Positions 1 to 64,000 of a stretch of 64,000 nt of DNA are shown one piece after another. Every line of letters begins with the position of its first letter. Position 1 is the stretch's first letter. The translations under genes were made by a program, and so were the position numbers. The stretch lies in NCBI RefSeq assembly GCF_002001205.1, contig NZ_MUNZ01000077.1, forward strand, positions 1-64,000, written 5' to 3'. Source of the DNA: Hydrogenophaga sp. A37. Lineage in GTDB: Bacteria; Pseudomonadota; Gammaproteobacteria; Burkholderiales; Burkholderiaceae_C. The notes under the pieces were generated by a model that was not told where the DNA came from, did no database searches, and saw only the letters and a program-made list of their open reading frames with translations.

Positions 1-177
1 GTGGGTGGGGTTTTCCAGGGGGCAGACCGTCGTGATCCAAACAGGTCTTGCTCTGTCCATATTGCGCAGCCATCTGGTAGGTGGTGGTACAACTGGGATG
101 GTGGTCCTCGGTTTGGCAACTGGTCGACCAACAGGGAGGAGCGTCGGTTCGACTCTTGGCACACGTTCCGAGTTTAA
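1..177 (+). CDS. C-terminal fragment of an unrecognised protein (5' end outside window)
   Basis: Frame 1 is open from the first base to a TAA at 175-177, giving 58 residues with no start inside the window. The visible tail is rich in Trp, Arg and Asn, with two consecutive Trp followed by Tyr-Asn-Trp-Asp-Gly-Gly, and has a single Cys. A strong hairpin terminator follows ten bases after the stop, which supports this being a real gene end. I recognise no family. It could be an extracellular or surface protein, given the aromatic-rich tail, but that is only a guess. Confidence 0.5.
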   Translation: MGGVFQGADRRDPNRSCSVHIAQPSGRWWYNWDGGPRFGNWSTNREERRFDSWHTFRV

Positions 178-186
178 TTTTTAGTA

Positions 187-218
187 ACCAGCCGCCCTCG
201 TTGGGCGGTTGGTCTTTT
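187..218 (+). terminator. Rho-independent terminator
   Basis: An 11-bp stem (one G-U pair) of ACCAGCCGCCC with GGGCGGTTGGT around a 5-nt loop is followed by CTTTT. It separates the truncated upstream gene from the type II secretion operon, so the gsp promoter should lie between 219 and 260. Confidence 0.85.
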
Positions 219-260
219 GGTATATCTGATTCATCATAGTCGACCTGGTTTGAATCGTAC

Positions 261-848
261 ATGGCAATGGAAATCAAATCAGGATGGCATTGGTTGTGCA
301 GCTTTAGGTCGGTGCGTGCGGCCGATTTATTGTTGTGGATGTTTTCTGGTGCTGCTAGTGTTGCCGTGGCCTGGCTTATGGCGAATTTTTTCTGGTGGTT
401 TGCCTTCTTCTTTATGGGGGTCGGGCAATCATTGGCGCCGAGCGCTTTGCCCTCTCTGGTCGAGGAGGTTGCCCGGATTCAACGCAATCGATTGTTTGGT
501 ACTGCCGAATCCTCGATGCCGGGAACCCCAGGTGCCCCGACTGTCGTTGTGGTGCAAGCTGAGTGGTCGGTGTTGGGTACCTACGTTCGGCCAGGCGGGA
601 TGGGTTTTGCCGTGCTTTCGTCGGCTGGTGATCCAGAGTCCAAAGTAGTACGGGTTGGAGATAAATTGCCTACTGGTCATCAGGTGCTGGAGGTGGCGCC
701 AGACGCTGTGACTTTGACCTTGAATGGCCAAAAAAGCGTGATCTCCTTGAGAGCGGAATCCGGGGAACGCAAGGACTCCCAGGCTGTTGTCCCTGATCTC
801 AGCAACGGGGGCGATGCCCCAGTCATATCGACCAAAGGTCTTCCATGA
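261..848 (+). CDS. gspC: Type II secretion inner-membrane protein GspC
   Basis: This is the GspC clamp protein that links the inner-membrane platform to the secretin. The 195-residue product has a short cytoplasmic N-terminus and a hydrophobic segment at about residues 20-52. A periplasmic HR-type domain follows at about 75-165, with the typical run of short beta strands (Leu-Phe-Gly, then Gly-Phe-Ala-Val, then Val-Arg-Val-Gly-Asp-Lys-Leu). No PDZ domain is present; the C-terminus is short. The start is uncertain: ATG 261 and ATG 267 are both possible and neither has a clear ribosome binding site. The gene overlaps gspD by four bases (ATGA). Base composition is somewhat less GC-rich than downstream genes. 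Position and domain match make the assignment fairly safe. Confidence 0.8.
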   Translation: MAMEIKSGWHWLCSFRSVRAADLLLWMFSGAASVAVAWLMANFFWWFAFFFMGVGQSLAPSALPSLVEEVARIQRNRLFGTAESSMPGTPGAPTVVVVQAEWSVLGTYVRPGGMGFAVLSSAGDPESKVVRVGDKLPTGHQVLEVAPDAVTLTLNGQKSVISLRAESGERKDSQAVVPDLSNGGDAPVISTKGLP

Positions 849-3019
849 ATGTTTGCAAGCTTTTGGTGGCTTGTGGTTTTTCGCTGTGCGTATTCGCGGC
901 AAACGCCAATGAAGATCCCGTCACGCTCAATCTCGCCAACGCTGACATCGCGGGCGTTTTGAAGCTGGCTTCCGAGATAACCGGCAAGACGTTTGTCATT
1001 GACTCCAAGGTCAAAGGCAATCTGAACATGGTGTCTGCGGCGCCCATGCCTCGGTCCCTGGTGTACCCGACACTGATTGCAGCATTGAGACTGCAGGGCT
1101 TTGCAGCAGTGGATGACGGCAAGGTGGTGCGAATCCTTCCTGAGGCAGACGCCCGGCAGCAGTCGGTGGGACTGGGGGTGAACGGCAGCCCTGGCGATGT
1201 CATCACCACTCGGATGTTTCAGTTGCGGTACGAGGCTGCTCAGGCGGTCGGTGCGGCGATCAAGCCGTTGCTGCACAGCGCCGCTACCGTGGTCGCCTCT
1301 GCTGCAAACAACACGCTGGTGGTGACCGATTACGCGCAGAACCTGAAGCGACTGGAGGTGGTGCTGGGAGCCATCGACGTGCCGGGCATGGGACTTCCGG
1401 TGATGGTGCCCCTGAGCTACGCCACAGCCACCGATCTCGCGCCCATCATTCAGAACCTGATGGCAGACGGGCCGGTCCAGCAAGCAGCAAACGCCGGATC
1501 AACTGCGACCAGTGGTGCTTCGGCTGGCAGTCCGGTTGCCCTGACGGGCGACGGGTTTGCCGTGTACGCAGAGCCGCACAGCAACAGTCTGTTGATCCGC
1601 AGCAGCTCGCCCGGCAAGCTCCTGCGGGCGCAGCAGCTCATCAAGCAGGTCGACCGTCCCGAGGCTGGGGGCAACATCGAGGTGATCTACCTGCGGAACG
1701 CGGTGGCCAGTGAAGTGGCCCAAATGTTGCGCGCCATCCTCTCGGCCGACCCGTCCACTGCGAAGGCCGCGGGTTCTCCGTCCGCAGAAGGGGGAAGCAG
1801 CTCGTCGCTCAACCCCAACCGACAGTCTGGCCTGGTGGCCGGTGGTGGTTCGAACAACAGTGCTCAGTCGGCCACGGGCAGCGCCGCCGGGGCTGGTGGC
1901 GGCTGGCAAACGGCGGGCGGATTGGTGCAGGGAAGTTACGTGCAGGCAGACGTGGCCAACAACGCCATCCTGATCAGTGCGCCGAACATCGTGATCGAGC
2001 GGCTGCGCAAGGTCATCAAGCAGATGGACCTGCGCCGCACGCAGGTTTATGTGGAGGCCCTGATTGCCGAGGTGAGCAGCGACACTGCCGCTCAGTTCGG
2101 CTTCCAGTGGCAGGCACTGGGCGGTCTGGACAAAGGGGTCGACGGCACCCGCGTGGTGGGCGGCACCAATTTCGTCGGAGCGAACACTGGCATCCTGGGC
2201 ATGAGCAAGAACCCCCTGGGAAGCGGGGCGGGCCTGAGTCTGGGAGTTGCCAACGGCACCATCACGCTGCCCAACGGGGACATCATCACCAATCTGCTGG
2301 CACTCGCCACATTTCTGGAGACCACCAACAGCGGCAACATCCTGTCCACACCCAACCTGATGACGCTGGACAACCAGGAGGCCCAGATCATGATCGGGCA
2401 GGACGTCCCGATCGTGACCGGCAGTTATTCGTCGACCGCCTCGACGGCCACGGCCACCCCCTTCCAGACCTTCGAACGGCGCAAGGTGGGGTTGTCCCTG
2501 CGCATCCTGCCCCAGGTGTCAGAGGGTGGCATGGTTCGAATGAAGATCGTTCAGGAAGCCTCTTCCGTGGTGCCCAGTTCACTCAGCAGCGCCTCGGGTC
2601 CTGTCATCAACACCCGCACCATTGAGACGGCGGTGCAGGTGCAGGACGGGGGCCTCATTGTGCTGGGCGGCCTGTTGCAGGACAGTCTGAGCGACGTGGA
2701 AAACAAGGTGCCTGGTTTGGGCGATATTCCGTTGCTCGGCGGGCTGTTCCGCCACACCAGCAAGGCGCGCACCAAGACCAATCTGCTGGTGTTCATCCGC
2801 CCCAAGACCTTGCGCTCGGCCGACGCTGACACCGCACTGTCCATGGATCGGTATGCCTACATCCGGGGCCTGCAGAAGGAGACCAACGAAGCGATCAAGC
2901 AGGAAGCCGGCCCCCTGCTGAGCCCGATGGGCCTGAAAACCAGCACCTCGCTCAGCATGGTGCCCGCGCAGGCGGCACCGACGCCAGAGCCCACCGCGCC
3001 AATGTCTGCGCCAAGGTAG
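845..3019 (+). CDS. gspD: Type II secretion secretin GspD
   Basis: This is the outer-membrane secretin that forms the exit channel of the T2SS. The 724-residue product has a Sec signal peptide (about 1-21, ending Phe-Ala-Ala-Asn-Ala). N0 to N3 periplasmic domains cover about 24-400 and are interrupted by a Gly/Ser-rich linker at about 300-360. The secretin beta-barrel domain follows, containing the diagnostic VPGLGDIPLLGGLF motif near residue 622. Length fits the family. The tail after about residue 690 is Ala/Pro-rich. The start ATG overlaps the gspC stop (ATGA), indicating translational coupling. No pilotin-type lipoprotein is encoded nearby. Confidence 0.97.
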   Translation: MNVCKLLVACGFSLCVFAANANEDPVTLNLANADIAGVLKLASEITGKTFVIDSKVKGNLNMVSAAPMPRSLVYPTLIAALRLQGFAAVDDGKVVRILPEADARQQSVGLGVNGSPGDVITTRMFQLRYEAAQAVGAAIKPLLHSAATVVASAANNTLVVTDYAQNLKRLEVVLGAIDVPGMGLPVMVPLSYATATDLAPIIQNLMADGPVQQAANAGSTATSGASAGSPVALTGDGFAVYAEPHSNSLLIRSSSPGKLLRAQQLIKQVDRPEAGGNIEVIYLRNAVASEVAQMLRAILSADPSTAKAAGSPSAEGGSSSSLNPNRQSGLVAGGGSNNSAQSATGSAAGAGGGWQTAGGLVQGSYVQADVANNAILISAPNIVIERLRKVIKQMDLRRTQVYVEALIAEVSSDTAAQFGFQWQALGGLDKGVDGTRVVGGTNFVGANTGILGMSKNPLGSGAGLSLGVANGTITLPNGDIITNLLALATFLETTNSGNILSTPNLMTLDNQEAQIMIGQDVPIVTGSYSSTASTATATPFQTFERRKVGLSLRILPQVSEGGMVRMKIVQEASSVVPSSLSSASGPVINTRTIETAVQVQDGGLIVLGGLLQDSLSDVENKVPGLGDIPLLGGLFRHTSKARTKTNLLVFIRPKTLRSADADTALSMDRYAYIRGLQKETNEAIKQEAGPLLSPMGLKTSTSLSMVPAQAAPTPEPTAPMSAPR

Positions 3020-3022
3020 CCC

Positions 3023-4495
3023 ATGGTGGCTCTGAAAACATTGGCCCCGGGCCGGATTCCCTACCTGTTTGCCCGTCGCCACGGCGTGCTGTTGCATGCC
3101 GCCGCCGGCGATCCGGTGTTGTGGGTGTGCCAGGCCACGCCGGTGGCGGCGTTGGCCGAGGTGCGCCGCGCCGTGGGGGCGCAGGTGCCCATCAAGGTGG
3201 TGCCCGACGACGAGTTCTCGCAGGCGCTCACCACGATCTATTCGGACGGCTCGGACAGCGCCGCGTCCATCGTGGACACCGCCGGCCAGGAGGTGGATCT
3301 GGACCAGCTGGTCAACGACCTGCCGCCGGTGGAAGACCTGCTGGCCAGTGACGGCGATGCGCCGGTGATCCGGTTGATCAACGCGCTGATTGCCCAGGCC
3401 GTGCGCGAGGGGGCGTCGGACATCCACATCGAGCCCGAAGAAAGCCGCACCGTGGTGCGCATGCGCCGCGACGGCGAGCTGGTGGAGGTGCTGGCGCCGC
3501 ACCGGGCGCTGCACGCGGCCATGTCCTCACGCATCAAGATCCTGGCGCAACTGGACATTGCCGAAAAGCGCCTGCCGCAGGACGGGCGCATCGCCATCCG
3601 GCTGGCGGGCAAGACGGTGGACGTGCGCGTGTCCACGGTGCCCACCTCGCATGGCGAGCGTGTGGTGATGCGCCTGCTGGACAAAGACCCCAAGCGCATG
3701 GACCTGGCGGTGCTGGGGATGGCGCCGGACACGCTGGCCAGCTTTGACGCCGCCATCCACGCACCGCACGGCATCGTGCTGGTGACAGGTCCTACGGGCT
3801 CAGGCAAGACCACCACGCTCTATGGCGCGCTGATGCGCATGAACTCCCGCAACCGCAACATCATGACGGTGGAAGATCCGGTGGAGTACGACCTGGCGGG
3901 CGTTGGCCAGGTGCAGATCCACTCGCGCATCGACATGACCTTTGCCCGCGCCTTGCGCGCGCTGCTGCGGCAGGACCCGGACGTGGTGATGATCGGCGAG
4001 ATCCGCGACCTGGAAACCGCACAGATCGCCATCCAGGCCAGCCTGACCGGCCACCTGGTGCTGGCCACCGTGCACACCAACGACTCGGTCAGCGCCATCA
4101 CCCGCCTGGTGGACATGGGGGTGGAGCCGTTTCTGCTGGCGTCCAGCCTGATCGGGGTGCTGGCCCAGCGTCTGGTGCGACAGCTGTGTCCGCACTGCAA
4201 GGAACCCGACCCGGTGTATGCGGACGATGCCGACACGCAGGGCCGCCCCTTCCGGCCACGCGGCTGCTCGGCATGCCGCGGCACCGGCTACGCGGGTCGG
4301 TTGGGCATTTACGAGTGGCTGTCCGTGGACGACCGGCTGCGCCGGCTGGTGCACGACGGCGCGGGCGAGCACGTGCTGCGCGACACCGCACGCGAGCACA
4401 GTGGCCTGCGCCTGTTGCAGGAAGACGGCCAGCGCTGGGTGCGCTCGGGCGTGACCTCGGTGGACGAGTTGATGCGCGTGGCGGGCGACCGTTGA
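3023..4495 (+). CDS. gspE: Type II secretion ATPase GspE
   Basis: This is the cytoplasmic hexameric ATPase that drives pseudopilus assembly. The 490-residue product has an N-terminal domain that binds GspL and a RecA-like ATPase domain. The Walker A motif GPTGSGKTT is near residues 256-264, an Asp box with VMIGEIRD lies near 320-328, and two CxxC pairs form the family's zinc module near residues 390 and 415. It starts 3 bp after the gspD stop with an AAGG element upstream. Its TGA overlaps the TTG start of gspF. All expected catalytic elements are present. Confidence 0.97.
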   Translation: MVALKTLAPGRIPYLFARRHGVLLHAAAGDPVLWVCQATPVAALAEVRRAVGAQVPIKVVPDDEFSQALTTIYSDGSDSAASIVDTAGQEVDLDQLVNDLPPVEDLLASDGDAPVIRLINALIAQAVREGASDIHIEPEESRTVVRMRRDGELVEVLAPHRALHAAMSSRIKILAQLDIAEKRLPQDGRIAIRLAGKTVDVRVSTVPTSHGERVVMRLLDKDPKRMDLAVLGMAPDTLASFDAAIHAPHGIVLVTGPTGSGKTTTLYGALMRMNSRNRNIMTVEDPVEYDLAGVGQVQIHSRIDMTFARALRALLRQDPDVVMIGEIRDLETAQIAIQASLTGHLVLATVHTNDSVSAITRLVDMGVEPFLLASSLIGVLAQRLVRQLCPHCKEPDPVYADDADTQGRPFRPRGCSACRGTGYAGRLGIYEWLSVDDRLRRLVHDGAGEHVLRDTAREHSGLRLLQEDGQRWVRSGVTSVDELMRVAGDR

Positions 4496-5697
4496 AGTCC
4501 TTCCGCTACCAGGCCATCGACGCTACCGGTGCCCGGGTGGAAGGCAGCCAGGAGGCCGACAGCGCCGCCCAGTTGCGCACCAGCCTGCGCGACAAGGGCT
4601 TGCTGCCGGTGTCGGTGGACGAGGCCAGCGCCCACGCCCCCGGGGCGGGCGGGCGCCGCAGCCGCATCCCGCCCAGGGCCTTGTTTCTGCTGACGCAGCA
4701 GTGGGCCTCGCTGCTGCGCGCGGGCCTGAATGTGGACGCCTCGCTGGTCACGCTGGCCGGCCAGGTGGACAAGCCCGCGCACGGACTCATCATCAACGCG
4801 GTGCGCAACGAGGTCCGCGCCGGCCACAGCCTGGCCAGCGCCCTGGCCATGCACCCGCGCAGCTTTCCGCCGCTGTACATCGCCCTCATCAAGGCAGGCG
4901 AAACGGCGGGCGAGCTCAGCGAGGTCATGTCGCGCCTGGCCGACTACCTGGCCGAGAGCCAGTCGCTGCGCAGCAAGACGCTGGAGGCCATGATCTATCC
5001 GCTGGTCATGCTGGTGGTGGCCCTGGCGGTGGTGGGCGTGCTGCTGGCCTATGTGGTGCCCCAGGTGGTGACGGTGTTCGAGAACCAGCGCCAGACGCTG
5101 CCGCTGCTCACCCGCGCCCTGCTGGCCGTGAGCGGCGCCGTGCGCGAAGGCGGGGGCTACGCCCTGGGTGTGGCGCTGCTGGGTGGCCTGTGGTGGCGCA
5201 ACGCCATGCAGAAATACGGCTTTCGCCGGGCGGTGGACGTGCGGCTGCTGCGCTTTCCCGTGGTGGGCAAGCTGCTGCGCTCCGCCGACACCGCGCGGTT
5301 CGCCAGCACCTTGGCCATTCTGGTGCGCAGCGGCGTGCCGCTGCTGTTGGCGCTGGAAGCTGGCAAGGGTCTGCTGGAGCGCCTGCCGCTCAAGGAGATC
5401 GTGGCCCACGCGCTTCAAGAAGTGAACGCTGGCAAGAGCCTGAGCCGCTCCCTCAAACACAAGGATGGTTTCCCGCCCTTGCTGATCAACCTCATCGCCA
5501 GCGGCGAACAAAGCGGCCAACTGGCCGAGATGCTGGCGCAAGCCGCGCGGCTGGAACAGCTGTCGCTGGAGCACGACGTGGCCATCCTGATCCGGTTGCT
5601 GGAGCCGCTGATGATCCTGGTCATGGGCGGCATGGTGCTGATGATTGTGCTGGCCATCCTGCAACCCATCTTCAACATCAACCAGGTGCTGATGTGA
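4492..5697 (+). CDS. gspF: Type II secretion platform protein GspF (TTG start)
   Basis: This is the polytopic inner-membrane platform protein of the T2SS. The start is TTG at 4492, inside the gspE stop (TTGA), and gives a 401-residue protein beginning (fMet)-Lys-Ser-Phe-Arg-Tyr-Gln-Ala, which is the family's usual N-terminus. A longer open frame reaches upstream into gspE but would add non-homologous sequence, so it was rejected. Two cytoplasmic T2SSF domains (about 70-190 and 270-395) are separated and followed by hydrophobic segments at about 166-190, 222-236 and 365-390. Immediately behind its stop lies a copy of the GC-rich repeat. Confidence 0.95.
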   Translation: MKSFRYQAIDATGARVEGSQEADSAAQLRTSLRDKGLLPVSVDEASAHAPGAGGRRSRIPPRALFLLTQQWASLLRAGLNVDASLVTLAGQVDKPAHGLIINAVRNEVRAGHSLASALAMHPRSFPPLYIALIKAGETAGELSEVMSRLADYLAESQSLRSKTLEAMIYPLVMLVVALAVVGVLLAYVVPQVVTVFENQRQTLPLLTRALLAVSGAVREGGGYALGVALLGGLWWRNAMQKYGFRRAVDVRLLRFPVVGKLLRSADTARFASTLAILVRSGVPLLLALEAGKGLLERLPLKEIVAHALQEVNAGKSLSRSLKHKDGFPPLLINLIASGEQSGQLAEMLAQAARLEQLSLEHDVAILIRLLEPLMILVMGGMVLMIVLAILQPIFNINQVLM

Positions 5698-5805
5698 AGC
5701 GCCCCCTGCGTCGCTTCGCGCCTTCCCCCTCTCTCGCTTCGCGGGAGGGGGACGCCATCTGCGGCCCGGCTAAGCCGGTTCCGCGATGGCACTGGGCTGT
5801 CCCGT
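5698..5805 (+). repeat. Stop-anchored GC-rich repeat, copy 1 (gspF-gspH gap)
   Basis: It begins directly after the gspF TGA with AGCGCCCCCTGCGTCGCTTC, then a pyrimidine/purine palindrome (CCCCCTCTC...GGGAGGGGG) and a second arm with GGCCCGGCTAAGCCGGTTCC. It matches the copies at 12625-12719, 26326-26433 and 55640-55739. The frame from a GTG at 5694 is open through the whole repeat into gspH. Confidence 0.75.
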
Positions 5806-5807
5806 CC

Positions 5808-6281
5808 ATGAACCAGCGAGGTTTCACGCTGATCGAACTCCTGGTGGTGATGGTCATCCTGGGGGTGATGCTGGCCATGGCGATGCCCGACACCCGCAGC
5901 GCGGCGGCGGTGCAGCGGCAGGTGTCCACGGAGAAGTTCGTGGCCACCCTGGAAGCCGCCATGTTCGCCAGCGTGATCGGCGGCCAGCACCTGCGCCTGG
6001 TGTCTGACGGGCGCCGCTACCACTTTGAGAAGCGCCACGCCGATGGCACTTGGCTGCGCCCCCACGACGCCGCCGCGCTGCGGGCGGGTCAACTGGCCGA
6101 CGATGTCCGCATCGAGCAGACCTGGCTGGACAACAAAGCACTGCAGCCGCCGCTGCGCATCGAGTTCATCGGCGCCACGCCGCCGCTGCTGCGCATTCGG
6201 TTGCGCGACGGGCAGCGGCTGGTCCGGCTCGACACCACCGCTTCCGGTGGCGTCGTTCAAACGGTGGAGCCCGGGGGCTGA
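5808..6281 (+). CDS. gspH: Type II secretion minor pseudopilin GspH
   Basis: This is a minor pseudopilin of the pseudopilus tip. ATG 5808 gives 157 residues with a 5-residue leader (MNQRG) cleaved before Phe, then the class III pilin helix TLIELLVVMVILGVMLAMA with the conserved Glu at +5. The rest is a GspH-type beta domain. An in-frame GTG at 5694, overlapping the gspF stop, would add 38 residues read from the repeat; I consider this a relic of coupling and prefer 5808 because pilin leaders are short. The stop overlaps the gspI start (TGATG). GspG is not next to it, which is unusual. Confidence 0.9.
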   Translation: MNQRGFTLIELLVVMVILGVMLAMAMPDTRSAAAVQRQVSTEKFVATLEAAMFASVIGGQHLRLVSDGRRYHFEKRHADGTWLRPHDAAALRAGQLADDVRIEQTWLDNKALQPPLRIEFIGATPPLLRIRLRDGQRLVRLDTTASGGVVQTVEPGG

Positions 6282-6715
6282 TGCGACACCAAAGCTTGAA
6301 CCGTGCCGGGTCACGTCGTGGCAACCAAGGCGTGCGGGGCATCAGCCTGCTGGAGGTGCTGGTCGCCTTGTTGGTGCTCAGCATCGGCCTCATCGCGGCC
6401 GTGCGGTCCACGGGCCTGACGGCGGCCAATGCGCTGCGCCTGCGCACGCAAATGTGCGCCGACTGGGTGGGGCAGAACCGGCTCGAAATGCACCACGCCC
6501 GCGCCGACTGGCTGGAGGCGGGCATGCAGCCCGCGCAGACCGAACGCCAGTGCGGGCAGGATTTCGTCGTCTCGGAAGAGGTGAGCGACACCCCCAGCCC
6601 GCTGGCCCGCAAGGTGGACGTGCATGTGTCCCTGAAAGACGATCCGACGGCGAAGGTGGTGGTGCAGGGCTATCTGACCCGCAGGGTTCGCCAACCCTGG
6701 GAGGCGCCCCTTTGA
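6281..6715 (+). CDS. gspI: Type II secretion minor pseudopilin GspI
   Basis: A 144-residue pseudopilin. The leader is about 20 residues with several Arg and ends in Gly before Ile-Ser-Leu-Leu-Glu, with the N-methylated helix LLEVLVALLVLSIGL. One further domain follows with two Cys (near residues 61 and 93). GspI, GspJ and GspK form the tip complex. Start ATG 6281 overlaps the gspH stop and its own stop overlaps the TTG start of gspJ, so translation is coupled. Confidence 0.92.
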   Translation: MRHQSLNRAGSRRGNQGVRGISLLEVLVALLVLSIGLIAAVRSTGLTAANALRLRTQMCADWVGQNRLEMHHARADWLEAGMQPAQTERQCGQDFVVSEEVSDTPSPLARKVDVHVSLKDDPTAKVVVQGYLTRRVRQPWEAPL

Positions 6716-7302
6716 ACGCGCCTCGCCACACCCGCGGCATGACGCTGCTGGAAGTCATGGTCGCCATGGCCTTGCTGGCCGTGCTGGGCGTCATGGCCAG
6801 CAAAGGCCTGACGCAGGTCATCCGGGCCCGTGACGTGGTGTACGACGAACAGGCGCGCTGGCGCAGCATCGCCATGGCCTGGGCGCGGGTGGGCGAAGAC
6901 GTCACCACCGGCGCGGACGGCCTGCCCACAGACGTGGCCGAGGTCCGCTGGCAGGGTCAGGGGGCCACGGTCCAGTGGGCCATCTGGGGGGCGGCGGGCA
7001 GCGTGCTGCCCGTCCAGTACAGCGTGCGCAACGACACCCTGCTGCGCACGCAGGGGGCCGATCTGTCCCGCCCGCGCGAGACCTTGCCCGGCACCGATCG
7101 GGCGGCCGTCAACGCACCGGACCTGGAGACGCCGCTGCTCGACGGCGTGCGGGCCATGAGCCTGTCGTTCCTGGACGGCCAGGGCACATGGCACGACCGC
7201 TGGCCGCAAGAAGGCGTGGCCTATGCCCGGCCGCATGCCTTGCGCGTGGCCCTGGCGCTGGACGACGGGCGCGATGTCACACGGATCTTCGCCCTGCCAT
7301 GA
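6712..7302 (+). CDS. gspJ: Type II secretion minor pseudopilin GspJ (TTG start)
   Basis: A 196-residue pseudopilin of the tip complex. The TTG at 6712, within the gspI stop (TTGA), gives leader LNAPRHTRG followed by Met-Thr-Leu-Leu-Glu-Val. The first ATG (6739) would remove the leader peptide needed by prepilin peptidase, so the TTG start is preferred. Glu at +5 is present. Its stop overlaps the gspK ATG (ATGA). Confidence 0.9.
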   Translation: MNAPRHTRGMTLLEVMVAMALLAVLGVMASKGLTQVIRARDVVYDEQARWRSIAMAWARVGEDVTTGADGLPTDVAEVRWQGQGATVQWAIWGAAGSVLPVQYSVRNDTLLRTQGADLSRPRETLPGTDRAAVNAPDLETPLLDGVRAMSLSFLDGQGTWHDRWPQEGVAYARPHALRVALALDDGRDVTRIFALP

Positions 7303-8174
7303 GCCGTCGCATCCAGGCCCCCAACCGCCATCAGCGAGGCGTTGCCCTGCTGATGGCCCTGCTGATCGTGGCCGTGGTCACCGTGCTGGCGTCGGCCATC
7401 CTCTGGCGTGTCGATATCTGGGTCACGCAAGTGAACGTATTGCGCGACGCGCGCCAGTCGCACCGGCTGGTGATGGGCGGCGTGGATTGGGCGCGCTCGG
7501 TGCTTTACGAGCGGCAGCGCCAACGTGTCGGCAAAGACTACCTGGGCGAAGCCTGGGCCACGCGGGTGCCGCCCATCCCGGTGGCAGGCGGTGAAATCAG
7601 CGGCCAGATGTTTGACGAACAGGCCAAGTTCAACATGGCCTGGCTGTTGGCGGGCGACCCCTACGCCTGGGGGCAGTACGAGCGCCTGCTGCGGGCGCTG
7701 GAGCTGTCCCCCGCTCTGGCCGGTTCTTTGAGATCGGCGCTGTCGGGCAAGGTGAACGAACGCGTGCGCTACATGGGCTTGGCCAGCCTGGAAGGCATTC
7801 TCGGCTACACCCCGGAAGTGATCGAAAAACTGGACAAATACATCACGCTGTTGCCCAGGACCGATTCCAAGCTGAACGTGAACACCGCGCCGCTTGAATT
7901 GATTTACGCCTTCGTGCCGGGCCTGAGTTTCGAGCAGGCCAAAGCCATCGTTGATCGGCGTGCCGCGAAGCCCTTTGATTTCACCCCCGACTTCTACACC
8001 CTGCTCAGTGGTGAGGTCAGGGACACATTCCGCACCGACGCCATTTCGGTGCGCAGCGATTTTTTCAAGGTGGAAGTGCACACTACCTTTGAGCAGGGGC
8101 GGGCGTCCGCGGTCGCCCTGTTGAGACGAAAACCCGGGGCCTGGCCCGATGTTGTTTGGATGAAGCGCCCATGA
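7299..8174 (+). CDS. gspK: Type II secretion minor pseudopilin GspK
   Basis: This is the largest minor pseudopilin, capping the pseudopilus. The 291-residue product has a 14-residue leader ending Arg-Gly, then the hydrophobic helix VALLMALLIVAVVTVLASAI. The +5 residue is not Glu, as is characteristic of GspK. The large alpha domain typical of GspK follows, including the motif Leu-Asn-Val-Asn-Thr-Ala near residue 193. ATG 7299 overlaps the gspJ stop, and the stop overlaps the gspL ATG. Confidence 0.93.
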   Translation: MSRRIQAPNRHQRGVALLMALLIVAVVTVLASAILWRVDIWVTQVNVLRDARQSHRLVMGGVDWARSVLYERQRQRVGKDYLGEAWATRVPPIPVAGGEISGQMFDEQAKFNMAWLLAGDPYAWGQYERLLRALELSPALAGSLRSALSGKVNERVRYMGLASLEGILGYTPEVIEKLDKYITLLPRTDSKLNVNTAPLELIYAFVPGLSFEQAKAIVDRRAAKPFDFTPDFYTLLSGEVRDTFRTDAISVRSDFFKVEVHTTFEQGRASAVALLRRKPGAWPDVVWMKRP

Positions 8175-9358
8175 GTCGAACTCTGTATCTCCATACCGAT
8201 ACGGGCTGGCCGCACCAGCACCTGGACTGCCCCTGGAGCCTGGTCGAGGGCCCGCACCTCGTCAGCTCTGGGCGCGACGTGCCCAAGCGGTGGCCCCAGG
8301 CCACCGAGCACGTCACCATCCTCTCCCCGGAGCAACTGGTCTACCACTCGGTGAAACTGCCGCCCGGGGTGAACTGGAAAGACGCCAACGCGGTGGCCAT
8401 GGCGCTGGAAGACCGGTTGGTGGACGACCTGGGCCGCTTGGTCGTGATTCCTCTGCGTCAGCAGGGCGATGGCGTGGTCTGCTGCACTGTGCAGCGCCTG
8501 CGGCTGGAGCAATTGCTGGCCAGCATGCAGGAGCTGGGCCGGCCCTTGACGCGCGTGGAGTCGCTGGCGGAAAAACTCTCCGCCGCTCCGGACGCGTGGC
8601 GGATTTTCCAGAACGACGACGGCCCGCTGTGGTTGCACGATGGCATCGCGGCGCTGGAGCTGGACACGCCCGCCGTCGGTGAACTCCCCGTGGCGCTGGT
8701 CTTGCGCCGGGCGCAGGCGCTTGATCAGTCTCCGGCACGGGTGGTGTTGCACGGCGTGACCCCCACGCTGTTCGAGGGGCTGGAGGCAGAGTGGGGCATT
8801 CCCGTGCAGCGCGCGGCGGCGCTGGACTGGCGCAGTACCTTGGCGCAGCCCAGCCCCAACCTGCTGGTGGGCGACTGGATGCCGCGGCGCCAGCTCATGT
8901 CCGAACCTGCCTTCAAGAAGGCGCTGCTCGTGATCGCGGCCTGCGGGTTCCTCCTGGCGCTGATGGGCGTGGCCAGCCTGGGCAAGGCGTGGTGGTCCAT
9001 CCACCAGGTCAAGGCCGAGCAACTGGCGTTCTGGCAGGAGGTGAGCGGCAGCGCCGACGACACCGACCAACCCGCCCGCCAGCTGCAACGGCTGTGGCAG
9101 GCCGCGCGCGCGCGCGTGGGCGAATCGCAACCGAACGAGTTGGTGCCGGTGCTGGCTGCACTGTCGCAGCAACTTCCTCAGGCCCAGCTGACGAGCCTGG
9201 ACTACGAGCAAGGCCGCCTGATCGTGGTCTGGAGCGGCACCGCCCAGGATGCCCGCGCGCTGGAAGCCGGCATGCAGCAGCGTGGCTACACGGCGGTCAC
9301 GCAATCGAGCAACAACGGCGTCGTCACCACGGCGCTGGTGGCTGAGGAACAACCATGA
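8171..9358 (+). CDS. gspL: Type II secretion protein GspL
   Basis: This is the inner-membrane protein that recruits GspE and pairs with GspM. ATG 8171 (ATGA overlap with gspK) gives 395 residues; a TTG at 8156 would add five residues inside gspK and is less likely. The N-terminal about 230 residues form the cytoplasmic actin-like domain. One membrane segment lies at about 250-272, followed by a ferredoxin-like periplasmic domain. The ATGA pattern at its stop opens a tiny frame that leads to gspM. Confidence 0.92.
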   Translation: MSRTLYLHTDTGWPHQHLDCPWSLVEGPHLVSSGRDVPKRWPQATEHVTILSPEQLVYHSVKLPPGVNWKDANAVAMALEDRLVDDLGRLVVIPLRQQGDGVVCCTVQRLRLEQLLASMQELGRPLTRVESLAEKLSAAPDAWRIFQNDDGPLWLHDGIAALELDTPAVGELPVALVLRRAQALDQSPARVVLHGVTPTLFEGLEAEWGIPVQRAAALDWRSTLAQPSPNLLVGDWMPRRQLMSEPAFKKALLVIAACGFLLALMGVASLGKAWWSIHQVKAEQLAFWQEVSGSADDTDQPARQLQRLWQAARARVGESQPNELVPVLAALSQQLPQAQLTSLDYEQGRLIVVWSGTAQDARALEAGMQQRGYTAVTQSSNNGVVTTALVAEEQP

Positions 9359-9441
9359 ACCTCCACGCTCACATCTGTTCGCTGCCCCCCGAGTGGGCGC
9401 ATCCCTCCCTTGAGGCGGCTTGGCGGGAGGTCTGGCCATGA
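9355..9441 (+). other. 28-codon bridging ORF between gspL and gspM, derived from a repeat
   Basis: ATG 9355 overlaps the gspL stop (ATGA), and this frame runs 28 codons to a TGA at 9439-9441 that itself overlaps the gspM ATG (ATGA). It lies wholly in repeat-like sequence (copy 2 of the stop-anchored repeat). It may only keep ribosomes moving from gspL to gspM; no product function is suggested. Confidence 0.3.
9359..9437 (+). repeat. Stop-anchored GC-rich repeat, copy 2 (degenerate, gspL-gspM gap)
   Basis: It follows the gspL TGA with ACCTCCACGCTCACATCTG, then CGCTGCCCCCCGAGTGGGCG. This resembles the variants at 32875 and in the complement of 33423-33509 (CCACGCTCCGCCGCTTCGCG, then GTCGCTGCCCCCAAGGGGCG). 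It is shorter and more diverged than the other copies. Confidence 0.5.
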
Positions 9442-9923
9442 AGCAATTTCAATCCTGGTGGAAAGGCCTGTCCCGGCGGGACCAGCGCCTGTTGGCGGTC
9501 TGGTTGGCCGGCATGGCCGTGGCGGCGCTGGTCTGGTGCGGGTCTGCGCTGGTGGCGGCCCAGGAACGGGCCCAGGCCCAGCTGGCGGCCGAACGGCAAG
9601 TGCTGGGCCGCATGCATGTTCAGGCCGAAGAGCTGCAGCGGCTCAAGCAGCTTCCCCGGGCGGGTGGCAACGTCAAAGGGGTGTACATGATCGAGGTATC
9701 CGATTCCCTGTCCAAGCATGGCTTGCCCACTCAAATCATCCAGTCGCTGGACACTGCGGATCAGGTCGGTCTGCAAGGCCTGGTGCCCTTCGACCATTGG
9801 GTGGAGTGGGTCGCAGCGGTGCAGAAAGACATGCGTCTGGTGGTGCAAAAAGCCAAGGTCACCCGGGCTGATCTGCCGGGCATGGTCGAGATCCAGGCCA
9901 CGCTGGAACAGGAAAAGGACTGA
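9438..9923 (+). CDS. gspM: Type II secretion protein GspM
   Basis: This inner-membrane partner of GspL has 161 residues: a basic N-terminus, one transmembrane helix at about 24-45, a coiled-coil-like Ala/Gln/Glu stretch at about 46-75, and a small periplasmic ferredoxin-like domain. The start ATG 9438 is chosen over an upstream TTG (9420) because GGGAGG sits 8-9 bases before it. It is separated from gspN by 3 bp. Confidence 0.88.
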   Translation: MKQFQSWWKGLSRRDQRLLAVWLAGMAVAALVWCGSALVAAQERAQAQLAAERQVLGRMHVQAEELQRLKQLPRAGGNVKGVYMIEVSDSLSKHGLPTQIIQSLDTADQVGLQGLVPFDHWVEWVAAVQKDMRLVVQKAKVTRADLPGMVEIQATLEQEKD

Positions 9924-9926
9924 ACG

Positions 9927-10685
9927 GTGAAGCGCAGCCATCAAATCATCCTCACCGGCCTGCTGACCCTGGTGTTCATCGTGTGGCAGGCCCCGGCCAG
10001 CCTCATCGGCGCGGTGTTGCGGCAGGCCAGCCACGACGCATGGGACCTGGCTGACGCCGAAGGCACACTGTGGAACGGGCGCGGGGTGGTCACCGGCCGG
10101 CGCGACAAAGACCCGCGCCAGGTCTCCCTGCCCCCGCTGGGCTGGAAATTCGGTGGTTTTCAGAACGGCGGCCTGCTGTTCCAGATGCAGGCCCATGGGC
10201 AGCCGGTGGGCGATGTGCAGATCGGCTGGAACGGGTGGAAAGCCCAACTTCGTGGACTGACCGTGGAGGCCAGGGACCTCACGCCGCTGTTGCCCGGTAT
10301 CTTGAACAAAGGCGAATGGCAAGGCCTGTTGAGCTTCCAGCAGATTTCAGCGCAGGGCGACCGGCATGCCATGCGGATATCCCAGATCGATATGGAATGG
10401 CTCAACGCCGCCACCAGCCTGATGCCCCAAGGGGCGCTGGGCTCCTTCGCGCTGAAGGGCCACAGCGAGGCGGCCGGGGTGAGTTTCTCGATCACCAGCC
10501 AGGACGGCCCGCTGACGCTCGCCGGCCAGGGCAGCCACTCGGCACAACAGGGGTTTCAATTCACCGGCGAGCTGACCGACAAAGCCGGGCTGGCCAGCCA
10601 GTTCCCGGGTTTTCTTGGCGACTACCTGCAACCCACCGGAGCGCCCAACCACTACACCCTGCGCATTTCCCAACTGAATCTTTGA
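9927..10685 (+). CDS. gspN: Type II secretion protein GspN (GTG start)
   Basis: A 252-residue accessory T2SS protein with an N-terminal membrane anchor (about 8-28) and a periplasmic domain carrying the family's Leu-Trp-Asn-Gly element near residue 48. GTG 9927 lies 3 bp after gspM; no nearby ATG preserves the anchor. GspN is not universal in T2SS operons but is usual in Burkholderiales. Confidence 0.85.
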   Translation: MKRSHQIILTGLLTLVFIVWQAPASLIGAVLRQASHDAWDLADAEGTLWNGRGVVTGRRDKDPRQVSLPPLGWKFGGFQNGGLLFQMQAHGQPVGDVQIGWNGWKAQLRGLTVEARDLTPLLPGILNKGEWQGLLSFQQISAQGDRHAMRISQIDMEWLNAATSLMPQGALGSFALKGHSEAAGVSFSITSQDGPLTLAGQGSHSAQQGFQFTGELTDKAGLASQFPGFLGDYLQPTGAPNHYTLRISQLNL

Positions 10686-10700
10686 ACGAGGACTTTTCAC

Positions 10701-11126
10701 ATGCCACGCATCCGCAAAAACAGCGGCTTCACGCTGATCGAAATTCTGGTCGTCATCACCATCCTGGGCATTCTTGGCGCGCTGGTGATTCCCAAGATCA
10801 TGGACCGCCCCAACGATGCGCGGGTGGCGGCCAGCAAGCAGCAGGTGGCCGACATCGTGCAGGCCCTGAACCTGTACAAGCTCGATTCCGGGGCTTACCC
10901 CAGCTCTGGCCAGGGCTTGGTGGCTCTGGCCCAAAAGCCCAGCAGCGGCAAGATCCCGAGCAACTGGCGCCCCTACATGGACAAGATCCCCAAGGACGCC
11001 TGGGGCAACGAACTGCAGTACCGCGCCCCGGGCCTGCACGGCGACATCGACGTGTTCAGCCTGGGAGCCGACGGCGAAGCCGGGGGCGAGGGTTACAACG
11101 CGGACATCGGCAACTGGATGAATTGA
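10701..11126 (+). CDS. gspG: Type II secretion major pseudopilin GspG
   Basis: This is the major pseudopilin that builds the pseudopilus shaft. The 141-residue product has a 9-residue leader (MPRIRKNSG) cleaved before FTLIEILVVITILGILGALV, with Glu at +5. The calcium-site C-terminal region resembles well-known GspG proteins (Trp-Gly-Asn-Glu near residue 98, then Asp-Gly-Glu-Ala-Gly-Gly-Glu-Gly). A GAGGAC ribosome site precedes ATG 10701. It sits at the end of the operon, after gspN, instead of between gspF and gspH; a separate ribosome site may allow higher expression of this abundant subunit. Confidence 0.96.
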   Translation: MPRIRKNSGFTLIEILVVITILGILGALVIPKIMDRPNDARVAASKQQVADIVQALNLYKLDSGAYPSSGQGLVALAQKPSSGKIPSNWRPYMDKIPKDAWGNELQYRAPGLHGDIDVFSLGADGEAGGEGYNADIGNWMN

Positions 11127-11128
11127 CC

Positions 11129-11150
11129 GGCCTCGCGCCACGGCGAGGCC
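11129..11150. terminator. Hairpin between convergent gspG and sdaA
   Basis: GGCCTCGC and GCGAGGCC form a perfect 8-bp stem with a 6-nt loop in the 30-bp gap between two convergent genes. There is no T run, so it may be a weak bidirectional terminator or an mRNA end-protecting hairpin. Confidence 0.5.
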
Positions 11151-11156
11151 CGGCGC

Positions 11157-12548
11157 TCAGCACTCCACGATGTTGACCGCCAGCCCGCCGCGTGAGGTTT
11201 CCTTGTATTTGGTCTTCATGTCGGCGCCGGTCTCACGCATGGTCTTGATGACCTTGTCCAGGCTGACGTGGTGCACGCCGTCGCCGCGCATCGCCATGCG
11301 GGCGGCGTTGATGGCCTTGACCGAGGCGATGGCGTTGCGCTCGATGCAAGGAATCTGCACCAGGCCGCCCACCGGATCGCAGGTCAGGCCCAGGTGGTGT
11401 TCCATGCCAATCTCGGCCGCGTTCTCGACCTGTTCGGGCGTGCCGCCCAGCACCGCGCACAGGGCACCCGCCGCCATGGAGCAGGCCACGCCCACCTCGC
11501 CCTGGCAGCCCACCTCGGCACCGCTGATGCTGGCGTTCTCCTTGTAGAGGATGCCGATGGCCGCGGCGGTGAGCAGGAAGTCGACCACGCCCTCGTCGGT
11601 GGAACTGGGCACGAAGCGCCGGTAGTAGTGCAGCACGGCGGGCACGATGCCGGCCGCGCCGTTGGTGGGCGCTGTGACCACGCGGCCACCGGCGGCGTTT
11701 TCTTCGTTCACCGCCAGCGCGTAGAGGTTGACCCAGTCGAGCACGGCCAGCGGGTCGGTCAGGGCCTTTTCGGGGTGTTGTGTGAGGTCGCGGTAGAGCT
11801 GCGGTGCGCGTCGGCGGACCTTGAAGCCACCGGGCAGCACGCCGTCGGTGCGGCAGCCGCGCTCCACGCAGGCCTGCATCGCCACCCAGATGCGCAGCAG
11901 CCCGTCGCGCACCTCGTCGTCGCTGCGCCAGTGGCGCTCGTTGGCGCGCATCACGCCGGCGATGGACAGGCCTTGTTCGCGACACCGCACCAGCAGCTCG
12001 TCGCCGGAGCAAAACGGGATGGGCAACTGGGTCGCGTCGGGCGCGATCACCTTCTGCTTGCTGCCGTCGGCGGCCACTTCGTCGGTGACGATGAAGCCGC
12101 CACCCACCGAGTAGTAGGTGCGCTCGGTGAGCAGCGTGCCGGCGGCGTCCCAGGCGCTCAGGCGCATGCCGTTGGCGTGGAAGGGCAGGGTCTGGTTGCG
12201 GAAGAAGGAGAGGTCTTCGCGGTCGTTCCAGGCCACGGTGTGCTGCTCCAGCAAGCGGATGCTTCCAGATGAGCGGATGCCATCGATGGTCGATTCCACC
12301 GACTCGATCGGCACCGACTCGGGCTCGTGCCCGCACAGACCGAGCAGCACGGCCTTGTCGCTGCCATGGCCCTTGCCGGTGGCGCCCAGCGAACCGTACA
12401 GCCCGCAGTGCACGCGCGCCACCTGCGTGAGCAGGCCGTGGGTCTGCAAACCGGCAACGAACAGCCGCGCAGCCCGCATGGGCCCCACAGTGTGCGAGCT
12501 GCTGGGGCCGATGCCGATCTTGAACAGATCAAAAGCCGAAATGGCCAT
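11157..12548 (-). CDS. sdaA: L-serine ammonia-lyase (iron-sulfur, single chain)
   Basis: It deaminates L-serine to pyruvate and ammonia using a [4Fe-4S] cluster in the cytoplasm. The 463-residue single-chain form has the beta domain at the N-terminus ([14 protein letters not shown]) and the alpha domain with the cluster cysteines, including the C-terminal Cys-Asp-Pro-Val-Gly-Gly-Leu motif. ATG 12548 is chosen because AAGGAGA lies just upstream; a frame 15 codons longer has no such site. Next to the glycine-responsive genes it suggests a glycine-to-serine-to-pyruvate route. Confidence 0.95.
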
Positions 12549-12624
12549 GGTGTCTCCTTGTATTGGTTGTAGGGGCCGGTATCTGTCTTTCATGGCGCCG
12601 GAGCGCCACCCGCAACACCTGAAG

Positions 12625-12719
12625 CGGTGCAGCCCAGGGCACCGCCGGGCCGGCTTTGCCGGACGGCCAGTGCCGCCCCCTTGAGGGGGTGACGCGAAGC
12701 GGCGCGGGGGTGCTTCACT
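12625..12719 (-). repeat. Stop-anchored GC-rich repeat, copy 3 (dadA-sdaA gap)
   Basis: On the minus strand it starts directly after the dadA TGA as AGCACCCCCGCGCCGCTTCG, runs through CACCCCCTCAAGGGGG, and ends in an arm with GGCCGTCCGGCAAAGCCGGC. It is nearly identical to copy 4 at 26326-26433. Confidence 0.8.
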
Positions 12720-13976
12720 TCAAGCCGTGGCGGATCGCAGCACAGCGCGCGGCGCCAGTCCCGCTTGCCACTGTGACACGTGCCCGGTCAGCTGGTGCGC
12801 CGTGATGGCAGAGAGCGTCCAGCCCAGGTGGCCGTGGCCGGTGTTGTAGAACACGTTGGGCCGGCGGCCAGCACCCACGCGCGGCAGCATGCTGGGCATC
12901 ATGGGCCGCAGGCCGGCCCAGGGCTCCACGCGGCGCGTGCTCACGCCCGGGAAGCACTGGTTCACCCAGTCCACCAGCGGGCGGATGCGGTCGGCGCGGA
13001 TGTCGAGGTTCATGCCGTTGAACTCGGCTGTGCCGGCCACGCGGAAGCGGTCGGCGCCCAGGCGGCTGGTGACGAGCTTGGTTTCGTCGTCGAGCAGGCT
13101 GACCTGCGGTGCGGCGGCCTGGCTCTGCTCGTCGTTGAGCATCACGGTGATGGAGTAGCCCTTGACCGGGTAGACGTTGAGGCGGTCGCCCAGCTGCGCG
13201 CCCAAGGCGCGGCTGTGCACGCCGGCGCAAACGACGACCGCGTCGCCGCTCACCACTTCGCCGCTGGAGAGCGTCACTTGCGCAGACGCGCCATCGCTCT
13301 GCACGCGCGTCACGGTGTGGCCGGTCAGCAGCTTCACGCCCAGGCGCTCGCAGGCGAGAGACAGGCCGTGGGTGAACTTGTGGATGTCGCCGGTGCTGTC
13401 GCTCTCGGTGTAGTAGCCGCCAAAGTACTCGCCGGCCAGCGTGGGTTCGATGGCGCGCATCTCGTCGGGCGTGACGGCGCGGCGCGGCAGGCCGCCTTCG
13501 GCCAGCAGCTTGGACACTTCACCCGCGTGCTCGAAGCCGGCGCGGTCGCGGTAGATGTGCAGGATGCCTTGTTGTTTCAGGTCGAAATCGATGTGTTCCC
13601 GCTCGGCCCAGCCGAACAGGTGCTCGCGCGCGGCAATCGCCAGGCGCGCGGTGGCGATGGTGTTGTCGCGGTACTTGGGGATGGACGCCACGAACTCGGC
13701 GAACCAGCTGAGCTTGTGCCATGAGGGCTTGGGGTTCACCAGCAGCGGCGCGTCGGCCTTGAGCATCCACTTCAGGCCCTTGATGAGGGTGGACGGGTGG
13801 GTCCAGGTTTCGGCGTTGGAGGCCGAGAGTTGTCCGCCGTTGGCATGGCTGGTTTCCATGCCCGCGTAGCGGTGTTTTTCGATCAGGGTGACGCGGTGAC
13901 CCTGACGGGCGAGGGCGTAAGCGCTGGTGACGCCGGTGATGCCGCCGCCGATGACGATGAGGTGTTGCTGTGCCAT
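12720..13976 (-). CDS. dadA: DadA-like FAD-dependent amino-acid dehydrogenase, glycine-riboswitch controlled
   Basis: An FAD-dependent D-amino-acid dehydrogenase-family enzyme (418 residues) that oxidises small amino acids to keto acids and passes electrons to the respiratory chain. The dinucleotide-binding GGGITG motif is at about residues 10-15, and a C-terminal Trp-Ala-Gly-Leu-Arg-Pro-Met FAD-contact motif is present. Start ATG 13976 follows an AAGAGA element; the longer frame through the riboswitch is rejected. The leader carries a tandem glycine riboswitch and dadA is its only immediate target. I infer that glycine, or an amino acid that rises with it, is the relevant substrate or signal; the classical substrate D-alanine is equally possible. 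No alanine racemase is adjacent. Confidence 0.85.
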   Translation of the reverse strand: MAQQHLIVIGGGITGVTSAYALARQGHRVTLIEKHRYAGMETSHANGGQLSASNAETWTHPSTLIKGLKWMLKADAPLLVNPKPSWHKLSWFAEFVASIPKYRDNTIATARLAIAAREHLFGWAEREHIDFDLKQQGILHIYRDRAGFEHAGEVSKLLAEGGLPRRAVTPDEMRAIEPTLAGEYFGGYYTESDSTGDIHKFTHGLSLACERLGVKLLTGHTVTRVQSDGASAQVTLSSGEVVSGDAVVVCAGVHSRALGAQLGDRLNVYPVKGYSITVMLNDEQSQAAAPQVSLLDDETKLVTSRLGADRFRVAGTAEFNGMNLDIRADRIRPLVDWVNQCFPGVSTRRVEPWAGLRPMMPSMLPRVGAGRRPNVFYNTGHGHLGWTLSAITAHQLTGHVSQWQAGLAPRAVLRSATA

Positions 13977-14016
13977 GGGAATCTCTTGGAAAGCCGTCAA
14001 ACAATGAAGGGCACGA

Positions 14017-14035
14017 CCCGCACACCGTGTGCGGG
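14017..14035 (-). promoter_or_regulatory. Hairpin between glycine riboswitch and dadA (candidate expression platform)
   Basis: CCCGCACA-CGG-TGTGCGGG is a perfect 8-bp stem with a 3-nt loop, placed between the second aptamer and the dadA ribosome site. It could be part of the switching platform, but the alternative pairing cannot be decided by eye. Confidence 0.4.
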
Positions 14036-14044
14036 CCATGACCC

Positions 14045-14245
14045 CCTCTGTTTGTGACCTGAGAGATTCACCCACCGTGGTGGCGGGCTTGCTCCTGCGG
14101 TGGGCCGGGACGACGAATCCCGGCCACTCTTCAGAGTTGTGCGCCGTGATGGGCGCGGTGCGTCGATCGGTCCTTTTGCCTGAGAGTTTCCGGGGCGGTT
14201 GCTCCTTCGGCGCCGGTTCCCGTTGCAGGGCCGGTCTCTCCCGAT
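14045..14245 (-). ncRNA. Tandem glycine riboswitch upstream of dadA
   Basis: Two glycine aptamers read on the minus strand. Aptamer 1 (about 14242-14169) has GGAGAGACC, then CGCCGAAGGAGCAA, then CTCTCAGGCAAAAGGACC. Aptamer 2 (about 14136-14045) has GAAGAG, then CCGCAGGAGCAAG, then AATCTCTCAGGTCACAAACAG. These are the family's conserved P1/P3 and J elements. The upstream gene ends only about 17 bp before the first aptamer, so the switch is intercistronic or its promoter lies inside that gene. Confidence 0.93.
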
Positions 14246-14261
14246 CAACGGAAGAAGGCGC

Positions 14262-15260
14262 TTATTGTGCCTGCAGACCGATGGATTTGACGATGGCGCG
14301 GAACTGTTGTGTGCCGTCGGTATAGGCCTTGTCGGCTTCGGCGAGCGTCTGTGGTTTGGGCAGCAGCTGGCTGTTGGCTTCGAGCGCGGCGTGCACGGCC
14401 GGATCGCCCAGCGTGCCGGTGATGGCCTTGTGCAACGCGGTGACCACTGGCTCCGGGGTGTCCTTCTTCACGAAGTAACCGGTCCAGATCTTGAAGGTGA
14501 AGTCCTTGAGCTGCTTGCTTTCGCTGACGGCGGGGTACTGCTTCACGCTCTCCAGCCGCTCGCTGTTGAGCATGGCCAGCACCTTGACGCGGCCCGTCTT
14601 GTGCATCTCGTCGTACTTCTTGCCGTAGGGCGCGAGGAAGAAATCGACCTGGCCGGCCATCAGGTCCTGCTCGGCGGGGGCTGCGCCCTTGTAGGACACA
14701 TGGATCATCGGAATGCCGGTGACCTTGGACAGGTGCTCGCCGAGCAGGTGGTAGAACGAACCCGGGCCGACGCTGGCAAAGGTCAGCGGCTTGCCGTCCT
14801 TGGCGGCCTTGCGGGCGTGGTCCACGAATTCGTCCACGGAGTTGACCGGCAGGTCTTTCTTGGCCAGGAAGGCGATCTGCGCGGTGGCGATCATCTGCAC
14901 CAGGCGGAAGTCTTCGCTCTTGAACTTGATCGATGAAATCGCCAGCGGTGCCAGGATCAGTTCATTGGGCGAACCCTGGAACACGGTGTAGCCGTCCGAG
15001 GGACCGTTGAGCACCTTCTGCGCTGCGATGGAGCCGCTGGCGCCGCCCAGGTTTTCGATCACCACCGGCTGGCCGAGCTGCTTGCCCAGGGTGATGTTGA
15101 CCGAGCGCGCGATCACGTCCGACAGGCCGCCGGCCGGGTAGGGGACCATCAGCGTCACCGGTTTGGCGGGGAAGGTCTGGGCGATGGCCGTGCCGGTCAG
15201 TCCGAGGGTGGCCAGTGCGGCGCCGGCGATGAGCATCTGGATGCGGATGCGTGCGTTCAT
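14262..15260 (-). CDS. Bug/TctC-family periplasmic binding protein
   Basis: A 332-residue solute-binding protein of the tripartite tricarboxylate transporter (Bug) family, with a cleavable signal peptide ending at about residue 27 (Thr-Ala-Ile-Ala-Gln). The family signature Tyr-Pro-Ala-Gly-Gly-x-Ser-Asp follows. ATG 15260 is preceded by AGGAGA; nine extra codons upstream are rejected. No TctA/TctB membrane genes are nearby, which is normal for the many orphan Bug proteins of Burkholderiales. It lies 23 bp after an M20 amidohydrolase and just before a glycine riboswitch, so its ligand may be an N-acyl amino acid such as an acylglycine (inference). Confidence 0.9.
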   Translation of the reverse strand: MNARIRIQMLIAGAALATLGLTGTAIAQTFPAKPVTLMVPYPAGGLSDVIARSVNITLGKQLGQPVVIENLGGASGSIAAQKVLNGPSDGYTVFQGSPNELILAPLAISSIKFKSEDFRLVQMIATAQIAFLAKKDLPVNSVDEFVDHARKAAKDGKPLTFASVGPGSFYHLLGEHLSKVTGIPMIHVSYKGAAPAEQDLMAGQVDFFLAPYGKKYDEMHKTGRVKVLAMLNSERLESVKQYPAVSESKQLKDFTFKIWTGYFVKKDTPEPVVTALHKAITGTLGDPAVHAALEANSQLLPKPQTLAEADKAYTDGTQQFRAIVKSIGLQAQ

Positions 15261-15283
15261 GGTGTTGTCTCCTGTCGTGGTTC

Positions 15284-16456
15284 TCAAGGGGTGGGGGAAA
15301 GCAGGTCCTGCACCAGCGCGATCCAGTAGGTCGCGCCGGGGGCGATGTTGAGGTCGTTGAAGTCGTAGGCCGGGTTGTGCACCATGCAGGCGCCGAGCTC
15401 GCCGTCGGCGCCGTTGCCGATGAACAGGTAGCTGCCGGGCACCCGTTCGAGCATGAAAGCGAAGTCTTCGCTGCCGGTCAGCATGGGACCCTGCGGGTTG
15501 ATCTGCTGCGCCGGGAAATGCTTTTGCGCGACGGCGAGCGCGCGAGCGGTCTGCTGCGCATCGTTGACCAGCACCGCGTAACCCGGGCGCCAGTCCAGCT
15601 CGGCGCGCACACCGTGGCTCTGTGCCTGAAACTGCACCAGCTCGCGGATGCGCTGTTCCATGCTCCGGCGCACCTGCGGGTCCAGCGCGCGCACGCTGAT
15701 CTCCAGCCGTGCCTCGGCGGGGATCACGTTGTTGGCTTCGCCAGCGTGCACTGCGCCCACGGTGACCACGGCCGGCTGCATCGGGTCCACATGGCGCGAG
15801 ACCACGGTCTGCAGCGCCATGATCAGCGAGGCAGCTGCGACCACCACGTCGGTCGCCTTGTGCGGCATGGCGCCGTGCCCGCCCTGACCGTGCAGCGTGA
15901 CGGTGGCGTAGTCCGACGAAGCCATGGTTGGCCCGCTGCGGAACACCAGCTGGCCCTGCGGCATGCCCGGCATGTTGTGCATGGCGAAAATCGCATCGCA
16001 GGGGAAGCGCTCAAACAGGCCGTCTTCCATCATCTTCAGTGCGCCGCCGCCGCCTTCTTCAGCCGGCTGGAAGATCAGGTTCAGCGTGCCGTCGAAATCC
16101 CCCTGTGTGGCCAGGTGCTGCGCCGCCGCCAGCAGCATGGCGATGTGGCCGTCGTGGCCGCAGGCGTGCATGACGCCGTGGGTGCAGCTGGCCCATGCCG
16201 CGCCGGTGGCCTCGGCGATGGGCAAGGCGTCCATGTCGGCGCGCAGGCCGATGCGGCGCTGCGACGTGCCGCGTTGCAGTTGACCGACCACGCCGGTGCC
16301 GCCCAGGCCTGTGGTGACGGCATAGCCCCAAGCGCCCAACTGGGCCGCCACCAGCGCCGCGGTGCGGCGCTCGTTGAAGGCCAGCTCCGGGTGCTGGTGG
16401 ATGTCGCGGCGCAGGCGGGTGAATGCCTGTACCGCTGTGTCACTGAGTCGTTCCAT
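15284..16456 (-). CDS. M20-family amidohydrolase (hippurate-hydrolase-like)
   Basis: A zinc/manganese metalloamidase (390 residues) of the M20D group that cleaves N-acyl or N-aroyl amino acids. Metal-ligand motifs visible are His-Ala-Cys-Gly-His-Asp-Gly-His, Gln-Pro-Ala-Glu-Glu-Gly-Gly-Gly-Gly, and the inserted dimerisation-lid His in Gly-Gln-Gly-Gly-His-Gly-Ala. ATG 16456 has AGGAGT at the right distance. The gene leads a unit with the Bug receptor, the glycine riboswitch and dadA. If the substrate is hippurate-like, the released glycine would feed the riboswitch genes; this is inference. Alternatives are indole-3-acetyl-amino-acid or other N-acyl amino-acid hydrolases. Confidence 0.88.
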   Translation of the reverse strand: MERLSDTAVQAFTRLRRDIHQHPELAFNERRTAALVAAQLGAWGYAVTTGLGGTGVVGQLQRGTSQRRIGLRADMDALPIAEATGAAWASCTHGVMHACGHDGHIAMLLAAAQHLATQGDFDGTLNLIFQPAEEGGGGALKMMEDGLFERFPCDAIFAMHNMPGMPQGQLVFRSGPTMASSDYATVTLHGQGGHGAMPHKATDVVVAAASLIMALQTVVSRHVDPMQPAVVTVGAVHAGEANNVIPAEARLEISVRALDPQVRRSMEQRIRELVQFQAQSHGVRAELDWRPGYAVLVNDAQQTARALAVAQKHFPAQQINPQGPMLTGSEDFAFMLERVPGSYLFIGNGADGELGACMVHNPAYDFNDLNIAPGATYWIALVQDLLSPTP

Positions 16457-16471
16457 GCAAATCACTCCTGA

Positions 16472-16493
16472 AACATGAACTTTGTTGCATGTT
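16472..16493. promoter_or_regulatory. Candidate LysR operator between the M20 gene and lysR
   Basis: AACATG and CATGTT form an inverted repeat around a 10-bp centre that itself contains AAC and GTT arms. It lies in the 106-bp divergent intergenic region, where a LysR regulator would be expected to bind. Confidence 0.45.
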
Positions 16494-16562
16494 AGGAAAG
16501 GCCTGAATTAAAGTCCAATGCATTGATGAGCAACAACCCATGACTTTGAATGGAGGTTCGGG

Positions 16563-17468
16563 ATGACCCTCGTGCAACTGAGGCACTTTGTGGTGCTGGC
16601 CGAGCTGGGGACCTTCGTGCAGGCGTCCAAGGCCCTGTACCTCACGCAACCCGCGCTCACGCGCAGCATCCAGGCGCTGGAAGACGAGCTGGGCGGGCGC
16701 CTGTTCGACCGCCTGGGGCGGCGCATTGCGCTCACGCCGTTCGGGCACGAGGTGCTGCAACGCGCCCGGCGGCTGGTGAGCGATGCGGAAGCGCTCAAAC
16801 AAACCGGAAAAGGCCTGCATGCGGGCCTGATCGGCACCCTGCGCGTGGGCCTGAGCTCGGCGCCAGGCGCCTTGTTGTCGACGCCGCTGATGCTGCACAT
16901 GGCCGAACAACACCCCAAGCTGCAGCTGCAGATTTCACGCGGCAACACGGGGGTGCTGATCGATGCGCTGCGGGAGCAGTTGCTGGACGCCGCGGTGGTG
17001 GACGTGCGCTCGGTGCGGCCCTCGGCCGACCTGCAGATCGCGATGACCTTTGAGCTGGGGGCGGGTTTTCTGGTGCGGCCCGACCACCCGCTGGTCCAGC
17101 GGGGTTGGGCGGTCACCCTTGACGACGTGCTGGCCTACCCGGTGGCGTCCACGCCGCTGAGCGACGAAGTGGCGCGGCTGCTGATCGGGCGCTATGGCCC
17201 GCAAGCGAACCCGGACGACTTGGTGACCTTGCGCTGCGACGAGACCTTGAGCATCGTCGAGGTGGCGCGGCGCAGCCACGCCATCGTGCTCACGGCGGAC
17301 GTCGCGGCGCAAGGGCTGGTGCGGCTGGACATGACGCCACAGCTGGACGCCACGGCGCGCTTCGGTCTGGTCACGCTGGCACAGCGCGAGGAGGCGCCCG
17401 CCCTGCGCATCCTGCGCGAGCAGTTGCCGACGTGGGTGGCGGGTTTCGGGACGCCAGCCGAGGCATGA
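16563..17468 (+). CDS. LysR-family transcriptional regulator
   Basis: A 301-residue regulator with the N-terminal winged helix (residues about 1-60, with Ala-Ser-Lys-Ala-Leu-Tyr-Leu-Thr-Gln-Pro-Ala-Leu) and a periplasmic-binding-fold co-inducer domain. TGGAGGT precedes ATG 16563. It is transcribed away from the M20/Bug/dadA unit, so control of that unit by the amidohydrolase substrate or product is the simplest model. Confidence 0.93.
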   Translation: MTLVQLRHFVVLAELGTFVQASKALYLTQPALTRSIQALEDELGGRLFDRLGRRIALTPFGHEVLQRARRLVSDAEALKQTGKGLHAGLIGTLRVGLSSAPGALLSTPLMLHMAEQHPKLQLQISRGNTGVLIDALREQLLDAAVVDVRSVRPSADLQIAMTFELGAGFLVRPDHPLVQRGWAVTLDDVLAYPVASTPLSDEVARLLIGRYGPQANPDDLVTLRCDETLSIVEVARRSHAIVLTADVAAQGLVRLDMTPQLDATARFGLVTLAQREEAPALRILREQLPTWVAGFGTPAEA

Positions 17469-17470
17469 AA

Positions 17471-17494
17471 AAAGGCGCCACCGGCGCCCTTGTT
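17471..17494. terminator. Bidirectional terminator between lysR and gcvP
   Basis: AAA-GGCGCC-ACC-GGCGCC-CTTGTT: a 6-bp GC stem flanked by an A run and a T-rich tail, in the 43-bp gap between convergent genes. Confidence 0.7.
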
Positions 17495-17511
17495 AATTCC
17501 AGCCCGTTCGT

Positions 17512-20445
<2,934 letters not shown>

Positions 20446-20537
20446 GGGAATACCTTGTTGCAAGGGGAAGTCAGAAGTTCAAGACGGTGAATCGCACCCG
20501 CAGCCAGCGAGGTGACTCGATTCGAGGTTGTTGTCTT

Positions 20538-20660
20538 GCCCCTTCCCCCTCTGGGGGAAGGCTGGGATGGGGGCTCGTGTCGAAACGAGCGAACGTGGCA
20601 AACAGGCATCTTGGCGCCACCAGCCCCCACCCCAACCCTCCCCCAGAGGGGGAGGGAGCC
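20538..20660. repeat. Long inverted repeat between gcvH and gcvP
   Basis: Arms of about 35 bp (CCCCTTCCCCCTCTGGGGGA..., and its near complement ending AGAGGGGGAGGGAGCC) flank about 50 bp of interior sequence. Each arm also contains its own small CCCCCTCTGGGGG palindrome. On the minus strand it starts six bases after the gcvH stop. It differs from the other stop-anchored repeats and looks like a MITE- or REP-like dispersed element; no coding capacity is seen. Confidence 0.75.
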
Positions 20661-20666
20661 CAAACG

Positions 20667-21032
20667 TCAAGCGGAGAAAGCGGTGTAAGCGGTTTCGTCG
20701 AGCAGGGCGTCGATCTGCGAGGCGTCCGACAGCTTGACCTTGAAGAACCAGCCAGCGCCCAGCGGGTCGCTGTTGGCCAGTGAAGGGTCGTTGCGCAGGG
20801 CCTCATTCACTTCGGTGACTTCGCCGCTGATGGGCATGTACACGTCGGCCGCGGCCTTGACGGACTCGACCACACCGGCCACGTCCTTTTGTGCGAAGGT
20901 CTTGCCCACTTCGGGCAGGTCCACGAACACCACGTCGCCCAGCGCGTCCTGCGCGTGGTGGGTGATGCCGACGGTGGCGATGTCGCCGTCAACGGTGATC
21001 CATTCGTGGTCTTCGGTGTACTTGGTGGTCAT
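20667..21032 (-). CDS. gcvH: Glycine cleavage system H protein
   Basis: The 121-residue lipoyl carrier that shuttles the aminomethyl group between GcvP, GcvT and the L protein. The lipoylation site is Lys59 in Val-Glu-Ser-Val-Lys-Ala. Length and fold match the family. It lies 35 bp after gcvT. No lpd-type L protein gene is in the cluster, which is normal because it is shared with 2-oxoacid dehydrogenases. Confidence 0.97.
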
Positions 21033-21067
21033 GGGGGCTCCGGTGAAGAAAGTTGGAAAGGGCTGAT

Positions 21068-22195
21068 TCAGCCGCGGAAGTATCTATTGGGAACGAAGGG
21101 CATGGGCGCGATTTCCATCGGCACGGCCTTGCCGCGCACGAGGGCGTTGATGCGGGTGCCGATGGCGGCGAATTCGGAGGCGACGTAACCGATGGCGACC
21201 GGTTTGTCGGCCGTGGGGCCGAGCAGGCCGCTGGTGACTTCGCCGATTTTCTGGCCGTCCAGGCTTTGCAGTTCGACGTGCTCCCTCACTGGCACACGCT
21301 CCAGCGCGATCAGGCCGACGCGCTTGCGCGTCAGGGCTTCGGTGCTGTCGAGCTGGCCCAGCACGCGCTCGGCACCCGGGAACCCGCCGGCGCGTTCGCC
21401 ACCGGTGCGGCGCACTTTCTGCATCGCCCAGTTCAGCGCGGCTTCCACCGGCGTGGTGGTGGTGTCGATGTCGTTGCCGTACAAGCACAGACCGGCTTCG
21501 AGGCGCAGCGAGTTGCGCGCGCCCAGGCCAACGGGTTTGACTTCGGGCAACGCGAGCAGGGCGCGGGCAAAGGCTTCGGCGCTGGCAGCGGGCAGGGAGA
21601 TTTCGCAGCCGTCTTCGCCGGTGTAGCCGCTGCGGGTGACGAACAGGTCGGCTCCGTTCCAAGTGAACGCGGCACCGGTCATGAACACCAGCTTTTCCAC
21701 GCCGGGCAGCAGGCGCTGCAGCGCAGTCACGGCCTGCGGGCCCTGCAGGGCGAGCAGGGCGCGGTCGAACTGCGGGGTGACGGTGCAGCGGCCACCGATG
21801 CGCGCCTGAATGTGCGCCAGGTCGCCGTGTTTGCAGGCGCCGTTGACGATGACAAAAATGTCAGAGCCCCGGTTCACAAACATCAGGTCGTCGATGATGC
21901 CGCCCTCGTCGGTGAGCAACAGGCCGTAGCGCTGCTTGTTCAGACCCAGACCGATCACGTCCACCGGCATCAATGATTCAAATGCAGCAGCGGCATCGGG
22001 GCCAGAGAGCGTGAGCTGGCCCATGTGCGACACGTCGAACAGGCCGGCGGCATTGCGCGTGTGGTGGTGCTCGGCCTTCAGGCCAGCTGGGTACTGCACG
22101 GGCATGCTGTAGCCGGCAAAGGGCACCATGCGCGCACCGAGTTCAAGGTGCAAGGCGTTGAGCGGGGTCTGGAGCAGGGCGGTGGTGTCGGACAC
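21068..22195 (-). CDS. gcvT: Aminomethyltransferase, T protein (GTG start)
   Basis: It transfers the methylene group from GcvH to tetrahydrofolate. The 375-residue product has the folate-binding domain with Phe-Asp-Val-Ser-His-Met-Gly near residue 56 and the family's C-terminal barrel. GTG 22195 is chosen because it gives the normal length and has CGAGAG upstream; the longer open frame runs back into the riboswitch platform. It is the first gene behind the second glycine riboswitch. Confidence 0.95.
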
Positions 22196-22215
22196 GGGCG
22201 GACTCTCGTGGTCAT

Positions 22216-22279
22216 GTGGGGCAGAACCCGCGACACCGGGGTGGCGGGGACAACACGGTTCATCCGTGTGCTGCCCCAC
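22216..22279 (-). promoter_or_regulatory. Candidate expression platform of the gcvT glycine riboswitch
   Basis: On the minus strand GTGGGGCAG directly after aptamer 2 is complementary over 9 bp to CTGCCCCAC about 45 nt downstream, with an inner CACACGG/CCGTGTT stem. The closing stem ends about 20 nt before the GTG start of gcvT, so folding could mask or expose the ribosome site. Confidence 0.5.
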
Positions 22280-22495
22280 TGTCCGCTTTACCTGAGAGAT
22301 TCACGCGGGCGATGCCACGTTTGCTCCTTCGGTGGGCCGCCAGACCCGTGTGGGCAGCGGCCTCTCTCCAGTGGGGGACACCGACCCTGCGGGCGGTGGT
22401 TGCCAGTCCTTTTGCCTGAGCGTTCAGGACCGGTGAACCGGTCGCCTGCGCCTTCGGCGGCTTCACGGGGAAGCGCTCTCCTGACTGGCAGGAGT
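22272..22495 (-). ncRNA. Tandem glycine riboswitch upstream of gcvT-gcvH-gcvP
   Basis: Two aptamers on the minus strand. The first (about 22490-22402) has GGAGAGCGC, CCGCCGAAGGCGCAGGCG and GCTCAGGCAAAAGGACTGG. The second (about 22375-22280) has GGAGAGAGG, CCACCGAAGGAGCAAACG and AATCTCTCAGGTAAAGCGGAC. Placement in front of the glycine cleavage operon is the classical location, where glycine usually turns expression on. Positions 22496-22599 hold nothing I can identify. Confidence 0.95.
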
Positions 22496-22599
22496 TTACC
22501 GGAAACGCGGTGTAAGGCGCTCATCTGAGTGCCTGCGCCCTGCGGCTGCAGTGCGAGTTTTGCTTGGGAACGGCCCCGGTGCGGCGCTCACGCCGTGCA

Positions 22600-23109
22600 T
22601 CAGGCCATGTCCAGCAGCAGATCGGCCGGCAGCAGCTTGGCGAGGCGCTCGCTGATCCCGTCGGCGCGCTGGCTGCCTGCCAAGCGTTCCACGTCCACGA
22701 TCATCGCCCGCCCTACGGTCAGCATGGCGCCAGCGTCGCGGGCCTCTCGCAGCGCCTCTCGGTAATGCAGGGCCAGCGTTTTGTCGCGCGGCGCAAAGAG
22801 GCGCTCGCTCAGGTCAAAGAGGAACATGCGTGCAGTGGCCAGTGATCGGGTGCCGGCAAACGGGTCGCCATGGGCCACGGCCGGGGCCGCTCGGGGCACT
22901 GGCGCCGGAGCGTGCGCGCCCTTGCGCTCAATGAACCCATGGCTCAGCAAGCGGTCCAGCAGCGCACGCCCATCGCCGCCGAACAGGGTGGCAAGGGATG
23001 CTTCAGTGGTTTGCCCGTCCGCCAACAGCAGAATGGCCCGCTCGCGCTGGCCCAGCGAGCGGTGGCCAACGCGCAGTTCCTGGCGGCCTTTTTCGGTTTT
23101 GATCAGCAT
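22600..23109 (-). CDS. Uncharacterised protein with winged-helix-like N-terminus
   Basis: A 169-residue soluble protein. Residues about 20-62 resemble a small helical or winged-helix module (Arg-Glu-Arg-Ala-Ile-Leu-Leu-Leu-Ala-Asp-Gly...Leu-Leu-Ser-His-Gly-Phe-Ile-Glu). An Ala/Pro-rich linker (about 66-80) and a Leu/Ala/Arg-rich helical C-terminal half follow. There is no signal peptide or membrane helix. Start ATG 23109 has GGAG upstream. It stands alone between the glycine riboswitch and a membrane protein. I do not recognise the family; a DNA-binding or regulatory role is possible but unproven. Confidence 0.7.
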   Translation of the reverse strand: MLIKTEKGRQELRVGHRSLGQRERAILLLADGQTTEASLATLFGGDGRALLDRLLSHGFIERKGAHAPAPVPRAAPAVAHGDPFAGTRSLATARMFLFDLSERLFAPRDKTLALHYREALREARDAGAMLTVGRAMIVDVERLAGSQRADGISERLAKLLPADLLLDMA

Positions 23110-23218
23110 TCGCTACTCCAACAACGTGGATGGATGCTGCCGGGCCACCATGTCGGAGGCGTTACACGCCGGATGTTCCGGGATGGACGGTCTTTTGGGC
23201 CGCTTGGGCGGTACAGGG

Positions 23219-25381
23219 TCAGCCCACCAGCCGCTGCGGGCCGGCGCGCCGACCGCGCGCTCGCCAGCGGAGCCACAGTGTGCGCAGCACCAGCACGAAC
23301 GCCAGCAGCATCATCGGGTGCGCGGGCGTGGAGTAGCGCGGGATGTTGTGGGTCAGGAAGGCATAGAACACCAGCAACCCGACGGGCAGCACGGTCACCG
23401 CCACCCACTGCGCGTGGCGGCGCAGCAGCCCGTAGAAAAACACGCCGAACAGACTCACGCCGGCCAGCAAATTGAGCACCTCCCCGATGGCGTCTTGCGT
23501 TTCCAGAGACACCCACGGTACCTCCACCTTCTTGAAACTCCAGAAGCCGTGCCAGAAGAAGGGCAGGGTCATGACCACGTGCCGCCAGGGCCGCTCCTTG
23601 AGCAACTGGAAGGCCTCGGCCTTCAGCTCGTCGCCCACGGCCTGGTCGGGGTTGGGGTGACCCTGGTCGCGCAGCTGGAACACGCGCTGGTTGTACTGGG
23701 CGGCAGCGTGGTAGTGGAAGCTGATCGCCTCTTCAGGTTGGCCCGCATAGGCCGCGCGCCGGTCTGACTCCCAGAAGGTGGAGAGGTAGCGGTTGTGGCG
23801 CTGCCAGCGACCACCGCGCTCGAAATCACCGGGCGCAGCGGCCAGCTGGGTGCCAGCCACGGCTTTTTTGTACAGAGACGGGCTGTGGTCGTAGATCAGG
23901 CCCAGCACCTCGTCGTTGCTCATGTTGTTGAGGTGGGCGCGGCCCCAGAGGATCAGCCCGCCGCGCTCGGTGATGCGCATGTTGCCGAACTGCGCCTGGT
24001 TGCGCAGCAGCCAGGGCGAGAGCGTGAGCAGGAAGGTGGTGCTCATGGCCAGGCCCCAGACCATCACGCGGGTGAAAGCGAAGCGGTCGGGCCGGCGCGC
24101 CACCAGCAGCGCGAGCATCAGCAAGGGCACCGCTGCCGCCCCGATGTAGACGAAAGATGCCTTGCCCAGCGCCAGCAGCCCCATCAACACGCCCGAGCCC
24201 AGGAACCATGCCATCGACTGCTTTTGCACCGAGCGCAAGAGCCCAAAGGTGGCCCAGATCATGAGTGTGGCGGTGGAGAGCTCGGTGTAGAGCGTGTCGA
24301 TGTAGGTGCCACCGTGGAAAAAGATCTGGAAAGCCAGCCCTGCGGCAACGACCCCGATCAGGTTGTTGCCGCCCACGCGCAGGGCGAGCATCCAGATGCC
24401 CACCAGCCCCGCGTACACCCAGAACAGGTTGCTCAACTTGGCCGTGCGGGCGAATTCGCCCGAACGGAAGTCCGCGAACGGCCGGTTCACCGCCTCGGGC
24501 ACCGCGAGCTTGAGGTGCAGCCCCACCAGCAAAGGGTCCAGCGGTTCGCGGAAATTGGTGGGCCTGAGGCGTTCGCCGGTGTCGAGGGAAAAGGTGTTGT
24601 GCTTGAAGACGTTGACCGCCATCAACAGGTTCTGGATGCCGTCGCCGAGGATCGGGTCGTCCGATATTCGGTCGGCTGCGCGGTAGGTGAGGGCCAGGCA
24701 CACCACCATTGGCACGATCCATCCACGGGCGACGATCTGGCGCAGCCGGGCGTGATGTTGGGGCCTCTCGCGTTTCAGGCGGTCCAGTGCGACGTCCAGC
24801 AGCAGCCACAAAAGCCCCGCAACCAGGCCGGCGAGAAGGGCCGCCGGCAGCTGCTGGGCCATGCGCGGCTTGATCACCGACCGGGGCAGTTGAAAGAGGA
24901 AATGGGGGTCGTGGCCGGTGCCATGCAGGCGGATCACATCGGGGTCGACGCCGTCGATGACCATGTCCTGCATGCCGAACATGGCGGCCTGGAACGTCGA
25001 ACCGACGAGGCTGAGCTGGCCCCAGCGGCTGCTCATTTCGATCGCGCCGATCTCCACCGTGCCAGGCCCGGTGATCGGGTCCATGCGGATCTGGGTGAAT
25101 TGGCGCAGGCTGTTGATCTCGATGGTGTGCCGCTGCCAGATCCCTGCCTTGGTGTAACGGGTGGCGTTCTGGCGCTCGCTGAAGACCGCGTCGGGGCCGG
25201 CGTAATAGAACTGGAACGGTCCGGCGCGTTCGGTCCGCATGTCGAACGACACCTGGAGGTCGCGGTTCAGCCGAGACAAGGACAAGGCCACGATGGTGGC
25301 CAGCAGGACCACGACCGCGGCCCGAAGAAGAATGTGCGCCGGTGTGCGGCTGCGCAGCAGCGTTTGAAGCGCCAGAAACAT
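23219..25381 (-). CDS. Polytopic membrane protein, GT39/ArnT-like glycosyltransferase fold
   Basis: A large integral membrane protein of 720 residues from ATG 25381. It has an N-terminal transmembrane helix, a lumenal beta-rich domain (about 35-185), and then about ten hydrophobic segments. The Ser-Asp-Asp-Pro-Ile motif after the second helix resembles the acidic pair of GT-C glycosyltransferases that use lipid-linked sugars. The C-terminal part has further helices and a basic tail. A GTG at 25516 would add 45 mostly charged residues without a ribosome site; I prefer 25381 but the choice is open. No partner genes for glycan synthesis are adjacent, so the substrate is unknown. Confidence 0.7.
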   Translation of the reverse strand: MFLALQTLLRSRTPAHILLRAAVVVLLATIVALSLSRLNRDLQVSFDMRTERAGPFQFYYAGPDAVFSERQNATRYTKAGIWQRHTIEINSLRQFTQIRMDPITGPGTVEIGAIEMSSRWGQLSLVGSTFQAAMFGMQDMVIDGVDPDVIRLHGTGHDPHFLFQLPRSVIKPRMAQQLPAALLAGLVAGLLWLLLDVALDRLKRERPQHHARLRQIVARGWIVPMVVCLALTYRAADRISDDPILGDGIQNLLMAVNVFKHNTFSLDTGERLRPTNFREPLDPLLVGLHLKLAVPEAVNRPFADFRSGEFARTAKLSNLFWVYAGLVGIWMLALRVGGNNLIGVVAAGLAFQIFFHGGTYIDTLYTELSTATLMIWATFGLLRSVQKQSMAWFLGSGVLMGLLALGKASFVYIGAAAVPLLMLALLVARRPDRFAFTRVMVWGLAMSTTFLLTLSPWLLRNQAQFGNMRITERGGLILWGRAHLNNMSNDEVLGLIYDHSPSLYKKAVAGTQLAAAPGDFERGGRWQRHNRYLSTFWESDRRAAYAGQPEEAISFHYHAAAQYNQRVFQLRDQGHPNPDQAVGDELKAEAFQLLKERPWRHVVMTLPFFWHGFWSFKKVEVPWVSLETQDAIGEVLNLLAGVSLFGVFFYGLLRRHAQWVAVTVLPVGLLVFYAFLTHNIPRYSTPAHPMMLLAFVLVLRTLWLRWRARGRRAGPQRLVG

Positions 25382-25623
25382 GCAAAACCACCTGATCTCG
25401 TGGAAAGGGCGCCGGGGTTTCCTGACCCTGGACACCGTCAATTTTGGGGGGTTTTGTACTGCTTCTCCGTCGCGGGTTCGGAGAAACAATAACTTTCGGA
25501 TGATAGGGTTCGACACTTAAGAAGCTTTTAGGAGCGTGAACAAATTGCCCCTCGCCTGGGGGACATGTTGCGCTGCGGAAACACTCAGCCGGACGGGCTG
25601 AGGGATGGCGTGCAGGGCACCCT

Positions 25624-26271
25624 TCAGAAGAAGAGGCCTTGCGCCTCGTTCCAGCCGATCTGGCGTTGTGCCCGGTGCTGCACGGCTTCGATGCGGCGCG
25701 CGTTGGGCTCGTCGGTGGACGCGATCCAGGCCAGCGCTTCTTCGCGGCTGCGGCCGAACCGCTGGTGGCGCTGCGCCAAGCGCTCCAGCCGCAGGTCGGG
25801 CGCCACCTGCAGGTACCAGACCTCGTCGAGCAGGCCGGCCACCGGTTGCCAGGGGCCATCGTCCAGCAGCAGGTAGTTGCCTTCGGTGACGATCAGTGGC
25901 GTGGTTGGGAACACGGGCAGTGCGCCGGCCACGGGCTCCTCGATCTCACGCCGGAAGTCGGGCGCGTAGACCACCTCGCCCGCCACCGGTTCGCGCAAGC
26001 GCCGCAGCAGCGAGGCGTAGCCTGCGGCGTCAAAGGTGTCGGGTGCGCCCTTGCGCGAGGCGCGCCCCAGGCGCTCCAGCTCGGCCTGCGCCAGGTGAAA
26101 ACCATCCATGGGCACCGCTTGAGCGCGATGGCCCACGGCCTGCACCATCAGGCTGGCGAGGGTGGACTTGCCGGCGCCGGGTGGGCCGACGACACCCAGC
26201 AGGCGCCGGGGGCCGCTCGCCAGCGCTCGCAGGTGCTTGATCAGGTCGGGGTGAAGGGCGGGCGCGGTCAT
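25624..26271 (-). CDS. P-loop nucleoside/phosphoribulokinase-family kinase
   Basis: A 215-residue cytoplasmic kinase with a Walker A GPPGAGKST near residue 29, a Pro-Met-Asp-Gly-Phe-His substrate motif, and Val-Thr-Glu-Gly-Asn-Tyr-Leu-Leu-Leu. It resembles the uridine-kinase/phosphoribulokinase superfamily proteins usually annotated as nucleoside/nucleotide kinase or fructose-transport kinase. ATG 26271 removes a poorly conserved upstream stretch of 24 codons that overlaps repeat sequence. The physiological substrate is not predictable from context. 25510-25620 before the next gene holds no feature I recognise. Confidence 0.8.
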   Translation of the reverse strand: MTAPALHPDLIKHLRALASGPRRLLGVVGPPGAGKSTLASLMVQAVGHRAQAVPMDGFHLAQAELERLGRASRKGAPDTFDAAGYASLLRRLREPVAGEVVYAPDFRREIEEPVAGALPVFPTTPLIVTEGNYLLLDDGPWQPVAGLLDEVWYLQVAPDLRLERLAQRHQRFGRSREEALAWIASTDEPNARRIEAVQHRAQRQIGWNEAQGLFF

Positions 26272-26325
26272 GGCCGATGAATGTATCGCAGGCTGGGGTG
26301 AAACACCCCCCGCGCCGCATGACAC

Positions 26326-26433
26326 AGCCGAGCCCAGGGGCACCGCCGGGCCGGCTTTGCTGGACGGCCAGTGCCGTCCCCCTCCCGCCGAAGGCGAGAG
26401 AGGGGGGGGGACGCGAAGCGGCGCGGGGGTGCT
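26326..26433 (-). repeat. Stop-anchored GC-rich repeat, copy 4
   Basis: On the minus strand it begins right after the TGA of the gene at 26434 with AGCACCCCCGCGCCGCTTCG and contains the CCCCCCTCTCTCGCC/GGCGGGAGGGGG palindrome and the GGCCGTCCAGCAAAGCCGGC arm. It is the longest intact copy and is almost identical to copy 3 except for the extended central palindrome. Confidence 0.8.
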
Positions 26434-27723
26434 TCACTTCGGGACATGCAACCGTTCGCGGGTTTGCTGAAGGTGTTCGCGCAGCGTGTACCAGCGGTCG
26501 GCATAGCGGTCGGGAAGTTCCATGGTCGAGACCTCCTGCTCCAGGTGGTCGAGCCGACGCACAAACGGGTGCAGGACTGCGGGTTCACCCGGCGCGGCGC
26601 GCAGGATCTCTTCTTCGAGGAACTTGAGCTCGCCGTAGAAGTGCTGCAGCGCGGCGTCCACCCGCCAGTCGATGTAGCGGGGAGCCCGAAACAGCAAGGC
26701 CGCGCCCAGCAAACCCATGGGCAGCAACGCGTAGAGCACCAACTCGGCCCACTGCGCGGTGCCGTAGGGCAACTGGGTTTCCAGCCACGGGCGGCCGCCC
26801 CTGAAATGCCATGCAGCGGTGGGTGAGACCGGAAAGTCGCTGCCCACTGCGGACGGGTACAGGCCCTGCCCTTCGAGAAAGCCGGTCATCACGTGCAGCT
26901 CGCCCGCCACGTCCAGCAGCGCGCGCTGCAGGGCGGGGTGCAGGTCGGGTCGCACCAGCAGGTGGGTGAGGGTCACGACCGTGGGCAGGTCGGCGGCGGG
27001 CAGGTTGCTGCGCAACTCGATGGAGCCCTGCGGCATGATCACCGCGCGCAGCCTGTGCTCACGTGTGGCGAGCAGACCGGCGCGTTCCACGCCGAGCATG
27101 TGCACGCCGTCCATCCGCGCCAGGGTGGCGGCGGTCTGCGAGTCGCCGGTGGCGACATGAACCACCGCATCGACACGGCCTTCGCTGAGGGCGCTGATCG
27201 CCGCGTCGCCCACGTCGGTGGTGAAGCTCACTTCGTCTGGCCGGATGCCCACGTGCCGCAGCAGCAGTTCGGCCGCGAGGCGGCTGGACGAGCCGGGCGC
27301 CGCGCTGGCGATGCGCTGGCCTTTGAGCTGCGACAGGCTGTGGATGCCCTCGCGGGCGAACAGCCAGACGATCTCATGGCCGATCACCGCCAGCGCCTGC
27401 ACCTCGCCCCCTTGCGGCGCGTAGAGGCCTTGGGCGAAGCTCACGTCCAGACCCGCACCACCGTGGGCCAGGCGCTCCAGTGGCGCCTGCGGTCGGTCGT
27501 GGGTGACGATGTCCACCGCAATGCCCAGGTGCTCCAGCCGGGCGGCGTAGGCCCTGGCCAGCGCGAGGTAGCTGCTTTGCCCCGGCCCGGCGCCGATGAC
27601 CACGCGCGCAGGGGGCAGCGGTTTCCAGACCCACAGCGTCACCGCGAGCAGGGCGAACACCGCCAGCAGCACCGGCAGGTAGATCAGCCACCAGCGGCGG
27701 CGGTAGAGCAGCAGGAGTTTCAT
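26434..27723 (-). CDS. Membrane-anchored TAXI-type TRAP substrate-binding protein (paralogue A)
   Basis: A 429-residue protein with an uncleaved N-terminal helix (about 12-34) and a TAXI-family solute-binding domain (about 40-310). That domain contains Ile-Gly-Ala-Gly-Pro-Gly-Gln-Ser-Ser-Tyr and the Gly-Ser-Ser-Ser-Arg element. A second transmembrane helix lies near 325-345, and a charged helical C-terminal tail contains Tyr-Gly-Glu-Leu-Lys-Phe-Leu-Glu-Glu. The layout, with the binding domain between two membrane helices and a cytoplasmic tail, suggests a sensor or docking role instead of a soluble receptor. Its start overlaps the stop of the next paralogue (ATGA). No TRAP permease is present. 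Confidence 0.8.
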   Translation of the reverse strand: MKLLLLYRRRWWLIYLPVLLAVFALLAVTLWVWKPLPPARVVIGAGPGQSSYLALARAYAARLEHLGIAVDIVTHDRPQAPLERLAHGGAGLDVSFAQGLYAPQGGEVQALAVIGHEIVWLFAREGIHSLSQLKGQRIASAAPGSSSRLAAELLLRHVGIRPDEVSFTTDVGDAAISALSEGRVDAVVHVATGDSQTAATLARMDGVHMLGVERAGLLATREHRLRAVIMPQGSIELRSNLPAADLPTVVTLTHLLVRPDLHPALQRALLDVAGELHVMTGFLEGQGLYPSAVGSDFPVSPTAAWHFRGGRPWLETQLPYGTAQWAELVLYALLPMGLLGAALLFRAPRYIDWRVDAALQHFYGELKFLEEEILRAAPGEPAVLHPFVRRLDHLEQEVSTMELPDRYADRWYTLREHLQQTRERLHVPK

Positions 27724-29039
27724 CGCCCCCGGTACCCCCGGATGTGGCCGCGAACGAAGTCGACGTGCTGGCGCAGGATGTACCAGCGCTGGGCGAGTTC
27801 TGGGGGCAGCTTCACCGATGCAATGGCGTCTTCGATGTGGCGCAGGCGTGCGTTGATGCGGCTGAGTTCGATGCCGCCGACGTTGAGGGTGCTGGACGCC
27901 AGGTCGTTCTCGATGAACTTGAGCTCACCGTACCAGCGCGACACCCGGCTTTCCAGGCGCCAGCGCACCCAGGCCGGGACCAGGCGGAACAGCAGGGCGG
28001 TGACCAGGGCCAGCGGCAGGCCGATGACAAGCAGCCGCTGCAGCACCTGTGCCCACCAGAAAGGCAACACAGCCTCCAGGCCGCTCAGCCCGCGCGCCAG
28101 CACCATGCGGGCCTCGGGGGCGGTGGGGAAGTCGCTGAAACGCAGCGCCGGGTACTCGCCAGCGCGGTGGAAGGCGCCGGCCTCGCGGTGCACCTCCAGC
28201 GCGACGGCGGTCGCCATGCGCTTGAGTGCGGGGTCCAGGTCCTGGCGCACCAGCAGGTGCGTTGGTGTGGTCAACGCCGGCGTGTCGGTCGGCGGTTGGT
28301 GGGTGCCGAGGGCGTCTTGCGGCAGCAGGCGGTTTTCCAGGTAGTTGTTGCGCTCGGCGATGGCCACCGTGCGCTGGAGGGTGGCGAGCTGCACGCCGGG
28401 CGCGGTGAGCAGCGCGGCGACGCCCGGCGCGCTGGGCGCCGCCACCATGAACACCGCGTCCACCGTCTGTTTTTGCAGGGCGTCGCGCGCGGCCAGGCCG
28501 CTGAGGTCTGACAGGGACACCGTCTCGGGCGACACGCGCACTTGCTCCAGCAGGCGGCGAAGCATGGCGCGGTGGCCACTGCCCTCGGGTCCAGCCGCGA
28601 CCCGCAGACCGGTCAGCTGCATCAGCGAGGTCAATGGCGCATCCCGGCTGAACAGCCACAACACTTCGATGTCCACGCTGGCCAGCGTCTGCACCGCAGC
28701 CATGTCTTTGGGGTCACCGGACGAGGACGACCAGCCAAAGCCGCCCTGGACGAACGCCAGATCGGCCAGGGGTGGGCTTGACTGCAGGCGCTTGAGGTTG
28801 TCGGCCGAACCCGGGGACTCCAGAACGGTCAGTTCGATGCCACGCCGCGAGAACGCCTCCGCGTAGCGCGCGGCGTGGCGCTGGTAGGCACCGTCGGCCT
28901 GTCCGGTGCTGATGGTCAGGCGCGCGGGCGGCATCGGGTAGAGCCACCACCAGGCCATGACGCCCAACGCCACCGCCACCAATGCCAGCGGCAAGCGGAT
29001 CAAGATCCAGCGATGTCGGTAGAGCGAGGCAGAGGTCAT
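27720..29039 (-). CDS. Membrane-anchored TAXI-type TRAP substrate-binding protein (paralogue B)
   Basis: A 439-residue paralogue of the preceding protein with the same architecture: an N-terminal membrane helix (about 12-34), a binding domain beginning Leu-Thr-Ile-Ser-Thr-Gly-Gln-Ala-Asp-Gly-Ala-Tyr, a second helix near 335-355, and a C-terminal tail with Trp-Tyr-Gly-Glu-Leu-Lys-Phe-Ile-Glu-Asn. The two genes are translationally coupled, so the products probably act together. Overall identity looks moderate, so this is an old duplication. No transporter membrane subunit lies nearby. Confidence 0.8.
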   Translation of the reverse strand: MTSASLYRHRWILIRLPLALVAVALGVMAWWWLYPMPPARLTISTGQADGAYQRHAARYAEAFSRRGIELTVLESPGSADNLKRLQSSPPLADLAFVQGGFGWSSSSGDPKDMAAVQTLASVDIEVLWLFSRDAPLTSLMQLTGLRVAAGPEGSGHRAMLRRLLEQVRVSPETVSLSDLSGLAARDALQKQTVDAVFMVAAPSAPGVAALLTAPGVQLATLQRTVAIAERNNYLENRLLPQDALGTHQPPTDTPALTTPTHLLVRQDLDPALKRMATAVALEVHREAGAFHRAGEYPALRFSDFPTAPEARMVLARGLSGLEAVLPFWWAQVLQRLLVIGLPLALVTALLFRLVPAWVRWRLESRVSRWYGELKFIENDLASSTLNVGGIELSRINARLRHIEDAIASVKLPPELAQRWYILRQHVDFVRGHIRGYRGR

Positions 29040-29143
29040 GGGTTTGTGCTGACAACCTCACCAGCATAGGGGGTTTGTGTTTTTTTGCAATGCGCGAACA
29101 GAACCCATGTTGTGGGCCGCCGCCTCGGGTGAAGGCCGAAAAA

Positions 29144-29163
29144 AAGCCGCCCGAAGGCGGCTT
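29144..29163 (-). terminator. Rho-independent terminator of the ETF-QO gene
   Basis: AAGCCGCC-CGAA-GGCGGCTT is a perfect 8-bp stem with a GNRA-like tetraloop, flanked by A and T runs on both sides. It lies 20 bp after the minus-strand stop at 29183. Confidence 0.85.
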
Positions 29164-29182
29164 TTGTGACCCAAGACCGGTT

Positions 29183-30865
29183 TCACATGCCCGCGTAATT
29201 GGGTCCGCCACCGCCCTCGGGCGTGACCCAGACGATGTTCTGCGTCGGGTCCTTGATGTCGCAGGTCTTGCAGTGCACGCAGTTCTGCGCGTTGATCACC
29301 AACTGATCGGCCCCGTCCTTGTTCACGAACTCGTACACGCCGGCCGGGCAGTAACGGCTCTCGGGGCCAGCGTACTTCGCCAGGTTGATCTGCACGGGCA
29401 CGCTCGCGTCCTTCAGCGTCAGGTGGGCGGGTTGCTGCTCTTCGTGGTTGGTGTTGCTGACGAACACGCTGCTCAAGCGGTCGAAGGTGATCACGCCGTC
29501 GGGCTTGGGGTAGGTGATCTTCGGCATCTCGGCGGCCGGGCGCAGCTTGGTGTGGTCCTTCACCGTGTTGTGCAGCGTCCAGGGCGGGTTGCTCACCCCC
29601 ACCTTGGGCAGGAACCAGTGTTCGACGCCGGTCATGAGCTTGCCCACGAGCGGGCTCTTCTTGAACCAGTTCTTGAAGTTGCGATAGGTCCAGAGTTCCT
29701 CGTGCAGCCAGCTCTTCTTGAAGCCATCGGGGAAGGCGCTCAGCTCGTCGCTGCTGCGGCCGGCGGCCACCGCCTCGAAGGCGGCCTCGGCGCACAACAT
29801 GCCGCTCTTGATGGCCGCGTGGCTGCCCTTGATGCGCGCGGCGTTCAGGAAACCCGCATTGCAGCCGACCAGCGCCCCACCCGGGAACACCAGCTTGGGC
29901 AAGGCTTGCGGCGTGCCGTTGTTCAGGGCGCGGGCGCCGTAGCCCAGGCGCTTGCCGCCTTCGATGTGGGCCTTGATGCTGGGGTGGGTCTTCCAGCGCT
30001 GCATCTCTTCGAACGGGCTCATCCAGGGGTTCTGGTAGTCCAGACCCACGACCAGACCCAGCGTGACCTTGTTGCCTTCGAGGTGGTAGAGGAAGCCGCC
30101 ACCGAAGGTGTCGTCGTTCATGGGCCAGCCAGCGGTGTGCACCACCTGGCCCGGCTTGGCTTTGTCGGCCGGCACTTCCCAGAGTTCCTTGATGCCGATG
30201 GCGAAGGTTTGCGCGTCGGTGCCTTCGTCCAGCTTGAACTTGGCGATGAGTTGCTTGCCCAGGTGGCCGCGTGCGCCTTCGGCGAACACGGTGTATTTGG
30301 CGTGCAGCTCCATGCCGATCTGGAAGCTCTCCATTGGCTCGCCGTCTTTGCCCACGCCCTGGTTGCCGGTGGCGACACCTTTGACCGATCCGTCGGCGTT
30401 GTAGAGCACCTCGGCAGCGCTGAAGCCGGGGAAGATTTCCACGCCCAGGGCTTCGGCCTGTTCACCGAGCCACTTGGTCACAGCACCCAGGCTGATGACG
30501 TAACAGCCGTGGTTGTCGAAGTTGCGCGGCATCAGCCAGTCGGGCGTGCGGGTGGCACCGGTCTCCGAGAGCACCAGCAGGTCGTCGCCCGTCACGGGCT
30601 GGTTCAGCGGGGCACCGAGTTCCTTCCAGTTGGGGAAGAGTTCGGTGAGGGCCTTGGGGTCCATGACCGCACCCGAGAGGATGTGGGCGCCAGGCTCGGA
30701 GCCCTTCTCCAGCACGCAGACGTTGATCTCGCTGCCTTTCTCGGCGGCGAGCTGCTTCAGGCGGATGGCGGTGGACAGGCCGGCGGGGCCTCCGCCGACG
30801 ATCACCACGTCGTATTCCATCGCTTCGCGTGGACCGTAGGTGCTCAAGATTTCTTCGGGGCTCAT
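29183..30865 (-). CDS. etfD: Electron transfer flavoprotein-ubiquinone oxidoreductase
   Basis: This membrane-associated enzyme moves electrons from ETF to ubiquinone during beta-oxidation and amino-acid breakdown. The 560-residue product has an N-terminal FAD-binding Val-Gly-Gly-Gly-Pro-Ala-Gly motif (about residues 24-30) and a C-terminal 4Fe-4S ferredoxin domain with Cys-Val-His-Cys-Lys-Thr-Cys plus a preceding Cys-Pro. ATG 30865 has AGAGGAAG upstream; the 52-codon upstream extension is rejected. It is divergent from the SDR gene, and etfA/etfB are not in the window. Confidence 0.96.
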   Translation of the reverse strand: MSPEEILSTYGPREAMEYDVVIVGGGPAGLSTAIRLKQLAAEKGSEINVCVLEKGSEPGAHILSGAVMDPKALTELFPNWKELGAPLNQPVTGDDLLVLSETGATRTPDWLMPRNFDNHGCYVISLGAVTKWLGEQAEALGVEIFPGFSAAEVLYNADGSVKGVATGNQGVGKDGEPMESFQIGMELHAKYTVFAEGARGHLGKQLIAKFKLDEGTDAQTFAIGIKELWEVPADKAKPGQVVHTAGWPMNDDTFGGGFLYHLEGNKVTLGLVVGLDYQNPWMSPFEEMQRWKTHPSIKAHIEGGKRLGYGARALNNGTPQALPKLVFPGGALVGCNAGFLNAARIKGSHAAIKSGMLCAEAAFEAVAAGRSSDELSAFPDGFKKSWLHEELWTYRNFKNWFKKSPLVGKLMTGVEHWFLPKVGVSNPPWTLHNTVKDHTKLRPAAEMPKITYPKPDGVITFDRLSSVFVSNTNHEEQQPAHLTLKDASVPVQINLAKYAGPESRYCPAGVYEFVNKDGADQLVINAQNCVHCKTCDIKDPTQNIVWVTPEGGGGPNYAGM

Positions 30866-31014
30866 GGTGGGCTGGCTTCCTCTTGTGTGGGGTGGTCCGC
30901 CCGGGGGCGGGCCTGTCGTGGGCGTGACGGATTCTAGTGGCCGATGGCGCACAATGTTTGTCACCTGCGCCGCCCCCGGTGGCGTCCCCATCGTCTTTTG
31001 AGGAGGTTCTCTAA

Positions 31015-31797
31015 ATGGCATACAGCCTTGACCTTTCGGGTCGTGTGGCCCTGATCACCGGTGCGTCGGGCGGCCTGGGCGAGCAATTTGCCAAGACCCT
31101 GGCCCAGGCGGGTGCGGCCGTCGTGCTGGCCAGCCGCCGAACCGACCGCCTGATGGCGCTGCGTGCCCACATCGAAGCCGATGGCGGCGACGCGCACGTG
31201 GTGGCCATGGACGTGACCGATCTTGCGTCGATCAAGGCGGCGGTGGCACATGCCGAGACCGAGGTCGGCGTGATCGACATCCTGGTCAACAACTCGGGCG
31301 TGAGCACGACCCAGCGCCTGCAGGATGTGACCGAAGAAGACTACGACTTCGTCTTCGACACCAACACCAAAGGCGCCTTCTTCGTGGCCCAGGAAGTGGC
31401 CAAGCGCATGCTGGCGCGGGCCAAAGGTGCGGCACCGGGCACCTATGTAGGAGGGCGCATCATCAACATCGCGTCCATGGCCGGGCTCAAGGTGTTGCCG
31501 CAGATCGGCGTGTATTGCATGAGCAAGGCCGCCGTGGTGCAGATGACCAAGGCCATGGCGGTGGAGTGGGGCAAGTACGGCATCAACGTCAACGCCATCT
31601 GCCCGGGCTACATCGACACCGAAATCAACCACCACCACTGGCAGACCGAGCAGGGCCAGAAACTCATCAACATGCTGCCGCGCAAGCGCGTGGGGCAGCC
31701 GGCCGACCTGGACGCGATCCTGGTCATGTTGGCCAGCAATGAGAGCCACTTCGTGAACGGCGCGGTCATTGCAGCGGATGACGGCTTCGGCGTCTGA
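31015..31797 (+). CDS. Short-chain dehydrogenase/reductase (3-oxoacyl-ACP or 3-hydroxyacyl-CoA type)
   Basis: A 260-residue classical SDR with cofactor motif Thr-Gly-Ala-Ser-Gly-Gly-Leu-Gly (15-22), Asn-Asn-Ser-Gly, and a catalytic Ser154-Tyr167-Lys171 triad. Two Arg after beta-2 (Ser-Arg-Arg) favour NADP(H). A strong AGGAGG lies 8 nt before ATG 31015. Next to ETF-QO and a thioesterase it fits acyl-CoA metabolism, but the exact substrate cannot be read from sequence. Confidence 0.9.
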   Translation: MAYSLDLSGRVALITGASGGLGEQFAKTLAQAGAAVVLASRRTDRLMALRAHIEADGGDAHVVAMDVTDLASIKAAVAHAETEVGVIDILVNNSGVSTTQRLQDVTEEDYDFVFDTNTKGAFFVAQEVAKRMLARAKGAAPGTYVGGRIINIASMAGLKVLPQIGVYCMSKAAVVQMTKAMAVEWGKYGINVNAICPGYIDTEINHHHWQTEQGQKLINMLPRKRVGQPADLDAILVMLASNESHFVNGAVIAADDGFGV

Positions 31798-31890
31798 ACA
31801 TGGCCCACCCCTGCGCCGCGCTGCGCGCGTCACCCCCTCAAGGGGGCAACACCTGCGGCCTGGCAGAGCCAGTTCCGCGGTGTTCCCGGA
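31798..31890 (+). repeat. Stop-anchored GC-rich repeat, copy 5 (SDR-EamA gap)
   Basis: It starts directly after the SDR TGA with ACATGGCCCACCCCTGCGCC, then a CGCGCTGCGCGCG core, CACCCCCTCAAGGGGGC and a GGCCTGGCAGAGCCAGTTCC arm. It fills the gap up to the next start codon. Confidence 0.7.
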
Positions 31891-31893
31891 GAT

Positions 31894-32874
31894 GTGTTTT
31901 CTCTCGCTGCCGTGTTGACCACTGAGGCGGCGTCCGAAACCAAAGGACTGCCACCCGGCATGGCCGTGGGCATCGCGGCCGGACTGGGTGCGGGGGCGTT
32001 CTGGGGCACGACCTTTGTCGCGCCGCTGGTGGCGCCAGGATTCTCGTCGGAGGACTACACAGCCGGGCGCTTCATCGCCTGCGGTCTGTTTTCACTGGTG
32101 TGGATGCTGTGGCAGACGCTGCTGAGCTCACCGACAGCCCGTGCCGGCTTGTGGCCCGATGCGGCGCAGTCGGGGGCGGCGCTCGGGCTCAGCGTGCTGG
32201 GCTACACCGGTTACTACCTGCTGTTGGTCTACGGCATCGCGGACGCCGGGGCGGCGTTGCCGGCGCTGATCATTGGCACGCTGCCGGTCTGGATGATGCT
32301 GCTGGGCAAGCCCGACCACCTGCGCTGGGCGGCGCTGCTGCCCGGGCTGGTGCTGACCGCGGCGGGCATGGCGCTGATGATGGACGCCACCTCGGATGCG
32401 GTGGGTGAGACGGGGGCGGGCCATCTGTGGCGCGGCGTGTTGCTCGCGGTCGGCGCCATGCTCAGCTGGCTGGCTTTCGGCATGCTCAATGCCCGCTGGA
32501 TCCGCCGCCACCCCGAGGTCAAGTCCACCGCCTGGGCCAACTGGCTGGGGCTCGCGGCGGGTCTGGGCGGGCTGCTGCTCTGGCTGGGCTGGGGCACCGC
32601 TTGGCATGAACTGGTGTCGCGGCCGGGCCTCGGCGCTTTTGTCTTCGTCTGCGCCTTCACCGGCATCGGTTCGGCTTGGATCGCGTCGGTGATGTGGAAC
32701 GTGGCGAGCCGCCGCCTGAGCACCAGCCTGGCGGGCCAGCTTGTGGTGAGCGAAACCGTCTTTGCCTTGATTTACGCTTTTGTGTGGAGCGGCGACTGGC
32801 CGGCAACCGCTCAGCTGCTGGCTTGTGTGCTGTTCGTGGCCGGCATCCTGGCTTCGATTCGCGCCCACCGATGA
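31894..32874 (+). CDS. EamA/DMT-family transporter
   Basis: An integral membrane protein with about ten hydrophobic helices in two EamA repeats (about 25-160 and 175-325), of the drug/metabolite exporter superfamily. The GTG start at 31894 gives 326 residues and follows GGAGA closely. ATG 31960 (304 residues) is also plausible because it begins just before the first helix. The repeat upstream replaces any normal leader. Substrate unknown. Confidence 0.8.
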   Translation: MFSLAAVLTTEAASETKGLPPGMAVGIAAGLGAGAFWGTTFVAPLVAPGFSSEDYTAGRFIACGLFSLVWMLWQTLLSSPTARAGLWPDAAQSGAALGLSVLGYTGYYLLLVYGIADAGAALPALIIGTLPVWMMLLGKPDHLRWAALLPGLVLTAAGMALMMDATSDAVGETGAGHLWRGVLLAVGAMLSWLAFGMLNARWIRRHPEVKSTAWANWLGLAAGLGGLLLWLGWGTAWHELVSRPGLGAFVFVCAFTGIGSAWIASVMWNVASRRLSTSLAGQLVVSETVFALIYAFVWSGDWPATAQLLACVLFVAGILASIRAHR

Positions 32875-32945
32875 AAAGCCCCACGCTCCGCCGCTTCGCG
32901 GGTCGCTGCCCCCAAGGGGCGCGTTTTTTCTTGGGGCGGCCCGGC
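32875..32945 (+). repeat. Stop-anchored GC-rich repeat, copy 6
   Basis: It starts after the EamA TGA with AAAGCCCCACGCTCCGCCGC, then TTCGCGGGTCGCTGCCCCCA and AGGGGCGCG, and ends in a GGGGCGGCCCGG arm. It is the same variant as the copy at 33423-33509. Confidence 0.65.
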
Positions 32946-32966
32946 GAAAAAACTGAAGGAACCCTG

Positions 32967-33419
32967 ATGAAACTCGAACTGCCTGACGACAAAACACTGG
33001 TGCATTCCATCGTGGTGCCCATCCGCTGGGGCGACATGGACGCGATGGGCCATGTCAACAACACGATCTATTTCCGCTACATGGAGATCGCGCGCCTGGA
33101 CTGGTTCTTCGGCATGGGGCTGCCGGCCGATCCAAAAGGCGAAGGGCCGGTGATCGTCAACGCCTTCTGCAACTTCATCCGGCAGTTGGAGTTCCCGGGC
33201 GATGTGCTGGTGCGCACCTATGCGGGGACGATGGGCAAGACCTCGTTCGACACCTTCCACGAGATGTCGCGCGTCGACGACCCGGAGACGGTGTACGCCA
33301 ATGGCGGCGCGACCATTGTCTGGGTGGATTTCCCCAGGCAGAAATCGGTGCCCATGTCCGATCAGGCTCGGGCGCTGATCGAGACGGCCGGCGGGCCGCC
33401 CAGGCTCACCAAAGGCTGA
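32967..33419 (+). CDS. Hotdog-fold acyl-CoA thioesterase (4HBT family)
   Basis: A 150-residue hotdog protein. The active-site motif Asp-Met-Asp-Ala-Met-Gly-His-Val-Asn-Asn (residues 23-32) with Asp25 as likely nucleophile or base matches 4-hydroxybenzoyl-CoA and YbgC-type thioesterases. ATG 32967 is preceded by GAAGGA. A longer frame running back through the repeat is a shadow. It probably hydrolyses acyl-CoAs made by neighbouring acyl-CoA metabolism. Confidence 0.9.
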   Translation: MKLELPDDKTLVHSIVVPIRWGDMDAMGHVNNTIYFRYMEIARLDWFFGMGLPADPKGEGPVIVNAFCNFIRQLEFPGDVLVRTYAGTMGKTSFDTFHEMSRVDDPETVYANGGATIVWVDFPRQKSVPMSDQARALIETAGGPPRLTKG

Positions 33420-33422
33420 GCA

Positions 33423-33509
33423 GGCGATCGGCGCCGGGCCGCCCCAAGCCGGAGCAACCCCCATGGGGGGCAGCGACCCGCGCAGCGGCGGAGCATGGGG
33501 GCCCTTCCC
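33423..33509 (-). repeat. Stop-anchored GC-rich repeat, copy 7
   Basis: Read on the minus strand it starts after the TGA at 33510-33512 and contains CCATGCTCCGCCGCTGCGCG, then GGTCGCTGCCCCCCATGGGG and CTTGGGGCGGCCCGGCGCC. It fills the gap between two convergent genes, oriented with the minus-strand gene. Confidence 0.65.
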
Positions 33510-34103
33510 TCACTTCTGTTTCGGCACCCGACCCATCAGGTAGAACTCGGGATTCGGCATCATCCCGGTGACGTTGGCGACGCGGTTGGAGAGGCCGAAG
33601 AAGGCGGTGATGGCGGCAATGTCCCAGGCGTCTTCGTCGTCGAAACCGTGGGCGTGCAGGGTCTCGAAGTCGGCATCGTCGATGTCGTTTGAAGCCAGGC
33701 AGACCTTCATCGCGAAGTCGAGCATCGCGCGCTGGCGCGGCGTGATATCGGCCTTGCGGTGGTTCACCGCCACCTGGTCGGCCACCAGCGGCTTTTTCTC
33801 ATAGATGCGCAGGATCGCGCCATGCGCGACCACGCAGTACAGGCAGTGGTTGGCCGCGCTGGTGGTGGTGACGATCATTTCGCGGTCGCCTTTGCTCAGG
33901 CCCGAGTGGCGGCCCACGGCCTCCGGTGTCATGAGCGCGTCGTGGTACGCGAAGAAGGCACGCCACTCGGCCGGGCGGCGCGCCAGCCCAAGGAACACAT
34001 TGGGCACGAAGCCTGCTTTCTCCTGCACCTCGAGGATCTTGGCCTTGAGATCGTCGGGCAGGGTGTTCAGATCGGGCAGGGGGTAGCGGGGCGTGTGGCT
34101 CAT
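33510..34103 (-). CDS. Peroxidase-related (AhpD/CMD-like) protein
   Basis: A 197-residue protein of the alkylhydroperoxidase-like core family. The redox motif is Cys87-Leu-Tyr-Cys90 with His94, the AhpD CxxCxxxH pattern, so it may reduce peroxides or disulfides. Length matches the 'uncharacterised peroxidase-related enzyme' group. It is divergent from a second CMD-domain protein at 34170. Confidence 0.85.
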   Translation of the reverse strand: MSHTPRYPLPDLNTLPDDLKAKILEVQEKAGFVPNVFLGLARRPAEWRAFFAYHDALMTPEAVGRHSGLSKGDREMIVTTTSAANHCLYCVVAHGAILRIYEKKPLVADQVAVNHRKADITPRQRAMLDFAMKVCLASNDIDDADFETLHAHGFDDEDAWDIAAITAFFGLSNRVANVTGMMPNPEFYLMGRVPKQK

Positions 34104-34169
34104 GGGGGTCTCCGTTCAGTTTCGTGGAATCTCGCCAGCTTATCCTCGGCCCTTGGACCAATCTGACAC

Positions 34170-34559
34170 ATGGAGCACAGCATGCAGGACGAGCAATATC
34201 ACAAGGGCCTGGCCACCCGCCGCGAGGTGATGGGTGACCCGTTCGTGGACCGCGCGCTGGCCGGCGCCACACCGTTTACCCAGCCCATTCAGGACCACAT
34301 TTCGCGCGCTGCCTGGGGCGACGTGTGGCAGCGCCCCGGCCTGGACCGCAAGACCCGCAGCCTGGTCACCGTGGCCATGCTCACCGCGCTGGGCAAACAG
34401 CACGAACTCAAGGGCCATGTGCGCGGTGCACTCAACAACGGCGCCACCGTCGAGGAAATCCAGGAGGTGCTGCTGCACGCGGCCATCTACTGCGGCATCC
34501 CGACCTCGGTCGAGGCGTTTCGCACCGCTGCTGAAGTGGTGGAACCTCCGGCTATCTGA
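34170..34559 (+). CDS. Carboxymuconolactone decarboxylase-family protein
   Basis: A 129-residue CMD-domain protein close to 4-carboxymuconolactone decarboxylase in length and layout (Arg-Glu-Val-Met-Gly near residue 20, and His-Val-Arg-Gly-Ala followed by a helix ending His-Ala-Ala-Ile-Tyr-Cys-Gly). There is no CxxC, unlike the neighbour, which favours decarboxylase or isomerase chemistry. It sits 28 bp before a Bug receptor, so an aromatic-acid uptake and breakdown link is possible. True PcaC identity cannot be settled because no other pca gene is adjacent. Start 34170 or 34182. Confidence 0.8.
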   Translation: MEHSMQDEQYHKGLATRREVMGDPFVDRALAGATPFTQPIQDHISRAAWGDVWQRPGLDRKTRSLVTVAMLTALGKQHELKGHVRGALNNGATVEEIQEVLLHAAIYCGIPTSVEAFRTAAEVVEPPAI

Positions 34560-34587
34560 TTCTTCTTTTTCATCCATGGAGCTCACC

Positions 34588-35571
34588 ATGACCACGTTCC
34601 GCCGTTCCTTTTTGACCCGCTCTCTCCGCGCTGCGCTGGCCCTCGGCGCTGTCGCCAGCATCGGCCTGGCGCAGGCACAGACCACCACCAAACTCATGGT
34701 GGGCTTCCCCGCCGGTGGCGGCACCGACGCCATCGCCCGCATCCTGGCCGAGCGCCTGCAGGCCGAGTTGGGCGCGCCGGTGGTGGTGGAGAACAAGGCC
34801 GGGGCCGGTGGTCAGTTGGCGGCGCAAGCGCTGAAGGCCGCAGCGCCCGATGGCCACACGCTGTTTCTCAGCCACGACCACAGCATCACCATCCTGCCCA
34901 TGGTCACCAAGAACCCGGGCTACGAGTCGGCCAAGGACTTCGTTCCGGTGGCGGGCTTCGCGACCTTCGTCAACGCGGTCGCGGTCTCGGGCGGCACGCC
35001 GGTCCAGGGCTACAAGGCCTACATCGACTGGGTGCGCCAGCAGGGCGGCAGCAAGGCCACGGTGGGCATTCCCGCGCCGGGCTCGGTGCCGCAATTTCTG
35101 GTGCAGGAAATCGCCAAGAAGAACGGTCTGGACCTGGTCGCCGCACCGTACCGGGGCAGCGCACCCATGATGGCCGACATGCTGGGCAACCAGATCGCGG
35201 CCGGTGTGGCCTCCATCCCCGACTTCATCGAGAACCACAAGGCTGGCAAGCTGCGCGTGGTGGCCGTGATGGGCACGCAGCGCCAGGCCGCCATGCCCGA
35301 GGTGCCGACCTTTGCCGAACTCGGTTTGGCGGGGTTTGAAGAAGTCCCGTATTACGGCATCTTCGCGCCCGCTGGCACACCCAAGGCTGCCATCGACAAA
35401 CTGGGCGCCGCCGTGCAGAAGGCGATCGCCATGCCCGAGGTGAAGGACAAACTCACCGCCATGGGTCTAACCGTGGGCTACATGTCGTCCGAGCAGCTGG
35501 CCGCACGCGAGCGCGCCTACGCCAAGGTCTGGGCCAAGATCATCAAGGACAGCGGCTTTCAGCCGCAGTGA
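34588..35571 (+). CDS. Bug/TctC-family periplasmic binding protein
   Basis: A 327-residue periplasmic receptor with a signal peptide of about 31 residues ending Ala-Gln-Ala-Gln and the family motif Gly-Phe-Pro-Ala-Gly-Gly-Gly-Thr-Asp. ATG 34588 has GGAG seven bases upstream. It is probably co-transcribed with the CMD-family gene. No TctA/TctB genes are present. The ligand is unknown, perhaps a carboxylated aromatic. 35572-35775 holds only a weak CCCCCT/AGGGGG hairpin near 35602-35632. Confidence 0.9.
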   Translation: MTTFRRSFLTRSLRAALALGAVASIGLAQAQTTTKLMVGFPAGGGTDAIARILAERLQAELGAPVVVENKAGAGGQLAAQALKAAAPDGHTLFLSHDHSITILPMVTKNPGYESAKDFVPVAGFATFVNAVAVSGGTPVQGYKAYIDWVRQQGGSKATVGIPAPGSVPQFLVQEIAKKNGLDLVAAPYRGSAPMMADMLGNQIAAGVASIPDFIENHKAGKLRVVAVMGTQRQAAMPEVPTFAELGLAGFEEVPYYGIFAPAGTPKAAIDKLGAAVQKAIAMPEVKDKLTAMGLTVGYMSSEQLAARERAYAKVWAKIIKDSGFQPQ

Positions 35572-35775
35572 ATGTGAAGGGCCGGGATGTCGCCCGACGC
35601 CCCCTACCCAGATAGGGCAAGGGGGCTGCAGTCGGGTGAGTGGTTGAAGCCTGGGTGATGGGTGCACCTGCGTGCGTGAAGGAGTGCTCGCTTTTGCCGG
35701 TTCTGTGGGTCTTCTCGGTAGAAACCCTTTGATCCGCATGGATAGGATCGAAGGCTTCACGAAATTCTCATCACC

Positions 35776-37068
35776 ATGCTTAACAAAAATCAGTGGCGCT
35801 GCCTGTTGGCTGTCGGTATGTCGGTGCTTGCCAGCGCCGCTGTCCATGCAGGAGAGGTGGAGGTGCTGCATTACTGGACCTCGGGCGGCGAGGCCCAGTC
35901 GGTCCAGGAACTCAAGGCCATGATGACCGCGCGGGGCCATTCCTGGAAAGACTTTACCGTCGCGGGCGGCGCGGGTGGGAATGCCATGGCGTCCCTGAAG
36001 CAGCGTGTGCTGGATGGCAATGCCCCGGCCGCGGCCCTGATCAAGGGGCCAGCGATTCAGGAATGGGCCGAACTGAATGCGCTGACCAACCTGGACGCCA
36101 TGGCGCTGTTTGACAAATGGGACGATTTCCTGCCCAAGGTGGTCGCCGACCAGATGAAGTACAAGGGCCACTATGTGGCGGTGCCGGTCAACGTGCACCG
36201 CGTCAACTGGTTGTGGGCCAACTCCGCCGTGTTGAAGAAAGCGGGCGTCACGGTCATGCCCACGAACTGGGACGAGTTCTTTGTCGCTGCCGACAAAATC
36301 CGTGCGGCCGGCTTCGTTCCCTTGGCCCATGGTGGTCAGGACTGGCAGGACTTCACGGTGTTCGAGACCGTGGCGTTGGGCGTCGGCGGGCCTGAGTTCT
36401 ACGACAAGGCGCTGCTCAAACTGGACAAGGCGGCCATCGGCAGCGATGCGATGAAAAAGACGCTGGAGACCTTTCGCCGCCTCAAGACCTATGTCGATGC
36501 CAAGGCCCCTGGCCGCGACTGGAACGTCACAACCGACATGGTGATCAAAGGCAAGGCCGGGTTCCAGTTCATGGGGGATTGGGCCAAGGGCGAGTTCCTG
36601 GCCGCCAAACAGATGCCAGGCAAAGACTTCATCTGCATGCCCGCGCCCGGCACCGCCAATGCCTACACCTACAACGTCGATTCCTTCGCCATGTTCCAGC
36701 TCAAGAGCTGGGAGGCGCAAAAGGCCCAGGGTTATCTGGCCTATGTGCTGATGGGCAAAGACTTCCAGGAGCGGTTCAACCTGCGCAAGGGCTCCATCCC
36801 GGTGCATCTGAACCTGAACATGGACAAGTTTGACGAATGTGCCAAACGCTCCAACGTGGACTTCGCGGCGACGGCCAAGGCGGGCACCTTGCTGCCTTCC
36901 GTGGCACACGGCATGGCGCTGTCGACCGCACAGCAAACGGCCATGCGGGCGGCCGTGAACGAGTTCTGGAACACGGACTCGATGTCTGTCGGTCAGGCCA
37001 TCGGTCGACTGCAGACGCTCAATGCGGCCGTTGCACCCAAGCTGGCCCACGTCGCCGAGAAGAAATAA
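35776..37068 (+). CDS. Orphan carbohydrate ABC transporter substrate-binding protein
   Basis: A 430-residue family 1 periplasmic binding protein with a signal peptide (about 1-25, Ala-Ala-Val-His-Ala) and the sequence Val-Leu-His-Tyr-Trp-Thr-Ser-Gly-Gly-Glu near the mature N-terminus. It closely resembles glucose/mannose-type binding proteins (GtsA group). No permease or ATPase lies nearby; the genes on both sides are unrelated. It may serve a transporter elsewhere, or a chemoreceptor. Confidence 0.85.
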   Translation: MLNKNQWRCLLAVGMSVLASAAVHAGEVEVLHYWTSGGEAQSVQELKAMMTARGHSWKDFTVAGGAGGNAMASLKQRVLDGNAPAAALIKGPAIQEWAELNALTNLDAMALFDKWDDFLPKVVADQMKYKGHYVAVPVNVHRVNWLWANSAVLKKAGVTVMPTNWDEFFVAADKIRAAGFVPLAHGGQDWQDFTVFETVALGVGGPEFYDKALLKLDKAAIGSDAMKKTLETFRRLKTYVDAKAPGRDWNVTTDMVIKGKAGFQFMGDWAKGEFLAAKQMPGKDFICMPAPGTANAYTYNVDSFAMFQLKSWEAQKAQGYLAYVLMGKDFQERFNLRKGSIPVHLNLNMDKFDECAKRSNVDFAATAKAGTLLPSVAHGMALSTAQQTAMRAAVNEFWNTDSMSVGQAIGRLQTLNAAVAPKLAHVAEKK

Positions 37069-37108
37069 CCCGAACCGAACGCGGCGGGTCGCCCGCCGCC
37101 CTCTCGGG

Positions 37109-37699
37109 TCAGCCCGCCACCAGGCGGTGCACCAGGTCTGGCGTGCTGTGCGCCTGGTACTTGCGCATCAGGCGCGCGCGGTGGATCTCCACCGTGCGGT
37201 GGCTGATGCCCAGCGCCTTGCCGATCTCCTTGCTGGTCAGGCCGTCCATCAAAAAGGCGGCCACCTCGCGCTCGCGCCCGGTCAGATCGGCCTTGACGGT
37301 GCGGCGTGAGCTCAGGTCCTCAAAACTCCAGATGCCGGCCTCGTGCGGCGCTTCGCGGCGCAGGGCCCGGCCGGTCACGTGGCACCAGAAGGTTTCGCCC
37401 TTGAGGCGGCCGTCCATGCGTTTCATGATGCGGTCGTCAGCGTAGGTGCCGCTGCGCCCGAGGATCGGTGCGATGCGCGCGCCGGTGCGTTCGTACTCGT
37501 CGGCGCTGGGGTAGAGCACCTGAAAACTCTGGCCCACGAGCTGTTCACGCGTGGTGCCAAACATCTCGCACAGCGCCTGGTTGCAGTCCACCATCGTGCG
37601 CTGCCGCGACAGCGCCAGCCCGATGGGTGCCAGGTCGAAGGCGAGGCGGTAGTCGATGCCATTGGCGTTGTTCATGGGGTCGGTGTTCGGGTTAGCCAT
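37109..37699 (-). CDS. PAS-LuxR transcriptional regulator, divergent from scoAB
   Basis: A 196-residue regulator with an N-terminal PAS domain (about 20-125, with Phe-Asp-Leu-Ala-Pro-Ile-Gly-Leu-Ala and Asn-Gln-Ala-Leu-Cys-Glu-Met-Phe) and a C-terminal LuxR helix-turn-helix (about 135-190, Thr-Gly-Arg-Glu-Arg-Glu-Val...Ser-His-Arg-Thr-Val-Glu-Ile-His). No receiver domain is present, so it senses a ligand or redox state directly. It diverges from scoA over a 71-bp gap that contains a 20-bp palindrome. An internal ATG (37675) is an alternative start. Confidence 0.9.
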   Translation of the reverse strand: MANPNTDPMNNANGIDYRLAFDLAPIGLALSRQRTMVDCNQALCEMFGTTREQLVGQSFQVLYPSADEYERTGARIAPILGRSGTYADDRIMKRMDGRLKGETFWCHVTGRALRREAPHEAGIWSFEDLSSRRTVKADLTGREREVAAFLMDGLTSKEIGKALGISHRTVEIHRARLMRKYQAHSTPDLVHRLVAG

Positions 37700-37708
37700 T
37701 AGGTCAAA

Positions 37709-37728
37709 CTACGTATTCAATTACGTAG
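37709..37728. promoter_or_regulatory. Palindromic operator between PAS-LuxR gene and scoA
   Basis: CTACGTA-TTCAAT-TACGTAG is a perfect 7-bp inverted repeat with a 6-bp spacer in an AT-richer patch of the divergent promoter region. It is the most likely binding site of the PAS-LuxR protein. Confidence 0.65.
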
Positions 37729-37770
37729 TATCGTAGCGCCCATCCCTGTTCAACCACTGGAGCAACCGAC

Positions 37771-38472
37771 GTGAACAAGATTTACCCGAGCGCAGCCGAA
37801 GCCCTGAAGGGCGTGGTCGCTGACGGCCAGCTCATCGCCGTGGGCGGTTTTGGCCTCTGCGGCATTCCCGAAGCGCTGATCGACGCGCTGCGCGATTCCG
37901 GCGTGAAAAACCTAACCGCTATTTCCAACAACGCGGGCGTGGACGACTTCGGTCTTGGCAAGCTGCTGCAGACGCGCCAGATCAAGAAAATGATCTCGTC
38001 CTACGTGGGTGAAAACAAGGAGTTCGAGCGCCAGTACCTGGCCGGCGAGCTCGAGCTCGAATTCACGCCCCAGGGCACGCTGGCCGAGAAGCTGCGCGCT
38101 GGTGGTGCCGGCATCCCGGCATTCTTCACCAAGACGGGTGTCGGCACCCTGGTGGCCGAAGGCAAGGAACTGCGCGAGTTCGGCGGTGAAACCTACGTGA
38201 TGGAACATGCGCTGTTCCCCGAGGTGGCGCTGGTGAAGGCCGACGTGGCCGACATGTCCGGCAACCTGCGTTTCAACATGACAGCGCGCAATTTCAACCC
38301 CGCCGCCGCCACCGCCGGCAAGATCTGCATCGTGGAGGTGGAGCGCATCGTGGCCACCGGCGAGATCGCCCCGGACGACGTGCACCTGCCTGGCATCTAC
38401 GTGCACCGCATCGTGCTCAACGCCAACCCGGAAAAGCGCATCGAAAAGCGCACCATCCGCGACCGCAAATAA
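37771..38472 (+). CDS. scoA: Succinyl-CoA:3-oxoacid CoA-transferase, subunit A (GTG start)
   Basis: The 233-residue alpha subunit of a class I CoA-transferase that activates acetoacetate or another 3-oxoacid with succinyl-CoA. The [11 protein letters not shown] motif (about 25-35) and overall length match ScoA. GTG 37771 has GGAG upstream. scoB follows after 13 bp. PcaI (3-oxoadipate) is the alternative, given the CMD protein 3 kb away, but the sequence looks more like ScoA. Confidence 0.92.
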
Positions 38473-38485
38473 ACAGGAGATCACC

Positions 38486-39124
38486 ATGCCTTGGACCCAA
38501 GACCAGATGGCCGCGCGTGCGGCGCAGGAACTGCAGGACGGCTTTTACGTGAACCTCGGCATCGGCATCCCGACGCTGGTGGCCAACCATGTGCCCGACC
38601 ACGTGGAGGTGTGGCTGCAGAGCGAAAACGGCATGCTGGGCATCGGCCCGTTTCCCTATGAAGACGAGGTGGACCCGGACCTGATCAACGCCGGCAAGCA
38701 GACGGTGACCACCATGAAGGGCTCGGCCATCTTCGGCAGCGACCAGTCGTTCGCCATGATCCGCGGCGGCAAGATCAACCTGTCCATCCTGGGCGCCATG
38801 CAGGTGACGGCCGAGGGCGACCTGGCCAACTGGATGATCCCCGGCAAGATGGTCAAGGGCATGGGCGGCGCCATGGACCTGGTGGCCGGCGTGAAGCGCG
38901 TGATCGTGCTGATGGAACACGTGGCCAAGAAGAAAGACGGCACCGAAGACCTGAAGATCCTGCCGAAGTGCACGCTGCCGCTGACCGGCAAGGGCGTGGT
39001 CAACCGCATCATCACCGACCTGGCCGTGATGGACGTGACACCCGAGGGCCTGAAAGTGGTGGAACTGGCGCCCGATGTGACGCTGGAGCTGCTGCAGTCC
39101 AAGACGGGTGTGACGCTGATCTGA
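38486..39124 (+). CDS. scoB: Succinyl-CoA:3-oxoacid CoA-transferase, subunit B
   Basis: The 212-residue beta subunit, carrying the catalytic Glu in Ser-Glu-Asn-Gly-Met-Leu-Gly-Ile-Gly (about 51-59), which forms the glutamyl-CoA thioester. CAGGAGA precedes ATG 38486. A strong terminator lies 34 bp downstream, isolating the operon from the peptide gene. Confidence 0.94.
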
Positions 39125-39157
39125 CCCTTTGGGGACGGGCGGTTGACCGCCCGACTG

Positions 39158-39193
39158 ACGACAAAAAGCCTGGTTCGCCAGGCTTTTTGTCGT
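39158..39193. terminator. Strong bidirectional terminator after scoB
   Basis: ACGACAAAAAGCCTGG pairs with CCAGGCTTTTTGTCGT over a perfect 16-bp stem and a TTCG tetraloop, with T-rich arms. It is preceded by a smaller GGGCGGT/ACCGCCC hairpin at 39136-39153. It insulates the following peptide gene. Confidence 0.9.
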
Positions 39194-39246
39194 TTCAGAA
39201 CCCACACTTTGGGCGGGTTGTCCGACGAATGGTTTGTATCAAAGTG

Positions 39247-39276
39247 TTTACTTTTTATCGCATGCTTATGTATACT
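39247..39276 (+). promoter_or_regulatory. Promoter of the double-glycine peptide gene
   Basis: TATACT at 39271-39276 is a strong -10 box, with TTTACT at 39247-39252 as a possible -35 box (18-bp spacing). The 39225-39318 stretch is markedly AT-rich compared with the rest of the window. The predicted leader is about 40 nt. Confidence 0.6.
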
Positions 39277-39323
39277 AAAGTTGATGTTTGTAAGTTGGTA
39301 ACGTTTTTTTACAGGAGCATGAA

Positions 39324-39506
39324 ATGCGCGTTTTGAGCAACGAAGAGATGGGCAATGTCGCAGGCGGTTGGTTCTTTTCATGCCGGAGCTACAAGCCGCG
39401 CTCTTACTGCAATCCGAAACCCATTTGTCAGCCCAAGCCCGTCTGCCAACCCAAGCCCGTGTGTGAGCCTAAGCCCCCTGTGGAAGAGCTGCCTCAGGTG
39501 GACTGA
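39324..39506 (+). CDS. Double-glycine-leader secreted peptide with Cys-Pro-Lys hexarepeats
   Basis: A 60-residue peptide. Residues 1-15 (MRVLSNEEMGNVAGG) match a bacteriocin-type leader; microcin V has the same pattern of Met-Arg at the start, Glu at -8 or nearby, a hydrophobic residue at -4 and Gly-Gly at the cleavage site. The predicted mature part is 45 residues: an aromatic start (Trp-Phe-Phe), five Cys, and four hexads of the form [N/Q/E]-P-K-P-x-[C/V]. The core is net basic and the last eight residues are acidic. AGGAG lies 6 nt before ATG 39324, and a promoter and terminators on both sides make it a single-gene transcript. It converges on a C39-peptidase exporter. It could be a bacteriocin, a signal or a metal- or surface-binding peptide; I recognise no known family for the mature part. 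Confidence 0.8.
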   Translation: MRVLSNEEMGNVAGGWFFSCRSYKPRSYCNPKPICQPKPVCQPKPVCEPKPPVEELPQVD

Positions 39507-39534
39507 GCGCCGGCCCGACCGCTTCGGTCACGAC

Positions 39535-39562
39535 AAAAAATGGCACCTTGGGTGCCATTTTT
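39535..39562. terminator. Bidirectional terminator between the peptide and its exporter operon
   Basis: AAAAAA-TGGCACC-TTG-GGTGCCA-TTTTT works in both directions between the peptide gene (plus) and the tolC-like gene (minus). A small GACCG/CGGTC hairpin lies at 39517-39529. Confidence 0.85.
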
Positions 39563-39586
39563 GTTTGTGGGGGTCGATGAGAGGGC

Positions 39587-41029
39587 TTAAAGCCCGGCGC
39601 GACCGCTCGCCAATCCCAGCTGCGTCCGGGCGGTGAGCTGGTCCACCTGAGCGCTGACGCGCTGCCGGCGGGCGTCGGCGAGCGCCGACTGTGCGTTGAG
39701 CAACTCGAGGATGGACCCCACGCCGGCCCGGTAGCGGCCTTGGGCCACCTTGTACGTGTTGTTGGCGGAGACCAGCAGGCGTTCGCTGGCCAACAGGCTC
39801 TGCCGGCTGGTCAGCAGGGCCTGATGGGCCTGCCAGAGCTGGCTGTCCACCTCGCGGCGAGCGGTCTCCAGCCCGGCTTCGCGGGCGGATTTTTGTGCAA
39901 GCACCTGCGCTTGCTGTGCGTTGGATTCACGACCGTTGAACAGCGGCATGTTGGCCACGATGGCGGCATTGGCGGTGGGGATGTTGCCGTTGCCGGCCGC
40001 TCCCCAATTGCGCGACGTGCCGCCGTTGGCGCTGACGGTGAGGCTGCCCTTGCCCTGGGCCTGAATCGCTTCCAGCCGGGCCTGCAAGGCATCAATCTGG
40101 GCCTGCGCCGCGCGCAACCGGGGGTGCTGGGCGCGGGCCTCGCTTCGCAATGCGGCCAGATCGGGAGTCTCCGGACCCGGACGCGCCCACACCGTCCATT
40201 CGGCCAGCTGCAGGGGTTGCTCGATGTCGGCACCCAGCGCCAGCGCCAGGTGGCCACGCGCGTTTTCCCAGTTGCTCTGGGCGCGCACGCGCTCCAGCGT
40301 GGCTTGCGCGAGCGCGGTCTGGGCCTGAAGGCGGTCGATCTGGTTGCCCACCTGGGCGTCGTAACGCGCCTGCGCCGCCGCCGACGTTCGCGAGGCGGTG
40401 GCTTCCGCTTCGGTGGCCGCCTCCAGCGAGGCGGTGGCCACCACCGCTTCGCCGTACAGGCGCAGCAGCTCGCGAACCGATTCGAGCAGGGCATTGCCCT
40501 GGCTGGCCATGGCCGCGGACAGGGCCAAGCGGGCCTCTCGCAGGCTGGCGCTGCGCTGGCCGAAGTCGAACAGCGCCCACGACAGGCCCAGCGAGGCGCC
40601 GATGGTGCGGCCCGAGTTGCCGGTGGCGTTGAAGTTGCGGGCCGCGCTGTAGTCCACGCTGGCGTTCCAGCTGGGGCGCAGGGCCACTTCGCCCAGCTCC
40701 ACCCCCGCCGCTTGCTCGGCCACGTCGGCCAACGCCTGGCGCAGGGCAGGGCTCTTGCACAGCGTGCGCGCCAGCGCGTCGCCGAGGGTCAGGCGTTCCC
40801 AGGGCGGCTCAGCGGTGGCCGCGCAATCGCGGTGGCCTGGCTGCCAGCGCTCGGCCCCGTGTGCCCAATGGCGAGTGGGCGCTGCTTCTTCAACGCCGAA
40901 CACGGGCGGCTGCGCCAGCAGGGTGCTCAGGCGCAGGTGTGGGTCGCCCACCTGGGCTTTCACCACGCCAGCGCTGAGCAAGGCGAGTACCAGCGCCAGC
41001 GGACGCCACCGGGACGAAACGGGCGTCAT
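39587..41029 (-). CDS. TolC-family outer-membrane channel of the peptide exporter
   Basis: A 480-residue TolC-like protein with a Sec signal peptide (about 1-25, Val-Val-Lys-Ala-Gln), an N-terminal extension of about 60 residues, and two OEP repeats rich in Ala/Gln/Glu helices (about 80-280 and 290-475). It forms the trans-envelope duct together with the HlyD and ABC proteins. Its start overlaps the ABC stop (ATGA), so the three genes form one operon (hlyD-ABC-tolC). A dedicated TolC is not always found with microcin exporters, which supports a self-contained system. Confidence 0.92.
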   Translation of the reverse strand: MTPVSSRWRPLALVLALLSAGVVKAQVGDPHLRLSTLLAQPPVFGVEEAAPTRHWAHGAERWQPGHRDCAATAEPPWERLTLGDALARTLCKSPALRQALADVAEQAAGVELGEVALRPSWNASVDYSAARNFNATGNSGRTIGASLGLSWALFDFGQRSASLREARLALSAAMASQGNALLESVRELLRLYGEAVVATASLEAATEAEATASRTSAAAQARYDAQVGNQIDRLQAQTALAQATLERVRAQSNWENARGHLALALGADIEQPLQLAEWTVWARPGPETPDLAALRSEARAQHPRLRAAQAQIDALQARLEAIQAQGKGSLTVSANGGTSRNWGAAGNGNIPTANAAIVANMPLFNGRESNAQQAQVLAQKSAREAGLETARREVDSQLWQAHQALLTSRQSLLASERLLVSANNTYKVAQGRYRAGVGSILELLNAQSALADARRQRVSAQVDQLTARTQLGLASGRAGL

Positions 41030-43212
41030 GGTCGGCGAGCCCTCTCAGCGACGTGTTCGAAGTAGCCTTGCGGCGTGCCGTCGAAGACCACCCGGCCCGC
41101 CTGCATCTCCACCACCCGCTGCGCCGAACGCAGGGTTTCGGGGCGGTGCGCGATCACGATGCGTGAGACCGGCAGGGCGGCGATGGCTGCGTTCACCCGC
41201 GCCTCGGACTCGATGTCGAGGTGGCTGGTGGCTTCGTCGAGGATCAGCACCTTCGGTCGTTTGTACAAGGCCCGCGCCAGCAGCAGGCGCTGTTTCTGGC
41301 CGCCCGAAAGCACCGTGCCCATGTCGCCTACCAGCGTCTGGTAGCCCATGGGCATGGTCTCGATGTCGTCATGCAGTGCGGCCATGTCGGCGCACTCGAC
41401 CACCCACTCGAGGTCGGGCTGGGCGTCGAAGAAACAGATGTTGTCGCTGATCGAACCGGCGAACAAGGTGTCGTCCTGCATCACGGTGGCCACGCCCTGG
41501 CGCCAGCGTTCGATGCCGATCTGCGCCAGCGGCACGCCGTCGGCGCGAATCTGGCCCTCGATCGGCGCGTAGGTGCCCAGCAGCAGGTTGATCAGGGTGG
41601 TTTTGCCGCAGCCGGACCGGCCGGTGATGGCGACCACCTCGCCGGCCGCGATGTCGAGCGAGAGCCCGTCGATCACCCAGGGCGCCTGGTCGGCATAGCG
41701 GTAGCGCAAGCCTTCGAGCCGGAGCGCGGGGCTCGGGCCGGCGTCGTTGCCGGCTTGCGCCGCCGCCAGATCGCGCGCACCGAGGCGCTGGGCTTGCGGC
41801 ATGGCGGGCGTGAGCACCAGGTCGGCCAGGCGTTCGGCGTGCAGGCGCAGCATCTTGAGGTCGATGGCCTTGTCGATGAGCGCGGTGATCCGGCTGTCGA
41901 ACTGGGCGCGGTAGGCCAGGAACGCCATCAACATGCCGACGGTGAGCTCGGTGGCGATGATCTGGCGCGCGCCGAGCCAGATGATGAGCACCATGAACCC
42001 ACCGCTGAGCAGGCCGCGCAGCAGGCCGTAGAGGATCTGCAGCTTCTGCACCTTGAGGCGGGCGTTGGTGGCACTGACCATGAGGGTCTGCCAGGCGCTC
42101 TGGCGCTGGATTTGCCGGCCAAACAGCTGGATCGCGCGCATGCCGCGGATCGTCTCCAGGAAGTGGCTGGACTGGTTGGCGTCGCGCACCAGGGTCTCTT
42201 CCGATGCCGCGTACAGCGGTCGGTACCAGAGCAGGCGCATGGCCAGGTACACCGTCACCGCGATCAGCGACACCCAGGCGAGCGCGGGGCTGTAGATGAA
42301 CATCAGCACCAGGGTGAGGATCACGAGCAGGCCGTCGAACAAGGACTCCACAAAGGCGGAGGTCAGGGTGCGCTGGATCTCGTCCACCGAGCCGGTGCGC
42401 GAGACGATGTCGCCCAGGTGGCGGTTTTGGAAGTACGACAGCGGCAGGCGCGTCATGTGGGCAAACACATTGGCTTTCCACTGCAGGCCGATCGAGGTGT
42501 TGATCACCATCAGCACCCACGAACGCAGCAGCGACGTGGCCTGCTGCACCAGCATCAGCAGGCCGAAGCCCAGCGCCAGCGTGGTCAGCAGCTGGGTGTC
42601 GCGCGAGACCACCACGTGGTCCAGCACCCACTGCATGAACAGCGGCGAGACCAGGCCAAACACCTCCAGCGCCAGCGAAAGCAGCAACACCTGCGCGAGC
42701 GAAGGCCAGAAACCGGCGACCTGGCCGATCAGCTGGGTCAGCCTGACGCGGGTCTTTTCTTCTCGCGGCGCGAACCCCGGGTTGGGCCAGACCTCCAGCG
42801 CCACGCCGGTGAAGTGGCGCGAGGTGTCTTCCAGGCTCATGCGGCGTTCACCGAACGCCGGGTCGTGGATCACCACGTGGCCGTTGCCCACCGACTTGAG
42901 CACCACGAAGTGGTTGAGGTCCCAGTGCAGGATCGCGGGCAGGCGCAGCTGTGCCAGCTCGTCGAGTTCGAGGCGCAGGCCGCGCGTGCCCAGCTGTTCG
43001 CGTTGGGCGATGTCGGTGAGCGTGGCCAGCGTGACACCGGTCAGCGAGATCGCGTGGCGCGTGCGCAGGGCGGCGAGGTCGGTGACCACGCCATGGCGGT
43101 TGAGCACCATGGCCAGGCAGGCCAGTCCGCACTCGGCGGCCTCGGTCTGCAGGATCACGGGCAGTGTGCGACCCAGGCCAAAAGAGAGTCGGTCGGTCCA
43201 GGTCACAGGCAT
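41026..43212 (-). CDS. Peptidase C39-containing bacteriocin-type ABC transporter
   Basis: A 728-residue exporter of the CvaB/RaxB type that removes double-glycine leaders while exporting the peptide. Residues 1-140 form a C39 peptidase with oxyanion Gln22, catalytic Cys28 (Glu-Cys-Gly-Leu-Ala-Cys-Leu), His101 (Asn-His-Phe-Val-Val-Leu) and Asp117 (His-Asp-Pro-Ala), so it should be active. Five or six membrane helices (about 165-440) and an ATPase domain follow, with Walker A GRSGCGKTT, signature LSGGQKQR and Walker B LILDEATSHLD. The only double-glycine peptide I see nearby is the one at 39324. Confidence 0.95.
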   Translation of the reverse strand: MPVTWTDRLSFGLGRTLPVILQTEAAECGLACLAMVLNRHGVVTDLAALRTRHAISLTGVTLATLTDIAQREQLGTRGLRLELDELAQLRLPAILHWDLNHFVVLKSVGNGHVVIHDPAFGERRMSLEDTSRHFTGVALEVWPNPGFAPREEKTRVRLTQLIGQVAGFWPSLAQVLLLSLALEVFGLVSPLFMQWVLDHVVVSRDTQLLTTLALGFGLLMLVQQATSLLRSWVLMVINTSIGLQWKANVFAHMTRLPLSYFQNRHLGDIVSRTGSVDEIQRTLTSAFVESLFDGLLVILTLVLMFIYSPALAWVSLIAVTVYLAMRLLWYRPLYAASEETLVRDANQSSHFLETIRGMRAIQLFGRQIQRQSAWQTLMVSATNARLKVQKLQILYGLLRGLLSGGFMVLIIWLGARQIIATELTVGMLMAFLAYRAQFDSRITALIDKAIDLKMLRLHAERLADLVLTPAMPQAQRLGARDLAAAQAGNDAGPSPALRLEGLRYRYADQAPWVIDGLSLDIAAGEVVAITGRSGCGKTTLINLLLGTYAPIEGQIRADGVPLAQIGIERWRQGVATVMQDDTLFAGSISDNICFFDAQPDLEWVVECADMAALHDDIETMPMGYQTLVGDMGTVLSGGQKQRLLLARALYKRPKVLILDEATSHLDIESEARVNAAIAALPVSRIVIAHRPETLRSAQRVVEMQAGRVVFDGTPQGYFEHVAERARRP

Positions 43213-43228
43213 CTCCGGTCGTGGCGGC

Positions 43229-44512
43229 TCATGGCGTGGCGCGTTGGGTCACGCTGAAAAGGGGTTCGAGCATCCACTCATAGAGCTTGCGGCGTTCCTG
43301 CAGGATGTCGGCTTCAAGCTGCATGCCCGCCTGCAAGGGGCGCTTTTGCCCGTTGGCGTCGATGCTGCTGGCCTTCAGCTTTACCTGGATGGCGAACACC
43401 GGCTCACCCGGTGCCAGGCCGGTGGCGGGCAGGCCGGTGAGTTCGGCGGTGCTGACCGCCGAGGTGGAGACGGTTTCAACCACGCCCTCGTGTTGCCCGA
43501 ACTTCTGGTAGGGGAAGGCCTGGTAGCGCAGCAGCACCGCATCGCCCGCCTGCACAAAGCCGATGCTGCTGCTGGGCGCATACAGCCGGGCCTGCAGCTC
43601 GCCCGACGCCGGCACCAGCGTGACCATGGCCTGGTTGCTGTCGACCGTCTGGCCCACCTCGGCCACCACCAGGGTCGCGCGGCCGGCCTCCGGCGCCGTG
43701 ATCAGCACACGCCGGCGCGACTCGACCTCGGTGAGTTGCTGGTCGGTGCTGGACACCTCGCGCTCCAGCTGGGCCACGAGGTTGGCGTGGCGCAGGCGGG
43801 TCGCCAACAGCTCCTGTTGCACCAGGCTGGCTTCGCGTTGCACGCCAAGCGCCTCGCGCTCCAGGCCGCGCAGGCGCGAGCGTTGTTCGGTGAGGTCGAT
43901 CTCTTTCTGAATCAGTTCTTCGCGCGCAATGAAGTCCTGGTCGGCCAGGCTCTGGTATCGCTTGCGCGTGTCTTCGGCGATCTGCAGGCGCGTTTTCTGC
44001 TGCTCAATCTGGCCGGCGATGGCGGTGGATTCGCCGCGCAGGGTGTCGGCCCGGCGCTGCAGGTTGGCCAGTTCGTCGGCCTGCACTTGTTGCGAGCGCT
44101 GGATTTCCTGTTCCAGCGAGCCTTTGCGCTCGCCCACCTGCAGGGCAATGTCGGCCTGCAGTTCCCGCGCGCCGTCGCCCTGGCGGTCGCTGCTGAGCAC
44201 GTAGAGCAGCGCACCCTTTTTGACGAGCTGGCCATCGCTCACGCGTTTCTCCAGCACCACGCCCGCCTGCGGCGTGTACACACGGATCAGGCCACCAGCG
44301 GGCATGAGCTGCCCGCTCACAGTGACGCGGCGCGTGTGGCTTCCGAGCATCAGGAAGGCGATGACCGCCAACGCCAGCAAGGCCGCCACCAGGCTCATCC
44401 ACAGCGTCGAGAGTTTCGGTGTGAGGACGATCTCGCCCAACAACTGGGTGCGCTGGGAGGCCAGGGCTTCGGCTCTGAACAGGCGCTCGGAGGGCGGTGG
44501 GGAGGAGGGCAT
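43229..44512 (-). CDS. HlyD-family periplasmic adaptor of the peptide exporter
   Basis: This membrane fusion protein links the ABC transporter to the TolC-like channel. From ATG 44512 it has 427 residues: a cytoplasmic N-terminus with Leu-Phe-Arg-Ala-Glu-Ala-Leu (typical of CvaA/RaxA adaptors), one membrane helix (about 39-60), a lipoyl-like half, a long coiled coil (about 110-240) and a beta-barrel domain. An ATG at 44584 gives 24 more residues encoded by AT-rich, promoter-like DNA, so I rejected it. It is first of the three-gene exporter operon. 44513-44739 contains the operon's promoter region and nothing else I can name. Confidence 0.9.
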   Translation of the reverse strand: MPSSPPPSERLFRAEALASQRTQLLGEIVLTPKLSTLWMSLVAALLALAVIAFLMLGSHTRRVTVSGQLMPAGGLIRVYTPQAGVVLEKRVSDGQLVKKGALLYVLSSDRQGDGARELQADIALQVGERKGSLEQEIQRSQQVQADELANLQRRADTLRGESTAIAGQIEQQKTRLQIAEDTRKRYQSLADQDFIAREELIQKEIDLTEQRSRLRGLEREALGVQREASLVQQELLATRLRHANLVAQLEREVSSTDQQLTEVESRRRVLITAPEAGRATLVVAEVGQTVDSNQAMVTLVPASGELQARLYAPSSSIGFVQAGDAVLLRYQAFPYQKFGQHEGVVETVSTSAVSTAELTGLPATGLAPGEPVFAIQVKLKASSIDANGQKRPLQAGMQLEADILQERRKLYEWMLEPLFSVTQRATP

Positions 44513-44739
44513 CGCGTCGAGCGTCCGGGTTGGGGTTTTGTAACGTGTTGATACATTTTTAGTAAGTCCAAAGTGTATCGACATTCACCACGGCGCCCGG
44601 GCGGAAAACCGGCGGTTCCGTGCCTTGGCACACGCCAACGGGGCCGGGTGACGCGGCGAGCACGCGCAGGAGCACGGCCGGTCCGGCCCTGTCATGATCC
44701 ACCGCCTGCCCTTCATTCAAACCTCGCCCGGAGCCCCGC

Positions 44740-45894
44740 TTGACCGCTGCCCATCGCGTCTACGCTGCTTTTTTTCTCTACGCGTTCAGCCTGGGCGGAT
44801 TGTTTCCCCGCATGGGCGAGATCCAACGCGGCATGGGGGTGGGCGAGGGCGCGTTGGGGCTGGCGCTGATGGGCACGGCCTGCGGCACCATGGTGTCGCT
44901 GACCTGGGGGCACTCGCTGATCGAGCGCGTGGGCTACCGGCGCTGCCTGCTCTGGCTGCTGCCCATCGCGTCGGTCTGGTACGCGCTGGCGGCCTGGGCC
45001 GCCGCACCCTGGATGCTGTTTGCCTGCCTGGTGCCGGCGGGGATGTGTGTGGGCGCCATTGAAATTGTGGTGAACGTGGAGGCCGATCGGGTGGAGCACC
45101 GCCTCGGGCGCCGCCTCATGAACCGTTCGCACGGTTTCTGGAGTTTTGGCTTCTTCGGTGCGGGTGTGGTCGGCGCCCTGAGCGCCCGCTGGGGCGTGAG
45201 CCCGCAGGTGCAACTCATGGTGACCGTCCTGGTCGTGGTCGTGGCCACGAGGTGGGTGCTGGGTGGTTTCGAGCCCAGTCCTGCAAGACCCCAGCCGCCC
45301 GGTGCCGCGCATGCGCCCCGTTTCGCCCGGCCCACGCTGGCCATCATGTCGCTGGTGGGCCTGTGTTTTTCGGCGATGGTGATGGAGGGTGCGGGCATCG
45401 ACTGGTCGTCCATCTACATGCGCGACGTGTTCGGCTCGGCGCCCTTTGTGGCCGGGCTGGCGGTGGCCACGGGCGCGTTTGCGCAGGCCATGGCGCGTTT
45501 TTCGGCCGACCATTTCGTGGACCGGCACTCGCCCCGCACGGTGGCCCGGGTGCTGCTGCTCACGCTGGGTGTGGGGGTGGTGCTGGTGTTTGCGGCATGG
45601 CACTCTGCGGTGTCGCTGCTGGGTTTCGCACTCATGGGTGTGGGCACCAGCGCCATCTTCCCGCTCGCCATGTCAGCCGCCGCGCAGCGCCACGACCGGC
45701 CGGCGGCCGTCAATGTCGCGGCCCTGTCGCAGACCGCCTTCGTGGCCTTCCTGCTGGCGCCGCCCATGCTGGGCTTCATCGCCGAGCATTGGGGCATCCG
45801 CTACGCCTTCGGGTTGGGCCTCCCGCTGGTGGTGGTGAGCTGGTGGTCGCTGGCCTCGCTGCCTGCAGACAGGGCCGTGGACCGGCCGACATGA
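44740..45894 (+). CDS. Major facilitator superfamily transporter (TTG start)
   Basis: A 384-residue MFS protein with about twelve hydrophobic segments, close to the YbjJ-like group. TTG 44740 has GGAG six bases upstream and gives the normal short N-terminus before helix 1. It diverges from the peptide exporter operon, with 227 bp between them. Nothing links its substrate to that system, although efflux of a related compound cannot be excluded. Confidence 0.85.
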   Translation: MTAAHRVYAAFFLYAFSLGGLFPRMGEIQRGMGVGEGALGLALMGTACGTMVSLTWGHSLIERVGYRRCLLWLLPIASVWYALAAWAAAPWMLFACLVPAGMCVGAIEIVVNVEADRVEHRLGRRLMNRSHGFWSFGFFGAGVVGALSARWGVSPQVQLMVTVLVVVVATRWVLGGFEPSPARPQPPGAAHAPRFARPTLAIMSLVGLCFSAMVMEGAGIDWSSIYMRDVFGSAPFVAGLAVATGAFAQAMARFSADHFVDRHSPRTVARVLLLTLGVGVVLVFAAWHSAVSLLGFALMGVGTSAIFPLAMSAAAQRHDRPAAVNVAALSQTAFVAFLLAPPMLGFIAEHWGIRYAFGLGLPLVVVSWWSLASLPADRAVDRPT

Positions 45895-45916
45895 AAAAGG
45901 CCCCGAGGGGCCTTTT
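45895..45916. terminator. Bidirectional terminator between MFS gene and tRNA-Gly
   Basis: AAAAGGCCC-CGAG-GGGCCTTTT forms a 9-bp stem with a tetraloop and A/T runs on both sides, between the convergent MFS gene and tRNA. Confidence 0.85.
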
Positions 45917-45922
45917 GAAATC

Positions 45923-45996
45923 TGGAGCGGGTGAAGGGAATCGAACCCTCGTCAGTTGCTTGGGAAGCAACAGCTCTGCCATTGAGCTACACCCGC
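45923..45996 (-). tRNA. tRNA-Gly (anticodon CCC)
   Basis: On the minus strand the cloverleaf begins GCGGGTGTAGCTCAATGGCA. The 7-bp acceptor stem GCGGGTG/CACCCGC, D arm, anticodon stem GTTGC/GCAAC with loop TTCCCAA (anticodon CCC), and TPsiC arm with GGTTCGATTCC are all visible. The discriminator is T, and CCA is encoded (45925-45923). It lies 45 bp after the pit gene on the same strand; TACACT about 10 bp upstream may be its own -10 box. Confidence 0.95.
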
Positions 45997-46041
45997 AGAG
46001 GGCCGCCAGTGTAAGCGATGGCGGACCGGAACCCCCGAAGA

Positions 46042-47517
46042 TCAGGCGATGAATACGCGGTGGGCCAGCCAGTACAGGCCGGCGGCCAGTGCCATGGACA
46101 CGGGCAGTGTCAGCACCCAGGCGATCAGGATGCTGCCCACGGTCTTGCTCTGCAGGCCGCTGCGGTTGGCCACCATGGTGCCGGCCACACCGGACGACAG
46201 CACGTGGGTTGTGGACACAGGGAGTGAAAACACGTTGGCCAGACCGATGGCCATGGCCGCCGTCACCTGCGCGCTCATGCCTTGGGAATAGGTCATGCCC
46301 TGTTTGCCGATCTTTTCCCCCACAGTCTTCACCACGCGTTTCCAGCCGATCATGGTGCCGATGCCCAGCGCCAGGGCCACGGCGATCACCACCCAGAAAG
46401 GGGCGTATTCGGTGGATGCGGTCAGGTCTTTGCGAAGACGGGCGAGATCGCGCTTTTCCACGGAGGGCAGGTAGGCCAGGCGGGACACCTTGCGGGCGGT
46501 GTCGTCCAGGCACAGGATGTAACGGCGGATGTCGACGCGCTCCTGGGGCGCCAGCGAGGCGTAGTTCGTCACGCCGGCCAGGCCGCGCTGCAGGGCGGCA
46601 ATGGTGATTTCGGTCTGGTGCGGGTCGCAGCTGAACTTGGCGGGCAGCTCGGTGCCATTGGACTTGCCCAGCGCCAGGTAGGACGACAGGGTGGCGTCGT
46701 TGCGCTGGTAAAAATCGCTGAGGTACATGGCCGCATCGCGCGTGCGGTCGATCTCGTACTTGCTGCTGCTCAGATCGAGCACGAAATACGAGGGCACGAT
46801 ACCGATCAACACCAGCATGATCAGACCGATGCCCTTCTGACCGTCGTTGGAGCCGTGCACGAAGCTCACCCCCAGCGCCGAGAGCACCAGCACCATGCGG
46901 CTCCAGAACGGCGGGTGCTTCTTGCCCACGTCTTCCATCCGCTTCTCAGGCGTCTTGTGCATGGCCGAGCGTGGCTTCCACCATTTCAGGACCACCAGGA
47001 TCAGGCCTGCCACCATGAACCCGGCAACGGGCGACAAGACCAACGAGACCGCGATGTCGATCGCCTTCTGCCAGTTCACGCCCTGCGAGAGTTCGATGTC
47101 GGTGATCAGCGCGTTGGCCATGCCCACGCCCAGGATGGACCCGATGAGCGTGTGCGAGCTGGAGGCGGGGATGCCAAGGAACCAGGTGCCCAGGTTCCAG
47201 GCGATGGCCGCCGTCAAGAGCGAAAAGACCATGGCCAGACCCCGCCCGGAGTCCACGTCGATCAGCAGCTCGACGGGCAGCAGGTGCACGATGGCGTAGG
47301 CCACGCCCACACCACCGAGCAGCACGCCAAGAAAGTTGAACACGCCCGACGAAAACACCGCCACCGAGGGCGGCATGGCCCGGGTGTAGATCACGGTGGC
47401 CACCGCGTTGGCGGTGTCGTGGAAGCCGTTGATGAATTCAAAGGCGAGAACGAACAACAGGGCCAACAGCAAGCTGATGAGGAGCCAGGGTTCGATGCTT
47501 CCGAGCATGGAGATCAT
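46042..47517 (-). CDS. pitA: Low-affinity inorganic phosphate transporter Pit
   Basis: A 491-residue phosphate:H+ symporter with the two Pit signature repeats: Gly-Phe-His-Asp-Thr-Ala-Asn-Ala-Val-Ala near residue 30, and Pro-Val-Ser-Thr-Thr-His-Val near residue 435. About ten membrane helices and a cytoplasmic central loop (about 210-380) are present. ATG 47517 is preferred over TTG 47535, which lies close to a strong hairpin. No clear ribosome site is visible. No PhoU-like Pit accessory gene is adjacent. Confidence 0.93.
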   Translation of the reverse strand: MISMLGSIEPWLLISLLLALLFVLAFEFINGFHDTANAVATVIYTRAMPPSVAVFSSGVFNFLGVLLGGVGVAYAIVHLLPVELLIDVDSGRGLAMVFSLLTAAIAWNLGTWFLGIPASSSHTLIGSILGVGMANALITDIELSQGVNWQKAIDIAVSLVLSPVAGFMVAGLILVVLKWWKPRSAMHKTPEKRMEDVGKKHPPFWSRMVLVLSALGVSFVHGSNDGQKGIGLIMLVLIGIVPSYFVLDLSSSKYEIDRTRDAAMYLSDFYQRNDATLSSYLALGKSNGTELPAKFSCDPHQTEITIAALQRGLAGVTNYASLAPQERVDIRRYILCLDDTARKVSRLAYLPSVEKRDLARLRKDLTASTEYAPFWVVIAVALALGIGTMIGWKRVVKTVGEKIGKQGMTYSQGMSAQVTAAMAIGLANVFSLPVSTTHVLSSGVAGTMVANRSGLQSKTVGSILIAWVLTLPVSMALAAGLYWLAHRVFIA

Positions 47518-47537
47518 GGGGGTGTGTGCAGACAAGC

Positions 47538-47567
47538 AAAGAGGCTGCCATTTGTGGCAGCCTCTTT
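47538..47567. promoter_or_regulatory. Perfect 13-bp hairpin directly upstream of pit
   Basis: AAAGAGGCTGCCA and TGGCAGCCTCTTT are perfect inverted complements around TTTG. In the pit direction it lies 20 bp before the start codon, so it would be in the mRNA leader or act as a terminator. It may attenuate or control pit translation. Confidence 0.55.
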
Positions 47568-47660
47568 ACATTGGTGTGAAGAATTGATGACAGCTCGGAT
47601 TTTCGCTCATTCCGTGAAGCCAGCCCGCACCCGACCGGCGAACGCTGCTCGCCAGGCCTG

Positions 47661-47765
47661 ATACGGCTTTGCCTTCAAACGTATAACTGCGTTGCTTCGC
47701 CTTGCCGTGCTTTCGCACTGTCTGCGGCTTCGCGCCTTGTTCTACGCTTGAATGCAAAGCCGTAT
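47661..47765. repeat. 105-bp element with 23-bp terminal inverted repeats
   Basis: ATACGGCTTTGCCTTCAAAC (47661-) and the complement of GCTTGAATGCAAAGCCGTAT (-47765) form arms of 23 bp with about three mismatches. The interior is CGTTGCTTCGCCTTGCCGTG-like. It looks like a dispersed, non-coding MITE-like element between pit and gabD. 47570-47660 holds nothing recognised except a GGCGA/TCGCC hairpin at 47637-47653. Confidence 0.65.
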
Positions 47766-47791
47766 GAATGACCTCGATGGTCAGACCCGGA

Positions 47792-49282
47792 TCATTTGAG
47801 GATGTCGCCCAGGCAGAGGTACTTGATCTCGACGTAGTCGTCCATGCCGTGGTGTGAGCCTTCGCGGCCCAGGCCCGACTGCTTCACGCCGCCAAACGGC
47901 ACGTGTTCGGTGGCCAGGATGCCGACGTTGATGCCGACCATGCCGTACTCCAGCGCTTCGGCCACGCGGTAGATGCGGCCAATGTCTCGGCTGTAGAAAT
48001 AGCTGGCCAGGCCGAACTCGGTGTTGTTGGCTGCGTCGATGGCTTCCTGCTCGGTCTTGAATTTGAACACCGGCGCGAAGGGGCCGAAGGTTTCTTCCTT
48101 GGCACAGAGCATGTCGGCGGTCGCGTCGGCCACCACGGTGGGTTCGAAGAACTGGCCGCTGCCCATGTCGTTCAGGCGCTGACCGCCGGCCAGGATGCGG
48201 CCGCCCTTGGCCTTGGCGTCGTCCACATGGCGCTGCACTTTCTCCAACGCGGCTTCTTCGATCAGCGGACCCTGGTTCACGCCGTCTTCAAAACCGTTGC
48301 CGACCTTGGCGGTTTTCACCTTGGCGGCGAATTTGGCGACGAAGGCGTCGTACACGCCTTCCTGCACGTAGAAGCGGTTGGTGCAGACGCACGTCTGACC
48401 GGCGTTGCGGTACTTGCTGGCGAAGGCGCCTTCGACAGCGGAGTCGATGTCGGCATCGTCGAACACGATGAAGGGCGCATTGCCGCCGAGTTCGAGCGAC
48501 AACTTCTTCACCGTGGGCGCGCTCTGCGCCATCAGGATGCGGCCCACTTCGGTGGAACCGGTGAAGCTGATGTGGCGCACCACGTCGCTGGCGCAGATGA
48601 CCTTGCCCACGGCGATGGAGTTGGACGCATCGGCGGTGATCAGATTGAACACGCCGGCCGGGATGCCGGCGCGGATGGCCAGCTCGGCCGCGGCCAGCGC
48701 GGTCAGCGGCGTGAGTTCGGCAGGCTTAATGATGACGGGGCAGCCGGCGGCCAGCGCGGGCGCCACCTTGCGGGTGATCATGGCGAGCGGGAAGTTCCAG
48801 GGCGTGATGGCCGCGCAGACACCGATGGGCTGCTTGAGCACCATCAGGCGGCGGTTGTTGTCGAACTGCGGCAGGGTCTCGCCGTTCACGCGCTTGGACT
48901 CTTCGGCGAACCACTCGACGAAGCTCGCGCCATAGGCCACTTCGCCCTTGGCTTCGGCCAACGGCTTGCCCTGTTCGGCGGTCATGATGCGGCCCAGGTC
49001 GTCCTGGTTGGCCATCAGCAGGTCGTACCACTTGCGCAGGATGATGCTGCGCTCTTTGGCGGTCTTGCCCTTCCAGCCGGCCCAGGCCGCGTTGGCGGCG
49101 GCAATGGCTCTTTCGGCATCGGCCGGGCCGAGGTTGGCCACATCGGCGAGCTTCAGGCCGGTGGCCGGGTCGAGCACGTCAAAACGGCTGGCGCCTTTGA
49201 CCCACTCGCCGTTGATCAGCGCGTCGGTTTTGAGCAAGGTCGGGTCGTTCAGCAGAGCAAGGGGGGAGGTCTTCATGTCCAT
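47792..49282 (-). CDS. gabD: Succinate/glutarate-semialdehyde dehydrogenase
   Basis: A 496-residue NAD(P)+ aldehyde dehydrogenase of the GabD/DavD family, oxidising succinate or glutarate semialdehyde. Catalytic Cys is in Gly-Gln-Thr-Cys-Val-Cys and the general-base Glu in Leu-Glu-Leu-Gly-Gly. Cofactor motif Thr-Pro-Trp-Asn-Phe-Pro and Phe-Thr-Gly-Ser-Thr-Glu-Val-Gly are present. ATG 49282 has GAGAGAC upstream. It ends a cluster with a GabT-like aminotransferase and a glutarate-CoA-transferase-like enzyme, so both GABA and 5-aminovalerate routes are possible. Confidence 0.95.
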   Translation of the reverse strand: MDMKTSPLALLNDPTLLKTDALINGEWVKGASRFDVLDPATGLKLADVANLGPADAERAIAAANAAWAGWKGKTAKERSIILRKWYDLLMANQDDLGRIMTAEQGKPLAEAKGEVAYGASFVEWFAEESKRVNGETLPQFDNNRRLMVLKQPIGVCAAITPWNFPLAMITRKVAPALAAGCPVIIKPAELTPLTALAAAELAIRAGIPAGVFNLITADASNSIAVGKVICASDVVRHISFTGSTEVGRILMAQSAPTVKKLSLELGGNAPFIVFDDADIDSAVEGAFASKYRNAGQTCVCTNRFYVQEGVYDAFVAKFAAKVKTAKVGNGFEDGVNQGPLIEEAALEKVQRHVDDAKAKGGRILAGGQRLNDMGSGQFFEPTVVADATADMLCAKEETFGPFAPVFKFKTEQEAIDAANNTEFGLASYFYSRDIGRIYRVAEALEYGMVGINVGILATEHVPFGGVKQSGLGREGSHHGMDDYVEIKYLCLGDILK

Positions 49283-49321
49283 GGGATGTCTCTCGTTGAA
49301 AGCGGGGGGAAAAGATTTTAT

Positions 49322-49363
49322 TTAATTTATTAAACAATTGCGACCAAGGGGCGTCGTCGCCCC
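49322..49363 (-). promoter_or_regulatory. Hairpin and AT-rich patch before gabD
   Basis: On the minus strand GGGGCG-ACGA-CGCCCC is followed by an AT-rich stretch (AATTGTTTAATAAATTAAAT). This may be a terminator for the preceding binding-protein gene and a separate promoter for gabD. Confidence 0.4.
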
Positions 49364-49391
49364 CCTGGGCAGCAGGGAAATTCGTCGAGAT

Positions 49392-50471
49392 TCACTTCAG
49401 CAGATCGGCCAGCTTTTTCTCGATCTGTGCCCCGTTGGACACCCAGTAGACCGGGCTGAAGGCCAGGGCTCGGCGCAGGTTGCCGGGGGCCGAGGGCAGG
49501 TCGCTGGGCGCCATCGACAGGTCGATCAGGTGCTTGTTGTCGGGCACGCGCTTGCGGCCGGTGTCGTAAGCGAGGATCGCGTTGTAGTTGGTCGGGCCGT
49601 AGGTGATCTCGCGCGAGAAGGCCAGCTGCGCCGGGTCGGAGGTCGCGAAGTTCACGAAGGCTTGGGCCTGGTCCACGCGGGGCGAACCCTTGATGATCGC
49701 CCAATAGTCCAGGTCGTAGATGGCGTCGTTCCAGGCGATGGTCAGGCCGCTGGCCCCTTCGGCAACCGCCGCCGAGATGCGACCGTTGTAGGCCGTGCTC
49801 ATGACCCACTCGCCGCTGGCCAACATCTTGGGCGGCTGCGAGCCGGATTCCCACCAGACGATGTGAGGCTTGAGCTGCTGCAGCTTGTTGAGCGCGCGCT
49901 GCAAGCCGGCCTCGGTGGCCAGCAGTGCATAGACGTCGCGGCGGTGCACGCCATCGGCCATCAGCGCAAATTCGAGGTTGTAACGAGCACCCTTGCGCAT
50001 GCCGCGCTTGCCCGGGATTTTCTGCACGTTCCAGAAGTCGGCCCAACTGGTCGGGGTGGTCTTCAGATTCGCACTGTTGTAGGCCAGCACCGTCGACCAG
50101 ACAAAGGCGCCGACACCGCAGGGCTGCACGCTCCCGGGCATGAGCATCGACGCGTTCTTGATCTGTGCCTTGTTGAAGGGCTCAAACAGCCCCTCTTTGC
50201 AACCCATGGTCAGTTCGGATGATTCCACCTCGACCACGTCCCAGGTGGGCTTTTTGGCCTGCACCATCTTGCGCACCGCGCCCAGGTCGCCGTCGTACTC
50301 CACGCCCTGGGCGGGAATGTTCGACTCACGGGAAAAGGGCTTGAGGAACGCCACTTCCTGCGCCTTGCCGTTGGCGCCACCGAAGTTCGCCACCACCAGC
50401 GGAAGCGGCGTCTGTGCCATGGCCATGGCGGGGAGTGCGATGACCAGCAGGGTCAGGTGTGAGCTTGGCAT
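49392..50471 (-). CDS. Polyamine/amino-acid ABC substrate-binding protein (paralogue 2)
   Basis: A 359-residue periplasmic binding protein of the spermidine/putrescine (PotD) family with a signal peptide (about 1-19, ending Ala-Met-Ala-Gln). Blocks such as Phe-Gly-Gly-Ala-Asn-Gly, Pro-Gly-Lys-Arg-Gly-Met-Arg-Lys-Gly-Ala-Arg and Tyr-Asn-Leu-Glu-Phe-Ala are shared almost unchanged with the protein at 54560, so it is a paralogue serving the same or a similar permease. It starts 16 bp after the cupin gene. Confidence 0.9.
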   Translation of the reverse strand: MPSSHLTLLVIALPAMAMAQTPLPLVVANFGGANGKAQEVAFLKPFSRESNIPAQGVEYDGDLGAVRKMVQAKKPTWDVVEVESSELTMGCKEGLFEPFNKAQIKNASMLMPGSVQPCGVGAFVWSTVLAYNSANLKTTPTSWADFWNVQKIPGKRGMRKGARYNLEFALMADGVHRRDVYALLATEAGLQRALNKLQQLKPHIVWWESGSQPPKMLASGEWVMSTAYNGRISAAVAEGASGLTIAWNDAIYDLDYWAIIKGSPRVDQAQAFVNFATSDPAQLAFSREITYGPTNYNAILAYDTGRKRVPDNKHLIDLSMAPSDLPSAPGNLRRALAFSPVYWVSNGAQIEKKLADLLK

Positions 50472-50487
50472 GGTGATGGTGTGGGGT

Positions 50488-50772
50488 TCAGCGCATTTCG
50501 ATTTCCACGAACACGACTTCGTGTCCGGTGGGGTTGATGACGTTGTGCTCCACGCCCACGTTTCGGGTGTACGACTGGCCCAGCGTCAGCGGTGCCGTGC
50601 GGTTGCCTTCGGGCGTTTCCAGCAGCAGCTCGCCGCCGGTCATCGGCACGACCACGTAGTCGTGTGCGTGGCGGTGCCAGCCCGTCTCCGCCCCCGGCGC
50701 GAAACGCCACTCGGTGACGATCACGCGTTCATTGAAAATCTGCACGGTGGGGACGGCTTGGGGACGGTTCAT
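50488..50772 (-). CDS. Small cupin-domain protein
   Basis: A 94-residue single cupin with metal motif His-Arg-His-Ala-His-Asp-Tyr (about 32-38) and a later Glu/His. ATG 50772 has GAGGAA upstream. Small cupins in such operons are often enzymes or sensors for amines; the role here is unknown. It lies between the ureohydrolase and the second binding protein. Confidence 0.8.
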   Translation of the reverse strand: MNRPQAVPTVQIFNERVIVTEWRFAPGAETGWHRHAHDYVVVPMTGGELLLETPEGNRTAPLTLGQSYTRNVGVEHNVINPTGHEVVFVEIEMR

Positions 50773-50791
50773 GGGGGGCATTCCTCGGGGT

Positions 50792-51748
50792 TCAGCGGTA
50801 GGCCACGCCGGGCAACACGCACAGCATTTCGAAGAGCAGGTTGGCGCCCAGCAGGGCGGTATTGCCACTGGTGTCGTAGGCCGGGGACACTTCAACCAAA
50901 TCGCAACCCACCAGATTCAGTCCGCGACAGCCGCGGATGATCTCCAATGCCTGCGGCACATTGAGGCCACCGATCTCTGGCGTGCCGGTGCCGCCCGCGT
51001 AAGCCGGGTCGATGCCATCGATGTCGAAGCTGAGGTAGGTGGGCGTGTCCGGGCCGATCTTGGCGCGGATCTGCGCCATCAGCGGCGCCAGGCTGGTCCA
51101 CCAGACCTCGTGCGCGGGCACCACGGTGAAGCCTTGCTGGCGCGGCCAGTCAAAGTCTTCGGCCGAATAGCCGCTGCCACGCAGGCCGATCTGCCAGACC
51201 TTGTCGCCGATCAGCAGGCCTTCTTCCACCGCGCGGCGGAAGGGCGTTCCGTGCGCAATGGCCTCACCGAACATGTCGGGGTTCACGTCGGCGTGGGCGT
51301 CCACATGGATCATCGCCACCGGGCCGTGTTGGGCCTTCATCGCGCGCAGGATGGGCAGGGCGATGGTGTGGTCGCCACCGAGCGTGAGCGGGATGCAGCC
51401 GGCCGCGATGATCGGGCGGTAGTGCTGCTCGATGAGGTCCACCGACTTCAGCAGGTTGTAGGTGTTGATCGCCACATCGCCGAGGTCGGCGACCTGCAGG
51501 GCATCGAAGGGCGCAGCGCCCGTGGCCATGTTGTAGGGGCGGATCAGGCAAGACTCTGCGCGGATCTGGCGCGGGCCGAAACGCGCGCCGGGCCGGTGGC
51601 TGGTGCCGGTGTCCAGCGGCACGCCGATGAAGCCGGCGTTGAGGCCTTCGGCGCTGCTGGCCACGGGCAGCCGCATCATGCTGGCGAGGCCGCCGAAGCG
51701 CGGCATGGCATTGCCGCCGAGGGGCTGGTTGAAAGCAGATTCGCTCAT
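50792..51748 (-). CDS. Ureohydrolase (agmatinase / guanidinobutyrase-like)
   Basis: A 318-residue Mn2+ ureohydrolase that removes urea from a guanidino compound. Metal motifs are Gly-Gly-Asp-His-Thr, Asp-Ala-His-Ala-Asp-Val and Ser-Phe-Asp-Ile-Asp-Gly-Ile-Asp-Pro. Length matches both agmatinase (SpeB) and guanidinobutyrase (GbuA). The GabT and GabD homologues in the cluster favour 4-guanidinobutyrate giving GABA, or guanidinovalerate giving 5-aminovalerate; agmatine is the alternative. The start lies 7 bp after the GNAT gene stop. Confidence 0.9.
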   Translation of the reverse strand: MSESAFNQPLGGNAMPRFGGLASMMRLPVASSAEGLNAGFIGVPLDTGTSHRPGARFGPRQIRAESCLIRPYNMATGAAPFDALQVADLGDVAINTYNLLKSVDLIEQHYRPIIAAGCIPLTLGGDHTIALPILRAMKAQHGPVAMIHVDAHADVNPDMFGEAIAHGTPFRRAVEEGLLIGDKVWQIGLRGSGYSAEDFDWPRQQGFTVVPAHEVWWTSLAPLMAQIRAKIGPDTPTYLSFDIDGIDPAYAGGTGTPEIGGLNVPQALEIIRGCRGLNLVGCDLVEVSPAYDTSGNTALLGANLLFEMLCVLPGVAYR

Positions 51749-51755
51749 GGCGTTC

Positions 51756-52361
51756 TCAGGTTCGGGGGCGGCTGAGCTGGAAGTCCAGATGGGCCTTCAC
51801 CGTTGGCCATTCGCAGGCCAGGATGCTGTAGACGCAGGTGTCGCGCAGCGTGCCTTGGGCGTCGGGGTGTTTGTTGATCTGGTGCGATCGCAGCACGCCG
51901 TCCAGTTTGGCGCCCAGGCGTTCGATGCCGCGCCGGCTCTGGTGGTTGAAGAAGTGCGTGCGGAACTCCACCGCGATGCAGTCCAGCGCCTCGAAGGCGT
52001 GCGTCAGCAGCAGGCGTTTGCATTCGGTGTTGAGCGGGCTGCGCTGCACGGCGCTGCGGTACCAGGTGGAGCCGATCTCGACCCGGCGGTTGGCGGCGTC
52101 GATGTTCATGTAAGTGGTCATGCCCACCGCTTTGCCGCTCGCATCGAGCACAGCGAAGGGCAACATGCTGCCCGCCCGCTGCAGGCCCAGGCGCCGCTGG
52201 ATCTCGGCGGCCATGCCCTCGGGCGTGGGGATGGCGGTGTACCAGAGATTCCAGAGCTCGCCGTCGCGCACGGCCTCGACCAGATCGTCGTGATGTTCGG
52301 CGTGCAGTGGTACCAGGCGGGTGTGCTGGTCGGTCAGGGTGGTGTCGGTGGTGAAGTGCAT
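51756..52361 (-). CDS. GNAT (RimJ/RimL-type) N-acetyltransferase
   Basis: A 201-residue GNAT protein with the usual acetyl-CoA fold (Val-Gly-Met-Thr-Thr-Tyr-Met near residue 78 and Arg-Arg-Gly-Ile-Glu-Arg-Leu-Gly-Ala near 148). It could acetylate an amine taken up by the neighbouring transporter or be unrelated. A longer frame upstream has no ribosome site and is rejected. Confidence 0.82.
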   Translation of the reverse strand: MHFTTDTTLTDQHTRLVPLHAEHHDDLVEAVRDGELWNLWYTAIPTPEGMAAEIQRRLGLQRAGSMLPFAVLDASGKAVGMTTYMNIDAANRRVEIGSTWYRSAVQRSPLNTECKRLLLTHAFEALDCIAVEFRTHFFNHQSRRGIERLGAKLDGVLRSHQINKHPDAQGTLRDTCVYSILACEWPTVKAHLDFQLSRPRT

Positions 52362-52494
52362 GGGCCGGATTCGGTTGGGGGGCGGGCTGATCGGTCAGTA
52401 AGGGCCTTGGCACTTGGCGGATGCTGGTGTTCGGCAGCATCGAAACGCCCATGTTCCAGCATGGCCAGTGAGGCCCGGCGGACCAGATCCCGGT

Positions 52495-53319
52495 TCACTT
52501 GCGGCGACCGCGCAGCCACTCCAGCGTGAGCATCAACGCGGTCGTGAACAGGATCAGCAGCGTGGCGACGGCGGCGATGGTGGGTGAGATGTTTTCGCGG
52601 ATGCCGGTGAACATCTGGCGCGGCAGCGTGACCTGCTCGGGGCCGGCGAGGAACAGCGTCACGACCACTTCGTCAAACGAGGTGGCGAAGGCGAACAGCG
52701 CGCCCGAAATCACGCCCGGTGCGATGACCGGCAAGGTCACGCGAAAGAAAGTCTCCAGCGGGCTCGCGCCCAGGCTCAGGCTGGCCTTGACCAGGTTCTG
52801 GTTGAAGCTCTGGAGTGTGGCCATCACGGTGGTCACCACGAAGGGCGCGCCGAGTGCGGCGTGCACCAGGATCAGGCCGAGGTAGGAGTCGTTCAGGCCC
52901 CAGCGCGCGAAGTACAGGTAGGTGCTCACGGCGACCACCACGATGGGCACCACCATGGGCGCGATCAGCAGGCCGGTGATGAAGCTCTTGCCGAAGAACT
53001 TGGTGTGGGCCAGGCCCATCGCCGCCAGCGTGCCGAGTGCCGTGGCGAGCAGTGTGGCCAGCGGGGCGACGATGAAGCTGTTCTTCGCGGCGCGCGACCA
53101 GTCGTCGGACGCGAACATCTCGCGGTACCACTTCAGCGACCAGCCTTCGATGGGATAGGCGAGGAACGAGGAGTCGCTGAACGACAGCGGGATGATCACC
53201 ACCACCGGAAGCAGCAGGAAGGCCAGCACGGCCACGCTGCCGAAGCGCAGGGCGAACCAGCCCAGCTTGTCGAGCAGGGTGTAGTAGGCAGGGAAGTCGG
53301 GCAGTTTGAACATCTTCAT
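52495..53319 (-). CDS. Polyamine-type ABC transporter permease (PotC-like)
   Basis: A 274-residue inner-membrane permease with six hydrophobic helices and the EAA-type loop Ala-Ser-Leu-Ser-Leu-Gly-Ala-Ser-Pro-Leu (about 184-193). ATG 53319 overlaps the stop of the partner permease (ATGA). Together with the genes at 53316, 54560 and 55740 it forms a complete importer. Confidence 0.93.
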   Translation of the reverse strand: MKMFKLPDFPAYYTLLDKLGWFALRFGSVAVLAFLLLPVVVIIPLSFSDSSFLAYPIEGWSLKWYREMFASDDWSRAAKNSFIVAPLATLLATALGTLAAMGLAHTKFFGKSFITGLLIAPMVVPIVVVAVSTYLYFARWGLNDSYLGLILVHAALGAPFVVTTVMATLQSFNQNLVKASLSLGASPLETFFRVTLPVIAPGVISGALFAFATSFDEVVVTLFLAGPEQVTLPRQMFTGIRENISPTIAAVATLLILFTTALMLTLEWLRGRRK

Positions 53320-54563
53320 CCCAAGCTCAACTCGGATTTGGAAACCTTGCGGTACACGGCGTAGAGGATCAGCGTCGTGGTCAGCAGCACGCCGCCGAGC
53401 GCGCAGGCCATGCCCCAGTTCACTTCCACGTTGGTGTACTGCGCCACGTAGTAGCTCAGCATCTGGTCGCTCGGGCCGCCGAGCAGGGCGGGCGTCACGT
53501 AGTAGCCGATGCTGGTGATGAAGACCAGCAGGCCGCCCGCGGCCACGCCGGGGTAGGTCTGCGGCAGGTAGACGCGCACGAAAGCGGCAAACGGTGCGCT
53601 GCCCAGCGAGATGGCGGCGCGCAGGTAGTTGGGTGGCACCGACTTCATGACGCTGTACAGCGGCAGGATGGCGAACGGCAGCAGGATGTGGACCATCGCG
53701 ATGATCACGCCCACGCGGTTGAACAGCAGCGGAATCGGCGTGTCGGTGACGCCCAGCCACATGAAGAAACGGTTGACCAGGCCGTTGTTCTGCAACAGCA
53801 CGATCCAGGCGGCGATGCGCACCAGCACCGAGGTCCAGAACGGCAGCAAGACCAGGATCAGCATCACATTGGCCTTGCGCTCGGAGAGCGTGGAGAGCCA
53901 GAAGGCCAGCGGGTAGGCCAGCAGCAGACAGAAGAAAGTGACGACCGCGCTCATCTGGAAGGTGCGGCCGAGGATGTCGCTGAAGGCGGCTTCGCCTTCG
54001 CCCACCTGGACGATGTCACCCTGCGGCGTGCGCTTCAGGTCGACCGCCGTCAGCAGGTAGTCGGGTGTCCAGCGCGAGCTGTTTTTGGCGATGGCCTGCC
54101 AGTAGGGCAGCTCTTCCCAGCGCGCGTCTTGTTCGATCAGCAGGGCTTTGGCCGCGTCGGGGCCGAGGTTCTCGCCTTTGAGCTCTTCGGACTGCAGGGC
54201 CCGGTAGGTGCCCATGACCAGCGAGCGGGCACCGGCCACCTCGCTGTTGAGGCGCCGCGCCAGCACACCGGCTTGCGCGGTTTCTTCAATGGCCGACAGG
54301 TCGGCCAGCACCGCGGCATAAGCCTCGGCGGGGGGCGGGCTGTTGCGATCCCAGTCGCTCAGCGCCTGCCCCGTTCGGGGCAGCACGTCGGCCACTTCGG
54401 GGTTCTCAACCGCCCGCACCAGCAAGGACGCCAGTGGAACCAGAAAAAACACCAGCAGGAATGCCAGCAGGGGCACGGTCAACGCAAACGCGCGCGTCTT
54501 GCGGCGCCGTTCGGCGCGGCCCAGTTGGGCTGCCAGATCAAGGGTTCCACCGGCCATCATCAT
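53316..54563 (-). CDS. Polyamine-type ABC transporter permease (PotB-like) with large periplasmic insert
   Basis: A 415-residue permease. After the first helix (about 27-48) there is a soluble insert of about 150 residues (about 50-205) before the remaining five helices. Standard PotB proteins are about 280-310 residues, so the insert is a family variant seen in this subgroup of amine/opine transporters. The EAA loop is near 320. ATG 54563 overlaps the binding-protein stop (ATGA). Confidence 0.9.
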   Translation of the reverse strand: MMMAGGTLDLAAQLGRAERRRKTRAFALTVPLLAFLLVFFLVPLASLLVRAVENPEVADVLPRTGQALSDWDRNSPPPAEAYAAVLADLSAIEETAQAGVLARRLNSEVAGARSLVMGTYRALQSEELKGENLGPDAAKALLIEQDARWEELPYWQAIAKNSSRWTPDYLLTAVDLKRTPQGDIVQVGEGEAAFSDILGRTFQMSAVVTFFCLLLAYPLAFWLSTLSERKANVMLILVLLPFWTSVLVRIAAWIVLLQNNGLVNRFFMWLGVTDTPIPLLFNRVGVIIAMVHILLPFAILPLYSVMKSVPPNYLRAAISLGSAPFAAFVRVYLPQTYPGVAAGGLLVFITSIGYYVTPALLGGPSDQMLSYYVAQYTNVEVNWGMACALGGVLLTTTLILYAVYRKVSKSELSLG

Positions 54564-55591
54564 TGCGCTGCCCAGGCCGAGAAGCGCTTCTCCAGGGCTT
54601 CACCCTGGTCGGCCCAGAAGCCGATGCCGAACTGCAGCGCGTCCTTGCTGTTGGCGGCGGACGTGGGCAGCAGGCCCAGCACCTTGGCGTCGAGCTTGGC
54701 CAGCGCCTTGTTGTTGGTCGGGCCGTAGCTGATGTTCTTGGCGTACTCGGCCTGCGCATCCGGCGAGCTGGCCATGGCGATGAACTTCAGGGCGGCGTCC
54801 TTGTTGGGCGTGCCCTTGGGCATGACCCAGTAGTCCAGGTCGTAGATGCCACCGGTCCAGGTGATCTTGAGGTTCTTGCCTTCGCGTTGGGCGGCGTCAA
54901 TGCGGCCGTTGTAGGCGGTGGTCATGGCCACGTCGCCGGCGACCAGGAACTGCGGCGGCTGCGCGCCGGCTTCCCACCACTGGATGTTGGGCTTGAGTTC
55001 GGTCAGCTTCTTGAACGCACGCTCGGCGCCGTCCTTGGTGGCCAGCACCTTGTAGACGTCGGCGGTCTTGACACCGTCGGCCATCAGGGCGAATTCGAGG
55101 TTGTAGCGGGCGCCCTTGCGCATGCCGCGCTTGCCGGGGAATTTCTTCACGTCCCAGAAATCGGCCCAGGTGGTGGGCGCGGTCTTGAGCTTGTCGCCGT
55201 CGTAGGCCATCACGGTGGACCACACAAAGGTGCCGACGCCGCATTCGTGCACGGCGGCTTTCTGGAAGTCGGCTTTGTTGCCGACCTTGGCCCAGTCCAT
55301 CTTCTCGAACAGGCCTTCGTCACAGCCGCGGCTCAGGTCCGGGCTCTCGACTTCGACCACGTCCCAGGTGACTTTCTTGGCTTCGACCATGGCCTTGATC
55401 TTGGCCTGTTCGCCGTTGTATTCCACGGCGGTGATCTTGCCGCCACCGGCTTTTTCGTAGGCTTCGAAATAGGCCTTTTTCTGGGCGGCACCGTTGGCGC
55501 CACCGAAGTTGACGACGGTGAGCTGGCTCTGGGCCATCACCGGCAGGGCGACCATCATGGCCGCGGCCAGGAAAACAGGTTTCAGTTTCAT
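54560..55591 (-). CDS. Polyamine/amino-acid ABC substrate-binding protein (paralogue 1)
   Basis: A 343-residue PotD-family periplasmic protein with a signal peptide (about 1-20, ending Pro-Val-Met-Ala-Gln). ATG 55591 has GGAGAT upstream; the 35-codon extension reads into the repeat and is rejected. It is the direct partner of the permeases by overlap. It shares long blocks with the protein at 49392. Confidence 0.92.
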   Translation of the reverse strand: MKLKPVFLAAAMMVALPVMAQSQLTVVNFGGANGAAQKKAYFEAYEKAGGGKITAVEYNGEQAKIKAMVEAKKVTWDVVEVESPDLSRGCDEGLFEKMDWAKVGNKADFQKAAVHECGVGTFVWSTVMAYDGDKLKTAPTTWADFWDVKKFPGKRGMRKGARYNLEFALMADGVKTADVYKVLATKDGAERAFKKLTELKPNIQWWEAGAQPPQFLVAGDVAMTTAYNGRIDAAQREGKNLKITWTGGIYDLDYWVMPKGTPNKDAALKFIAMASSPDAQAEYAKNISYGPTNNKALAKLDAKVLGLLPTSAANSKDALQFGIGFWADQGEALEKRFSAWAAQ

Positions 55592-55639
55592 CGGACTTAT
55601 CTCCAGGGGTTGAGGAACGGGGAACAAGAAATCGGCCAT

Positions 55640-55739
55640 GCACCGGGGTGAGGTCTCCACGGGGGCAGCCGTGGAACCGGCTTCGCCGGGCCACAAGCTG
55701 CGTCCCCCAGGGGGGAAGACACGAAGCGGCGCAGGGGGG
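55640..55739 (-). repeat. Stop-anchored GC-rich repeat, copy 8
   Basis: On the minus strand it starts after the ATPase TGA with CCCCCCTGCGCCGCTTCGTG, then TCTTCCCCCCTGGGGGACGC, and a GGCCCGGCGAAGCCGGTTCC arm. It lies between the ATPase and binding-protein genes of the ABC operon. Confidence 0.75.
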
Positions 55740-56822
55740 TCATTTGTAAATGCGCAGGTGCTCGGATGGGATGTGCAGGTGGACCGTCTGGCCAGCGGCC
55801 ATGTGGCCCAGGTGCTGCAGCGGCACTTTCACACTGAGTTCGGGCTGACCGGGCACCACACAGCGCAGGCGCAGGTGGTCACCGAAATAGATCACGTCCG
55901 TGACGGTGGCGAGCAGCCGGTTGTCGCTGCTGCTTTCAGCGCCGACCAGCGCGATGCGCTCGGGGCGCACGCTGCACTGCACCGTGTCGCCGACCTGGGC
56001 GTGGTTGACGTTGACACCATGCAGGTGCACGCCGTCGGCGAGCTGCACCTCGCAGGTCTCTCCGTGGTTGTGGATCACGCGCGCATCGAGCACCGAGTTG
56101 TCGCCCACGAAGCCCGCAACGAAGCGGTTGGCCGGCGTTTCATACAGGCGGTCCACCACGTCGATCTGCTGGATCACGCCTTCATTGAACACCGCCACAC
56201 GGTCGGACATGGTGAGCGCTTCTGACTGGTCGTGCGTCACGTAGACGAAGGTCACGCCCAGGCGCCGGTGCAGCGCCTTGAGCTCGAGTTGCATGTGCTC
56301 GCGCAATTGCTTGTCGAGCGCACCCAGTGGCTCGTCCATCAGCACCAACTGCGGGTCGAACACCAGGGCGCGGGCCAGGGCCACACGCTGTTGTTGGCCG
56401 CCCGACATCTGCGACGGATAGCGCGCACCCATGTGGCCCATTTGCACCATGTCGAGCGCGCGCTTGACCTTGGTGTCGATGTCGTTCTTGTCGAGCTTGC
56501 GCACGGTGAGCGGGTAGGCGATGTTGTCGGCCACCGTCATGTGCGGGAACAGGGCGTAGTTCTGGAACACCATGCCGAAGTTGCGCTTGTGCGGCGGTGT
56601 GCGTGTGATGGGCACACCGTCCAGGCTGATCTCGCCCGAGGTCGGTGACTCGAAGCCGGCCAGCATCATCAGCGTGGTGGTCTTGCCCGAGCCCGAGGGG
56701 CCGAGCAGCGAGAGGAACTCGCCTTTCTGGATCTCCAGGTTGAGGTCGCGCACCACCAGGGTGTGGCCGTCGTAGGTTTTTTGCACACCGGTGAAGGTGA
56801 CGAGTGCGGTGCTCTGTGTCAT
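55740..56822 (-). CDS. Polyamine-type ABC transporter ATPase (PotA-like)
   Basis: A 360-residue ATP-binding subunit with Walker A GPSGSGKTT (about 41-49), signature SGGQQQRVALARAL, Walker B Val-Leu-Met-Asp-Glu-Pro-Leu-Gly-Ala-Leu-Asp, and a C-terminal TOBE domain (about 280-355). It energises the importer encoded at 52495-55591. Confidence 0.95.
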   Translation of the reverse strand: MTQSTALVTFTGVQKTYDGHTLVVRDLNLEIQKGEFLSLLGPSGSGKTTTLMMLAGFESPTSGEISLDGVPITRTPPHKRNFGMVFQNYALFPHMTVADNIAYPLTVRKLDKNDIDTKVKRALDMVQMGHMGARYPSQMSGGQQQRVALARALVFDPQLVLMDEPLGALDKQLREHMQLELKALHRRLGVTFVYVTHDQSEALTMSDRVAVFNEGVIQQIDVVDRLYETPANRFVAGFVGDNSVLDARVIHNHGETCEVQLADGVHLHGVNVNHAQVGDTVQCSVRPERIALVGAESSSDNRLLATVTDVIYFGDHLRLRCVVPGQPELSVKVPLQHLGHMAAGQTVHLHIPSEHLRIYK

Positions 56823-56861
56823 GAACGCGGGCGGGTCGTGTGTGTGGGACTGAAGGAGGGT

Positions 56862-58049
56862 TCAGGACGTTGCATGCAACCATCGTGCCGGGTGGGCACC
56901 GAGGGCCGGTGGCGACAGCTCGGCCACGGGCCGTTGTCCGTCGAGCACCATGGGGTTCGCAATCATGGGCGGCGTGCCGTCCAATCCGGGTTGTAGCCGC
57001 AAACCGCGCGCAGCGACATGGGGATGTTCCATGACTTGAGCCACATCAAGGATCGGCGAGCAGGGCACACCGGCGCGGTCGAGCAGCTGCACCCAGTCGG
57101 CGGTGTCGCGCTGCAGCGTCCAGCCGGTGAGCAGCGGCACCAGCGTGGCGCGGTGTTCGACGCGCGCCGGGTTGGTCGAGAAGCGTGTGTCTCGCGAGAC
57201 TTCCGGGTGGTCGCAGGCTTCGCAGAAGCGGGCGAACTGGCCGTCGTTGCCCACGGCCAGCACCATGTGGCCGTCGCGCGTGGGAAACACCTGGTAGGGC
57301 ACGATGTTCGGGTGTGCGTTGCCCATGCGGGTGGGCGTCTTGTGGCCGATCAGCTGGTTGCTCGCCTGGTTGGCCAGCATGGCGACCTGCACGTCGAACA
57401 GGGCGGCGTCGATGTGGCGGCCCCGCCCAGTGCGCTCGCGCTCATGCAGCGCGGCGAGGATGGCGGTGGTGGCGTAGACCCCGGTCATCAGGTCGGTCAC
57501 GGCCACGCCGACCTTCTGCGGCTCTTCGCCCAGGTTGCCGGTGATGCTCATCAGGCCCCCCTCGGCCTGGATGGCGAAGTCGTAGCCGGCCTTGTGCGCC
57601 AGCGGGCCGTTTTGCCCATACCCGGTGATCGAGCAGTAGATCAGGCGCGGGTTGATGGCCTGCAGGCTGGTGGCGTCGAGCCCGTATCTGGCGAGCTGGC
57701 CCACCTTGTAGTTTTCGATCAGCACGTCCGCTTCACGCGCCAGTTCGCGCACCTGCTGGATGCCTTCGCCGCTGGCGATGTCGATCGCCACCGAGCGCTT
57801 GCCGCGGTTGGCACAGATGAAATAGGCAGCGACTTTTTGATCGCCTTCACCCCACCACGGTGGACCCCAGCTGCGGGTGTCGTCACCGGCGCCGGGGCGT
57901 TCCACCTTCAGGACTTCGGCGCCGTAGTCGGCCAGCAACTGACCGGCCCAGGGGCCGGCCAATACGCGGGACAGGTCGAGCACGCGCACGCCCGCGAGCG
58001 GGCGGGGCATCGCGCTGCTCGCGCCGTTGGGGGGCTGATCTGAGCTCAT
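56862..58049 (-). CDS. Class III CoA-transferase, succinyl-CoA:glutarate type
   Basis: A 395-residue CaiB/BaiF-family enzyme. Sequence elements Gly-Asp-Asp-Thr-Arg-Ser-Trp-Gly-Pro-Pro, Ile-Tyr-Cys-Ser-Ile-Thr-Gly-Tyr-Gly-Gln and Thr-Asp-Leu-Met-Thr-Gly-Val-Tyr-Ala (with the probable catalytic Asp) resemble the glutarate CoA-transferase group (SUGCT). Coupled (ATGA) to the GabT/DavT-like aminotransferase, it suggests glutarate activation after 5-aminovalerate oxidation. No glutaryl-CoA dehydrogenase is in the window. Confidence 0.85.
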   Translation of the reverse strand: MSSDQPPNGASSAMPRPLAGVRVLDLSRVLAGPWAGQLLADYGAEVLKVERPGAGDDTRSWGPPWWGEGDQKVAAYFICANRGKRSVAIDIASGEGIQQVRELAREADVLIENYKVGQLARYGLDATSLQAINPRLIYCSITGYGQNGPLAHKAGYDFAIQAEGGLMSITGNLGEEPQKVGVAVTDLMTGVYATTAILAALHERERTGRGRHIDAALFDVQVAMLANQASNQLIGHKTPTRMGNAHPNIVPYQVFPTRDGHMVLAVGNDGQFARFCEACDHPEVSRDTRFSTNPARVEHRATLVPLLTGWTLQRDTADWVQLLDRAGVPCSPILDVAQVMEHPHVAARGLRLQPGLDGTPPMIANPMVLDGQRPVAELSPPALGAHPARWLHATS

Positions 58050-59344
58050 GCCGCCAGAGCGGCTTCGAGCGAGGCGGCAATGATCGCCAGACCCTCGTCC
58101 AGCACCGCATCACTCGCAGTCAGCGGCACCAGGATGCGCACCACGTTGCCGTAGGTGCCACAGGTCAGGATGATCAGGCCGCGTTTCGTGGCTTCGGCGG
58201 CGAGGGCCTTGGTCAGATCGGCGTCGGGCTGGTGCACGTCACCGTTCTTGCACAGTTCCATGGCGACCATGGCGCCCAGGCCGCGCACGTCGGCGATGCA
58301 TGGGTGCTTCTTGGCCAGCGTCTGCAGGCTGGCGGTGATGCGCTGGCCCACGTCGCGGCTGCGCTGCAGCAGGTCGTGTTTTTCAAACTCGTCCATCACG
58401 GCCAGGGCCGCGGCGCAGGCCATCGGGCTGCCGGCGTAGGTGCCGCCCAGCCCGCCGGCGGCGGGCGCGTCCATCACCTCGGCGCGGCCGACCACGGCCG
58501 AGATCGGGAAACCACCGGCCATGGACTTGGCCAGGGTGATCAGGTCGGGCGCGACGCCGCTCTGTTCGCAGGCGAACCAGGTGCCGGTGCGGCCGGCGCC
58601 GGTCTGCACCTCGTCGCAGACCAGCAGGATGCCGTGCTGGTCGCACAGCGCGCGCAGGCGCTGCATCAGCTCGGGAGGCGCCACGTTGAAACCACCTTCG
58701 CCCTGCACCGGCTCGATGATGATGGCCGCCACACGGCGGGCTTCGATGTCGTTCTTGAAAATCTGCTCGACCGAGTCGATCGCGTCCTGAACGCTCACAC
58801 CGTGCAGCGCATTGGGGAAGCGGGCGTGGAAGATTTCGCCGGGGAAGGGGCCGAAGCCGGTTTTGTACGGGGCGACCTTGCCTGTCAGGCCCAGCGTCAT
58901 CATGGTGCGGCCGTGGTAGCCGCCGGTGAAGGCGATCACGCCCGCGCGGCCGGTGTGGGCGCGGGCGATCTTGATGGCGTTTTCCACCGCTTCGGCGCCG
59001 GTGGTGAGAAACAGGGTTTTCTTGGCGAAGTCGCCCGGGGCCTTGGCGTTCAGGCGCTCGGCGAGCTCCACATAGGGCTCGTAGGCCAGCACCTGGAAGC
59101 AGGTGTGGGTGTACTGGTCGAGCTGAGCCTTCACGGCCTCGATCACGGCCGGGTTGCGGTGGCCGGTGTTGAGCACGGCGATGCCACCGGCGAAGTCGAT
59201 GTAGCGGCGGCCTTCCACGTCCCAGATCTCGGCGTTGTCGCCCTTGGCGATGAAGATCTGGTGGCTGTGGCCCACGCCGCGCGGGATGGCGGCCTGGCGG
59301 CGGGCCATGAGCAGGGCGTTGGTGGCTTGGGATTCGCGTTGCAT
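58046..59344 (-). CDS. gabT: 4-aminobutyrate / 5-aminovalerate aminotransferase
   Basis: A 432-residue class III PLP aminotransferase (GabT/DavT). PLP Lys273 lies in Thr-Leu-Ala-Lys-Ser-Met-Ala-Gly-Gly, with cofactor motif Cys-Asp-Glu-Val-Gln-Thr-Gly-Ala-Gly-Arg-Thr-Gly. It converts GABA or 5-aminovalerate to the semialdehyde. First gene of the minus-strand cluster, divergent from a MocR-type regulator. Confidence 0.94.
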   Translation of the reverse strand: MQRESQATNALLMARRQAAIPRGVGHSHQIFIAKGDNAEIWDVEGRRYIDFAGGIAVLNTGHRNPAVIEAVKAQLDQYTHTCFQVLAYEPYVELAERLNAKAPGDFAKKTLFLTTGAEAVENAIKIARAHTGRAGVIAFTGGYHGRTMMTLGLTGKVAPYKTGFGPFPGEIFHARFPNALHGVSVQDAIDSVEQIFKNDIEARRVAAIIIEPVQGEGGFNVAPPELMQRLRALCDQHGILLVCDEVQTGAGRTGTWFACEQSGVAPDLITLAKSMAGGFPISAVVGRAEVMDAPAAGGLGGTYAGSPMACAAALAVMDEFEKHDLLQRSRDVGQRITASLQTLAKKHPCIADVRGLGAMVAMELCKNGDVHQPDADLTKALAAEATKRGLIILTCGTYGNVVRILVPLTASDAVLDEGLAIIAASLEAALAA

Positions 59345-59416
59345 GCAGGGGCTCCGATGAGAAAGAAAATTCAGGCTGGGGCGGACTGTAGGGCTCGCAG
59401 GCCACCGCTAACATAT

Positions 59417-59466
59417 ACAGACAGTGCCTGCACAGCGATGCACTGTGCAGCCCCACAGACCTGTAC
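59417..59466. promoter_or_regulatory. Candidate operator between gabT and the MocR/GabR-type gene
   Basis: CTGCACAG-CGATGCA-CTGTGCAG is a perfect 8-bp inverted repeat, flanked by two ACAGAC direct repeats (59417-59422 and 59455-59460), in the 144-bp divergent region. MocR-type regulators typically bind direct or mixed repeats in such regions. Confidence 0.6.
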
Positions 59467-59488
59467 ACATTTACCCTGATAGCGCCCC

Positions 59489-60892
59489 ATGTTCACCCTG
59501 AACCCCAAAAGCACCAGCCCGCTCGTGGTGCAGATCGTCGAGGGGTTTCGCGACCTGATCCAGAGCGGCAACCTGCGCCCCGGTTCCAAGGCGCCCTCCA
59601 TCCGCCACTTCGCCCATGCCCACGGCGTGAGCGTGTACACCGTGGTCGATGCCTACGACCGGCTGGTGGCGCTGGGCTACTTCGTCTCGCGCCCGCACTC
59701 GGGGTTTTTCGTGCGCAAGCGCGAAGGCGTGGCGCCGCAGGCCCCTGGCACGCTGCCCTCGGAAACGGCGAACTACAACTTCGACTCCATGTGGTACCTG
59801 CGCCGGGTGTTCGAAGCCCGCGCGCTGCGCATGAAGCCGGGCTGCGGCTGGCTGCCGGGCAACTGGCTGTTCGAAGAAGGTCTGCGCCGCAGCCTGCGCA
59901 CGCTGGCCGGGGAAAACGTGGACCTCGGCGGCTACGGCGAGCCCAAGGGGTTTTCGCCGCTGCGCCAGCTGGTGCGCGACCTGCTGGCTGAGCAGGAGAT
60001 CGCTGTCAGCGCCGACCAGGTGCTGCTCACGCAAGGCTCCAGCCAGGCGATGGACCTGGTGGCGCGCCGCCTGGTGCGCCCGGGCGATGCGGTGCTGGTG
60101 GACGATCCCGGCTATCCCAATCTGCTGTTTTCGCTGCGCTTCCTGGGCGCCCGGCTGATCGGCGTGCCGCGCACCCCGGCCGGCTACGACCTGGCCGCTC
60201 TCGAAGCCCTGGTGCTGGAGCACAAGCCCAAGGTGTTTTTCACCCAGCCGCGCCTGCAAAGCCCCACCGGCTCGGTGGCCAACCTCGCGCACCTACACCG
60301 CGTGGTGCAGCTGGCCGAGCAGCACCAGTTCACCGTGGTTGAAAACGACATCTACGCCGACCTCGATCCCGAGCCGCGGCCCTCTCTGGCCAGCCTGGAC
60401 CAGCTGCAGCGCGTGGTCTACATCAGCAGTTTTTCCAAGACCATCTCCCCCAACATCCGCGTCGGCTTCATGGCAGCGCCGCCCGACCTGCTGGAAGACT
60501 TTGCCCAGCTCAAGATGATCTCGGGCCTCACCTCATCGGAGTTCAGCGAACGCCTGGCCTATGGTGCGTTGGTGGACGGGCGCTGGCGCAAGCACCTGCG
60601 CAGCCTGCGCGAGCGGCTGGCGCAGGCGCACCAGCGCGTGGCGCAGCAGCTGGAGAACGTGGGTTTTGAGCTGTTCTGCGAGCCCAAGGCGGGCATGTTT
60701 TTGTGGGCACGGCACCCCGACATCCAGAACGCCACCGAGCTGGCCTACAAGGCCGCGGAGCAGGACATCCTGCTCGGCCCCGGCCACCTGTTTGCACCCG
60801 ACCTGCAGCCCAGCCCCTGGTGCCGATTCAATGTGGCGTTCACCGAAGAGCCGCAGGTGCTGGCGTTTTTGAAAGCCCAGTTGCATGGGTGA
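59489..60892 (+). CDS. MocR-family (GabR-like) transcriptional regulator
   Basis: A 467-residue fusion of an N-terminal GntR winged helix (about 10-75, Pro-Gly-Ser-Lys-Ala-Pro-Ser-Ile-Arg-His-Phe) with a fold-type I aminotransferase domain (about 120-465). The PLP-binding lysine is Lys317 in Ser-Ser-Phe-Ser-Lys-Thr. Being divergent from gabT, it probably senses GABA, 5-aminovalerate or PLP and controls the catabolic cluster. PdxR-type regulation of PLP genes is less likely because no pdx gene is near. Confidence 0.92.
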   Translation: MFTLNPKSTSPLVVQIVEGFRDLIQSGNLRPGSKAPSIRHFAHAHGVSVYTVVDAYDRLVALGYFVSRPHSGFFVRKREGVAPQAPGTLPSETANYNFDSMWYLRRVFEARALRMKPGCGWLPGNWLFEEGLRRSLRTLAGENVDLGGYGEPKGFSPLRQLVRDLLAEQEIAVSADQVLLTQGSSQAMDLVARRLVRPGDAVLVDDPGYPNLLFSLRFLGARLIGVPRTPAGYDLAALEALVLEHKPKVFFTQPRLQSPTGSVANLAHLHRVVQLAEQHQFTVVENDIYADLDPEPRPSLASLDQLQRVVYISSFSKTISPNIRVGFMAAPPDLLEDFAQLKMISGLTSSEFSERLAYGALVDGRWRKHLRSLRERLAQAHQRVAQQLENVGFELFCEPKAGMFLWARHPDIQNATELAYKAAEQDILLGPGHLFAPDLQPSPWCRFNVAFTEEPQVLAFLKAQLHG

Positions 60893-60928
60893 GTGATGGT
60901 GGGGTGTCCGGCCGCACCCGATCTGGAC

Positions 60929-61903
60929 TCAACGCGCTCGCGTCTCCCACCGCCACGCATGCTCCACCAAGGTCTCGAGCGCCGCGTGTTGCGGCCTCCA
61001 CCCCAACGCCTGCGTTGCCGCCGCTGAATGGGCCACCAGCCTGGCTGGATCGCCCGCACGCCTGGGGCTGTCCACCACGGTGATCTTGCAGCCTGTCACC
61101 TGTCGGGCCACCTCAATCACTTCCTGGACCGAAAACCCATTGCCGTTGCCCAGGTTGTAGGCCTGGCTGTCGGCGCCTTGCATCAGGGTCTGTAGCGCCA
61201 GCCAGTGCGCCTGGCACAGGTCAGCGATGTGCACGTAGTCGCGGATGCAAGTGCCATCGGGCGTGTCGTAGTCGCGGCCGAACACGCTGATGTGCGAGCG
61301 CCTGCCTGAGGCCGCTTGCAGCACCAGCGGAATCAGATGCGTCTCGGGCTCGTGGCGTTCGCCCAACTGGCCTTCGGGGTCGGCACCCGCCGCATTGAAA
61401 TAGCGCAGACACACCGACTTGATGCCATAGGCGTGGTCGTAGTCGGCCAGCGCCTGCTCCACCATCAGTTTGCTGCGGCCATAGGGGTTGATGGGCTGCT
61501 TCGGGTGTGCTTCACCGATGGTGGCGCTTTGGGGTTCGCCAAAGATCGCTGCCGTGGACGAAAAGATGAACCGGTGCACCCTCGCCACGCGCATCGCGTT
61601 GAGCAGGTTCAGCGTGTTGACGAGGTTGTTCTCGTAGTACTTGCCGGGGTCGAGCACCGACTCGCCCACCTGAATGTGCGACGCAAAATGCATCACCGCG
61701 TCAAAGCGCTGGCTTGAAAACAGCTGGGCCAACAAGGCCTTGTCGGCCAGGTCGCCGTGGATGAAAGCCCCATGCAGCACAGCGTCTCGGAAGCCGCCAC
61801 TCAGGTTGTCGAGTGTGGTCACCCGGCAGCCCAGGGCGCCCAGGTGTTTGACCATGTGTGAACCGATGTAGCCGGCACCGCCGACGACCAGGATGTGGGT
61901 CAC
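60929..61903 (-). CDS. galE: UDP-glucose 4-epimerase (GTG start)
   Basis: A 324-residue SDR-type epimerase with NAD motif Gly-Gly-Ala-Gly-Tyr-Ile-Gly-Ser-His (about 7-15) and a Tyr-x-x-x-Lys motif in Asn-Pro-Tyr-Gly-Arg-Ser-Lys. GTG 61903 overlaps the galTK stop (GTGA), so the genes are coupled. The long frame that continues upstream is a shadow of galTK. It completes the Leloir pathway and is convergent with the MocR gene 36 bp away. Confidence 0.94.
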
Positions 61904-64000
61904 GGCGTGGCCGTCTGTCTTGAGGTGTCGGTCAGCACCGATGCGCCGGCCGAGGCCTTGCACACATAAACCGCCGCCGTCTTGCCGCTGGGCGCTCTGT
62001 AGTGGGTTTCCACCGCGTGGCGCGCCGTCTGGACCAGGGTTTCGGGCAGCAGTGCGACCACGCAGCCGCCGAAGCCGCCACCGGTCATGCGTGCGCCGCC
62101 CTGATCGCCGATAGCGGTTTGCAGGATCTGCACCAGTTCGTCGATCGCCGGCACGGTGATGTCGAAGTCGTCGCGCATGGAGGCGTGGGAGGCCGCCATC
62201 AACCGACCCAGGCCACACAGGTCGCCCGTGGCCAGCGCCTGGGTCGCCTCCAGCGTGCGCGCGTTTTCGGTGACGATGTGGCGTGCACGCCGCAGGACCA
62301 CCGGGTCCAGTCCATGGGCTTGCCGTTGCAGTTGATCCAGGCTCACATCGCGCAGCGCCGCGACACCGAAATGCCGGGCTGCGGCTTCGCATTGGGCGCG
62401 CCGGGCGTTGTATTCGCCGTCCACCAGCCCGCGCGGCACATGCGAGTTGACGATCATCACCGCCAGGTCGCTGGGCAGCGCCACGGGCTGCAGGGTGAGT
62501 GAGCGGCAGTCGATCAGCAGCGCGTGGCCCACCTGGCCGCGGGCCGAGATCAGCTGGTCCATGATGCCGCAGTTCACGCCCACGAAATGGTTCTCGGCCT
62601 GCTGGGCGATCAACGCGAGGTCGGTGACGCTCACGCTGTCCAGTCCACACAGGGCCTTGAAAGCCAGGCCCACGGCCACTTCGAGCGAGGCCGAGGACGA
62701 CAGGCCCGTGCCTTGTGGCACGTCGCCTGCCATCACCAGGTCCAGGCCTTGCAGTGGCAGGCCGCGCTTCAGCAGTTGCTGCACCACGCCGCGCGCATAG
62801 TTGGCCCACGAGGCGTCCCCGTGGCGGGCTTCAATGGGTTCGTCGAGTGAGAACTCGTCGATGGCTTCTGCACGGTCGCAAGCCACCAGGCGCACCCGAC
62901 GGTCGTTGCGCGGCCCTGCCGCGATCAGTGTCTCGAAGTTGATCGCGCAGGGCAGCACAAAACCACCGTTGTAGTCGGTGTGTTCGCCGATCAGATTGAC
63001 CCGTCCCGGCGCGCGCACCAATTGGCTGGCCTGGTGGCCGGTGTGGCGTTGAAAGGCGTCGTTGACCTTTTGGTGCAGGCTGGTTGTGACCGGTGCAACG
63101 GCTTCACGGTAGTGCACGGGACTCACGGAGCGCAGGCGCTGCGCCGCCTGCTCGGGGGTCAGGTCGCGCTGTGCCTCGGCCAGCATTTCATAGCCGACCA
63201 TGAATTTGCGCACCGAGGCCGAACGCAACAACGGTGGGTAGAAGTGGGCGTGCAATTGCCAGGGTGCCGGGTCGTTTGCTGTGTCAAACGGCGCACCGTG
63301 CCAGCCCATGGAATACGGAAACGAGCACTGGAACAGGTTGTCGTAGCGCGAGCTCAGTTGTTTGAGCGCGAGGGCCAGATCGGCGCGCTGTGCGGGGCTC
63401 AGTTGCGGCAGTTGCTGCACGGCAAAACGCGGCAGCAGCAGGGTCTCGAACGGCCAGGTGGCCCAGAACGGGACGATGGCCACCCAATGCTCTGTGAGCA
63501 CGACCACGCGTTCGCCAAGAGCGATTTCGCGTTCGACCAGGCCGAGCAGCAGAGGGTGGCCGTGTTCGGCGTGCCAGGCACGCTGCCGCAGGTCTTCGGT
63601 GGCGGCTTCGGTGGGCACGAAGTCGGTGGCCCAGACCTGACCATGCGGGTGCGGGTTCGAGCAGCCCATCAGGGCGCCCTTGTTCTCAAACACCTGTACC
63701 CAGGGGTAGATGGCGCCGAGTTCGGCTGACTGGCTGCACCAGGTGTCGATCACCGCTTCGATGGCGGCGAGCGGCAGCTCGGGCAGCGTCTTTCCGTGGT
63801 CTGGCGAGAAACAGATCACCCGGCTGGTGCCGCGCGCGTTGCGCACCTGGAACAGCGCTTCGCTGGATGAGGGGGCGTCAGGGGCCTGCGGCGCGACGGC
63901 GGCGAAGTCGTTGGTGAAAACAAAGCTGCCGCGGTAGGCCGGGTTGGTTTCACCGGTCACTCGCTGGTTGCCCGCGCACAGAAAACACGTGGCGTCGTGC
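61900..64000 (-). CDS. Fused galactose-1-phosphate uridylyltransferase/galactokinase (5' partial)
   Basis: One continuous frame of 700 codons encodes GalT followed by GalK and is still open at the right window edge. The N-terminal part shows the GalT Cys-Phe-Leu-Cys zinc pair (63990-63960 region), Val-Phe-Thr-Asn-Asp-Phe-Ala-Ala, and the active-site Asn-Pro-His-Pro-His-Gly-Gln. The C-terminal part, from about 63090 down, shows the galactokinase signature [13 protein letters not shown], the P-loop-like Gly-Thr-Gly-Leu-Ser-Ser-Ser-Ala, and Met-Thr-Gly-Gly-Gly-Phe-Gly-Gly-Cys. The GTG at 63960 is not the start because the frame upstream still encodes conserved GalT sequence. Both halves look catalytically complete. 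Confidence 0.9.

What the first reader, a model, noticed from the sequence alone, without database searches (positions are those of the whole stretch)
39324..44512. Undescribed double-glycine peptide with Cys-Pro-Lys hexarepeats and a dedicated C39 exporter
A 60-residue peptide has a leader MRVLSNEEMGNVAGG that is strikingly like the microcin V leader, followed by a 45-residue core with five Cys and four [N/Q/E]-P-K-P-x-[C/V] hexads. It faces a complete HlyD/C39-ABC/TolC operon whose C39 domain keeps Gln22, Cys28, His101 and Asp117. The leader type and peptidase pairing are established knowledge for class II microcins and bacteriocins. The hexarepeat core matches no family I know, so it may be a new secreted peptide class.
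Basis: partly seen in the sequence, partly recalled or inferred. Interest (0 to 1): 0.92.

Follow-up and report, generated by a model that had tools for sequence, protein, structure and literature searches.

The report
Secreted Cys-Pro-Lys repeat peptide with exporter
A bacterium carries a small gene for a secreted peptide built from cysteine-proline-lysine repeats beside the pump that should trim and export it; in the relatives searched, the peptide's trimming signal turned up only in genomes that also own this kind of pump, so the pair looks real, but what the peptide does outside the cell is still unknown.

Summary
Window 39324-39506 encodes a 60-aa double-glycine peptide: a 15-aa microcin V-like leader and a 45-aa core with five Cys and four [N/Q/E]PKPx[C/V] hexads, convergent with TolC, C39-ABC and HlyD genes. 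A leader profile built without it finds it at E=4e-11.

Among 67 congeners, 5 hold the exporter and the same 5 hold leader peptides. In two of them the peptide is unlinked, so "exporter without peptide" is only apparent. Of 399 family genomes 8 have the leader; all 8 have the exporter.

Hexads are one variant. The family is leader + Cys-bearing low-complexity repeat, often with a Pro-rich tail; peptides with unrelated cores share end motifs (PQV[P/D]; PPPPQDF). Gly/Ser/Lys-rich variants sit beside a ~315-aa protein without Pfam match, weakly ParB/sulfiredoxin-like; the window genome has none.

Export is well supported. The outside role is inferred: no convincing immunity gene, and low-complexity, mostly cationic cores favour a surface or matrix peptide slightly over a microcin. 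New variant of a known kind (peptidase-ABC-exported GG peptides).

The parts
39324..39506 (+). GG-leader Cys-Pro-Lys repeat peptide gene, 60 aa
   Evidence: leave-one-out leader profile E 3.6e-11
39324..39368 (+). 15-residue double-glycine leader MRVLSNEEMGNVAGG
   Evidence: alignment A3 of 10 leaders: M1, R2, L4, E8, M9, G14, G15 invariant
39411..39482 (+). four Pro-Lys-Pro hexads (NPKPIC, QPKPVC, QPKPVC, EPKPPV)
   Evidence: codon print-out; 18-nt repeat spacing
39489..39503 (+). C-terminal tail LPQVD, shared as PQV[P/D] by congeners' peptides, some with other cores
39247..39276 (+). sigma-70-like promoter of the peptide gene
   Evidence: consensus match only; a near-identical stretch precedes the G432 peptide
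39534..39565 (.). hairpin with T/A runs between the convergent peptide and TolC genes, probable two-way terminator
   Evidence: one search's consensus scan did not list it
39587..41029 (-). TolC-like outer membrane channel (OEP, PF02321)
41026..43212 (-). peptidase-containing ABC exporter, 728 aa
42778..43161 (-). C39 peptidase domain, Gln22/Cys28/His101/Asp117 kept
43229..44512 (-). HlyD-type membrane fusion protein (longer ORF reaches 44584)

Best explanation
The 60-aa precursor is recognised through its 15-aa leader by the C39 domain of the neighbouring ABC protein, cut after Gly14-Gly15, and passed through ABC-HlyD-TolC to the outside as a 45-residue cationic peptide. These steps are inferred from conserved leader, catalytic residues, gene linkage and co-occurrence; none was shown biochemically. 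Outside, the repeats probably form an extended polyproline-II rod: at three residues per turn a six-residue period puts Lys and Cys alternately on one face. Five Cys (an odd number) would leave at least one for a bond between molecules. The most likely job, inferred only, is that of a cross-linkable polycationic surface or matrix peptide that binds the producer's or neighbours' envelope polymers, with the short C-terminal tail as a common address or anchor.
For: Export: leader/exporter co-occurrence 5 of 5 against 0 of 62 congeners (hypergeometric 1e-7, lineages not independent); 8 of 8 leader genomes in the family sample have the exporter. 62 leader ORFs lie within 1.5 kb of exporters (1.80 per 10 kb), 4 inside exporter genes (0.083 per 10 kb) and 2 beyond 2.5 kb (0.033 per 10 kb). 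In the 19-row exporter clade of the window (SH-aLRT 100) 15 of 18 judged members have an adjacent peptide and the other 3 an unlinked one. Role: low-complexity cores replace one another while leader type and Cys, and in two genera the tail, stay; 19 of 20 precursors tabled have net core charge +1 to +15 (L203 has -2), and 19 of 20 have two or more Cys (L064 has none); no convincing immunity gene; AlphaFold gives a helix at 6-12 of the leader and no secondary structure in the core. Precedents: Lys-Pro repeats of TonB form polyproline II rods (PMC10771500, passage); C39-exported GG proteins EbfG1-4 enable biofilm (PMC4997328, abstract).
Against: No direct evidence of secretion, disulfide state or matrix binding. 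Leader and exporter are of the microcin V type. In class II microcins the C-terminal part is described as the uptake module and the N-terminal part as the killing module (PMC13174018, passages), so shared tails with variable cores also suit a microcin. GG bacteriocins without an immunity gene are on record in Bacteroides (PMC10233263, passage). One 52-aa TTG frame with a membrane-like stretch (39143-39301, peak hydropathy 2.35) lies just before the peptide gene; I reject it as an immunity gene (it runs across the upstream terminator hairpin and the promoter, and the 136-bp gap in G432 holds no ORF of 40 aa), but it was not tested further. Presence in only 5 of 67 congeners suits a competition trait as well as a surface trait. 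One G134 core, L203 and the Zoogloea-type peptides show that not every core is plain cationic repeat.
Confidence: 0.45

Rival explanations
1. It is a microcin-like antibacterial peptide: the cationic, aromatic-headed Cys-Pro peptide is exported to inhibit related bacteria, the shared C-terminal tail being the receptor-binding part and the variable core the harmful part.
For: Leader like CvaC15, peptidase-ABC/MFP/TolC set, modular cores with shared tails, patchy presence in 5 of 67 congeners, several peptides per genome in G402 and G134. Relatives of the exporter lie beside Gly-rich, zipper-like peptides (by eye; e.g. L080, L082, L122) that resemble known bacteriocins; CdzC/CdzD of Caulobacter are type I-secreted, surface-held killers (PMC5380434, abstract). 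A 52-aa frame with a membrane-like stretch precedes the window peptide.
Against: No convincing immunity gene. The gaps beside the window peptide are 199 and 80 bp; the first holds a terminator hairpin, a promoter and as its only ORF of 40 aa or more the 52-aa TTG frame that crosses both; the second holds none. In G432 both gaps (136 and 64 bp) hold none; in G404 the 79-bp gap to TolC holds none and the 430 nt before the peptide hold only frames with peak hydropathy of 1.47 or less. Between the gene before them and the ~315-aa partner, the G402 and G419 peptide loci share only the peptides and antisense frames. Distant immunity genes were not searched for. Pro-Lys-Cys and Gly-Ser-Lys repeats are unlike the class II microcins that I recall.
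Confidence: 0.33
2. It is an extracellular signal or a metal ligand: the trimmed peptide is sensed by a receptor, or its Cys (and His in some relatives) bind metal ions.
For: GG peptides exported by C39 transporters include cell-to-cell signals (PMC7595303, PMC7018657: search listing and abstract starts only). A PAS-LuxR regulator lies at 37109-37699. L071/L142 cores hold six His and four Cys.
Against: The core changes wholly between close relatives, which a receptor ligand would hardly do; the PAS-LuxR gene is part of the flank also where no peptide is adjacent (L131, L132); Cys six residues apart on a polyproline II rod are about 19 angstrom apart (recalled geometry), too far for one site in one molecule.
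Confidence: 0.12
3. The ORF is not translated or is a chance reading frame beside an exporter for something else.
For: No transcript or proteome data; runs of Pro, Ala or Arg codons arise easily in GC-rich DNA.
Against: Leave-one-out leader profile E 3.6e-11; conserved promoter and position with G432; only synonymous differences between hexads 2 and 3; co-occurrence.
Confidence: 0.03

Closest known systems
Class II microcins, microcin V (CvaC/CvaB/CvaA/TolC)
   Same: 15-aa double-glycine leader of the same pattern; peptidase-ABC transporter with the Cys/His/Asp set; membrane fusion protein and TolC; several peptides can share one exporter (PMC10233263, passages).
   Different: Own TolC gene in the operon; no convincing immunity gene; core is Pro-Lys-Cys repeats, without the Gly/Ser-rich siderophore end of class IIb; activity unknown.
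EbfG1-4 / PteB of Synechococcus elongatus
   Same: Small GG-motif proteins with a role in biofilm whose secretion needs the peptidase domain of the transporter PteB (abstract).
   Different: No sequence comparison was made; cyanobacterial; EbfG cores were not looked at here.
Cdz system of Caulobacter (CdzC/CdzD)
   Same: Small proteins secreted by a type I system and held at the cell surface (abstract).
   Different: Glycine-zipper proteins that aggregate and kill, with immunity protein CdzI (abstract); the window peptide has no Gly in its core and no such immunity gene was recognised.
TonB Lys-Pro linker
   Same: Pro-Lys repeats that form polyproline II rods (passage); weak NCBIfam TonB matches E 0.64 and 0.029 (relative L133), far below the cut-off.
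   Different: Composition only; TonB is a membrane-anchored energy transducer, not a GG peptide (recalled).

Membership tests
Class II microcin | double-glycine leader of about 15 residues | tested here: met
   alignment; CvaC15 sequence read
Class II microcin | peptidase-ABC with catalytic Cys/His/Asp (CvaB Cys32, His105, Asp121) | tested here: met
   Cys28, His101, Asp117 invariant in A1; Pfam C39 118.6 bits against cut-off 22; criterion from PMC9746304 (passage)
Class II microcin | membrane fusion protein and TolC | tested here: met
   HlyD_3 and OEP matches; here TolC is in the operon
Class II microcin | cognate immunity protein, 51-216 aa, beside the peptide gene | tested here: not met
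   no ORF of 40 aa or more in the gaps beside the G432 peptide; in the window only a 52-aa TTG frame with a membrane-like stretch that crosses terminator and promoter; none conserved at the G402/G419 peptide loci; a distant immunity gene is not excluded
Class II microcin | Gly/Ser-rich C-terminal siderophore site (class IIb) | tested here: not met
   tail PPVEELPQVD
Class II microcin | antibacterial activity | not testable with these tools
   needs a bench assay
NHLP bacteriocin exporters (TIGR03796) | score above curated cut-off | tested here: not met
   485.9 bits against 853.3
Peptide cleavage/export ABC transporter (TIGR01193) | score above curated cut-off | tested here: not met
   322.8 bits against 523.85
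Class IIb bacteriocin TIGR03949 / rSAM RiPP TIGR04149 | peptide above curated cut-off | tested here: not met
   window peptide: TIGR04149 12.2 against 25, TIGR03949 not listed; relatives 12.1-16.4 bits against 21.5 or 25
Peptidase-ABC (PCAT)-exported GG peptide system, broad sense | GG precursor and C39 exporter linked or co-occurring | tested here: met
Peptidase-ABC (PCAT)-exported GG peptide system, broad sense | cleavage after GG and appearance outside the cell | not testable with these tools
   needs mass spectrometry

The most novel reading that the evidence does not exclude
The window shows one payload of an undescribed modular secretion system: a single C39 exporter serves leader-tagged peptides whose cores are exchangeable low-complexity cassettes (Cys-Pro-Lys hexads, Gly-Ser-Lys tetrads, Lys-Ser, Gly-His-Ser, poly-Pro) capped by a genome-specific C-terminal address tag, acting in trans even when unlinked. 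The Gly/Ser/Lys-rich class is modified before export by a new ParB/sulfiredoxin-fold enzyme, for example a peptide-serine kinase, while the Cys-Pro-Lys class, to which the window belongs, works unmodified as a disulfide-linked rod.
Probability: 0.2. Interest if true: 0.85.

Novelty: new variant of a known kind. Interest (0 to 1): 0.6.

Why it matters
GG-peptide exporters of Gram-negative bacteria tend to be read as microcin systems. Here is an exporter clade whose cargo is low-complexity, mostly Cys-bearing repeats without recognisable immunity genes and whose peptides in two genera carry shared C-terminal tags, which makes a non-bacteriocin role testable in a laboratory strain and gives a concrete four-gene target. 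It also shows that exporter-neighbour mining misses cargo: three exporters that looked orphaned have leader peptides elsewhere in the genome. The ~315-aa partner of the Gly/Ser class is a candidate for new peptide-modification chemistry.

Tried and rejected
Exporter without peptide: G419, G402 (L131, L132) and G134 (L137) had no GG peptide found beside the exporter; resolved by leader-profile hits elsewhere in the same genomes.

tblastn with the whole peptide over 399 family genomes: 342 genomes match at E<=1, nearly all of it Pro-rich noise to judge by the partial matches and internal stops listed. I followed four places: G031 and G239 (relatives, residues 1-52), G305 (same leader type, other core) and G201 (no GG peptide found). 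on the own genome: six further matches, E 0.015 or worse; only C57 was fetched as a longer stretch (L044) and it was not studied.

Second C39 locus of the own genome (C176, L043): by eye the catalytic position reads Ser (DSGLSCL against ECGLACL), as in HlyB-type transporters (recalled); no GG peptide found in 9 kb.

Family models: Pfam, NCBIfam and PHROGs gave nothing convincing for the peptide (PHROG 30731 E 0.0045 covers 30 of 1060 profile positions and was read as composition). PDB by sequence: one match at E 6.8. Plasmids: no match to the peptide at E<=0.01; the 1000 plasmid records with an exporter relative at E<=1e-100 are all under 60% identity.

AlphaFold of the peptide (mean pLDDT 70, pTM 0.20) says little; of the partner (pLDDT 52) too weak for a firm fold. 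Foldseek gave 0 matches at E<=0.001; the top rows were Noc, ParB, PadC and sulfiredoxin at E 0.02-0.1, and the sequence profile's only PDB match was Noc at E 0.44. The ParB/sulfiredoxin reading is therefore a lead only.

The gene picture picks longest ORFs and takes antisense frames for genes in several loci; I used it only for flanks seen in two loci or confirmed elsewhere.

Weak points of the counts: classes in the tree (PC, LG, Gly, other) were set by eye before the composition table; L064 is labelled PC although it has no Cys and 9% Pro. One of the 124 loci (L134, a short ABC fragment of the same genome as L135) was dropped from the tree. Three pairs of rows hold identical exporters and are the same record as named and unnamed (L048/L161, L082/L149, L076/L163). 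The regex misses leaders such as VYGG (L232, L233) and lets in a few false frames (e.g. second L070 row, L144), so 62 of 124 is approximate. One search scored at most 5 candidates per genome.


Full report
THE OBSERVATION. The gene stands alone: a hairpin closes the upstream CoA-transferase gene (38486-39124; Pfam CoA_trans; hairpin), a promoter-like site lies at 39247-39276, and a second hairpin separates the peptide from the convergent TolC gene. TolC, C39-ABC and HlyD lie on the minus strand. The C39 domain keeps Gln22, Cys28, His101 and Asp117, the last three matching CvaB Cys32, His105 and Asp121 named in PMC9746304 (passages). The leader follows the microcin V leader, MRTLTLNELDSVSGG (PMC10231218, passage). 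Leaving the window out, a profile of nine relatives' leaders picks this ORF at E 3.6e-11 out of 1290 open segments, next best 1.1.

RELATIVES AND PAIRING. A search of 399 family genomes with the peptide gave two near full-length relatives in one other genus (G031, G239), both directly upstream of HlyD, C39-ABC and TolC. With the window and L039-L041 that is 124 loci, duplicates included (see Tried and rejected). Ninety-five have more than 2 kb of flank on both sides. A leader pattern with ribosome-binding site finds a GG peptide within 2.5 kb in 62 of 124, and in 53 of the 95. Within 1.5 kb of exporters there are 62 such ORFs in 343,946 bases; inside exporter genes 4 in 484,684; beyond 2.5 kb 2 in 606,664 (hits between 1.5 and 2.5 kb were not tabled). 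The association is not a by-product of the pattern.

EXPORTER TREE. In a tree of 123 exporters the window lies in a 19-row branch (SH-aLRT 100; quick search, no bootstrap). Of its 18 members with judged flanks, 15 have an adjacent peptide. The other three (L131/G419, L132/G402, L137/G134) have none nearby. A profile of 20 leader columns (A3) over the 67 congeners then gave hits at E<=1e-4 in G000, G404, G432, G402 (two) and G419, and nothing better than E 0.11 elsewhere. These are exactly the five genomes of 67 that hold the exporter at E<=1e-20. In G402 and G419 the peptides lie far from the exporter (places; peptides read). Over 399 family genomes the profile hits 8 at E<=1e-3: seven are exporter genomes and the eighth, G019, has a 64%-identical exporter cut by a contig end, 1.8 kb from its peptide. 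G134's two peptides are unlinked too. The converse does not hold widely: 131 of 399 genomes have some C39 relative at E<=1e-30; I fetched 43 family or genus stretches with exporters, and many outside the window's branch have other peptides or none found.

ANATOMY OF THE FAMILY. Closest relatives: G404 has FFFCRPKCSPKPKCQPKPKCSPKPKCQPKPKCNPTPVPVEPVEPPEEY, G432 CCWSWWSWRSSCNPKPVCDPKPKCDPKPKCDPKPPCDNGTPQVP: the strict six-residue period with Cys and Pro-Lys-Pro is kept while the other letters change. G419 and G402 have the same leader type but Gly-Ser-Lys tetrads with Cys; the G419 peptide ends in CTPPPVCGPAEPPQVP. A third G402 peptide (L203; profile E only 0.39) has yet another core and ends in EPQVP. 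So five of the seven peptides found in this genus end in PQV[P/D] (window, G432, G419, two of three in G402); G404 ends in PPEEY and one G402 peptide in PIDSVP. The two G134 peptides have unlike cores and the same end, poly-Pro-QDF; one of these cores and L203's share NNGWGNGDDxAPGNSL. Leader and, in these two genera, tail are kept while the middle is exchanged. Of 20 precursors's table, 19 have positive net core charge (+1 to +15; L203 -2) and 19 have two or more Cys. The list repeats near-identical species (L064/L140/L141, L071/L142).

IMMUNITY. No convincing immunity gene was seen. In G432 neither gap beside the peptide holds an ORF of 40 aa; in the window the only one is a 52-aa TTG frame, 39143-39301, with a membrane-like stretch (peak hydropathy 2.35), which crosses both the upstream hairpin and the promoter. 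It is the best candidate should the peptide prove to be a microcin. Transmembrane prediction beyond this hydropathy scan was not run, and genes further away were not examined.

A PARTNER OF THE GLY/SER CLASS. Beside the unlinked peptides of G402, G419 and G134, and in the peptide/exporter clusters of L045, L049, L071, L142 and L136, lies a ~315-aa protein of one family (A4). The five members scanned match no Pfam or NCBIfam model above cut-off. It occurs in 2 of 67 congeners and 5 of 399 family genomes, two of them (G314, G168) next to exporters 52% identical to the window's, not placed in the tree, with Lys- and Ser-rich GG peptides that my pattern had missed. Loci with the partner: 8 of 8 with a pattern-found peptide hold a core with Gly+Ser of 33% or more; 11 of 11 without it have 23% or less, the window 7%; p 1.3e-5 if loci were independent, which they are not. 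The two added loci have 28% (L232) and 46% (L233). In L213 one of two cores is low (16%); L203 is left out because its short stretch cannot show a partner. The partner's model is poor, but its best structural neighbours are Noc, ParB, PadC and sulfiredoxin, with serine kinase SbnI lower down. A 2025 survey of the ParB fold (PMC12704722, abstract start and term search with passages) names the serine kinases SerK and SbnI and has no occurrence of bacteriocin, RiPP or secretion. A peptide-modifying enzyme is a guess. The window genome has no copy at E<=1e-5.

HOW IT MOST LIKELY WORKS. Leader recognition, GG cleavage and export through ABC-HlyD-TolC follow from established C39 transporter biology and from the evidence above; I put about 0.9 on this part. 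The job outside is inferred. For a surface or matrix peptide: low-complexity cores that replace each other, mostly positive charge, Cys in nearly all, no convincing immunity gene, EbfG precedent (abstract). For a microcin: leader and exporter type, patchy presence, modular ends, the 52-aa frame, Bacteroides bacteriocins without immunity gene (passage). I favour the first narrowly (0.45 against 0.33). The polyproline II geometry is recalled knowledge supported by the TonB analogy (passage).

NOVELTY. Searches of the paper library for double-glycine with Comamonadaceae and with Zoogloea, and for at least three of double-glycine, C39, cysteine-rich and Burkholderiales, gave 0 papers. The rows listed show no paper whose title or abstract start describes such repeats; I saw outlines, abstracts or passages of a few and read none in full. 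The library lacks most subscription journals. The parts are known kinds; the cargo, the shared tails and the partner are not described in what I could search. Hence: new variant of a known kind.

Noticed in passing
L201 8984-9934, L202 6111-7061, L213 8398-9411, L045 11278-12246, L049 4650-5588, L142 9325-10149, L071 4324-5142, L136 1537-2430, L232 7174-8043, L233 1400-2284: A ~315-aa protein family without Pfam/NCBIfam match (five members scanned), weakly ParB/sulfiredoxin-like, in loci with Gly/Ser/Lys-rich GG peptides; absent from the window genome. Candidate peptide-modifying enzyme.
   Followed up: partly
L232 8182-8367, L233 1082-1267: Lys- and Ser-rich GG peptides with Cys (leader MRTL(D/N)SEELKLVYGG) beside the partner and a more distant C39 exporter.
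   Followed up: partly
L041 6290-6562: Same 15-aa leader pattern followed by a long Pro-Thr repeat and a Gly-Ser-His-Arg end, upstream of HlyD and C39-ABC with a uvrB-like gene instead of TolC next, in a distant exporter branch.
   Followed up: partly
L047, L048, L050, L051, L070, L078, L162, L169: Another cargo class of related exporters: mostly MAIQxL...GG peptides made of Leu-Gly-rich near-repeats, three in a row in L169.
   Followed up: partly
window 39235-39242 (+) and 44548-44555 (-): The octamer TGTATCAA occurs only twice in the 64-kb window on either strand: before the peptide gene and before HlyD. It also precedes the G432 peptide and the G404 HlyD but not the G404 peptide. Possible shared operator.
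   Followed up: partly
window 45923-45996; L131 8459-8532; L132 8496-8569: A tRNA-Gly gene lies beyond the exporter in the window and in two congeners; possible old integration site.
   Followed up: no
L203 2324-2560 and L213 6824-7078: Two GG peptides of different genera share the core stretch NNGWGNGDDxAPGNSL, with different C-terminal tails.
   Followed up: no
window 39143-39301: 52-aa TTG frame with a membrane-like stretch across the terminator and promoter before the peptide gene; no counterpart in G432.
   Followed up: partly
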